NCBI GenBank assembly: GCA_012719225.1
Contig: JAAYAT010000161.1
Coordinates: 1-36,754, forward strand
Origin: Verrucomicrobiaceae bacterium
GTDB lineage: Bacteria > Verrucomicrobiota > Verrucomicrobiia > Verrucomicrobiales > DEV007
Direction: 5' to 3'
DNA length: 36,754 nt
Under the pieces are notes generated by a model, which searched no databases, had not been told where the DNA came from, and worked only from the letters and a program-made list of their open reading frames with translations. The first letter of the stretch is position 1. Each line of letters opens with the position of its first letter. Positions 1 through 36,754 of this stretch are shown here, in pieces. The position numbers and the translations under genes were made by a program.

Positions 1-170
1 GAACTCTGGGCAATACCAATGGGGAAGCTGCGGTAGATGGGGAAGCCGGTCTCCTCGCGGAGAAGTGGCGGGAATTGAAGGAAAATCTCACCGATTGGGA
101 GGAAGAGCATCCCTCGGTGGTGCTCGCCGTGGGCCGGATTTCGGATTCGCTGGCGGTGGTGGGGCTCTGA
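1..170 (+). CDS. DUF4404 family protein, C-terminal fragment
   Basis: An open frame enters from the left edge (first full codon at 3) and stops with TGA at 168-170, giving the last 55 residues. The tail reads W-EEEHPSVVLAVGRISDSL-AVVGL. This matches the usual ending of small DUF4404 proteins, where a helix leads to an 'E-x-HP...GRIADAL...GI' C-terminus. The family is short, helical, probably cytoplasmic and of unknown function. The start lies outside the window. The next gene is on the opposite strand and ends 12 bases away, so the two transcripts converge. The family call rests on the C-terminal motif only. Confidence 0.6.
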   Translation, partial: TLGNTNGEAAVDGEAGLLAEKWRELKENLTDWEEEHPSVVLAVGRISDSLAVVGL

Positions 171-182
171 GTCCCTCGTGCT

Positions 183-659
183 TCACTCGTCCGGGCGCAG
201 GACCTCGATGCGGCATCGGGTGATCCCGCGTCCGACGAAATCGAGTTTCTTCGCCGCCCCGATGGAGACGTCGAGGACCCTGCCCTTGGTGTGGGGACCG
301 CGGTCGTTGACGCGCAGGACGACGGACTTTCCGTTCGCGAGATTGGTCACCTGGATCCTCGTCCCGAACGGCAGGGTTTTGTGCGCGGCGGTTTCGCCCG
401 AATTCGAAAACCGCTCCCCGCTGGCGGTGCGCGTGCCGCCGTTGGTCTTGACGCTGTACCAGGAGACCGTCCCGCTGAACACCTCTCCGGTTTTTTTGTA
501 TCCGGGGTGGGCGCCCTCGTCGATCCGTTTCACCGAGACCGAGGGAGGCGACGTCCCGGCGGGTCTCCCCAAGGTGGCGAAGTCGCAACCGGTGAGAAAA
601 ATGGTCGAAATACCTCCCCAGAGGAGTTTTCGGTTCCCGAATGTCAATCTGGCTATCAT
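183..659 (-). CDS. rlpA: RlpA-like lipoprotein (septal ring lytic transglycosylase family)
   Basis: Product of 158 aa. I start it at the ATG at 657-659 because the peptide then opens with a basic stretch, a hydrophobic segment and a lipobox (LTGC, Cys25); an upstream in-frame ATG at 701 would bury this signal. Residues 60-155 form the double-psi beta-barrel of the RlpA family: FSGTVSWY, TASGERF (Glu82) and RVNDRGP (Asp119), the last two being the conserved catalytic-region acidic residues. Members cleave naked glycan strands of peptidoglycan at the septum and are anchored to the outer membrane as lipoproteins. There is no SPOR domain, so this is a short form. The genes upstream on the same strand encode a membrane protein and an EF-hand lipoprotein, which suggests an envelope cluster. 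Confident on the family; division role inferred. Confidence 0.9.
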   Translation of the reverse strand: MIARLTFGNRKLLWGGISTIFLTGCDFATLGRPAGTSPPSVSVKRIDEGAHPGYKKTGEVFSGTVSWYSVKTNGGTRTASGERFSNSGETAAHKTLPFGTRIQVTNLANGKSVVLRVNDRGPHTKGRVLDVSIGAAKKLDFVGRGITRCRIEVLRPDE

Positions 660-728
660 GGAAGTTACGATAACTCTTTTCTCCCGCGCCGCCACCCGCA
701 ACGCCGTCGCGGTGGCGAGAGGCGAGCT

Positions 729-1430
729 TCAGTCCGGAGTTCCCCGATGCCGCAGGAGATGTCGCATCCCGAAACCGAGGGGGATCGCCGAAACGAACAT
801 GCAGAGGATCGCGGTCCAACAGATGACGCGCGAGGTTTTGAGAAGGTCGCCGAGGACTTCGCTCCCGTCTGGCAGGGCTTGGCCGGCTACCGCTTCGCGC
901 CACCACGCCACCGCGACGAGGAACATGGCGATCGAGAGGACCACGGTCATTCCGGCGGCCTGGATTGCCTGTTGTTTTCCTCGCGTCCGCGGGATCACGA
1001 CCCGAACGACGAGCCAGGAGAGTGCGCAGAGCAGATAAAAGGTGAGCCCGTTGTCGAGGGAATTCACGAAGGAGAGGAGATGGACCGAGGTGGAGGTCAG
1101 GAGCACCCCGACGAGGACGATGACCAAGCCGGTGGCGATGAAAAGCGGCTTCCAAACGCGGTCGCGGCAAGTCCACAGCAGGAGCAGAGCAACGATCACA
1201 ATGCCGCCGGCGATCCACCAGCGCGCCGCATCGGTGGCAACGGGGGAGGTGAGGTAGAAGAGAGTTCCCACTCCGGCGGCGATTCCGAGCGTGGGAAAAA
1301 GCCGGTCCCCCCGTTTCAGCGAAAAGATCACCCAGAGGATCGCGAGTATCGTCAGCACGACGAAAAACAGGGCGTGGAGGCTCCCGGGGCTCAGCTCGCG
1401 AACAAAAGGAGTGAATGACAGGAGATTCAT
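729..1430 (-). CDS. Polytopic membrane protein of unknown function
   Basis: Product of 233 aa beginning MNLLSFTPFVREL. The frame stays open upstream to 1775, but that extension is Arg/Pro-rich read-through opposite no start signal, so I place the start at the ATG at 1428-1430. Seven or so hydrophobic segments cover almost the whole chain (roughly 20-38, 45-60, 65-83, 90-107, 115-133, 142-160, 205-222). The loops are short and there is a basic C-terminus (MRHLLRHRGTPD). I do not recognise a family and see no catalytic motif. It is an integral inner-membrane protein by composition. It lies 69 bases upstream of the rlpA-like gene on the same strand and may be co-transcribed with it. Confidence 0.75.
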   Translation of the reverse strand: MNLLSFTPFVRELSPGSLHALFFVVLTILAILWVIFSLKRGDRLFPTLGIAAGVGTLFYLTSPVATDAARWWIAGGIVIVALLLLWTCRDRVWKPLFIATGLVIVLVGVLLTSTSVHLLSFVNSLDNGLTFYLLCALSWLVVRVVIPRTRGKQQAIQAAGMTVVLSIAMFLVAVAWWREAVAGQALPDGSEVLGDLLKTSRVICWTAILCMFVSAIPLGFGMRHLLRHRGTPD

Positions 1431-1551
1431 GGAGGCAACCGGTCCCGCGTTTCTTGGGGGGGCCGGAGGGACAAGAGAGCTTATCCGCTTTTCCGTGAAA
1501 TTTTCCACAGCAATTCCGCAGGGATCCGGTCTCCGCCGAAACGATGCGCCC

Positions 1552-2097
1552 TCAGGGTGCGGTCGTGGGAGGAGGAGGGGATTGCGGAGCGGGGGGCGCT
1601 TGGTCCGCAGGAGCTCCCGAAAAAAGAGTCGCATTGAGAGAGGCGCCGTCCCCGGCGAGATATTCCTCCCAGTGCAGGTGCCCGTCGCCGTTCGTGTCCA
1701 TGAGTCGGAATCCCTCGACGAAGGGGGCGGATTCCAGGATCGACTCCACGGCCTCGTCCTCCGTGATTTCCCCATCCCCGTCGCGATCGAGGCGATGAAA
1801 AATCTCCGCCGTATCCGGTGCGGACGGCTTGGCGGCCTGCCATTCGCTGAGCGAGATTTGCTGGTTGCTGTCGAGATCGAACTCGGCGAGGCCTTCCCGG
1901 TGTTTGAATTTCGCCATTTCCTGTTGGGAGACTTTGCCGTCCCCGTCGAGATCGGCGAGGGCGAAGGTGGCCTGATCCATCACCCCGGGTTCTTCCGGCT
2001 CGGGTTCGATGGTCCGGCAGGAAGAAAACAAGACGGACAGGATCGCCCCTCCGAGGAGGGAAACGCGACCTTTGGCCAAAGAAGCAGTTGCTGGCAT
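1552..2097 (-). CDS. EF-hand calcium-binding lipoprotein
   Basis: Product of 181 aa. From the ATG at 2095-2097 it has a hydrophobic leader ending in a lipobox-like FSSC (Cys27); an ATG 57 bases further upstream is possible but would displace the leader. Four EF-hand loops are visible: Asp49-Glu60 (DLDGDGKVSQQE), Asp74-Glu85 (DLDSNQQISLSE, weaker, with Gln at position 6), Asp104-Glu115 (DRDGDGEITEDE) and Asp134-Glu145 (DTNGDGHLHWEE). After the last loop the chain becomes Ala/Pro-rich and ends in a proline run. It is therefore a membrane-anchored, exported Ca2+-binding protein; the ligand role is established for EF-hands, the process it serves is unknown. It is the most upstream gene of the minus-strand envelope group and diverges from the gene at 2304. 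Confidence 0.85.
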   Translation of the reverse strand: MPATASLAKGRVSLLGGAILSVLFSSCRTIEPEPEEPGVMDQATFALADLDGDGKVSQQEMAKFKHREGLAEFDLDSNQQISLSEWQAAKPSAPDTAEIFHRLDRDGDGEITEDEAVESILESAPFVEGFRLMDTNGDGHLHWEEYLAGDGASLNATLFSGAPADQAPPAPQSPPPPTTAP

Positions 2098-2303
2098 AAC
2101 GATTCCGCGGAGGAGAGGGGGAAACAGGCGGGGAAAGGTCAAAACCTTGTCCAAGACCCTGCAACCTCCGCCATTTGACCCCGTAATTCAAGTCCCGGGC
2201 CTCTCTCGGGCGATGGCTCCGCCGCAACCGCTCCGCCGCCGGAGAAAAACACGCGGGGAAGGAACGGGGTCGACAGCGGCCCATCCGGTCCCTACGTTTC
2301 GGC

Positions 2304-3587
2304 ATGACCACTCTCCGTCCCGATTTCCTCAGCCGCCGTTCTCTCCTCACCCGCCTCGGTCTCGTGTTGGGAGCGACCGCCATGAAAGCCGGAGCGGCCG
2401 ACCGGCCGGCGCGCATCCTCCTGCGTTCCTCGTGGCAGACCGTCAACATCGGGGACATCGCCCACACCCCCGGCGTGCTCCACCTTCTCGAGCAGCATCT
2501 CCCCGACGCCGAGATCACCCTCTGGCCGAACAACCTCGACAACGGAGTGGACGAATTGTTGACCTCGCGTTTTCCCAAACTGAAAATCGCGAAAGGCACC
2601 GAGGCGCTCGCACGGGCCTTCGCCGAAAACGATTTTCTCCTCCACGGATCGGGTCCCTCCCTCGTCGCGGAAAAGGATGTCGTCCGCTGGAGCGAAGCGA
2701 CCGGCAAACCCTATGGAGTCTACGGCATCACCCTCCCGAAAAAGGGTTCCAGCTCCACCAAAGAGACGCCCGGGGAGAAGTTTCGGAAAACGATCCGGGT
2801 GCTCAGCGGGGCGCGTTTTGTCTTTTTCCGCGACTCGCATTCCCTCGCCCTCGCGAAGGCGGAGGGCTGCACCTCGCCGGTGATGGAGTTCGGTCCGGAC
2901 GGGGCTTTCGCCTGTGATGTCAGGGATGACGAAAAGGCGACCGCCTTTCTCCAAGCGAACGGATTGGAGGAAGGCAAGTTCCTCTGCTGCATTCCCCGCC
3001 TGCGCTACACTCCGTACTGGCGTATCAAAGACCGGCCCAAAGACGAGGTCCGGCACGCCCGCAACGAGGAGATGAAGGCCCACGACCACGCTCCGCACAT
3101 CGAGGCGATCCGCCGGATCGTCGCGGAGACCGATCTCAAGGTCCTCCTCTGTCCCGAAGACCGCACCCAGATGCAGGTGGGCAAAGAGGTCATCTACGAC
3201 CGGCTTCCTGATGAAATCAAAAAACGCGTCGTCTGGCGGCCCGACTACTGGCTCACCGGGGAAGCGATCAGCGTTTACGTCCGCAGCTTGGGACTCTTCG
3301 GCAACGAGATGCATTCGCCCATCATGTGTATCGGCCAGGGTGTCCCTGCGATCGTCTGCCGCTGGGCCGAGCAGACTTCGAAGGGCTATATGTGGGAGGA
3401 CATCGGCCTCGGGGAGTGGCTCTTCGATTTTGACAAGGAGGAAGACCTCGCCCGTCTCCCCGATGCCGTCCTCGCGATGGCGAAAGACCCCGACGCCGCC
3501 CGGGCGAAGGCCGCCGAGGGACGGCGTTTCGTCGAAAAACGCCAGCGCGAAACCATGGCGGTGCTCGCCCGTGAAGTCGGGGCCTGA
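2304..3587 (+). CDS. Polysaccharide pyruvyl transferase family protein with Tat-like leader
   Basis: Product of 427 aa. The N-terminus reads [24 protein letters not shown]: a twin-arginine motif (SRRSLL, residues 10-15), a hydrophobic stretch and a small-residue cleavage region. The body looks like the polysaccharide pyruvyl transferase family: NIGD near residue 50, the [11 protein letters not shown] segment that contacts donor in related proteins, CIPRLRYTP in mid-chain, and a C-terminal half with [24 protein letters not shown]. Such enzymes normally transfer ketal-pyruvate from phosphoenolpyruvate to surface sugars in the cytoplasm. An exported copy could be a secreted relative with another activity. 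It precedes rapA by 183 bases on the same strand. The family call is firm; substrate and true export are open. Confidence 0.82.
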
Positions 3588-3770
3588 GCGCCCGCCGGAG
3601 TCCGGGGCTTGGGTGGCTCGGCGAGCCGTCGGGCACAAGGGCGGACATCGTCCTGTCAGCGGATTCCGGCGATCCCGGAAACGCGAGTGGGCAAATGCAA
3701 AATTCCCTGTCCCGACACTGGCGCAACGCACGAAACGCGCTACCCTTTTGACCCCTCTCGCTCCTTTTGT

Positions 3771-6578
3771 ATGAAAGCCTCGCGTTATCAGACTGACACC
3801 GCCGATCCCACCCAGTTTGCCCCAGGTCAGCGCTGGATCAGTGAAACACAGACCGAATTTGGACTCGCCCTGATCCTCTCGTCGGATTACACCCATGTGA
3901 AAGCCTTTTACCCCGCCGTCGGCGAGACCATCACCTATGCGGCGAGAAACGCCCCGCTCCGCCGGGTCGCCTTCGAGCCGGGAGACACCGTCAAGGATCA
4001 GGAGGGGAACGCCTTCGTCGTCGCGGAGATCCGCGAGGATGAAAAAAGGCTCATCTACATCGACGGCGACGGCCACGAGTTGCCCGAGAGCGGGCTCTCC
4101 GACACGATGAGCGTGCAGCGTCCCGAACAGCGTCTCCTCGCCGGCATCAGCGACGATCCCCGCCTCTGGAGTCTGCGCCAGTCGGCCATCCGGGCCCAGC
4201 ACGAGGCCCGCGCCAGCGATGTCCGCGGACTCATCGGCGGGCGCATCTCCCTGATTCCCCACCAGCTTTTCATCGCGGAAGAAGTCGCCAACCGGGCCGC
4301 CCCGCGCGTCCTCCTCGCCGACGAGGTCGGGTTGGGGAAAACGATAGAGGCCTGTCTCATCCTGCACCGTCTCCATCTCTCCGGGCGCGCCTCGCGCATC
4401 CTCATTCTCGTTCCCGACGCCCTCGTCAACCAGTGGTTCATCGAACTCTACCGCCGCTTCGCGCTTTCTTTCGCCATTTTCGATGAAGAGCGGGCCGCCT
4501 CGATCGAGAGCGGTGCCCTCGCGGACGATCCCGACAAACCGGTCAACCCTTTCTTCGACGATCAGATGATCCTCTGCGCGACCTCGTGGATCGCCTCACA
4601 TCCGCATCGCGCGGCGCAGGCGGCGGCGGGGGAATGGGATCTCACCATCGTCGACGAAGCCCACCATCTCGAGTGGAGTGTCGAGTCCGCCAGCCCGGAA
4701 TACGCCGCCGTCGAGGCCATCGCCAGGCATTCCGCCGGTCTCCTCCTCCTCACCGCGACCCCGGAGCAGCTCGGGCGCGAGGGGCATTTCGCGCGGCTCC
4801 GACTGCTCGACCCGGCCCGTTTTTCCGACCTCGACACCTTCATCCGGGAATCGGAGAATTACCGCTCCATTTCCGATCTGGCGGACCGTCTCCGCGGCGA
4901 CAAGAAGCTCACCGCCAAAGAATTGAAATCCATCGCGACCCTCCTCGACAAGGAGACCGCCGCACAGTTGAAAGAGGACGGCACGCCCGCCCGCCGCGAG
5001 GCCTGTCGCCACGCCCTCATCGACCTGCACGGTCCGGGTCGTGTCCTCTTCCGGAACCGCCGCCTCGTCCTCGACACCTTTCCCAAACGCATCGTCCACC
5101 TCTGCCCGCTGGATTGCTCCGAGGACGAGGGCTTTGAAATGAAACTGGACTGGCTCAAAGCGCTCTTGCGGGCCGACACCGAATCAAAGTTCCTTCTCAT
5201 CACCCACGCGCGCGAGACCGTCGAGGCGATCGAGGCGGCCCTGCGCGAACGGATCAGCTCCCAGGCAACGATGTTCCACGAGGGACTCTCGCTGCTGCAA
5301 CGGGACAAAAACGCGGCTTGGTTCGCCGACGAGGAAATGGGTGCCCGACTCCTCATTTGTTCCGAGATCGGTTCCGAGGGGCGCAATTTCCAGTTCGCCC
5401 ATCACCTCATCCTCTTCGACCTGCCCTCCGATCCCGGTCTCCTGGAGCAGCGCATCGGACGTCTCGACCGGATCGGTCAGACCGAGGATGTCCACATCCA
5501 CGTGCCTTTTGTCGAAAGCACCGGCGAAGAACTCAAGGCGCTCTGGTACCACCGCGGCCTCAATGCCTTCGAGCACACCCTGCACGGGGCCGGTACGATT
5601 CACCGCGCCTTCCGCGAGGAACTGGAGGGGCTGCTCCAGGCCGATCCCACCGAGCGCGAGGAAGCTCTCCCCGATCTTCTCGACCGCACCCGCGCTTACA
5701 AGGAGAATCTCGACAAGGAGCTGGAAAAAGGGCGGGATCACCTCCTGGAAATCAGCTCCTTCGACCGCGATCAGGGCCAGGCCCTCGTCTCCCGCATCGA
5801 GACGCTCGACGAGGACAATCGCCTGGAATATCTCATGCTCAAGGTCTTCGACCATTTCGGCGTGACCGTGGAGGATCTCGGAGACCGCAGCTACGTGCTC
5901 ACCCCCGAGCACCTTTTCTCCGCCGACGCGTTCCCCGGTCTGCCCGAAGACGGTCTCTCGGTCACCTTCGACCGGAGCCTCGCTCTCGCGCGGGAGGATC
6001 TCACCTTTCTCACCCCCGACCACCCCATGGTCACCAGCGCGTTGGAGAGTCTCATTTCGACCGACCACGGCAACGCTGGTTTTTTCCGGCTCGAGGGTGC
6101 CTCCGAACAGCTTCTCCTGATCGAAACGGTCTGCGTGCTCGAATGTGTCGCCCCCGAGCATCTTCACGCCGAGCGGTTCCTGCCCTCCAAGCCGATCCGC
6201 GTCATCGTCGACCAGAAAGGACGCAACCGCACCGCCGACTTCGACATCGAGCGCATCCGACGGGACGGTCGCCCCGGACCGAGCACCTTCCTCCGCGAAA
6301 AATCGCGGGCGCTGCGAGCCACCATCCCGCCGCTCCTCGAGGTCGCGAGCACGGAGTCCGAGGAACGTGGCGACGAGATCCGCGCGGCGGCGATCGAACG
6401 CATGGAAGAGGAGCTGGCCGCCAATATCGAGCGGCTCGAACGTCTCCGCGAAATGAACCACCCCGTGCGCGAGGAGGAGATCGAGATGGTCCGCGCCGCC
6501 CAGATAGAACTGAAAAAATACCTCGCCGACACGCCGCTGCGGATCGACTCGGTGCGGCTCATCCTCGCGATGGCGTAA
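3771..6578 (+). CDS. rapA: RNA polymerase-associated SWI2/SNF2 ATPase RapA
   Basis: Product of 935 aa, close to the 968 aa of the E. coli protein. RapA binds RNA polymerase and uses ATP to recycle it after transcription. I start at the ATG at 3771 because the peptide then begins just before the Tudor-like N-terminal domain (FAPGQRWISETQTEFGLALI); an in-frame extension to 3609 shows no resemblance. Motifs: Walker A region LADEVGLGKTIEA (Lys190), DEAHH box (Asp295-His299), LLTATPEQLG, CSEIGSEGRNFQF and motif VI QRIGRLDRIGQ (560-570). The C-terminal spacer and dimer regions characteristic of RapA (LTPEHLF..., ITFDRSLALARED, ERFLP-x-KPIRV) are present, which separates it from generic SNF2 helicases. 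It is 24 bases from the next gene, probably the same transcript. Confidence 0.95.
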   Translation: MKASRYQTDTADPTQFAPGQRWISETQTEFGLALILSSDYTHVKAFYPAVGETITYAARNAPLRRVAFEPGDTVKDQEGNAFVVAEIREDEKRLIYIDGDGHELPESGLSDTMSVQRPEQRLLAGISDDPRLWSLRQSAIRAQHEARASDVRGLIGGRISLIPHQLFIAEEVANRAAPRVLLADEVGLGKTIEACLILHRLHLSGRASRILILVPDALVNQWFIELYRRFALSFAIFDEERAASIESGALADDPDKPVNPFFDDQMILCATSWIASHPHRAAQAAAGEWDLTIVDEAHHLEWSVESASPEYAAVEAIARHSAGLLLLTATPEQLGREGHFARLRLLDPARFSDLDTFIRESENYRSISDLADRLRGDKKLTAKELKSIATLLDKETAAQLKEDGTPARREACRHALIDLHGPGRVLFRNRRLVLDTFPKRIVHLCPLDCSEDEGFEMKLDWLKALLRADTESKFLLITHARETVEAIEAALRERISSQATMFHEGLSLLQRDKNAAWFADEEMGARLLICSEIGSEGRNFQFAHHLILFDLPSDPGLLEQRIGRLDRIGQTEDVHIHVPFVESTGEELKALWYHRGLNAFEHTLHGAGTIHRAFREELEGLLQADPTEREEALPDLLDRTRAYKENLDKELEKGRDHLLEISSFDRDQGQALVSRIETLDEDNRLEYLMLKVFDHFGVTVEDLGDRSYVLTPEHLFSADAFPGLPEDGLSVTFDRSLALAREDLTFLTPDHPMVTSALESLISTDHGNAGFFRLEGASEQLLLIETVCVLECVAPEHLHAERFLPSKPIRVIVDQKGRNRTADFDIERIRRDGRPGPSTFLREKSRALRATIPPLLEVASTESEERGDEIRAAAIERMEEELAANIERLERLREMNHPVREEEIEMVRAAQIELKKYLADTPLRIDSVRLILAMA

Positions 6579-6602
6579 GCACTGACGACTTTTCCCAAGG
6601 GG

Positions 6603-8738
6603 ATGACACGACCTGCCAGAGGCTCGCGCAAGCGGGCGAGACGCTCCTGGAAAGGAGAGCCGGAACGCCCCGCTTCCCGTTCTCTCCTGCGTCATCCGCT
6701 CCTGCGATTTGTTGTTTTCATCGTCCTCGCGAGCGCCTGCATCGCCCTGCTCATCGCGGCGATGGTCCTCTTCAACTACGACCGTCAGGCGGCCCGCTAC
6801 GACATCACCGCCGTCGGACGCATGCCTCTCGAATCGACCGTCACCGACGGAACCGGCGAACTCATCGGCTACCTGCACGGGGAAAACGTCGGGACTCCGG
6901 TGGCTCTCGATGAGGTCTCCCCGCATTTTCTCAACGCCCTGATGGCGCGGGAGGATTCCCGCTTTTACCAGCACCACGGCATCGACCACTTCGGCTTGGT
7001 GCGGGCCTGGCTGCGGAACCTCCGGGAAAAACGAACCGTTCAGGGCGCCAGCACCCTGACCATGCAGCTCACCCGGATGAGCTACGGCCTCACCGGACGC
7101 ACCATGCGGCGCAAGCTCCTCGAAATGGCGCTGGCGCGCCGCATTGAAAAACACTACAGCAAGGATGAGATCCTCTCGTTTTATGTGAACCGGGTTTTCC
7201 TGGGCACCGGCATGAACGGGATCGAGCAGGCCGCGCGGGGCTACTTCGGCAAGTCCGCCGCCGACCTCACCCTCCCCGAAGCGGCCATGCTCGCCGGCGT
7301 GATCCGTGCGCCGAACGGCTTTTCCCCTTTCCGCCACTACGAGGCCGCCCGGAGGGAAATGCGCGGCACCCTCCACCGCATGGCCGATGAAGGGCTCCTC
7401 AGCGAGGCGGAGGCGGAGGCGATGGGAGCGGCCCGGCCCGAAGTGCTCCCGCAGGATCGTTGGATGGAGATGCTGAGGCGGCAAGCCAAGATCTCGGAAC
7501 AGAATTACCTTCTCAAAATGGTCTCCGACGAGATGGAAACGATGTTCCCTTCGCTCACCGGCGTCGGAGGTCTCTCGATCCGGACGACCTTCGACAGTCG
7601 ACTCCAGGCCGCCGCCGAGAAGGCCGTCGCGACCCGTCTCACCGCTCTCGAAAAACAGCCCGACTACCATCACCCCGCCCTCGCGGCCCACCGCGAGGGC
7701 GAGCCCGCCTATCTGCAGGCCGCCGTGGTGGTCATGGAAAACTTCACCGGGGCGATGCGGGCGGTCGTGGGGGGGCGCGATTTTTCGCACAGCGCCTTCA
7801 ACCGTGCCACCCAGGCCAAGCGGCCCATGGGATCGATCTTCAAACCCCTCGTCTACGGCACCGCCTTCGAACGCGGTCTTTTTCCCGGTATGCTCGTGAG
7901 TGACGCGGCGATCCTGCCGGGCGAGATCGAGTGGGACCCGGTCGGCTGGACTCCGGAAAACTCCGACGGGATCTTCGGCGGAATGCTGCCGGTGGAAACC
8001 GGTCTCATCCGATCGCGCAATACCATGACCGTGCGTGTCGGCGAGTGGGCCGGGATCGATCGGGTCCTCGCGATGATGGAACACGCCGGTCTGGGGGACG
8101 CCGAGCGGGCCGAGCCGACCCCTCCGATCTACATCGGCACCGTCGGCGCCGATCTCTGCGGAGTCACCAGCGCCTACACCGTTTTCGCCACCGGCGGGAT
8201 ACGGCACGAACCGTATTTCGTCGAATCCGTCACCGACCGCGACGGCACGATTCTTTACCAGCACGAGGATGCGAGCTATCGGGTGCTCTCCCCCGGCGCG
8301 GCCTGGCTGACTTCGAACATTCTCAAAAAAGTCCTCGAAGAGGGCGGCTCCGCCGCCGGTCTCCGCGAACTCGGGTTCACCGCCGCCGCCGGAGGCAAAA
8401 CCGGGACCACCAACGACTTTCAGGACGCCTGGTTCGTCGGCTACACCAGTAGGCTCTCGGGCGGCGTCTGGATCGGCCTCGACCAACCCGGAACGATCAT
8501 GGAGGGGGCCTACGGAGGCCGCGTCGCCCTGCCGGTGTGGAATGACATCATGACCGGAGCGGCGGGGATCGGCTACGAATTCACCGAGTTCGCCGAACCC
8601 GAAGAGGTCATTTCGATGGAGCTTTGCCGCGAGTCCGGACGGCTCGCCGACGAGGGATGCGCCGCGTCGCGGAATGTCTACGTGGAGCAAGTCCCCCACG
8701 ACCTCATCCCGAGGCAATTCTGCAAGATCGCCCACTGA
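6603..8738 (+). CDS. Class A penicillin-binding protein (PBP1-type glycosyltransferase/transpeptidase)
   Basis: Product of 711 aa that polymerises glycan strands and cross-links peptide stems in the periplasm. A basic cytoplasmic tail (1-30) is followed by one membrane anchor (about 32-60). The GT51 glycosyltransferase domain carries the catalytic Glu in EDSRFYQHHGID (Glu117), then QGASTLTMQL, RKLLEMALARRIE and LPEAAMLAGVIRAPN. The transpeptidase domain has GSIFK (Ser411, Lys414), the SRN motif (471-473) and KTGTT (599-603), so both active sites look intact. The last 30 residues include two or three Cys. The sequence AAGGGG lies directly against the ATG, closer than a typical Shine-Dalgarno. 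It follows rapA by 24 bases and precedes the membrane protein gene at 8777 by 38. Confidence 0.95.
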   Translation: MTRPARGSRKRARRSWKGEPERPASRSLLRHPLLRFVVFIVLASACIALLIAAMVLFNYDRQAARYDITAVGRMPLESTVTDGTGELIGYLHGENVGTPVALDEVSPHFLNALMAREDSRFYQHHGIDHFGLVRAWLRNLREKRTVQGASTLTMQLTRMSYGLTGRTMRRKLLEMALARRIEKHYSKDEILSFYVNRVFLGTGMNGIEQAARGYFGKSAADLTLPEAAMLAGVIRAPNGFSPFRHYEAARREMRGTLHRMADEGLLSEAEAEAMGAARPEVLPQDRWMEMLRRQAKISEQNYLLKMVSDEMETMFPSLTGVGGLSIRTTFDSRLQAAAEKAVATRLTALEKQPDYHHPALAAHREGEPAYLQAAVVVMENFTGAMRAVVGGRDFSHSAFNRATQAKRPMGSIFKPLVYGTAFERGLFPGMLVSDAAILPGEIEWDPVGWTPENSDGIFGGMLPVETGLIRSRNTMTVRVGEWAGIDRVLAMMEHAGLGDAERAEPTPPIYIGTVGADLCGVTSAYTVFATGGIRHEPYFVESVTDRDGTILYQHEDASYRVLSPGAAWLTSNILKKVLEEGGSAAGLRELGFTAAAGGKTGTTNDFQDAWFVGYTSRLSGGVWIGLDQPGTIMEGAYGGRVALPVWNDIMTGAAGIGYEFTEFAEPEEVISMELCRESGRLADEGCAASRNVYVEQVPHDLIPRQFCKIAH

Positions 8739-8776
8739 TTGCGTTTTTCCCTCCCCCCGCTGAGAGTGCGACCGCC

Positions 8777-10465
8777 ATGCCAGGAAATCCTCCGTCTCCC
8801 GTGACCGCCCCCGCGTCCGAATCCGCTTCGGGGAGTTATGATCCGTTTTCCGCCTTCGCGCTGATCTGGGCGGTGACGACCCTGGCGCACCAGCTCGCCT
8901 TCACCTTCTGGACGGAGTCGTGGCAGGGCTGGCTCCTCGTCACCGCCGCTATCGCCGTGATCTACCGGCCCGGCTGTGTCCTCCGCCTCGGAGTCCTCGT
9001 CGTCACCTCGCTCCTGAATCTCTGGCACAAGCTCCCCTTCGTGCCGAACCACATTCTCTTCGAGGGGATGCTCCACCTCATCATGCTGATCGCTCTGATC
9101 GGTTTCTTCCGCACCGGGCCGGGACGCCGCGAACTGGCCCGGGAAAAGGCCGCGTTCGCCTCGCGCCTCGCCCTTCTCGGTGCCGCCGCCTCGGTCAAGG
9201 CCCTCTACTTTTTCCTGCCGGGGATACCGCACGGACCGGTTCCCGGGGCCCTCACCACCCTCTTCCTCCTCTTCGCGCTCTGTCGCGTCCTCTTCGGCCC
9301 GGGGAAGATCGGATCGGGAGGTGACTACTACGACCGCATCGCCCCCATCCTGCGCGTCGCGCTGTTGATCATGTATATCTGGGCGGTGATCCAAAAACTG
9401 AATTGGGATTACTTTGATCCCGAGGTCTCCTGCGCGGCTGTATTGCACAAGGAGATCGCGGCCTACTTCGGCCCGCTCCTCCCGACGGGCAGGTGGGCGT
9501 TGATGACCGCCGCGGTCGCCTCGCTGCTTTTCGAACTGGGGATCCCGCTGCTCCTCTTTTTCCGGAAAACGCGATTTATCGGCTTTGCCGCCGCGATCGG
9601 ATTCCATCTCTGGCTCTCGATCCATCCGGCGGCGGGGATTTTCAGCTTCACCTCGCTGATACTGGCGATGCTGGTCTTTTTCCTGCCGCTCTCCTGGGGC
9701 GTGCGGTTGCAGGGGCTCTGGGACGGGCAATTGCGCTGGCTCGGCCGAGGTGATCCAGCGAAGGGACGGAAACGCGCCCGCGCCCTCGTGGTGGGCGTCT
9801 TTTTTGTCACCCTCATCACTCAGGGCGCGCTTTACCTCACGATCGAGCGCAGCTACGAGGTCTTCCACACCGCGAACCGCATCGGCTTTTTCGCCTTTTT
9901 CCTGTGGGGCTGCTGGATCGGTGCCTGCTATCTCCTCGCGGGCTGGAAAGCCCGGAAAGACAACCCCGCCGCGCTGAACCGCGCCCGCTGGACCCTCGCC
10001 TGGCTCGGCCTGCTCCCCGTCGTCCTGAACGGGGCCTACCCCTGGTTGGGCGGTCGCACCCAGACGTCCTTCTCGATGTACAGCAATCTGCGCAGCGAGG
10101 GAGAGGGGAATCACTTTTTCCTCAAGCGGATCGATCTCTTTTCCCTCCAGACCGACATGGTCGACGTGCGCGAGTCCGTCCCCAACATTCTCGGTCCCTC
10201 GTCACGCCCGCGCGGCATCCAGCAGTTCGCCAACATCGGGCACCATCTCCTCCCCTGGCACGAATTCCGCCGCCTCGTCAGCGAAATGGAAGGCGACTTC
10301 GAAGTGCGCTATTTCCGCCGGGGAGAGGAACTGGCTCTCGGTCGAAAAAACGGCGAGCGTCACGGCGATCCCGCCGCTTTCGAACCGCTCCCGCTGCTGC
10401 AGCGGAAGTTCCTCTGGTTCCGCCGACTCCAGAATCTCGAGGGACCTATGTGTTGCACGCACTGA
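8777..10465 (+). CDS. HTTM-like polytopic membrane protein
   Basis: Product of 562 aa. The frame is open upstream into the end of the PBP gene, but the ATG at 8777 gives a normal start just outside it. About ten hydrophobic segments span residues 20-420, followed by a soluble C-terminal domain of about 140 residues (SFSMYSNLRSEGEGNHFF onward). The segment IWAVIQKLNWDYF followed by a long loop and a GIPLLLFFRKTRFIGFAAAIGFHLWLS region resembles HTTM proteins, bacterial relatives of the membrane part of vitamin K-dependent gamma-carboxylase. Catalysis is not demonstrated for most of them. The C-terminal SMYSNLR segment is a common feature of this membrane family. The gene overlaps the 3' end of the opposing protease gene by 20 bases. 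Function not assigned. Confidence 0.75.
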   Translation: MPGNPPSPVTAPASESASGSYDPFSAFALIWAVTTLAHQLAFTFWTESWQGWLLVTAAIAVIYRPGCVLRLGVLVVTSLLNLWHKLPFVPNHILFEGMLHLIMLIALIGFFRTGPGRRELAREKAAFASRLALLGAAASVKALYFFLPGIPHGPVPGALTTLFLLFALCRVLFGPGKIGSGGDYYDRIAPILRVALLIMYIWAVIQKLNWDYFDPEVSCAAVLHKEIAAYFGPLLPTGRWALMTAAVASLLFELGIPLLLFFRKTRFIGFAAAIGFHLWLSIHPAAGIFSFTSLILAMLVFFLPLSWGVRLQGLWDGQLRWLGRGDPAKGRKRARALVVGVFFVTLITQGALYLTIERSYEVFHTANRIGFFAFFLWGCWIGACYLLAGWKARKDNPAALNRARWTLAWLGLLPVVLNGAYPWLGGRTQTSFSMYSNLRSEGEGNHFFLKRIDLFSLQTDMVDVRESVPNILGPSSRPRGIQQFANIGHHLLPWHEFRRLVSEMEGDFEVRYFRRGEELALGRKNGERHGDPAAFEPLPLLQRKFLWFRRLQNLEGPMCCTH

Positions 10466-11726
10466 GCCAGTCCCCCAGCACCTCCTGCGAGGCGGTCGGT
10501 CCGATCAGGGCGGAGCAGAGCGTCTTGCCGTCGAAGGCGAGGCCCGCGGCGGCGCGAATTTCTGCGGGGGTCACTGCCGCGATCTGGCGATGCGATTCTT
10601 CGGGATCGATCCAGTCGTTGAAAAAGAGCGTCGTTTCCCCCGCCCACATCATCTGGGCGGCGGTATTTTCCAAGCTGATACGGTTCTGCCCGATGACATA
10701 GGCCTTGGCCTCCTCCAGTTCCCGGTCGCTCACCCCGTTCTCGCGGAGATCGGCGAGGATGTCCGAGATCCCCCCGAGGGCCTCGCCGAGATTGCCCGGA
10801 CTCAGCGCGAGATAGATCTGGAGCAGGCCCGCGTCGGAAAAAGCGACGAGATCGCTCTGGACCTCGTAGCAGAGTCCCTTGCGCTCCCGGATCGTCTGGA
10901 AAAGGCGCGAACTCATGTTTTCCCCGAGGATCACATTGAGCAGTTTGTGCGCGTAGCGGGTGCCGTCGTAGCGGTCCACATTTTGGAAGGAGAGAGCGAG
11001 GTGGGATTGTTCCTGCCCGTCGTCCTCGACAAAGCGATGACGCTCCGGCGAGGGACCGCCGCTCGGACAGGAAACCGGCTCACCCTTCGGCATCGCGGCG
11101 ACGCGGCGTGTGACGATGTCGCGGACGGCCTCGTGCTCGATGTTGCCCGCGACCGAGATGACCGTGTTCGCGCCGCAGTAGGCCCGCTGGTGAAAGTCGA
11201 ATATGTCACCGCGCCGAAACGCCTCGAGGCTCTCTTCGGTCCCGGTGATGGAGCGCCCCAGGGGATGCCCCGGACCCCAGACCGCTTCACTGATAAGGTC
11301 GTCGAGGTACTGCGAGGGCTGGTCGCGCACCATTGCGATCTCTTCGCGGATGACCGCCTTTTCCGACTCGATCTCCTCCGGATCGAGGACGGGGTTCGAA
11401 TACAAATCGGCGAGCACGTCGAAGAGCGGCTCGAACCGCTCCGCCGGGCCCTTCACCTGATAGGCGGTGTGATCCTCCACCGTGAACCCGTCGATCGACG
11501 CCCCGAGACTCTCGATGTGACGCGAGATTTCCTCCGCGCTGCGGCTGGGGGTGCCTTTGAAAAGCATGTGCTCGACAAAATGCGCCATGCCGTGCTCGCG
11601 CCCTCTCTCGTGACGGCTGCCCGCCCCGGTCCAGAGGCCGAAGGCGACGCTGGCCATGTGCGGCATCGCCACGGTGGCGAGGCGGATTCCATTGTCGAGG
11701 CGGTGAAGTCGGGTCGTGGGGGACAT
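10446..11726 (-). CDS. M16 family zinc metalloprotease (processing peptidase-like)
   Basis: Product of 426 aa, the usual length of a single-chain M16B peptidase. The inverted zinc motif HFVEH (His49, Glu52, His53) is present, with the third ligand in VIREEI (Glu128/Glu129), 75-76 residues further on. Typical blocks follow: HPLGRSITGTEESL, VISVAGNIEH, LNVILGENMSSRLFQTIRERKGLCYEV with the substrate-binding Arg/Tyr, and DRELEEAKAYVIGQ. There is no signal peptide, so it is likely cytoplasmic. I use the ATG at 11724-11726; an ATG at 11789 in the same frame would add 21 residues not typical of the family. The stop (TAG) lies inside the 3' end of the convergent gene. Substrate unknown. Confidence 0.93.
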   Translation of the reverse strand: MSPTTRLHRLDNGIRLATVAMPHMASVAFGLWTGAGSRHERGREHGMAHFVEHMLFKGTPSRSAEEISRHIESLGASIDGFTVEDHTAYQVKGPAERFEPLFDVLADLYSNPVLDPEEIESEKAVIREEIAMVRDQPSQYLDDLISEAVWGPGHPLGRSITGTEESLEAFRRGDIFDFHQRAYCGANTVISVAGNIEHEAVRDIVTRRVAAMPKGEPVSCPSGGPSPERHRFVEDDGQEQSHLALSFQNVDRYDGTRYAHKLLNVILGENMSSRLFQTIRERKGLCYEVQSDLVAFSDAGLLQIYLALSPGNLGEALGGISDILADLRENGVSDRELEEAKAYVIGQNRISLENTAAQMMWAGETTLFFNDWIDPEESHRQIAAVTPAEIRAAAGLAFDGKTLCSALIGPTASQEVLGDWLSACNT

Positions 11727-12047
11727 GCGGGGGAAAGAGGGAAAGTCGTCGTTCACGCGGTCGGCGGCAATGGTTTCCTCGGGAGGCATGGTCCGGCTTT
11801 CGCCAACACGATACGATGCGCTTCGCCGAGCGGCAAGCCCTCGATTTCGCGCCTGACGTCCGGCCACTGCTCGCGCCATCTGATCGCGGCTTGTTCGTAG
11901 ACACCTATCCGAACGGCGTCGCGCTTGATCAGACACGAATCTTCCAGAGCGAAGCCGCGGCAGGGGAAACGCCCTGGCTTTAGATTGCTTTTCGACTCGC
12001 CCCCCTGAATTGCTTTTCCCCTCCGGAAAATACGAGTATCCTGTCCC
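11727..12047. other. Gap between divergent protease and opcA genes with two opposing small ORFs
   Basis: This 321-base stretch must hold the start regions of both flanking genes. It also contains two protein-like small frames on opposite strands. Plus strand 11816-11983 encodes 55 aa from an ATG (ending AAAGETPWL, TAG). Minus strand, ending at TGA 11753-11755, is open back to an ATG at 12049 (98 aa) and contains a natural-looking stretch around YEQAAIRWREQWPDVRREIE. They overlap, so at most one is likely real. Third-position GC is a little below that of the flanking genes for both (read by eye). Neither has a convincing ribosome binding site and I recognise no family. I do not call either as a gene. 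Confidence 0.4.
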
Positions 12048-13169
12048 ATGACCTCCGTCGCTTCCCTTCCCTCGCTCCCCGCCTTCCAGCTCCTCGGCCA
12101 GCCCGTCGAGCTCTCGCACATCGAACGGGAACTCCAAGCGCTCTTCATGGACGACCGCGCCGGGGCCGATGCCCCCAACGCCGGTGGCATCGCCCGGGCT
12201 TCTCTCATCAATCTCGCCCTCTACAACGAAAATCAGGAGGAGCTCGAACGCGATGCCTCCGTCCTCGCCGAACTCACCAGCCTGGCGGCGTGCCGCTCCC
12301 TCCTCATCTGCGCGGACCCGCGTCACCCCGTGGCCGGCGCGCGCGCCTGGATCCAGGCTCACTGCCAGATCAATCGCAAAGGCGAGAAATCCGTTTGCAG
12401 CGAACAGATCAGCTTTTTCCTCACCGGCCACTCGCCCGGCCTGCTCCGCAATGTCGTCTTCGCTCACCTCGATTCGGACCTCCCGCTCGCGTTCTGGTGG
12501 CGGGGGGAGTTCTCCGACGCCTTCGAAGAACGTCTCTACTCGCGGATCGACCGGCTTCTCTTTGACAGCGAAACCTGGGCCTCTCCGAGAAATCAATTCA
12601 TCCGGCTCGTCGACAGCCAGGCGGGCGGATCGTCCTCCTTCGCCATGCACGATCTCGCCTTCACCCGGCTCAACTCGATCCGGCACGCCATCGCCAATGT
12701 CTTTGACCGGCCCGCCGTCGCCGGCGATCTCGCCTCGCTCTCCGAGGTGCGGATTCGCTACGCCAAAGGCTATCGCATGAGTTCCCTCTACCTCGCCGCT
12801 TGGATCGCCTCGAAACTGGAGGCGCGTTTTGATCCCGGCGCGTCGTCGCCGGGCCGGATCGTCGCCCTCGCGGGGCGGAAAGGTTTCCCCTCCGGTTTTG
12901 CCATCCACATCGAAGAACTGGACCCGAATCGCAAGGGCACCCTGGAGGTCGACTTCCACCTCGGCGGCACCCGCGTCGAAATCAGCCGTTGCCAGACCCG
13001 CGACTTCTTCCGCAGCCTCACCCATCGCGGCGTCGCCACCGAGGAGGATTGGCTCCCCACCCCCCGCATGAGCGACGCCGCCCTCGTCACCGACATCCTC
13101 AACCGGGCCGGTCGCAATCGCGTCTACGCGAGCGTTCTCCCCGGAGTCCGGGAACTCCTGACACTGTGA
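12048..13169 (+). CDS. opcA: OpcA-family glucose-6-phosphate dehydrogenase assembly protein
   Basis: Product of 373 aa. OpcA proteins bind glucose-6-phosphate dehydrogenase (Zwf) and promote its active oligomer in the oxidative pentose phosphate pathway, best known in cyanobacteria and also found in actinobacteria. Recognisable blocks are SLINLALY near residue 50, RSLLICADPRHP, VCSEQISFFLTG (about 114-126), LDSDLPLAFWWRG, RIDRLLFDSETW and HDLAFTRLNSIRHAIANVFD. The C-terminal half carries RIRYAKGYRMSSLYLAAWIASKL, also typical. There is no signal or membrane segment. The usual partners zwf, pgl or tal are not in the window. The gene stands alone on the plus strand, with the protease gene diverging upstream and the CBS gene converging 46 bases downstream. 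Family call good; function by homology. Confidence 0.85.
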   Translation: MTSVASLPSLPAFQLLGQPVELSHIERELQALFMDDRAGADAPNAGGIARASLINLALYNENQEELERDASVLAELTSLAACRSLLICADPRHPVAGARAWIQAHCQINRKGEKSVCSEQISFFLTGHSPGLLRNVVFAHLDSDLPLAFWWRGEFSDAFEERLYSRIDRLLFDSETWASPRNQFIRLVDSQAGGSSSFAMHDLAFTRLNSIRHAIANVFDRPAVAGDLASLSEVRIRYAKGYRMSSLYLAAWIASKLEARFDPGASSPGRIVALAGRKGFPSGFAIHIEELDPNRKGTLEVDFHLGGTRVEISRCQTRDFFRSLTHRGVATEEDWLPTPRMSDAALVTDILNRAGRNRVYASVLPGVRELLTL

Positions 13170-13215
13170 GAATCTCCCCGGGAGCCGGATTTTTCGGCGG
13201 AGGATTATCCCGCCG

Positions 13216-13668
13216 TCATCGCGGGGACGGTCCCAGCACGTAGTCCTTCAACTGGTCGATCAGGGCCGCCTGACAGGAGATCACGTGTCGGACGAGATCC
13301 CCGATGGAGACGATGCCGGTCAGCTCCTCGTCCACCACCACGGGGAGATGGCGAATGGATCGCTCCGTCATCAACTGGAGGGCGGAGAGCACCTTCATCG
13401 AAGGATCGGCGGTGACGAGATCCTCGGTCATGATGTCCCCCACCGGAGTGTCGCGCGAGGATCGCCCCTTGAGGATGACCTTGCGGGTGTAGTCCCGCTC
13501 CGAGACGATGCCGACGAGAACCGTGTCCCGCACCACCGGCAGAGCGCCGATGTTTTTTCCGGACATCAGTTGGATCGCTTCGAAGACCATGTGGTCCGGC
13601 GGGATCGTCCAGACCGCCCTGGATTTCTTGTGGTTCAGGATCGCGGAAAGGGTGTCGACAATGTCCAT
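13216..13668 (-). CDS. Two-CBS-domain protein
   Basis: Product of 150 aa made almost entirely of two CBS domains, about residues 16-65 and 78-130. Recognisable pieces are AVWTIPPDHMVFEAIQLM, IGALPVVRDTVLVGIVSERDY, VGDIMTEDLVTADPS and IRHLPVVVDEELTGIVSIGDLV. Stand-alone CBS pairs bind adenosyl nucleotides and act as energy or redox sensors on partner proteins, but no partner can be read here. I use the ATG at 13666-13668; an ATG 30 bases upstream (13696-13698) is an alternative that adds MSRRTRRLVA. The frame remains open further upstream without any likeness to CBS proteins. It converges on opcA. Cytoplasmic. Confidence 0.9.
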   Translation of the reverse strand: MDIVDTLSAILNHKKSRAVWTIPPDHMVFEAIQLMSGKNIGALPVVRDTVLVGIVSERDYTRKVILKGRSSRDTPVGDIMTEDLVTADPSMKVLSALQLMTERSIRHLPVVVDEELTGIVSIGDLVRHVISCQAALIDQLKDYVLGPSPR

Positions 13669-14001
13669 AGCAACGAGCCGCCTGGTCCGACGGGACATCC
13701 ATCTTAAACGAGTGGACCCGCCTTTGTGAATCCCGAATGTGAAAAAACCTCGGAATTTTGCTTGGTAGCGAAACCAGATGCAAACGGATCCGCGGACACC
13801 GGGCGTGGTTTTGCGAGCGCTCGGGAGCGAAGGTCTATTTTTTGCAGAAAAGCATTGACACGACGCCAAAAACCAAGCGATTCTAACATGTGCTGACTGC
13901 AATCGCCCCTCCCGAGACTCTCTCTGGTCCCGGGCTTTCGGCGTGAAAAAGGTCGAGTTGATGAAAAGGAATTCCCGGAAATCATTCACCCCCATCCACC
14001 C
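13669..14001. other. Non-coding stretch between CBS gene and SHD1-like gene
   Basis: 333 bases between two divergent starts. I find no credible gene. The middle is less GC-rich than the surrounding coding DNA (runs such as TTTTTTG and AAAAACC) and holds a candidate promoter for the rightward gene at 13855-13887. No strong inverted repeat or operator was seen. Confidence 0.5.
13855..13887 (+). promoter_or_regulatory. Candidate sigma70-type promoter for the SHD1-like gene
   Basis: A perfect -35 hexamer TTGACA lies at 13855-13860. The best -10 choices are GATTCT at 13879-13884 (spacing 18) or TCTAAC at 13882-13887 (spacing 21), both imperfect. It lies about 115 bases before the ATG at 14002, in a non-coding stretch. 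This is a sequence match only. Confidence 0.4.
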
Positions 14002-14814
14002 ATGAGCGAACCGATCCGGCTTTTCACGCTTTCACAGGCCCGACCTCCGCGAATTTTTCTTCCTATCCTGGCCGTTGCGCTGTCCTGTGGACCGATGGTG
14101 TTACGCTCGGACACCTACCGCGACTTCACCAACCATTCCGGCCAGAAATTGCGGGCGACCATCGTTTCCGCGACCGATGCCGAAGTGACCTTGAAACGCG
14201 AGGATGGAGGTCTCGTCACGGGCGGCATTTCCTTTTTCTCCAAGGCGGACCAAACCCACATCGCGAAATGGCGCGAGGCGAACCCGGCGCAGTACACCTA
14301 CGATTTCGACATCAAGCCGACGCGGCAGCGGGTGGATCGGGAAAAATCCAGGGAGGGGAATCTGCTTGTGGTCAACGAAACCTGGAAATTCACCATCGAG
14401 GTGGAGAACCGGTCGAAGGCGGGCACTTCGGGTGTTACGCTCGAGGGAATCGAGGTCCACTACAATCTGTTCAAGACGGCGAAGTCGAAGGCGCGTCAAG
14501 CGAGGGAGATGAATCGCGGGTTGGTCCCGGCGGGGGGGATGCTGATGAAGGCGGGCAAGGTGGATCTCGGTTCGATCGAATACCTGAGATCGAAGACCGT
14601 TGAGACGGACGTTATCCCGGTCAACCACAGCGAATTGGCCCCCGGGTGGTACTATGCCGATGGCACCAAGGACGAGAGTAATGACGACCTCGAAGGCATC
14701 TCCATCCAGATCCGAAAGGATGGCAAGGTGATCGCCGAAAAGGTGCTCGGCGCGAAAGCCCTCGAGACAGCGAAGTGGGTCGATTCGGGCGGCGGGAGCC
14801 AGCGGGGACGGTGA
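14002..14814 (+). CDS. Exported protein with SHD1-like N-terminal domain
   Basis: Product of 270 aa. A leader with basic residues and a hydrophobic core (IFLPILAVALSCGPMVL, about 18-34) suggests export. Residues 38-95 (TYRDFTNHSGQKLRATIVSA, then EVTLKREDGG, then SKADQTHIAKW) match the small beta-barrel resembling SLA1 homology domain 1 that recurs in PVC-group surface proteins. It typically contains 'R-x-F-T-x-x-x-G-x-x-L-x-A' and ends in 'S-x-x-D-Q-x-x-I-x-x-W'. The remaining 170 residues look like a beta-rich domain (WKFTIEVENRSK, ILRSKTV-like strands, WYYADGTKDES) that I do not recognise. It is followed 88 bases later by a kelch-like gene on the same strand. Partner and function unknown. 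Confidence 0.75.
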   Translation: MSEPIRLFTLSQARPPRIFLPILAVALSCGPMVLRSDTYRDFTNHSGQKLRATIVSATDAEVTLKREDGGLVTGGISFFSKADQTHIAKWREANPAQYTYDFDIKPTRQRVDREKSREGNLLVVNETWKFTIEVENRSKAGTSGVTLEGIEVHYNLFKTAKSKARQAREMNRGLVPAGGMLMKAGKVDLGSIEYLRSKTVETDVIPVNHSELAPGWYYADGTKDESNDDLEGISIQIRKDGKVIAEKVLGAKALETAKWVDSGGGSQRGR

Positions 14815-14902
14815 GCCACCGAATCGGGATTCCGGGACTGTGACAGAGCTACCCCACCATGACAGATCGACGTGAATCCCTGAAAATCCCCATTCCACCA
14901 CC

Positions 14903-16012
14903 ATGCCGGACACCCTGATCCTCGATGCCGATGTCACTCCCGAAGCTTTCCGGCAATGGCGCGACGCCCGGCGCGGGACACGGCCTGCGGAAAACCTAAC
15001 GAATCCTTACTGGACTTGGCTGATCCGTTCTGGGGAAAGCGCGTGGGCGGCGAACGAGCATTTCGGCGAACCCTCGTCGTTCGGCGGCCATCCCGCTTGG
15101 TCGGCAGAGCGCTTTGGGCAAAGCACCACGCTATTGCCCGACGGACGCACACTTCTCGTCGCTGGGGAGCACGAGGACTACTACGATGCGGATTTCTTCA
15201 TTTACAATGATCTTTTCATCCACCATCCGGACGGACGCCTCGAAATCCTCGGCTACCCCGCAGAAATTTTTCCCCCGACCGACTTCCATTCCGCCACGCT
15301 GGTGGACGGGAAACTCGTGCTGATCGGGAACCTCGGCTATCCAGAACAACGCGCGGTTGGAAAGACGCAGATCCTCGTGCTCGATCCCGCGAACTGGGAA
15401 GTTCGCTGGCAGGAGTCAACCGGCGGCGGGCCTGGATGGATCCACGGCCACAAAGCGACTGCCGAGGGCGGATTCATCGTGGTGCGTGGTGGGGAAGTCT
15501 GGACGGCTGCGGGGGCGGGACTGGTGGAGAATTTCGACGATTGGCGGCTTCATCCCAACACTTGGAACTGGGAACGCTTGACACGGCGCCGTGTAACCGT
15601 GCTGGAGTTTCTGCGCGAAGACGGCGAGCCGAACCGGTTGTTCGAGATGGGGACATGGCTTTTCAATCAGCGGCACAAGGTTTCAGACGTGGATGACATC
15701 ATGAAGGATCTAGACCCTGCCATCAAGGAAGAGATGGCAGGGGTGGCTCCTCAGGATCGCGACGCGTTCGAGCGACGCTTCCAACCGGACGAAGTGGAAC
15801 ATCGTCCGCTGCCGAAATCCGAAGAGCACTGCGAGCAACACATCGAAGTGAACGGGGTAAGAGTCCGCTATGCCGACGAAATGAACTCCGTGCGACTTAC
15901 CATTGAGGGCGAGCTTCCTACAGCGATCGTAGACCTACTGAGAGACGATCTGAGAACGAAATTGGAGCGGATCGAAGGCGCGAACTACGAAGTGCGGACA
16001 TTGCTTCCCTGA
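14903..16012 (+). CDS. Kelch-like beta-propeller protein of unknown function
   Basis: Product of 369 aa without a signal peptide. Residues 60-200 contain kelch-type strands: FGQSTTLLPDGRTLLVAGEHED, then DFHSATLVDGKLVLIGNLGYP, then GHKATAEGGFIVVRGGEVW. In each, a hydrophobic beta strand leads into a GG- or GN-like turn. A charged middle region (about 230-300) and a compact C-terminal part (EVNGVRVRYADEMNSVRL) follow; I recognise neither. Codon use is less GC3-biased than in neighbouring genes (codons such as CTA, GTA, AGA and CTT occur often near the 3' end), read by eye, which may mean recent acquisition. The stop is followed by a convergent gap with two hairpins. An enzymatic role cannot be inferred. 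Confidence 0.65.
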   Translation: MPDTLILDADVTPEAFRQWRDARRGTRPAENLTNPYWTWLIRSGESAWAANEHFGEPSSFGGHPAWSAERFGQSTTLLPDGRTLLVAGEHEDYYDADFFIYNDLFIHHPDGRLEILGYPAEIFPPTDFHSATLVDGKLVLIGNLGYPEQRAVGKTQILVLDPANWEVRWQESTGGGPGWIHGHKATAEGGFIVVRGGEVWTAAGAGLVENFDDWRLHPNTWNWERLTRRRVTVLEFLREDGEPNRLFEMGTWLFNQRHKVSDVDDIMKDLDPAIKEEMAGVAPQDRDAFERRFQPDEVEHRPLPKSEEHCEQHIEVNGVRVRYADEMNSVRLTIEGELPTAIVDLLRDDLRTKLERIEGANYEVRTLLP

Positions 16013-16045
16013 GGTGCGGGTGAGGTGCGACCCAACCGCCTCCCG

Positions 16046-16076
16046 GACTCAGCCGGAAAGTATTCCGGGTTGAGTC
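16046..16076. terminator. Inverted repeat in convergent gap, possible bidirectional terminator
   Basis: Left arm GACTCA-G-CCGGAA, loop AGTA, right arm TTCCGG-GT-TGAGTC: two six-base-pair stems joined by a small internal loop. It lies between the ends of the kelch-like gene and the DUF3817 gene. There is no T-run beside it, so it is either a factor-assisted terminator or an RNA-end stabiliser. Confidence 0.4.
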
Positions 16077-16114
16077 TTGTGGTGAAGACTTTCGTTCAAA
16101 TCGAACGGCAGAAT

Positions 16115-16134
16115 GCGGCCTCCAGCCGTTTTTT
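16115..16134 (+). terminator. Weak intrinsic terminator candidate
   Basis: Short stem CGGC / GCCG (16116-16119 and 16125-16128) with loop CTCCA, followed directly by six T (16129-16134). It is about 100 bases after the kelch-like stop on the same strand. The stem is only four to five pairs, so efficiency is doubtful. Confidence 0.35.
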
Positions 16135-16169
16135 GAGTCGAATCGCGAAAGTCGGGCCAGCGATTCCGG

Positions 16170-16475
16170 TCACCTCGCCATCCCGCGCAGCTTCCGATCC
16201 AGGAAAAACGGAGCAAAGGGGATGACGGAGCAGAGGAACACGATGGCACACCAGCCGAAAGAGAGTTTTTTCCTGACAAGAACCTCAAGAAGGCAGGCGC
16301 AGAGCGAGAGAAAAAGAAAGCCGTGAACCGAACCGACGATCCGCACCGCGAGCGGTTCTCCGGCGAGATATTTCAGCGGCATGGCAATGCCGAGAAGAAC
16401 GAGATAGGACACCCCGTCCAGCCCGGAGGCGAGGCGGAGCCGGTCGATGGCGCTGTGTTTGAGGTCGAGGGACAT
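16170..16475 (-). CDS. DUF3817 family membrane protein
   Basis: Product of 101 aa starting MSLDLKHSAIDRLRLASGLDG. It matches DUF3817 through the run of features LEGxSxLxLLGIAMPLKYLAG-like (here GVSYLVLLGIAMPLKYLAGEP), VRIVGSVHGFLFL with the conserved His, and a third helix ending PFAPFFLDRKL. Three transmembrane helices are expected and the family function is unknown. The ATG at 16473-16475 lies five bases after the stop of the upstream gene on the same strand, so the two are probably one transcript. Family members often occur as small inner-membrane proteins beside unrelated metabolic genes, so context does not settle the role. Confidence 0.88.
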   Translation of the reverse strand: MSLDLKHSAIDRLRLASGLDGVSYLVLLGIAMPLKYLAGEPLAVRIVGSVHGFLFLSLCACLLEVLVRKKLSFGWCAIVFLCSVIPFAPFFLDRKLRGMAR

Positions 16476-16480
16476 GGAAG

Positions 16481-17179
16481 TTACGAAGGAGAATGGGAGG
16501 AAGTCGCAGAGTCGGCGAAGTTTTCGTGCCAGGTGATGGGATGGGGAAGGTGCTGAGGCGGAGCGTATTCGAAATGGATGATTCTTCGCCGTGTCGGCTC
16601 GGTCGTCCGACCTGACGCATGCAGCAAAAGCGGCGACATCAGCAATACGTCGCCCGGACCACACTCACAGACTACTTCCTCCCCGGCAAGATGGCCGGAA
16701 ATCAATTCTCGCGGAATGATCCCGAGCCGATGACTCCCGGGTATCACTTTGAGCGCTCCGTTTCTGTCCGTGGTAAGGTCGAGATGGATTCGGATGGTAA
16801 TCATTCGCTCCAGCAGGGCCGACGGAGCTTGCACATGGGTGACGCCTTCCTTGACGGACCATGGACCAAACCCCTCCAGCTCGGCTCTCCCCTCCACCGC
16901 GATAGTGAGATCCTGATGCCAGAGAACAGGCCAGTTTTGCTCCCTTGTTTTGTCAAAAAGGATACTACGAACCGGCACGAACCCTGTGGGGAGCATGCCT
17001 CCGATAGATTCGGAGAGAGCCAGGTTTCGAAAGTTCTCGGAACGTGAGTTCAGATGGCGAACACAGACAGACCCCGCTTCTGAAGCCACGCGATCCGCCT
17101 CGACCCGCCAAGCTTCGATCTCCTCCGCCGGAATGACCCCGCGATGGATCTCAAAACCTTTCTCCAAAAAGTGTTTCAT
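16481..17179 (-). CDS. Phytanoyl-CoA dioxygenase (PhyH) family Fe(II)/2-oxoglutarate oxygenase
   Basis: Product of 232 aa. The iron triad is visible: WHQD (His88, Asp90) and the distal His187 in PLLLHASG, followed by Arg residues in RTTEPTRRRIIHFEY that bind 2-oxoglutarate. GALKVIPGSH (141-150), the typical PhyH strand-turn, lies between them. Members hydroxylate small molecules or lipids with O2 and 2-oxoglutarate; the substrate here is unknown. I start at the ATG at 17177-17179; longer in-frame sequence lies opposite the neighbouring gene. It sits 14 bases after the DUF1080 gene and five before the DUF3817 gene. No signal peptide, hence probably cytoplasmic. Confidence 0.88.
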   Translation of the reverse strand: MKHFLEKGFEIHRGVIPAEEIEAWRVEADRVASEAGSVCVRHLNSRSENFRNLALSESIGGMLPTGFVPVRSILFDKTREQNWPVLWHQDLTIAVEGRAELEGFGPWSVKEGVTHVQAPSALLERMITIRIHLDLTTDRNGALKVIPGSHRLGIIPRELISGHLAGEEVVCECGPGDVLLMSPLLLHASGRTTEPTRRRIIHFEYAPPQHLPHPITWHENFADSATSSHSPS

Positions 17180-17193
17180 TCCCGCCGGTGCCC

Positions 17194-17982
17194 TTATTTC
17201 GGTTTCCTCGTCGGAGAAGGTTTGTCGACACCCTGTGAACCGGGTCGATCGATCTTGGTGGCGTCGGCGGGAATGCTCGCGTCGGTGAAAGGTTTTACCT
17301 CGGCGTCGAGGATGACTTTGAGTTCGACCGAGCGGATCTCGACGGTGTTGGCGTTGCCGCTGTGGAGTTGGAAGGCGAGGAGTCCCTCCAGAGCGCGGCC
17401 TTTTTCCTCGTAGTCGGTGAGCTGGGAAGTCATCCTGCCGTTGACGAGATGGACGAGGTGATTGCCCCGGGCGATGACGGTGTAGTCGTTCCACTCCGCC
17501 ACATCCACCGCGACGGGTTCGTGGGTGGACGCGAGCCATCGCTGTCCTTCGCGATCCACGATGACACTTTGCCCGTTGAGCCCGAAGATGCCCCGTCCCT
17601 TTTCCTCGTAGGTCATCCCGGTGTGTTCTATCGCGGGATGAATGTCGCTCTGGTATCCCGTGATCGCCCAGGGCCCCACTTCGGGCAGAGGGCGGCTGCG
17701 GTACTGGATGCCGGAATTGTTGTCCCCCTTGACCCGGGCGGTGACCCGCAGTTCGAAGTCCTTCAGCACACCGCCGCGCCAGATCAGGAAATCATTGTGT
17801 GGCGGGGTCCCCGGTCCGGCGCAGGTGCCGACGATGAGACCGTCCTCCACTTTCCAGAGCGCGGGATCCCCGTCCCAATCGCCGAGGTCTTTGCCGTTAA
17901 AAAGCGGGACAAACCCCTCCTCCGCCAGTGCCATGGAGGTGGCGAGGGCGAGAAAGGCGACGAGAGAAAATCGGAAGCTCAT
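17194..17982 (-). CDS. Secreted DUF1080 (3-keto-disaccharide hydrolase) family protein
   Basis: Product of 262 aa with a clear signal peptide (MSFRFSLVAFLALATSMALA). The rest is a concanavalin-like DUF1080 domain: GFVPLFNGKDLGDWDGDPALWKVEDG, then a WRGGVLKDFELRV strand, NNSGIQYRSR, then a C-terminal GLLAFQLHSGNANTVEIRSVEL. The family is very abundant in Planctomycetes and Verrucomicrobia, where some members hydrolyse 3-keto-glycosides and many are uncharacterised. The tail is Lys/Pro-rich and may be disordered. It probably acts outside the cytoplasm on a sugar derivative. It lies upstream of the PhyH and DUF3817 genes (14-base gap) and 48 bases downstream of mobA-fdhD. Confidence 0.93.
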   Translation of the reverse strand: MSFRFSLVAFLALATSMALAEEGFVPLFNGKDLGDWDGDPALWKVEDGLIVGTCAGPGTPPHNDFLIWRGGVLKDFELRVTARVKGDNNSGIQYRSRPLPEVGPWAITGYQSDIHPAIEHTGMTYEEKGRGIFGLNGQSVIVDREGQRWLASTHEPVAVDVAEWNDYTVIARGNHLVHLVNGRMTSQLTDYEEKGRALEGLLAFQLHSGNANTVEIRSVELKVILDAEVKPFTDASIPADATKIDRPGSQGVDKPSPTRKPK

Positions 17983-18030
17983 GTGCCGCGAACCCTACGC
18001 ACGAAGCTCGCGGACTTCATCCAGAAAGCG

Positions 18031-19428
18031 TCAGCGGGATGACGCGGGGGCGTCGCCGGCATACAGGTTGAAACCTTTTTCCCGGAGAAATCCGACGAGA
18101 ACCTGACCGCTCTCGCGGGCCAACTTCACGGCGAGAGCGCTCGGCGCGGAAATCCCCGCGACCACCGGAATACGGGCCGCGAGAGCCTTTTGCATGAGTT
18201 CGAAAGAGATGCGCCCACTTACTAACAAGATCACTTCGTGCAGGGACAGGCCGTTTCGCAGGGCGTGACCGATGACCTTGTCGAGGGCGTTGTGGCGTCC
18301 GACATCCTCGCGCAGCAGGAGCATATTCCCCTCCTCGTCGAAGAGGGCCGAGGCGTGGAGTCCGCCGGTGCGGGCGAAGGTCTCCTGGGCCTCGCGCAAT
18401 TTCGCGGGAAGCGCGAGGAGCCATCCGGCGGCGGGCACCGGTGCGCCCGACACCGGAGGAAAATGCTGGAAAACCGAGGCGATGGTGGCCTTCCCACAGA
18501 CTCCGCAACTGCTCGACGTGAAGACGTGGCGGGTCAGGTGGGCGAGGTCGGGAGTGGTGGTCAGCCGCACGTCGAGGGTGTTGCCGACCCCCTCGGGATC
18601 GACTTCGGAACAGCGGACGATCTCGACGATTTCCTCCGCGCCGGCGATGAGGTTTTCCGTGAAAAGGAATCCGGTGGCGAGTTCTTCGTCGTGGCCCGGC
18701 GTACGCATCGTCACCGCGACGCTGGTGCCGTTGACCCGGATTTCGAGCGGTTCCTCGGATGCGACCCGGTCGGTTTCCTCGCGGAATCCGCTCCCGCTTC
18801 GGAAGCGATGCAAGACGATGGCCTCGTCGCACTGTCCCTGCTCCAGAGTGAGGAGGTCGTCGGGCGAATTGAGGTTGGCGAAACAAGAGAGGGTTCGGTC
18901 CGTCAGCAAACAGGGTTCGATGTGCCCGAGCGCCTCCGCCTCGTCGAGGAGATCCTGCAAGCGCCGCCGCCCGGCGGCGAGGGAAGATTCGATCAGGGCG
19001 AGCATCGCCTCCCGCGGATAGAGCGCCGCGAGCGGTTCCCAACCACGTTCCGAGCGCCCCGCGACACCTTTTCCCTGGCGCAGCAGCGATTCGAGAAAGG
19101 TGGTCTCCATCTGCGGCAGATCGACGGCGAGGACCAGGACGAAAGGCGCGTCGCTCCGTCGCAGCACCGCCCGCAATCCCCCGAGCGGACCGAGATCGGG
19201 CTCGTCATCGACGACGCGCTCGACCCCTGCGAGCACTTCGGGAAAGGCCTGTTCGGCGTGGCACGAGAGCCAGAGACGGTCGGGCTGGAGCGCGGCGAGT
19301 TTGCGCAGTTGGGTGACGTAGAGAGGCCGCCCCCGCCAGTTCAGGAAAGCCTTGTCCGATCCGAAGCGGGTCGAGCGCCCACCCGCGAGGAGGACGGCGT
19401 CGAAAGAAATCGGAAAAGGCGGCGGCAT
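18031..19428 (-). CDS. mobA-fdhD: MobA-FdhD fusion: molybdenum cofactor guanylyltransferase / formate dehydrogenase sulfurtransferase
   Basis: Product of 465 aa with two joined proteins. Residues 5-195 are MobA-like: LLAGGRSTRFGSDKA (14-27) binds GTP and cofactor, then DLGPLGGL, AVDLP (Asp103) and NLNSPDDL (186-193). MobA links GMP to molybdopterin. From about residue 205 it is FdhD-like, with TPGHDEELATGFLFTE, SSCGVCG (Cys298, Cys301), LREDVGRHNALDK and an SGRISFELMQKA block. FdhD moves sulfur from IscS to the molybdenum centre of formate dehydrogenase. No stop or frame break separates them. A GTG directly before the ATG is an alternative start. The sulfatase gene ends seven bases upstream. 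No formate dehydrogenase or other moa/moe gene lies in the window. Confidence 0.93.
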   Translation of the reverse strand: MPPPFPISFDAVLLAGGRSTRFGSDKAFLNWRGRPLYVTQLRKLAALQPDRLWLSCHAEQAFPEVLAGVERVVDDEPDLGPLGGLRAVLRRSDAPFVLVLAVDLPQMETTFLESLLRQGKGVAGRSERGWEPLAALYPREAMLALIESSLAAGRRRLQDLLDEAEALGHIEPCLLTDRTLSCFANLNSPDDLLTLEQGQCDEAIVLHRFRSGSGFREETDRVASEEPLEIRVNGTSVAVTMRTPGHDEELATGFLFTENLIAGAEEIVEIVRCSEVDPEGVGNTLDVRLTTTPDLAHLTRHVFTSSSCGVCGKATIASVFQHFPPVSGAPVPAAGWLLALPAKLREAQETFARTGGLHASALFDEEGNMLLLREDVGRHNALDKVIGHALRNGLSLHEVILLVSGRISFELMQKALAARIPVVAGISAPSALAVKLARESGQVLVGFLREKGFNLYAGDAPASSR

Positions 19429-19435
19429 CACGGGT

Positions 19436-21406
19436 TCAGGGCACGCGGTTGTCCGTCCCGAGGAGATCGTTGATCGCCTTGTTCGCCGTCCTGACGATGT
19501 ATTTGTTCGGTTGATCGCGGAGGGCGCCTTTCATCGCGGCGAGGGAGGGACGGGCCGCCTCGTCGAGTTCGTCGAGCACGATGATCGCCTCGAGCCGTGC
19601 CCATTCGTTGTTGCCGGAGAGGTGTTCCTCGAGGGCGGCGAGGCCTTTCGCGGTCAGCCCCATGCGGCAGAGCGCACGCGCCGAAGCGATGGAAACCGCG
19701 GGCGCGTCATCCTCCAGCGCGTCGCTCAGCGCGGCCATGACCCCGCCCGCGTCTTTGCCTTCGGCGGCGAAATTTCCCAATCCGGTCGCTCCCCAGTAGC
19801 GCACGGCGGCATCGTCGTGGTCCAAGGCCTCGAGAAGTTCGGGGATTTTTTTGGGACCTTCCGAGGCCCGTGTCGCCGCCTCGGTGAGGGAAAGAAGGAG
19901 ATCGCTCCGGTCGCCGTCCCCGTGCAGGATCGCGAAGGCCGAGCCGGCCGCTTTTTCCCGCCGCAAAATTTCGGATTCGGGCATCAGGCCGAGATCGGCG
20001 ATCTGCAACTGCCAGTCCCGCAGGGCAGCTCGCAATTCGTCGAGCGTTTCCCGGTGGGCGGGATCGGCGGCGAGATTGCGGATCTCGTGCGGGTCGTTCT
20101 CGAGGTCGTAGAGTTCTTCGACCGGCTTACGCGCGGCGGAGAAAAGGGCCATCGTTGCGCTGAGGGCGCCCGCTTTTTCCGCCCGGCGGATTTCCCGCAT
20201 CGTGGCCCCTTGTTCGGGGGTGTTCATGTACTGGTAGTAGGGCTTGAGCGGGTCGAAGTTCCGGATGTAGCGGTAGCGGGGATTTCGCACCGAGCGGATG
20301 ATGTCGTAGCGCTCGTCCATGCGGTCGCGCGCGCCGTAGGCGTAGGGGCGCGAGGCGGGGTCGCCCACGAAGGAGACACCCTGCATCGTCTCCGGCACGG
20401 GGAGACCGGCGAGGTGCAGCATCGTCGGGGCGAAATCCACCGTGCTGACGAGCCGGTCATCGACCTCTCCCGGCGCGTGGCGGGAAAAAGACCGCAGCGA
20501 TTCCGGAAAACGCACGATCAGGGGGATGTGCGTGCCCGAGTCGTAGAGCCAGCGTTTCGCCCGCGGCAGTCCGATTCCGTGATCGGACCAGAACATCACG
20601 AGAGTGTTTTCCCATTCGCCCGCCTCCTTCAGTTCGCCAATGAGTTCACCGGCGCGGACGTCCATCGCGGTGATGAGTTCGTAGTTGCGTTTCCAATCCT
20701 CGCGCACTGCGGGAGTATCGGGATAGTAGGGCGGCAGATTGGCGAAAGCGGCGGGATCCTGACGCTGTTCGGGGCTGAGGTTTCGGGTGACCTGCTCGTA
20801 TTTTTCCCGGCTCGCGATCCCGCTCTCATGGCAACCGGTGAAGTTGAAAACGGCGAAGAACGGCTGGCCGGGCGCGCGGTTTTTCCAGTGTGCCTTCGGC
20901 GAACTTTCGTCCCAGATCTCCCGTGGCGACGGTTCGCGGAACTGGTAGTCCGTCTTGGCGTTGTTCGTGCAGTAGTAGCCCGCCTCGCGAAGATACAGGG
21001 GAAAGGGCTTCAGCCAATCAGGCAAGGTCGCGTCGCAGCGCATGTGGTGGGTCCCGATGGAATTCTGGTACATCCCCGTGATGATCCCGGAACGACACGG
21101 CGCACAAACCCCGGCGGTGGCGAAGGCCTTGGTGTAGCGCACTCCTTCCGCAGCGAGAGCATCGAGATGCGGGGTGATCGCATGGGGATCGCCGTAGCAT
21201 CCGAGATGGGGACTGATGTCCTCGGCGGAGATCCAGAGGATGTTGGGACGTTCCCCCGCCATTCCCGCCAGAGGCAGCACGAAGCCGAGGAAGGAAAGCA
21301 GGAAAAGCGGCCCTCTCCGCCCTCTCCAGAAACCGCACGGAGGGAGGAGCCGGACGGCGGATCGGTTGGGGGAAATCTGTTCGGATGGGATGGAGCGGGT
21401 TGTCAT
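19436..21406 (-). CDS. Exported sulfatase with C-terminal HEAT-like region
   Basis: Product of 656 aa. After a basic stretch a signal sequence (LFLLSFLGFVLPLAGMA, about 34-50) precedes the type I sulfatase fold: RPNILWISAEDISP gives the metal Asp/Glu (Glu62, Asp63), and VCAPCRSGIITG holds the C-x-P-x-R site (Cys101 to Arg105), whose Cys would become formylglycine. SDHGIGLPRAKRWLYDSGTHIPLIVR supplies the C-terminal metal and sulfate ligands. After about residue 525 the chain turns into helical repeats (ALDHDDAAVRYWGATGLGNF, then DAPAVSIASARALCRMG) resembling HEAT repeats. The substrate is probably a sulfated glycan or ester. No sulfatase-maturing enzyme is in the window. I chose the ATG at 21404-21406; upstream in-frame sequence lies beyond a more natural leader. 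Confidence 0.93.
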   Translation of the reverse strand: MTTRSIPSEQISPNRSAVRLLPPCGFWRGRRGPLFLLSFLGFVLPLAGMAGERPNILWISAEDISPHLGCYGDPHAITPHLDALAAEGVRYTKAFATAGVCAPCRSGIITGMYQNSIGTHHMRCDATLPDWLKPFPLYLREAGYYCTNNAKTDYQFREPSPREIWDESSPKAHWKNRAPGQPFFAVFNFTGCHESGIASREKYEQVTRNLSPEQRQDPAAFANLPPYYPDTPAVREDWKRNYELITAMDVRAGELIGELKEAGEWENTLVMFWSDHGIGLPRAKRWLYDSGTHIPLIVRFPESLRSFSRHAPGEVDDRLVSTVDFAPTMLHLAGLPVPETMQGVSFVGDPASRPYAYGARDRMDERYDIIRSVRNPRYRYIRNFDPLKPYYQYMNTPEQGATMREIRRAEKAGALSATMALFSAARKPVEELYDLENDPHEIRNLAADPAHRETLDELRAALRDWQLQIADLGLMPESEILRREKAAGSAFAILHGDGDRSDLLLSLTEAATRASEGPKKIPELLEALDHDDAAVRYWGATGLGNFAAEGKDAGGVMAALSDALEDDAPAVSIASARALCRMGLTAKGLAALEEHLSGNNEWARLEAIIVLDELDEAARPSLAAMKGALRDQPNKYIVRTANKAINDLLGTDNRVP

Positions 21407-21534
21407 GAGGAGCTTTCTGCCCGAGGTCGTTTCACATTTCGCCCTTCCGGCGCGGGTGGGCGCAGCGTTTGTCGCAGCCCCACTGTTCCACAAGCGGAGC
21501 TGTCTTGTCACGATCAATCCGTGGAGTCGGGTGG

Positions 21535-21557
21535 AGAAAAAACCTTCCGCTCACGGA
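21535..21557 (-). terminator. Weak hairpin with T-run at the aldolase gene end
   Basis: Read on the minus strand, TCCG-TGAG-CGGA spans the aldolase stop codon and is followed by AGG and six T (complement of 21537-21542). The stem is only four pairs, so it may attenuate rather than end transcription toward the sulfatase gene. Confidence 0.25.
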
Positions 21558-22534
21558 TTCGCCTGAAAAGCGCGTCCGATTTTCACCGCTTCGCGCACAC
21601 CGCCGGACGGACCGCTGTCGCCGCCGACGGCGAGAAAACGGAACCCCTGTCCGAGACGTTTCTCGACATCGCGAGCCCCACAGAGCGTGCCGAGGGGCAC
21701 GCCGGCTTGCTTGGCGGCCGCGACCACTTTTTCGATCGCCTCCTCCACCGCCGGATCACCCAGCGGAACCCCCAGAGAGAAGGCCAGGTCCGAGGGTCCG
21801 AGGAAAAGCCCGCCGACGCCGGGAGTGCTGGCGATGGCGAGGCAATTCTCCACCGAGTCCTTCGTTTCTATCATCAGCCAGAGGGCGATCTCCCCTTTGG
21901 GATCGAGCGGCCAGAGGTCGGCCCGCTCTCCGTATTCCTTGCCCGAAAGCCCCCAGTAGCGCGCCGCCCAGCCGTAGCCGATCCCGCGTTTGCCGATCGG
22001 TTCGAAGTCGGGCGCGTCCGTCAGTTGCGGGTAGCGGCAGGCCTGGACCATGGCGCGGGCATCCTCGGCGGTATCGACGTGGGGCACGACGATGCCGAGC
22101 GGACCGAGGTCTAGGACTTGTTTGATGATCCACTGCATCTGTTCCCGTCCGGCTGCGGGCACGCGCACGAAGGGGGCGACCCCCGGCTGAAGATTGCCTT
22201 TGCGCACGATCTCCGCCTTGTTGATCATCCCGAGAAGATAGCCTTCGAGCCGAGTCGGGTCGTAGGGGGAATGCTCGAGGTCGATGATGACAAAATCCAG
22301 TCCGCTCCCCGCCATGACCGCTCCGGTGCGGGTCGAAACATTGGAGGAGAATACTCCAAAAGCGGGTTTGCCCGCCTCCATCAGTTCGACGTAGCGGTTC
22401 AGGCGGGGTGTTTTCGCGGGTTCCTTCGCCGGTGTTTCCTGCGACAAAAGCGTCGGAGCGGGGATCGCGAAAAGAGCGAAAAGAGCGAAAAGGAAGAAAG
22501 GGAGGGCGGTGAGAGAGGGAGCGGAACGCATCAT
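21551..22534 (-). CDS. HpcH/HpaI family aldolase with N-terminal signal peptide
   Basis: Product of 327 aa. The core (residues 57-325) matches class II HpcH/HpaI aldolases, which cleave or form hydroxy-keto acids with a divalent metal. LEHSPYD holds the catalytic His (His88), VRVP the substrate Arg (Arg124), and IET (Glu223) and GPSDLAFSLG (Asp249) the metal ligands; all appear intact. Unusually for this fold, the chain opens with a hydrophobic leader (LPFFLFALFALFAIPAPTLLS, about 11-31) and a Lys/Pro linker, so it should be exported or membrane-attached. The ATG overlaps the upstream stop as ATGA. A second ATG follows directly. The paired genes upstream also encode exported proteins. Substrate unknown. 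Confidence 0.9.
   Translation of the reverse strand: MMRSAPSLTALPFFLFALFALFAIPAPTLLSQETPAKEPAKTPRLNRYVELMEAGKPAFGVFSSNVSTRTGAVMAGSGLDFVIIDLEHSPYDPTRLEGYLLGMINKAEIVRKGNLQPGVAPFVRVPAAGREQMQWIIKQVLDLGPLGIVVPHVDTAEDARAMVQACRYPQLTDAPDFEPIGKRGIGYGWAARYWGLSGKEYGERADLWPLDPKGEIALWLMIETKDSVENCLAIASTPGVGGLFLGPSDLAFSLGVPLGDPAVEEAIEKVVAAAKQAGVPLGTLCGARDVEKRLGQGFRFLAVGGDSGPSGGVREAVKIGRAFQANP
22467..22493. repeat. Three 9-base tandem repeats inside the aldolase signal peptide
   Basis: The unit GCGAAAAGA is repeated three times (last copy ends in G). On the coding minus strand this writes repeated Leu-Phe-Ala in the hydrophobic leader of the aldolase. Copy-number change would keep the frame and alter leader length by three residues. 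Confidence 0.85.
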
Positions 22535-24483
22535 TCGGGTTGAGTGGGGGTGGGGGAAAGGGCTTGGGAATCACCGCCGAAGGCGGAACGCAGGTAGGCA
22601 AGCACGTCGGTGATTTGATTGGGTTTGAGGACACCGCCGAAGGGTGGCATGGGGCTGCCTTCGCTGCCGTGGGTGATGAACCGGATCAATTCTTCGTCCG
22701 ATTTCGACAAGGGCGCCTCGGGGCCGCGCAGGGTGAAATCCGCCGCGACGAGAGCGGGGGTGCCGGGGAGGGCGGTGGCACCGGGGAGAGCGCCGCCGCT
22801 GCCGTCGGGCTGGTGGCAGGTGACGCAAAAGGTGCGGTAGATGCTGAGGCCGTTTTCGGGATTCGGCCCCTGGTCTGTTTTCTTCTCGGCGATCAGGAGC
22901 GGCTCTGACATCGGACCGGTGAAGAGGCTGCCGTCGAGGAGACGGGTGAGGGTGTAAAAAGCCAGCGGATTTTCCACCCGATCCCCCGCGGCGGAGCGCA
23001 AGGGATCGACCTCCAGTTCGTAGATGTAGCCCGGGTCCAGGTCCTCCAGCGCCAGCTCGACGGCACGACCGTCCCCGGCCACCCGCAACTCGCGGATCGC
23101 GACCTCGGCCTCATCCGTGCGCGGGGAGCCGCTCGGCAGATAGAGATAGCGGAAACGCCCCAGCCGATACGACGAGACATCCCCCAGCTTTTCGGCATCC
23201 ATCGCGGTGGTGAAAGTGAGCCGGAAACCGTCCGGGATCAGTTCTATCGTGGCGATCTCCACCGGAGTGCGTTGGGACCAAACGATGCGCTGGAGTCCGT
23301 CGCCGCTGGCCCAGCCGCGGGTGGTTTGGGCGACGTAGAGGCTGCCGTCTGGCGCGAAGGCCATGCGCATGTTGCCGGGGCGCAAGGGGGTTCCCGAGCG
23401 CGGCGGTACATCGCGGAAGTATTTCAGTCCGTCCCGTCCGGCCGGAATGGTGAGATTGTCCGCCCCGCTGTTCGCTTGGATCGCCTCCAGCCCGACGGCG
23501 TCGCGAATGAAAGGGAAACACGCCCCCTGGTATTCGCCGGCGACTTTTTCCAGATAGACCCGGCTGATCAGCTTGGTGAAATCACCGACGAAGATCTGTC
23601 CGGTGAACGGCCCGAATTTTCCCCCGGTGGTATCCCAGACCGGTTCGCCGGGGCTGCCGCCCATCGTGCCGTGGGGCAGCGCCACCGCTTCCGGGGTGCG
23701 CCGTTTCGCCAACTCGGGCAGATCGAGGGGACCATCGTAGTCCTTGGCCCACTTCAGCGAAGCCGGATGACCGTAAAAACGCCCCGGCTGGACGTGGACG
23801 AGGGTGCTGGTGGCGACGTAATCGCCCTGCTGGTCGGTCGCGAAAATCTCGCCGTCGGGACTGACGCCCACCCCCGCCGCCGCGCGGAAGCCGCTGGCGA
23901 TGGGCGTGAGCCGACCGTCGCGGTCCACCTTGAGGACCCAGCCCTCGTAGCGACCGGGCGAAGGTTTCCGTTCCTCGTGCACTTTTTCCATGTTCAGGGG
24001 AACGCGGGGATAGAGGGTGTTGAGCGGCCCCGCCAGATCGGGCAGGCCGGTGGAGAGGATGAAGTCGCCCTCCTTGTTCAGATGCAGGCCGAAGGTGAAT
24101 TCATGCCAGTTGTCGGTCACGCTCCAGTCGTCGTTGATCGTTTCGTAGCGATCCGCCGCGCCGTCGCCGTCGGTGTCGCGCAGGCGGGTCAGTTCCGGCC
24201 GCTGGGTCACGAAAATCTCCGTTGCCGAGGCGGCGAAGACCCCGAGCGGCTCGTGCAGGCCGAAGGCGAAGCGCCGCCACGGGCCGTTTTTCGGATCGGC
24301 GGTCAACCAGACCTCGCCGTGCCGGTTGACGATGACGAGTTGGCCGTCGGGCGTGAAGGTCACCCCCGAAACCTCCGGCACCATCGCCGTCGGCAGGGTG
24401 ATCTCCTCGATTTCGTAGGTATTGGCCCGGAGGCTCGCCGCCGCCGCGAGAGGAAGCAAAAAGAAAGCAAGGCGTCGTTTCAT
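22531..24483 (-). CDS. Exported beta-propeller dehydrogenase-like protein with C-terminal cytochrome c domain
   Basis: Product of 650 aa with a signal peptide (MKRRLAFFLLPLAAAASLRA). Residues 25-420 form a propeller like those of glucose/sorbosone-type dehydrogenases common in PVC bacteria (VSGVTFTPDGQLVIVNRHGEVW, LTRLRDTDGDGAADRYETI, ASGFRAAAGVGVSPDGEIFATDQQG, GNMRMAFAPDGSLYVAQT). A beta region (430-540) follows, then a cytochrome c domain with CVTCH (Cys553, Cys556, His557) and a likely axial Met612 in GSPMPPF. It probably oxidises a sugar or alcohol in the periplasm and passes electrons through haem. Overlapping ATGA junctions join it to both neighbours, so the three genes should be translated together. 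Quinone cofactor and substrate are not readable. Confidence 0.88.
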   Translation of the reverse strand: MKRRLAFFLLPLAAAASLRANTYEIEEITLPTAMVPEVSGVTFTPDGQLVIVNRHGEVWLTADPKNGPWRRFAFGLHEPLGVFAASATEIFVTQRPELTRLRDTDGDGAADRYETINDDWSVTDNWHEFTFGLHLNKEGDFILSTGLPDLAGPLNTLYPRVPLNMEKVHEERKPSPGRYEGWVLKVDRDGRLTPIASGFRAAAGVGVSPDGEIFATDQQGDYVATSTLVHVQPGRFYGHPASLKWAKDYDGPLDLPELAKRRTPEAVALPHGTMGGSPGEPVWDTTGGKFGPFTGQIFVGDFTKLISRVYLEKVAGEYQGACFPFIRDAVGLEAIQANSGADNLTIPAGRDGLKYFRDVPPRSGTPLRPGNMRMAFAPDGSLYVAQTTRGWASGDGLQRIVWSQRTPVEIATIELIPDGFRLTFTTAMDAEKLGDVSSYRLGRFRYLYLPSGSPRTDEAEVAIRELRVAGDGRAVELALEDLDPGYIYELEVDPLRSAAGDRVENPLAFYTLTRLLDGSLFTGPMSEPLLIAEKKTDQGPNPENGLSIYRTFCVTCHQPDGSGGALPGATALPGTPALVAADFTLRGPEAPLSKSDEELIRFITHGSEGSPMPPFGGVLKPNQITDVLAYLRSAFGGDSQALSPTPTQPE

Positions 24484-25127
24484 TTCTTCGTCTTGGCTTG
24501 CATCGTCATGGCAAAGGGAGCGGGGGAGTCCGTGTCCGTCCCCGTTTCGAATTTCCACAGGCCGGGCGACACCTTTGTTCCCCCGGTGAAAACGACCTCC
24601 GCGTCGCTCTGCTCTTCCGCGAGGAAATAAAAGGTGTGCCCTCCCTCCGCGACCATCCAGGCGCGCTCCACTCCGTCACCGTCGGAAGTGATGCGGAGGG
24701 CCTCGCTGACCGCGACGCCGTCGAGAGTGTAGTCGAAAATCACCGCGCCGTCGGCGTAGCGATAGCCCTTGAATCTCCGTTCGGGAACCGTTTCGGGGTC
24801 CTCGATCCGCAGGGGCTGTAAGATGGATTCCTCATAAAAGACCGTGCCCGCGATGGTCGCGGGTTCGTTGATCTTGGCCCGGAGAGTCGGGGCCAGATCG
24901 AGAGTGCCCTGCCACGACTGGTTCACGCCGCCGCGCAGGGGGTCGTAGCAGAGCGCCAGATACGGTGCCAGCACGACGCCGAAGGCGGACGGACCCGCCC
25001 CGGGCATGAAGGTGCGGTAGACCTGCGGCGGAGTCGGCGGATCCTTGTCTTCGCTGAGACCCGGACCCGCAACGAGCGCCACGAGGAGGGCGGCGGGGAG
25101 CAAAAGGGAGCGACCGGTGCGGTTCAT
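24480..25127 (-). CDS. Exported protein with a domain seen in PVC cytochrome-type proteins
   Basis: Product of 215 aa with a signal peptide (SLLLPAALLVALVAGPGLS, about 7-25). The mature part begins PQVYRTFMPGAGPSAFGVVL and continues ALCYDPLRGGVNQSWQGTLD and GTVFYEES. This pattern resembles a domain I know from large secreted cytochrome or ThuA-like multidomain proteins of Planctomycetes and Verrucomicrobia (YRTF, then a 'W-x-G' strand, then a P-V-F-Y segment), where it usually sits next to haem-binding domains. Here it is a separate gene whose TGA overlaps the next ATG by four bases, so it may be a split-off subunit of the propeller-cytochrome protein. The ATG at 25125-25127 follows GAGGG very closely. 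No catalytic motif is recognised. Confidence 0.7.
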   Translation of the reverse strand: MNRTGRSLLLPAALLVALVAGPGLSEDKDPPTPPQVYRTFMPGAGPSAFGVVLAPYLALCYDPLRGGVNQSWQGTLDLAPTLRAKINEPATIAGTVFYEESILQPLRIEDPETVPERRFKGYRYADGAVIFDYTLDGVAVSEALRITSDGDGVERAWMVAEGGHTFYFLAEEQSDAEVVFTGGTKVSPGLWKFETGTDTDSPAPFAMTMQAKTKK

Positions 25128-25214
25128 ACCCTCATTGTTCCAACCGGAAACCCTCTTTTTCAACCCGTGCGGTCGCCGCATCCGCGTTTTTGCACGGAAT
25201 CATCGCGATCCGGC

Positions 25215-25772
25215 TCACGCGTCGGCGAATCGTTTCACCCAGGCGACATACTTGTCCACGAAACCCTGGAGAAATTCCCGGGTGCTTTCGTTGGCGATGG
25301 TTCCGTCGTCCCCGATCATTCCGTCTTTGAAGTGAATGAACACTTCCGGCTGGGGCAAGGTGGGAATGTCGAGATAGGCGAGCACGTTGCGCAAATGCTG
25401 CTGGGCCATAGAGGTGCCCGCCGAACCGATCGAGGCCCCGAGGACCGCTCCCGGTTTGCCGGCGAAGGAGTTGGTGCCCCAGGGGCGCGAGGCGATGTCG
25501 AGGGCGTTTTTGAGGACGCCGGGAATGGAGCGGTTGTACTCCGGCGTGACGAAGAGGACGGCGTCGGCCGCCTCGATCTCTTGTTTGAGTCGTTGGCACA
25601 CCGCCGGATACTCGTCGTCGAATTCCTGAGTGTAGAGCGGGAGATCGTCGATCCGGAGATAGCGGAATGCCAGTTCGCCCGCCGCGAGTTTTTCGACCGC
25701 GCGCGCCAGCTTGAGGTTGATGGAATCTTTTCGCAAACTTCCGACCAGAACGGCTACATTTTTCGCTGACAT
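25215..25772 (-). CDS. NADPH-dependent FMN reductase family flavoprotein
   Basis: Product of 185 aa. It has the flavodoxin-like fold of NAD(P)H:quinone or azo/chromate reductases. GSLRKDSINLKLA (11-23) binds the FMN phosphate, and PEYNRSIPGVLKNALDIASRP (77-97) is the conserved flavin-contacting segment. GKPGAVLGASIGSAGTSMAQ follows. These soluble homotetramers or dimers reduce quinones, metal ions or azo compounds at the expense of NAD(P)H, usually as a protection against redox stress. The start ATG is unambiguous. It is the last gene of a minus-strand group, 51 bases after the ADP-ribosylglycohydrolase homologue. Substrate unknown. Confidence 0.93.
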   Translation of the reverse strand: MSAKNVAVLVGSLRKDSINLKLARAVEKLAAGELAFRYLRIDDLPLYTQEFDDEYPAVCQRLKQEIEAADAVLFVTPEYNRSIPGVLKNALDIASRPWGTNSFAGKPGAVLGASIGSAGTSMAQQHLRNVLAYLDIPTLPQPEVFIHFKDGMIGDDGTIANESTREFLQGFVDKYVAWVKRFADA

Positions 25773-25823
25773 GTTTTTTGTGGGTTTGGGTGGATGGTTG
25801 GTGATGTGTTTCCCGAAAAGGGA

Positions 25824-26912
25824 TCAGGCCTCCCGAGCGGCTTCGTCGCCGAGCCGCCGGGCCAGCGAGGTGAGTTCGGCGGAATTTTCCAGCCCCTCGA
25901 CAAAACGCTGCGGAATCCCGGCAAGCCCGACCTGGGCGCCGACGAGTGCACCGGTGAGGAGACAGCGCGCCTGGTTCTGTCCGCCGCCGTTGAGGGCGTG
26001 CAGGACGGCGGATTCGAAGTCGTCGGCAAAGCGGGCCGCGAGGTAGTAGGCGGCGGGAAGCTGGTGGTAAATCGCGCAGGGCATCCCGTAGACGAGGGAT
26101 ACCTTCCAGGCGGGCTCGATCCGGATGTCGGGGTCGAGGACGGCCTCGGCCATGTAGGAGGGAGTCAATAGAGCGTCCGGCGAGGAAAAGCGTCCGGCGT
26201 GCGGAGGATCGGGATCTCCGGGTTTCGGCGGCCCGAGATTCTCGCTGGTGACGGCGTGAAAGGGCAGCTCGCCCGCTTTCACCAGATCCATGAGAACGTC
26301 GGACAAGTGGACGTCCAGTGTCCCGCCGGCGACGAGCCGGGCGAGGACGCAGCCATAGGCCGTCGTCATCGCCACGATGGCTTCGTCCACCTGGGTGAGG
26401 AGACAGTTGGCGCTGACGCTGGTCGCGACCTTGGCCGGCGTTTTGGCGTAGCGCGCCGCTAGCACCAGGATTCTCTCGGCGGCTTCGGTGGTGTCGGCGT
26501 GGGCACCGGTCTCCGACCACGGTTTTTTCTGCTCGACCCGTCGCTGCCACGCCTCGCGAATGGACTGGCTGGTGTAGCCGCCGGGACCGGAGACGGGGGT
26601 GCCGTCGAGTTGGGGAAAGAGGTCCTCGTCGAGGCGGCGGCAGAAATCCGCTTCGTCGTAGCCGCCTTTTTCCACCACGGACCGCAGCAGCAAGGTGGTG
26701 ATGTAGCCGGCCTGGGAGGCTTGTCCGGCTTTCAAACCGGCATGGTAGCGATGGGGCTTCGGATCCGTATAACCGGTGATCCAGTCGCCGTAGTCGCGCC
26801 GCATTTCGTCGAGATCGTAGTACCAATGCGGTCCCACGGCGAGGGCGTCGCCGATCAGCGCGCCCATCACGGCGCCGGCGGCGCGGTCCTGGAGAGAGGA
26901 GGTCGGATTCAT
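25824..26912 (-). CDS. ADP-ribosylglycohydrolase (crystallin J1-type) homologue with altered metal site
   Basis: Product of 362 aa, all-helical. The fold signature GAVMGALIGDALAVGPHWYYD (13-33) and the C-terminal ...HALNGGGQNQARCLLTGALVGAQVG region place it in the ADP-ribosylglycohydrolase/crystallin J1 superfamily. Active family members bind two Mg2+ through an early T-D-D-T motif and a late G-D-T-D-T motif. Here these positions read KAGQASQAG (61-69) and GGQNQA (310-315), so the Asp ligands are missing and the usual hydrolase chemistry is doubtful. It overlaps the VOC gene by ATGA and is probably co-translated with it. The product could be a different hydrolase, a binding protein or a pseudoenzyme. 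Fold call strong, function unknown. Confidence 0.85.
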   Translation of the reverse strand: MNPTSSLQDRAAGAVMGALIGDALAVGPHWYYDLDEMRRDYGDWITGYTDPKPHRYHAGLKAGQASQAGYITTLLLRSVVEKGGYDEADFCRRLDEDLFPQLDGTPVSGPGGYTSQSIREAWQRRVEQKKPWSETGAHADTTEAAERILVLAARYAKTPAKVATSVSANCLLTQVDEAIVAMTTAYGCVLARLVAGGTLDVHLSDVLMDLVKAGELPFHAVTSENLGPPKPGDPDPPHAGRFSSPDALLTPSYMAEAVLDPDIRIEPAWKVSLVYGMPCAIYHQLPAAYYLAARFADDFESAVLHALNGGGQNQARCLLTGALVGAQVGLAGIPQRFVEGLENSAELTSLARRLGDEAAREA

Positions 26913-27403
26913 GGCTCGGTTTCCGCGAGAAGGCTGTCGAGGTCGAGCGGCCGGGTGAACATTTCGATCCCGCCGTCGGCGGTCCGGGGCCACTCCGCTT
27001 CGGGGCGATCCCAGTAGAGTTCGACGCCGTTTTCGTCCGGGTCACGCAGGTAGAGCGCTTCGCTCACTCCGTGATCCGAGGCCCCGTCGAGGGTAATGGC
27101 CGCGTCGATGAGGCGTTGCAGGGCGTCGGCCAGATCGGCGCGGGTCGGATAGAGGATCGCGAGATGAAAGAGTCCGGTGCTGCCGGGCGGGGGAGGAGAG
27201 CCGTCTTTGCTTTCCCAGGCGTTCAATCCGATGTGATGATGGTAGCCGCCCGCGGAGACGAACGCCGCATCCGAACCGTAGCGCTGGGTCAGCTCGAAAC
27301 CGAGCACCCCGACGTAAAAAGCGAGGGCGCGCTCCAGGTCGGCCACCTTGAGATGGACGTGTCCGATCCGGACCCCGGGTGAAATGGAGGATGGCTGCGA
27401 CAT
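26909..27403 (-). CDS. VOC family metalloprotein (glyoxalase/extradiol dioxygenase type)
   Basis: Product of 164 aa with a paired beta-alpha-beta-beta-beta fold. IGHVHLKVADLERALAFYVGVLGFEL (13-38) is a classic VOC start with a metal His (His15). YHHHIGLNAWE in mid-chain supplies further His, and DPDENGVELYWDRP near residue 130 supplies the Glu ligand. This pattern fits CatE-like catechol-2,3-dioxygenase relatives, though many such proteins have other chemistries. The first ATG is taken. Its TGA overlaps the ATG of the ADP-ribosylglycohydrolase homologue, so the two proteins are probably made together. It lies 55 bases downstream of serS on the same strand. Reaction not assigned. Confidence 0.9.
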   Translation of the reverse strand: MSQPSSISPGVRIGHVHLKVADLERALAFYVGVLGFELTQRYGSDAAFVSAGGYHHHIGLNAWESKDGSPPPPGSTGLFHLAILYPTRADLADALQRLIDAAITLDGASDHGVSEALYLRDPDENGVELYWDRPEAEWPRTADGGIEMFTRPLDLDSLLAETEP

Positions 27404-27458
27404 TTTTCCGGATGCTCTCCCAAGTTGGTCGCAATCCGTCGCCGCGGCCAGTGTTTTC

Positions 27459-28730
27459 TCACCCTATCGTCTCGCGTTTCAGATAGGGCACGAGGGCTTC
27501 GGGCACTTTGACGGTGCCGTCGGCCTGCTGGTAGGTTTCGAGTAGGGCGACGTAGAGGCGTGGCAAGGCGGTGCCGGAGCCGTTGAGGGTGTGGCAGAAG
27601 CGGTTGTTCCCCTCGGCGTCCTTGAAACGCAGTTTCATGCGGCGGGCCTGGTAGTCGCCAAAATTCGAGCAACTCGAGACTTCGAGATAGGCGCCGTGAC
27701 CGGGGGCCCAGACTTCGATGTCGTAGGTCTTGGCGGCGCTGAAACCGAGATCGCCGGTGCAGAGTTCGATGGTGCGGTAGTGGAGTCCGAGCCGCTGCAA
27801 GACGGTCTCCGCCTCGGCGGTGAGTGTTTCGAGCCGGTCGAAGGACTCTTCGGGGGGGACGACGTTGACCAGCTCGACCTTGTCGAACTGATGCATGCGG
27901 ATGAGCCCGCGGCTCTCCCGTCCGGCCGAGCCGGCTTCGCGTCGGAAGCAGGGGGTGTAGGCGGTCAGTTTCACGGGCAGGTCGCTTTCTTTGAGAAGCT
28001 GCTCGCGATAGAGATTGGTCACCGGGACCTCGGCGGTGGGGGCGAGGAAAAAGGCCCCCTCCTCGAGGCTGTACATGTCGTCTTCGAACTTGGGGAGCTG
28101 GCCGGTGCCGAACATGCAGTCGCGATGGATGATGTAGGGCGGGGCGACTTCGTGGTAGCCGTGGGTCTCCGTGTGGAGGTCGAGGAGAAACTGGATCAGG
28201 GCGCGCTCCAGCCGGGCCCCGATGCCGGTGAAGGTGACGAATCCGCCGGTGCTGACGCGGGTGGCGAGTTCGAAATCAAAGAGACCGAGTCGCGAACCGA
28301 TCTCGACGTGGTCCTTCGGTGCGAAGGCGAAATCCGGCTTCGTCCCCCATTCGCGCACGACGGGATTGGCGGTCTCGTCTTCGCCGACGGGACAGTGGTC
28401 GTGCGGCAGATTGGGCACCTGGAGCAGCAACTCGGTCTGTCTCGTTTCGGCGGCATCGGCCTCTTCGCCTATGGTCTTGATACGATCCCCGATCTCGCGC
28501 ACCCGGCCTTCGATTTCCGACGAGTCTTCGCCTGCTTTGCGGAGCGCTCCGATCTCTTTGGAAATGCGGTTGCGATCGCTCTGGAGCTGCTGTTTTTCCG
28601 TCTCGCCGGCCCGGCGTTTCTCGTCGCAGGAAAGGATTTCGTCTATGAGCCTCCACGCCTCCCCTCCGCGGGCGCGGAGGCGGGTTTTGATTCCTTCGGG
28701 ATCTTCGCGGAGTTGTCGGATATCAAGCAT
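27459..28730 (-). CDS. serS: Seryl-tRNA synthetase
   Basis: Product of 423 aa, the normal length, which charges tRNA-Ser with serine. An N-terminal arm of two long helices forms a coiled coil (about 30-100, rich in Glu/Lys/Arg). The class II core follows, with motif 2 around CFRREAGSAGRESRGLIRMHQFDKVEL (260-287), the serine/adenylate pocket GDLGFSAAKTYDIEVW (326-341), SSCSNFGDYQARR and motif 3 CHTLNGSGTALPRL (379-392). The enzyme is complete and nothing looks altered. The ATG at 28728-28730 starts the conserved MLDIRQLRE. It reads leftward beside the VOC gene. The space upstream holds the terminator of the outer-membrane protein gene. Confidence 0.97.
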   Translation of the reverse strand: MLDIRQLREDPEGIKTRLRARGGEAWRLIDEILSCDEKRRAGETEKQQLQSDRNRISKEIGALRKAGEDSSEIEGRVREIGDRIKTIGEEADAAETRQTELLLQVPNLPHDHCPVGEDETANPVVREWGTKPDFAFAPKDHVEIGSRLGLFDFELATRVSTGGFVTFTGIGARLERALIQFLLDLHTETHGYHEVAPPYIIHRDCMFGTGQLPKFEDDMYSLEEGAFFLAPTAEVPVTNLYREQLLKESDLPVKLTAYTPCFRREAGSAGRESRGLIRMHQFDKVELVNVVPPEESFDRLETLTAEAETVLQRLGLHYRTIELCTGDLGFSAAKTYDIEVWAPGHGAYLEVSSCSNFGDYQARRMKLRFKDAEGNNRFCHTLNGSGTALPRLYVALLETYQQADGTVKVPEALVPYLKRETIG

Positions 28731-28793
28731 GACGCGCTGACTGTAACGCAGCGTCCCGACCCGTCAACGCGGCAAGCGGATTCCGGCCGGACA

Positions 28794-28828
28794 CAAAAAA
28801 ATCGCCCTCCCCTCGGGGAAGGCGATTT
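28794..28828 (-). terminator. Intrinsic terminator of the outer-membrane protein gene
   Basis: On the minus strand, AAATCGCC / GGCGATTT (28799-28806 and 28821-28828) pair, extended inward by TCCC/GGGA around a CTCG loop. The hairpin is followed by a run of seven T (complement of 28794-28800). It lies 45 bases after the stop at 28874 and ahead of serS. This is the clearest terminator in the window. Confidence 0.9.
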
Positions 28829-28873
28829 GAGATTTGGTTCCGTCTGTTTCGGGGAAGCCCCGAGCGGAAAGAA

Positions 28874-29689
28874 TTAGAAGGAAACGGTGAGGGAAACCCC
28901 GCCGTGGAGGATGTCCGACTGGGGGCCTGGGCCCACATTGATCCCGTCGGCGATCCAGGTATCGGGAGCACCGAGGTAACCGACGTAGGGGGTCAGGACC
29001 GTGCGGCAGTTCAGTTGGATCGGAAGCGAGGCGGTGACGTAGTAGTGGTTCCAACCGGAATCCCGGAGGAGGCCGAAGGTGGTGCTGTCCGCGTAGCCGT
29101 CGGCGAAACCGACACCGCCACCGAGGACCAGCCCGACCGTGTCAGTCAGTGCGAAGGTCTTCTCGAATCCGAGATCGTGGAACCATCCCGACGCCGTGCC
29201 CCTGCCTCCGAAGGCCGAGACGGTGCGGTAGGTGAGATCGACGAAACCGAGGCTGCGGGAGATGCTGAGATTGGCTTCTGAGTATCCACCCGTGCTGGTC
29301 ACGTTGCTGCGATACTCGGGGAAGGAAAGATGGGTGAAGCCGACCTCGAAATCGAATCCGGCGAAAGTGCCGAGCTCCGCGCTGGTGTAGAGGTTGAGCT
29401 CGTCGTAACCGCTCCCGCCGCCGTTGATCCCGTTGAGATACCAGACCCCGACGTTGATCGGAATGGCGAGTTCGTCAAAGGTGTAGTTCACGTCGGTCCA
29501 GACGCTGTCGCGGGCGAAACGAACCCCGTAGAAGAGGTAGTCGGTGTCGTAGCCGACGCTGATCTCGCCGCCGAGATCGACACATTCTTCGATGACCGGG
29601 GCTTTTCCCACGGGGGCTTTGCCCCAGTCCCCGGCGTTCGCGCCGACGGCCATGGCACCGATACCTGCAATTAGGAGTGCTTTTTTCAT
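28874..29689 (-). CDS. Outer-membrane beta-barrel protein
   Basis: Product of 271 aa with signal peptide MKKALLIAGIGAMAVGANA. The mature chain is a series of amphipathic, aromatic-rich strands (GGEISVGYDTDYLFYGVRFA, then WTDVNYTF, FDFEVGFTHLSFPEY, ANLSISRSLGFVDLTYRTV) and ends in SLTVSF, the C-terminal Phe expected for barrel insertion. The early motif GYDTDYLFYGV is shared with putative porins (TorF-like). The solute is not identified. The start at 29687-29689 is preceded by a long AT-rich leader with a candidate promoter. The gene is flanked by a strong terminator, so it is a single transcription unit. A stress or nutrient porin is plausible but not shown. Confidence 0.88.
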   Translation of the reverse strand: MKKALLIAGIGAMAVGANAGDWGKAPVGKAPVIEECVDLGGEISVGYDTDYLFYGVRFARDSVWTDVNYTFDELAIPINVGVWYLNGINGGGSGYDELNLYTSAELGTFAGFDFEVGFTHLSFPEYRSNVTSTGGYSEANLSISRSLGFVDLTYRTVSAFGGRGTASGWFHDLGFEKTFALTDTVGLVLGGGVGFADGYADSTTFGLLRDSGWNHYYVTASLPIQLNCRTVLTPYVGYLGAPDTWIADGINVGPGPQSDILHGGVSLTVSF

Positions 29690-29832
29690 TTTGATTGCTC
29701 TGGATATGTGAATTGAGATGAGGTCGTAATAACTGTTTTTTGTTCCGGCATCCACCGAAATATTTTCTGTGACAGCGTATAAAGCAGCTCGCGTGCCAGA
29801 AAAAGGAAAAATTTCACCATTAATATTTACAG

Positions 29833-29860
29833 AAAATATAGAATATCTGAAATTTTTCAA
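29833..29860 (-). promoter_or_regulatory. Candidate sigma70 promoter for the outer-membrane protein gene
   Basis: Read on the minus strand, TTGAAA (29860-29855) and TATTTT (29838-29833) are 16 bases apart, both close to sigma70 consensus, in the most AT-rich part of the window. Transcription would start near 29826, giving a leader of about 135 bases before the ATG. The leader has no strong Shine-Dalgarno. Confidence 0.5.
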
Positions 29861-29914
29861 GAAAGAAGTTTCTGGGGCAACGGCGAGCTCCTCCGCCCGG
29901 ATTCCGCCGCGTCC

Positions 29915-30856
29915 TCACTCTTCACAAAGCTTCGCCGCCATCGCCGAACTGCCGAGAATGCCGGCGGTGTTGCCGTAGCAGGCCGGGACGACGAGGAGAT
30001 GATCGAAGCACTCTGCGGTGAGAGATTTCCGCAGGGTTTCCCGCAGGGGGGTGAAGAGGATCTCCCCCGCTTCGGAGACGCCGCCGCCGATGACGATGAC
30101 CTCCGGATTGAGCAGGTAGACCACGTTCATGAGGCAGTAGCCGAGGCAACGGGCCACTTCGTTCCAGACCGCGAGAGCGGCGGCGTCCCCGCCGACGGCG
30201 AGTTCGGCGAGGGCTTCGGGGGAGAGATCGGGAGGCGGGGTCAGTTCTTTTTCCGCATAGATCCGCGCCGCCATCTCGCCGATCTGGCGGTTGCCGATGT
30301 AGCGCTCCAGCGCCCCGGTGTTGCCGTAGGGACCGGGGACGCCATCGAGATGAATGCCCATCTGCCCGATTTCGCCGGCGGCGCAGTTGGCTCCGCGGAA
30401 CAGTTCGTCATTGAGGATGAGACCGCCGCCCACTCCGGTGCCGAGGGTCACGCAAACGGCGTGGTGGCAGCCTTTGGCGGCCCCGAATTTCCACTCGGCG
30501 TAGGCCATGCAGTTCGCGTCGTTTTCGATCACGGTGGGGAGACCGGTTTTGGCGGTGATGATGTCGCGCAGGGGAACCTCGGACCAGCCTTTGACGTTGG
30601 TGAGGTTGTAGGTCATCCCACTGACGAAGTTGACCGCGCCGGGGACGCCGATGCCGATGGCGCCGACTCCCGGATATTCGAGGCGGATTTTGGCGATCTC
30701 GTCGGCGATGCGGTCGATGAGCTGCTCGGGATTGTCGAAATCCTGGGTGGGTATCCGGTAGACACTGGTGAGGAGGGTTTCCCCCCCGACGACAGCGAGT
30801 TTCACGGAGGTGCCTCCGAAGTCGATTCCAATGACCGGTGTCGGTTTGTTTGTCAT
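29915..30856 (-). CDS. ROK family sugar kinase lacking the usual zinc ligands
   Basis: Product of 313 aa. The ATP-binding start VIGIDFGGTSVKLAVV (8-23), the catalytic ENDANC (Asp113), LGTGVGGGLILN (138-149) and GAGEIG-like CAAGEIGQMGI (158-168) identify a ROK kinase, probably for glucose or an amino sugar. ROK proteins usually hold Zn2+ through a His in GEIGH and three Cys in C-x-C-G-x-x-G-C-x-E. Here the sequence is GEIGQ and GPYGNTGALE (175-184), so all four ligands are replaced. NPEVIVIGGGVSEAG is in place. It overlaps coaX by ATGA and ends the mla-coaX run. The zinc-free form may still be an active glucokinase; no regulator domain is present. Confidence 0.92.
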   Translation of the reverse strand: MTNKPTPVIGIDFGGTSVKLAVVGGETLLTSVYRIPTQDFDNPEQLIDRIADEIAKIRLEYPGVGAIGIGVPGAVNFVSGMTYNLTNVKGWSEVPLRDIITAKTGLPTVIENDANCMAYAEWKFGAAKGCHHAVCVTLGTGVGGGLILNDELFRGANCAAGEIGQMGIHLDGVPGPYGNTGALERYIGNRQIGEMAARIYAEKELTPPPDLSPEALAELAVGGDAAALAVWNEVARCLGYCLMNVVYLLNPEVIVIGGGVSEAGEILFTPLRETLRKSLTAECFDHLLVVPACYGNTAGILGSSAMAAKLCEE

Positions 30857-31605
30857 GGGGTGAAATTCAAGTGGGCGACATGCAGGAGCCCCTGCATCGT
30901 GAGGTAGGGTTCGACCGAAGTGATCATCGGCAGCCCTTCGGCTATCAAACCCGCATATCCTCCGGTGGCAATCACTTTTGCTGTTTCGCCCATTTCCCCC
31001 TCGATCTGTTGCAGGATTTCCTTAACGAGACCACGGTAGCCGTGAAAGGCGCCCGACTGCATCGCGTGGACGGTGGTTTTTCCGATGGCGGTGTCGGGGC
31101 GGGCGAGATCGATTTTGGGAAGGAGGGCTGTTTTCTGGTGGAGATAGTGTCGCATCGCGTCGAGGCCGGGGGCGATCACCCCGCCGATGTAGGCGGGTCT
31201 CCGGTCGATGATGTCGAAGGTCACCGCGGTGCCGAAATCAACCACGATGACCGGTCCGTCGAAACGTCGCCGCGCCACCGCGACGGCATTGGCGAGGCGG
31301 TCGGCGCCGATCTTCGCCGGTTCGGGAAAGTCGATCGCCACGCCGAGGGGAATGCGGTGGGAGACCTCGACCAGCTCCCTCCCGGACTGGGACGCGACGA
31401 GGGCGGGGACGTTCGCGGGCACGACCGAGGCGAGGACGACGAAATCATAGCGCCAGTCGGCGAGGAGCGCGGCGACGGAGTCCGCGGTGACGTCGCGCGA
31501 GGCGAGAGAGCGGTGCTCGAGCAGTTCGCCGCCGCAGGCGAGGGCGAATTTGGTCCGGGTATTGTTGTTGTTGATGAGGAGGTAGGCGGCCGTGCTCGTG
31601 GACAT
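30853..31605 (-). CDS. coaX: Type III pantothenate kinase
   Basis: Product of 250 aa, of normal length, for the first step of coenzyme A synthesis. Motifs: IGADRLANAVAV (99-110, with the catalytic Asp102), VVDFGTAVTFD (121-131) and PAYIGGVIAPGLDAMRHYLHQKTALLPKID. The N-terminal phosphate-binding motif, normally D-x-G-N-T, reads NNNNT (12-16), so the Asp and the Gly are both Asn (nucleotides AAC AAC AAC AAT on the minus strand). I start at the ATG at 31603-31605, where homologues begin; longer in-frame sequence is poor. It overlaps the ROK gene by four bases. A BirA-CoaX fusion is not seen. Confidence 0.92.
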   Translation of the reverse strand: MSTSTAAYLLINNNNTRTKFALACGGELLEHRSLASRDVTADSVAALLADWRYDFVVLASVVPANVPALVASQSGRELVEVSHRIPLGVAIDFPEPAKIGADRLANAVAVARRRFDGPVIVVDFGTAVTFDIIDRRPAYIGGVIAPGLDAMRHYLHQKTALLPKIDLARPDTAIGKTTVHAMQSGAFHGYRGLVKEILQQIEGEMGETAKVIATGGYAGLIAEGLPMITSVEPYLTMQGLLHVAHLNFTP

Positions 31606-31642
31606 GGGTTTCGGAATCGGAAAGGAAGAAGAAAGGGGGCGG

Positions 31643-32128
31643 TCAGGGCAATACCGCCTTGACCCGATGCCCCGGCAAGTCCAGCCAGAGGACATCGGCG
31701 GGGCGTTCCAGCCACCATCGCAGGGTGGCGACCGAGTCTCCCGAGGCGAGCAGGAGGGCCGGTTCGCGGAAAGGTTCGAAAAAGCGGTTCACGGGAGCGC
31801 CGTCGTCCGTGGTGGCGGTCACGCCGGACTCGTCGAGGACCAGTTCCCCGCCCGAGGGGGCGCGGCGGGACAGGGTCGTCTCGACGATGTAACCCCCTTG
31901 GGTTGGGGTGACGATCACCGCCGCGACGGCGAAGGTCTCTTCCGGCGTCTCCGGGAGCGGATCGGCGGCGGCCCCGTGGTCTCCGTCGGGGGCAACCACG
32001 GCTCGCGACGGGCTGTCGGCCTGGATCGGCGGCGGCTCTTCGGACCGGAAGGCGAAAACGAAGAGAGCGGCCACCACCGCGAAAAGCAGCCAGACTTCGA
32101 AGCGTTTCAGGATGACGAGGAAGGACAT
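31643..32128 (-). CDS. Single-pass membrane protein of unknown function
   Basis: Product of 161 aa. It has a short N-terminal segment, one transmembrane helix (about 9-27, VWLLFAVVAALFVFAF) and a soluble remainder rich in Pro/Glu/Asp and then beta-like (GGYIVETTLSRRAPSGGELVL, then VATLRWWLERPADVLWLDLPG). Topology would place the C-terminal part in the periplasm. I recognise no family. It sits 22 bases after mlaD and 37 before coaX on the same strand, so it may be the last gene of the lipid-transport set. An accessory envelope role is only inferred from that position. Confidence 0.6.
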   Translation of the reverse strand: MSFLVILKRFEVWLLFAVVAALFVFAFRSEEPPPIQADSPSRAVVAPDGDHGAAADPLPETPEETFAVAAVIVTPTQGGYIVETTLSRRAPSGGELVLDESGVTATTDDGAPVNRFFEPFREPALLLASGDSVATLRWWLERPADVLWLDLPGHRVKAVLP

Positions 32129-32150
32129 CTCGGAGGGGGGGAGAGGAATG

Positions 32151-33200
32151 TCAGGGTTGTTTTTTCAAGCCCGGAAAAGGACGTTTCTCCCGCTCCGTCG
32201 ACGGTTGCAGGAGCGGGGGAAGAGAGGGCCCGTCGCGAAAAAGACCGCCCTCCCTGGGGTAGAGGAGGAGGCCGTTGCGGTCGAGCTTGTCGAGGAAACT
32301 CTCGAGATCGCGCTTCAGGGTCGAGTCGTGCAGGAGCGCGGTGGCCAGTCCGTCTCCGTCTTCGATCTCGTCGAGGAGGTCGTTCGCGGATTGCAACGTG
32401 TCCCGAAGATCCCCGAGGGTCCGGTCGAAGTGGGAGACGACGGGGGGAATGGTGGCAAGGGTGTCGCCGAGTTGGCCCACGCTTTTGTCGATCCCGGCGA
32501 GGGTGGTGGTGGCGGCATCGGCGACTCCGGAAATGCGGGTGAGGGTGGCGCCGGTTTCGTCGAGGAGGGGATCGAATGTTTCGGAGGCCTTGCGAAGGTG
32601 TTCTGCGGAGACGCGCAACTCCGCTAGGATGACGGCGATATTTTCGATATTCTCATCGGTGAGGAGACCGCGCTCGAGTTTTCCGAAGAGCGATTCCATC
32701 TGATCGGTGGCGGCGCGGATTTCGGCGGCGGTGAGGGTGACTTCCTCCAGAGTGTCACCGGCGCTGCCGGCGAGGTCGTTGAGTGAGTCGGTTGGCTCCG
32801 CGAGAATGCGATGTCCCGGCGGGAAGAAATCTCCCGACGACACTTCCGGCGGGATGATGCGGACAAAACTGTCCCCCATGAGGCCGCTCGTGCCAATTTT
32901 CACGGTGGAACCGGCGGGAACGCGGTTGCCGGGATAGATCGTCAGCGGAATGGAGAGCAGAGTGTAGTCGTGGTTGAGTTCGGGATCGCCCGAGGCCCGG
33001 CCGATCTCGACGCCCCCGAGCCGCACCGGGACTCCGGCGCGGATTCCGGTGGCGTCGCGGACCTCGACGATGAGAGGGGTGCCTTCGATGTGGCTCCCCG
33101 TCGCATCGCCGAAGTGGAGAATGAGCCAGCCGAGCAGACCGAACCCCAGGAGAACGAAGAGCCCGACATAGACTTCGGAGCGATGGGAGGTGGCCGTCAT
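32151..33200 (-). CDS. mlaD: MlaD-like MCE domain lipid-transport protein
   Basis: Product of 349 aa. One N-terminal transmembrane helix (about 10-29, VYVGLFVLLGFGLLGWLIL) precedes an MCE domain (about 37-115): IVEVRDATGIRAGVPVRLGGVEIGR, then TVKIGTSGLMGDSFVRI. The long C-terminal part (150-310) is helical with heptad-like repeats (TLEEVTLTAAEIRAATDQMESLFGKLERG), as in extended MCE proteins that form needle-like hexamers. MCE proteins take lipid from the permease into the periplasm. The tail is Pro/Arg-rich. The gene follows the permease and ATPase genes (81 bases after mlaF). No MlaB STAS or MlaC carrier is in the window, so the path may differ from that of E. coli. Confidence 0.92.
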   Translation of the reverse strand: MTATSHRSEVYVGLFVLLGFGLLGWLILHFGDATGSHIEGTPLIVEVRDATGIRAGVPVRLGGVEIGRASGDPELNHDYTLLSIPLTIYPGNRVPAGSTVKIGTSGLMGDSFVRIIPPEVSSGDFFPPGHRILAEPTDSLNDLAGSAGDTLEEVTLTAAEIRAATDQMESLFGKLERGLLTDENIENIAVILAELRVSAEHLRKASETFDPLLDETGATLTRISGVADAATTTLAGIDKSVGQLGDTLATIPPVVSHFDRTLGDLRDTLQSANDLLDEIEDGDGLATALLHDSTLKRDLESFLDKLDRNGLLLYPREGGLFRDGPSLPPLLQPSTEREKRPFPGLKKQP

Positions 33201-33281
33201 GGATGGGAGAAACCGGGAAACGGAATATGCGTCTGTTTCGCGATGGTGACAACGGCGAGTCTCGGGGGTCTCTCGTGCGGC

Positions 33282-34046
33282 TCAGGCGCGCCCCATGGTG
33301 TCGGCGGAGAGGAACTCGCGGATGATTCGGTCCTCCGAGGCCTCCAATCCGCTGACCGGACCGTCGTAACGGACTTCGCCGTGGTGCAGGAAAATCACCC
33401 GGTCGGCGAGGAAGCGCATCGCTCCGAGATGATGGGTCACCACGACCGAGGTGAGGCGGAGATCTTCTTTCATCTCTGCGATGAGCCGGGTGATGCTCTC
33501 CGCCAGAATGGGATCGAGACCGGCGGTGGGTTCGTCATAGAGCATACAGTCGGGACGGCCCGCGATGGCGCGGGCGAGGGCGGCCCGCTTCCGCATTCCG
33601 CCCGAGAGGACGCCCGGCATTTTCCCCCGCTGCCCTTTCAAATCGACCAGCTCGAGGACCTCTTCGACGCGGTAGCGAAGACGCGCCTCGTCCTTTTCCC
33701 CCGCCTCGCGCAGGGGGAAGGCGATATTTTCCCCCAGGGTGAGCGAGTCGAAGAGTGCGCCGTCCTGAAAGAGCACGCCGATCCGTCGGCGCATCGGCCG
33801 CAGCGCCTCTTCCCCGAGCCCGCCGATGTCGATGCCGTCGACTTTCACGGAACCGGAGAGGGGGCGCATGAGACCGTTGAGATGCTTGAGCAGGACGCTT
33901 TTGCCCGCGCCGCTGCCGCCGAGGATGGCGGTGGTCCGGCCCCTCGGCACGTCGAAGGTGACACCGCGCAGGACGGGGTGACCGTCCAGCGTCTGCCGCA
34001 GGTCGCGGATTTCGAAAAAAGGAGAGGTGTTTTCGGAAGGGTTCAT
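33282..34046 (-). CDS. mlaF: MlaF-like ABC transporter ATPase
   Basis: Product of 254 aa. Walker A is GGSGAGKS (43-50), the signature motif is LSGGM (147-151), and Walker B plus following D-loop is DEPTAGLDP (171-179). VVTHHLGAMRFLADRVIFLHHG carries the switch His. Following the pattern of MlaF, a stretch ILAESITRLIAEM lies after the D-loop. It powers lipid movement through the MlaE-type permease and is cytoplasmic, bound to the inner membrane. Its neighbours on the same strand are the permease (stop 18 bases upstream) and the MCE protein. All motifs are complete. Direction of lipid transport is not readable from sequence. Confidence 0.95.
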   Translation of the reverse strand: MNPSENTSPFFEIRDLRQTLDGHPVLRGVTFDVPRGRTTAILGGSGAGKSVLLKHLNGLMRPLSGSVKVDGIDIGGLGEEALRPMRRRIGVLFQDGALFDSLTLGENIAFPLREAGEKDEARLRYRVEEVLELVDLKGQRGKMPGVLSGGMRKRAALARAIAGRPDCMLYDEPTAGLDPILAESITRLIAEMKEDLRLTSVVVTHHLGAMRFLADRVIFLHHGEVRYDGPVSGLEASEDRIIREFLSADTMGRA

Positions 34047-34064
34047 TCACGAACTCACACAGGT

Positions 34065-34877
34065 TCACAGATCCATCGTCACCGTGGGGAGGAGGAGGTT
34101 GAGCAGCAGGGAGAGGAAAAGGTTGGAGATCAAAATCGCCAGCGACGAGTAGACCACCGCCCGCGTCGTGGCGCGACCCACCCCCACCGCGCCGCCGCTC
34201 GTGGCGAGGCCCTGGTGACAGGAGATCAGGACGATGAGCCCGCCGAAAACCGTTCCTTTGATCAAACCCGTGAGAATGTCGGGAACCCCGGTATGGGCCA
34301 TCAACTGCGTTTCGTACCAGACCGCCGGTACGCCGAAGAGCCCCACCGTGAGCAGTTCCGAGGCCAGCATTCCGAAAAGGATCGCCTCTCCGACGAGGAT
34401 GGGCATGGAGAGGAGGATCGCGAGGACGCGGGGAACGACGAGGTATTCGATCGGCGCGACGCCCATGGCGCGGAGGGCGTCGACCTGTTCGGTGACCCGC
34501 ATCGTGCCGATCTCGGCAGCCATGGAGGCTCCCATTCGGCCCGTCACCATGAGGGCGGCGAGGACGGGACCCAGTTCGCGGCACATCGCGATGGAAACGA
34601 CCGGTCCGGTCGCCGAGCCCAGACCCAGCTCGCTGAATTTGTCGTAGGCCTGCACCGCGAAGACCGCGCCGGTGAAAGCGCCGGTGATGATGACGACGAG
34701 CTGTGAACCGATCCCGATGGCGATCACCTGGGTGAGGACGAGCCGTCCGCGGATCCGGAAGCGCAGGAACGATGCGAGCACCCGCGAGGCCAGCAGGGCG
34801 ACCTGACCGAGATAGCGGAACAGTCCGATCACGGGAGCGCCCGCCATTTTCGCAAGGTGGCGTGCCATCCGTTTCAT
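34065..34877 (-). CDS. mlaE: MlaE-like ABC transporter permease
   Basis: Product of 270 aa with about five membrane helices and a MlaE-family core: TGAFTGAVFAVQAYDKFSELG, then GPVVSIAMCRELGPVLAALMVTGR, MRVTEQVDALRAMGVAPIEYLVVPR and AVGVGRATTRAVV, the last ending near the C-terminal helix. The conserved E-L-G-P-V-L-A-A-L and V-T-E-Q-V-D-A-L segments are diagnostic. I choose the ATG at 34875-34877 rather than 34928, since the chain then begins with a basic amphipathic segment. It is the first gene of the Mla set. A divergent gene starts 128 bases away, so that gap should hold its promoter; I could not pick a convincing one. Confidence 0.95.
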   Translation of the reverse strand: MKRMARHLAKMAGAPVIGLFRYLGQVALLASRVLASFLRFRIRGRLVLTQVIAIGIGSQLVVIITGAFTGAVFAVQAYDKFSELGLGSATGPVVSIAMCRELGPVLAALMVTGRMGASMAAEIGTMRVTEQVDALRAMGVAPIEYLVVPRVLAILLSMPILVGEAILFGMLASELLTVGLFGVPAVWYETQLMAHTGVPDILTGLIKGTVFGGLIVLISCHQGLATSGGAVGVGRATTRAVVYSSLAILISNLFLSLLLNLLLPTVTMDL

Positions 34878-35005
34878 TGCTCGTGAGCGGCTTGTTCCAT
34901 CGCCCCAGCAAACACGAATCCACCGCATCGTTCAACTGATCGTATCGCGTCCTCTTCGGCGGATAGGCGTTGCAATTCGGAACCAACTGCGGTGAACTAA
35001 TCCCC

Positions 35006-35884
35006 ATGGACAACGAAGAGACGGAAACGGAGACAGCGGCGCAGCCCGTGGGAATCATCGGACAAGGAATCATCGGCAGCCGCGTCGGCGAGCGGCTTCG
35101 CAGCGCGGGCCGACACGTCTATGTCTGGAACCGCACACCGAAACCCATTCCCAACTTCGTCGGCTCGCCGGAAGAAGTCGCCCAGCTCGCCGACATCATT
35201 CAGATCTTTGTCGCCGACGGGGTCGCGCTGGGACAGATCATCGCCGCGCTCGGTGACAAGCTGGAAAAACGGCACACCGTTCTCTGCCACGGCACCTGCG
35301 ATCCCGAATCGGTCGTCGCGGCCTATCAGGCGGTGAAAGAGCGCGGCGCCTCCTTTCTCGACGCACCTTTCACCGGGAGCCGTCTCGCGGCGGAGAAGGG
35401 GGCTCTGGTCTACTATGTGGGCGGAGACGCGAAAGTCCTCGAACGCGTCCGCCCCGTCCTCGCGGACAGTTCCACCGAAATCCTCCACCTCGGTCGCGTC
35501 GGCGAGGCCTCTCTTATCAAGATCGCCACCAACATGATCTCGGCCGTCACCACCGGCGTGCTCGCCGAGGCCTACGGTCTCGTCGCCAAGGCGGGGGTCG
35601 ATCCGGAACGATTCGCGGAGGCTCTCCGGCACAACGCCTGTCATTCCGGCCTCGTCGGGATGAAGCTGCCCCAGATCATGGCGCAGGACTACGAACCGCA
35701 TTTTTCCCTGAAACACATGTTCAAGGACGCTCAGTACGCCCTGAATCTCGGCCGCCAACTCGGGGTGGAGGAACCCGTCCTCTCGACCACTGCCAGCGTC
35801 ATGTTCCGCTCCATTCAAAAAGGATTGGGAGAAAAAGATTATTCCGTCCTCGCTCTGCGGTATCAAGAAGAGGGGGAGAGTTGA
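35006..35884 (+). CDS. NAD(P)-dependent beta-hydroxyacid dehydrogenase family
   Basis: Product of 292 aa. The N-terminal dinucleotide fold has GIIGQGIIGSRVGERL (16-31) with the G-x-G-x-x-G loop. The substrate segment DAPFTGSRLAAEKGALVYYVGGD and the catalytic Lys in SLIKIATNM follow the pattern of 3-hydroxyisobutyrate or tartronate semialdehyde reductases. They reversibly oxidise a short beta-hydroxy acid with NAD(P). I take the ATG at 35006; an in-frame extension to 34970 is Glu-poor and not family-like. The short acidic N-terminus (EETETETAA) is not typical. A glyoxylate/succinic semialdehyde-type substrate is possible. It is followed 40 bases later by the YgfZ-like gene. Confidence 0.93.
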   Translation: MDNEETETETAAQPVGIIGQGIIGSRVGERLRSAGRHVYVWNRTPKPIPNFVGSPEEVAQLADIIQIFVADGVALGQIIAALGDKLEKRHTVLCHGTCDPESVVAAYQAVKERGASFLDAPFTGSRLAAEKGALVYYVGGDAKVLERVRPVLADSSTEILHLGRVGEASLIKIATNMISAVTTGVLAEAYGLVAKAGVDPERFAEALRHNACHSGLVGMKLPQIMAQDYEPHFSLKHMFKDAQYALNLGRQLGVEEPVLSTTASVMFRSIQKGLGEKDYSVLALRYQEEGES

Positions 35885-35924
35885 TACAAAGAAAACATTG
35901 CGATCCTTTTCCTCACACCCGCCC

Positions 35925-36754
35925 ATGATCCCGCTCCCCCCTGTAACCGGACGATGGTTCCCCCTGCGCGACCGCGCGATATTCCGACTGACCGGACCCG
36001 ACCGCGTCCGTTATCTCAACGGCCAGGTGACCAATGATCTCGAAAATCGTTCCTTGGAACGCGAGGCGGTCGCCGCCTGTCTCTGCACGATCAAGGGCCG
36101 GGTCGAGGCGCTCGTGTGGATTCGCGCCGACGGCGACAGCCTGATCCTCGACGGCGAGCTGGCGCAGCGCGAACTCCTTCACGCCCGGCTCGAGCGATAC
36201 CTCATCGCCGATGATTGCGAGATCACCGACGAGAGCGACCGCCTTCTCCTGGTGCATCATTTCATCGAGGGAGGACCCGGGGTGGACTGCCGCCGTTTCG
36301 CGGCGGGCGGGCGCGACTTGCTGCTATGTAAGGGCGACCCCGATCCTTTCGACGTGGCGCTTCTCCTCGACGAGAGCGAAGTCGCGCGACATCAACTCCA
36401 CGCGATGATTCCGGCGGCCGGTCGGGAAATCACGGGCGAGGAATTCCCCGCCGAACTCGGACTCGACGAGCTGGCGGTCAGTTTCCACAAGGGCTGTTAT
36501 CTGGGGCAGGAAGTTCTCTCCCGCATCGAGAGCGTCGGCCGGGTGAAGCGCCGCCTCACCCTCATCGAGAGCCCTTTTCCCCTCGCTCAGGGGGTGCCAG
36601 TGGTGAGTCTCCACGGGGAAAACGGGATGACGACGCGGGCGACGGTGCCTCACGGAGAAAAATCACAACTCGGGATGGCGATTTTCAAGATTTCTCAAGA
36701 AAATGAAAAACTTATTGATAATCAGCCTGTTGCGGTGGTTCCGAGCGATACTCC
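35925..36754 (+). CDS. ygfZ: YgfZ/GcvT-like folate-binding protein, 3' end cut by window
   Basis: At least 276 aa are visible and no stop is reached at the window edge. The frame from the ATG at 35925 gives a GcvT-like fold: FRLTGPDRVRYLNGQVTNDLENR near residue 20-42 and KGRVEALVWIRADGDSLIL follow the family start. The diagnostic motif KGCYLGQEV with downstream SRIESVGRVKRRL lies at 189-209 (Cys191). Such proteins bind tetrahydrofolate and take part in iron-sulfur cluster maintenance and in tRNA modification through MiaB. Only the last part of the C-terminal beta-barrel domain is missing. It follows the dehydrogenase gene by 40 bases. Codons near the right edge turn AT-richer, which is notable but short. 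Confidence 0.9.
   Translation, partial: MIPLPPVTGRWFPLRDRAIFRLTGPDRVRYLNGQVTNDLENRSLEREAVAACLCTIKGRVEALVWIRADGDSLILDGELAQRELLHARLERYLIADDCEITDESDRLLLVHHFIEGGPGVDCRRFAAGGRDLLLCKGDPDPFDVALLLDESEVARHQLHAMIPAAGREITGEEFPAELGLDELAVSFHKGCYLGQEVLSRIESVGRVKRRLTLIESPFPLAQGVPVVSLHGENGMTTRATVPHGEKSQLGMAIFKISQENEKLIDNQPVAVVPSDT

Follow-up and report, generated by a model that had tools for sequence, protein, structure and literature searches.

A three-gene operon joining a propeller-cytochrome c module to a predicted exported class II aldolase in a Verrucomicrobiaceae bacterium

The window analysed here, a 36,754-nucleotide stretch of DNA from a Verrucomicrobiaceae bacterium, contains three genes (A, B and C) which lie on the minus strand and are joined by two ATGA stop/start overlaps. 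Gene A (24480-25127, 215 aa) encodes a DUF6797-like protein with a leader at about residues 1-25 and without an electron carrier of its own. Gene B (22531-24483, 650 aa) encodes a PVC-type beta-propeller with a C-terminal cytochrome c, a leader at about residues 1-20 and the haem c motif CVTCH at residues 553-557 (22813-22827, minus strand), and gene C (21551-22534, 327 aa) is predicted to encode a class II HpcH/HpaI aldolase with a TIM barrel and a leader at about residues 1-31. Genes A and B overlap at 24480-24483 and genes B and C at 22531-22534, both on the minus strand, as had been described in a first-pass annotation of this DNA; the B-C overlap is also kept in the public metagenome-assembled genome (MAG) contig L036 (2883-2886). 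The frames of all three genes are open throughout. Compared with the orthologues in genome G066, the differences at codon positions 1/2/3 were 33/24/61% for A, 19/14/60% for B and 15/10/61% for C, and this much lower divergence at positions 1 and 2 than at position 3 marks A, B and C as real genes. The observation of an A-B-C operon is thus confirmed.

On the same strand, downstream of A-B-C, the window encodes a sulfatase with C-terminal HEAT repeats (19436-21517) and a 3-keto-disaccharide hydrolase of the DUF1080 type (17194-17982). A single 466-aa frame at 18031-19431 (minus strand) combines a MobA-like NTP transferase domain (residues 12-163) with an FdhD domain (residues 225-459), so that one protein unites accessory functions for the molybdenum cofactor and for formate dehydrogenase.

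Gene A is, from profile scores, probably a divergent DUF6797-type protein. It scored 16.1 bits against DUF6797, for which the Pfam gathering cut-off is 24.9, and A-like paralogues in the same position scored 25.0 (L107, at the cut-off) and 21.8 (L110). The earlier description of A as a cytochrome-associated domain holds through its paralogues only. For gene B, the match to cytochrome c (PF13442, 42.1 bits against a cut-off of 27) together with the CVTCH motif identifies a c-type cytochrome, and the match to the DUF7133 propeller was marginally above the cut-off (28.0 against 27 bits), which agrees with its previous reading as a propeller-cytochrome c protein. Against TIGR02604 (PVC-type heme-binding CxxCH protein), B scored 37.2 bits, below the cut-off of 122.2, and no GSDH (PF07995) match was found for B itself in the Pfam scan. 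Residues R200, Q219 and G220 of B are invariant in an alignment of 20 propellers. A search of the B profile against PDB sequences gave no confident solved-structure relative, with 3das (2e-4) standing alone amid generic propellers; most matches were designed Pizza propellers and were discarded as generic repeat similarity. In a joint alignment of A and B, the C-terminal half of A was aligned falsely to B, so only the N-terminal part of A was used. An AlphaFold model of an A-B fusion (L034) was set aside (pLDDT 47, pTM 0.36). In G058, B is split into two overlapping frames (L044, 3644-4900 and 3006-3689), a frameshift caused by genuine decay of the gene or by faulty assembly.

Gene C matched HpcH_HpaI (PF03328) at 104.2 bits against a gathering cut-off of 25, and its structure model is a TIM barrel (pLDDT 79) that aligned to 4mf4 with an E-value of 2e-19 and a TMt of 0.80 in a structure comparison with the PDB. 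Among solved structures, those nearest to C are pyruvate aldolases of class II (4mf4, 2vws, 1dxe (GarL) and 4b5w (HpaI)). Residues D85, E87, H88, R124, E223 and D249 of C correspond to D47, E49, H50, R75, E153 and D179 of GarL, and all of these mapped catalytic and metal residues are kept and are invariant across 14 orthologues. The third gene had been called an HpcH/HpaI aldolase, and the profile score and the intact active site bear this out; C is predicted, from sequence and model, to be a metal-dependent class II HpcH/HpaI aldolase. With the other members of this class (HpaI, GarL, YfaU/RhmA and SwHKA) it shares the TIM barrel, the catalytic His and Arg, the Glu/Asp metal ligands and the DxEH and GPSDL motifs. 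In HpaI, the groups that matter in cleaving the C-C bond and stabilising the enolate are Arg70 and His45 together with a metal-bound water (PMC8560999), and SwHKA, of the same fold family as C, is known to convert hydroxypyruvate (PMC10099721). C differs from the class in having a leader and in forming a clade separate from the tested cytosolic homologues (99/98 support), and from GarL in insertions at about residues 103-133 and 170-215. It scored far below the NCBIfam equivalog cut-offs of HpaI (111/369 bits), GarL (97/407 bits) and RhmA (89/441 bits), so its substrate is not nameable from sequence. A PADLOC scan of C returned no match.

C also matched macrophomate synthase (1izc) and SbnG citrate synthase (4tv5) of the same fold family, and the aldol reaction of class II enzymes is reversible (PMC8560999), which would be compatible with C working in vivo as a condensing enzyme that joins a reactive aldehyde made by A-B to pyruvate, or in another enolate reaction like those of these two enzymes. 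We consider this quite improbable, as the closest solved relatives of C are ordinary aldolases (4mf4, 2vws and 1dxe) and C keeps every catalytic residue of them.

A, B and C and their orthologues all have a leader with a hydrophobic core ahead of the mature domain, as indicated by hydropathy, with leader sequences that vary among orthologues and mature parts that are conserved. Export of all three proteins by signal-peptide-like leaders is thus supported by hydropathy and conservation, in line with the earlier proposal of three exported proteins with the aldolase among them. If the leader of C were instead an uncleaved cytosolic N-terminus, C would be an ordinary cytosolic aldolase; the leader call rests on hydropathy and conservation, and the leader-like part of the C structure model has low confidence. 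This is very improbable, given that all 14 orthologues and most of the wider relatives in other phyla have differing leaders with a hydrophobic core, and that the order's other HpcH/HpaI homologues, 24 in number, showed no leader of this kind.

Co-occurrence of the three genes was examined in 142 genomes of the order. Orthologues of C with 72-79% identity were found in six other genomes, and below these there was a gap, followed by other HpcH/HpaI proteins at no more than about 44%. Close orthologues of A (E <1e-44), B (63-77% identity) and C occupied an identical set of 7 of the 142 genomes, the window genome included; when phylogeny is ignored, the chance agreement of two such sets of seven is 1/C(142,7) = 5e-12. 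The B subtype without C was not seen in any of the 142 genomes. Conservation of gene order had been set beforehand as a test, and the order A-B-C was kept across families of this bacterial order, in all six intact loci (the window, G066, G017, G005, G002 and G058) and also in L036, which lies outside the 142-genome sample. In G136 the contig ends after A-B and C is on a separate contig, A and B form a single fused frame of 907 residues in G005 (L034), and in G066 an additional propeller-HEAT-cytochrome c gene is present between B and C. Close C orthologues were found in only 2 of 387 genomes sampled phylum-wide, indicating a rare cassette with a patchy distribution.

Members of the wider B family are common, with a match at E <1e-25 in 111 of the 142 genomes. 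Among loci fetched by similarity to A or B, which held 40 distinct A-like genes, a B-like propeller adjoined the A-like gene on the same strand in 39, most frequently with a 4-base overlap. An electron carrier was present on the A-like gene in 38 of these 40 loci: an N-terminal cytochrome c in 17, a C-terminal cytochrome c in 7, several haem motifs in 5 and a type-1 copper motif in 9. Pfam confirmed cytochrome c where scanned and plastocyanin/azurin in one gene of the copper type, the other copper calls being motif-only. No CxxCH was found in the B partners of the 38 carrier-bearing A-like genes; the C-linked subtype alone is reversed, with a bare A and the haem motif on B. This comparison of sequences makes the A-B pair of the window one subtype of a two-gene module that is widespread. 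Such DUF6797-propeller pairs with exchangeable carriers (L053-L111) occur in this order as a general module present in multiple copies, and the window genome also encodes single-chain DUF6797-propeller proteins, one of them with a C-terminal cytochrome c.

The known proteins closest to A-B are the PVC-type propeller-cytochrome proteins (TIGR02604/DUF7133/DUF6797) and the PQQ aldose sugar dehydrogenases (GSDH, PF07995); a propeller with the conserved motif GFR...G...TD(N/Q)QGD, an associated cytochrome c and a DUF6797 partner are the common features. A-B differs from these proteins in being split into two genes, in having the cytochrome on B rather than on A, in an insertion of about 34 residues in the propeller and in the aldolase gene that comes after it. 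An oxidoreductase would be expected to have a single carrier in each A-B pair, with carriers of different types replacing one another, so there is good support for A-B as a redox module, in which catalysis by the propeller is inferred. A paralogous B (L085) matched Glucose/Sorbosone dehydrogenase (GSDH) at 33.9 against 25 bits and ends in CBM6, which points to carbohydrate. NHL-like propellers are often binding modules, and B might likewise be a non-catalytic propeller that binds a ligand or serves as a cytochrome scaffold for electron wiring, with no oxidation by A-B; its TIGR02604 score of 37 lies far under the cut-off of 122, and its PQQ ligands were unconfirmed by the PDB comparison. We regard a non-catalytic B as unlikely, since each pair has a single interchangeable carrier domain like an oxidoreductase and the paralogous propeller scores above the GSDH cut-off.

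Outside the cassette, relatives of C with 58-78% identity were found in MAGs of Kiritimatiellota, Acidobacteriota and Planctomycetota, and remoter ones (36-46% identity) in an Acidobacteriota sample. Nearly all C relatives in other phyla have leaders. In the tree, 24 C relatives formed one clade (99/98) apart from the tested cytosolic homologues, and the Kiritimatiellota sequences and one Acidobacteriota sequence grouped with the C of the window (96/99), suggesting that C was transferred between phyla or that some MAG contigs were mis-binned. This tree and the leaders place C in an aldolase clade whose members are nearly all predicted to be exported and often occur without A-B. A leaderless C relative in L146 (4980-6891) has an Amidohydro_2 protein directly upstream and a PQQ-type dehydrogenase downstream; the Amidohydro_2 protein and the C relative are possibly an aromatic-acid hydratase-aldolase pair. 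In the Acidobacteriota, PQQ dehydrogenases adjoin exported C relatives (L135, L138 and L142), and in a genome of the planctomycete sample an exported C relative adjoins a DUF1080-DUF7133-cytochrome c protein. Each such Acidobacteriota genome has 19-59 PQQ dehydrogenase matches, so this adjacency was rejected as strong proof and gives only mild support. Matches to PF01011 (PQQ dehydrogenase propeller) numbered 38 in G529, 59 in G651 and 50 in G629, each a single Acidobacteriota genome.

Relatives of B were absent from 4 of the 7 other C-bearing genomes examined (Kiritimatiellota and Bryobacterales), which rules out a strict dependence of C on A-B. That the B subtype never occurs without C while C often occurs without B fits a C that clears the product of A-B and in addition takes part in other routes elsewhere. 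A possible reading, which we give well under an even chance, is that C and A-B are exported and co-regulated and work in parallel: A-B would oxidise one compound, and C would act independently in the periplasm on a keto acid that already arises, or is set free, extracellularly. The C-bearing Kiritimatiellota and Bryobacterales genomes without a B relative speak for such a parallel arrangement, as do the DUF1080, acetamidase, Gfo/Idh/MocA or TonB-like genes that adjoin C relatives without A-B. Against it stand the exact co-occurrence of A, B and C in the 142 genomes, where the B subtype is never without C, and the overlapping starts of the three genes.

The reading we propose, in which A-B-C is an operon for a short extracytoplasmic oxidation-then-cleavage step, is put at about an even chance. 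It builds on the gene overlap, the leaders, the catalytic residues, the haem motif, the linkage, the co-occurrence and the module architecture, all of which are shown at the level of sequence. A and B, the DUF6797 partner and the GSDH-like beta-propeller, would form a periplasmic oxidoreductase module that oxidises a carbohydrate-derived alcohol or aldehyde (a sugar, an aldonate or similar), and the cytochrome c fused to B would accept the electrons and pass them to the respiratory chain. C would cross the membrane and, as a metal-dependent class II 2-keto-acid aldolase, split the 4-hydroxy-2-keto acid formed by the oxidation, giving an aldehyde and an acid of the pyruvate or hydroxypyruvate type; both would then be taken up. 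Propeller catalysis, the identity of the substrate and the succession of oxidation and cleavage are inferred here. A periplasmic oxidation followed by cleavage of a sugar acid or aromatic acid had been suggested from the sequence before and is partly supported; co-export, linkage, the redox character of A-B (carriers in 38 of 40 loci) and the intact active site of C agree with it, while the occurrence of C without A-B in 4 of 7 genomes means that C does not depend on the module. A sugar or sugar-acid substrate is indirectly favoured over an aromatic one. Candidate chemistry would be the C2 oxidation of an aldonate to a 2-keto acid, with a direct cut by a hydroxypyruvate-tolerant class II aldolase. 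More specifically, and only tentatively since we think it rather unlikely, the operon might encode a self-contained periplasmic oxidative retro-aldol route, in which C2 oxidation of an aldonate by A-B is followed by dehydratase-free cleavage by C to hydroxypyruvate or pyruvate and a short aldehyde.

Membrane gluconate 2-dehydrogenase and PQQ glucose dehydrogenase oxidise sugars in the periplasm and pass the electrons to the respiratory chain, and the extracytoplasmic oxidation proposed for A-B resembles these systems. C-C cleavage by pyruvate-type aldolases is cytoplasmic as a rule, and we know of no periplasmic sugar oxidation system with an extracytoplasmic pyruvate-type aldolase. The literature search gave no paper that names DUF6797 or the PVC-type heme-binding proteins, and nothing relevant on exported HpaI aldolases, periplasmic aldolase or GSDH in Verrucomicrobia. 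The folds are known, the location of the aldolase is unusual, and its pairing with a redox module is apparently undescribed.

A-B-C is found as a set in scattered relatives, which suggests an extracytoplasmic route in which some sugar acids are first oxidised and then cleaved. The predicted exported aldolases form a clade that spans four phyla, and in one lineage they are linked to a cytochrome-bearing oxidoreductase module. The wider A-B module, in which cytochrome, multihaem and copper carriers replace one another, is common in this Verrucomicrobiota order and offers many testable activities. If the retro-aldol route were true, it would be, to our knowledge, the first extracytoplasmic pathway with a pyruvate-type aldolase. 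If the oxidation-then-cleavage reading is true, part of sugar-acid catabolism would take place outside the cytoplasm in these hard-to-grow soil and aquatic bacteria.
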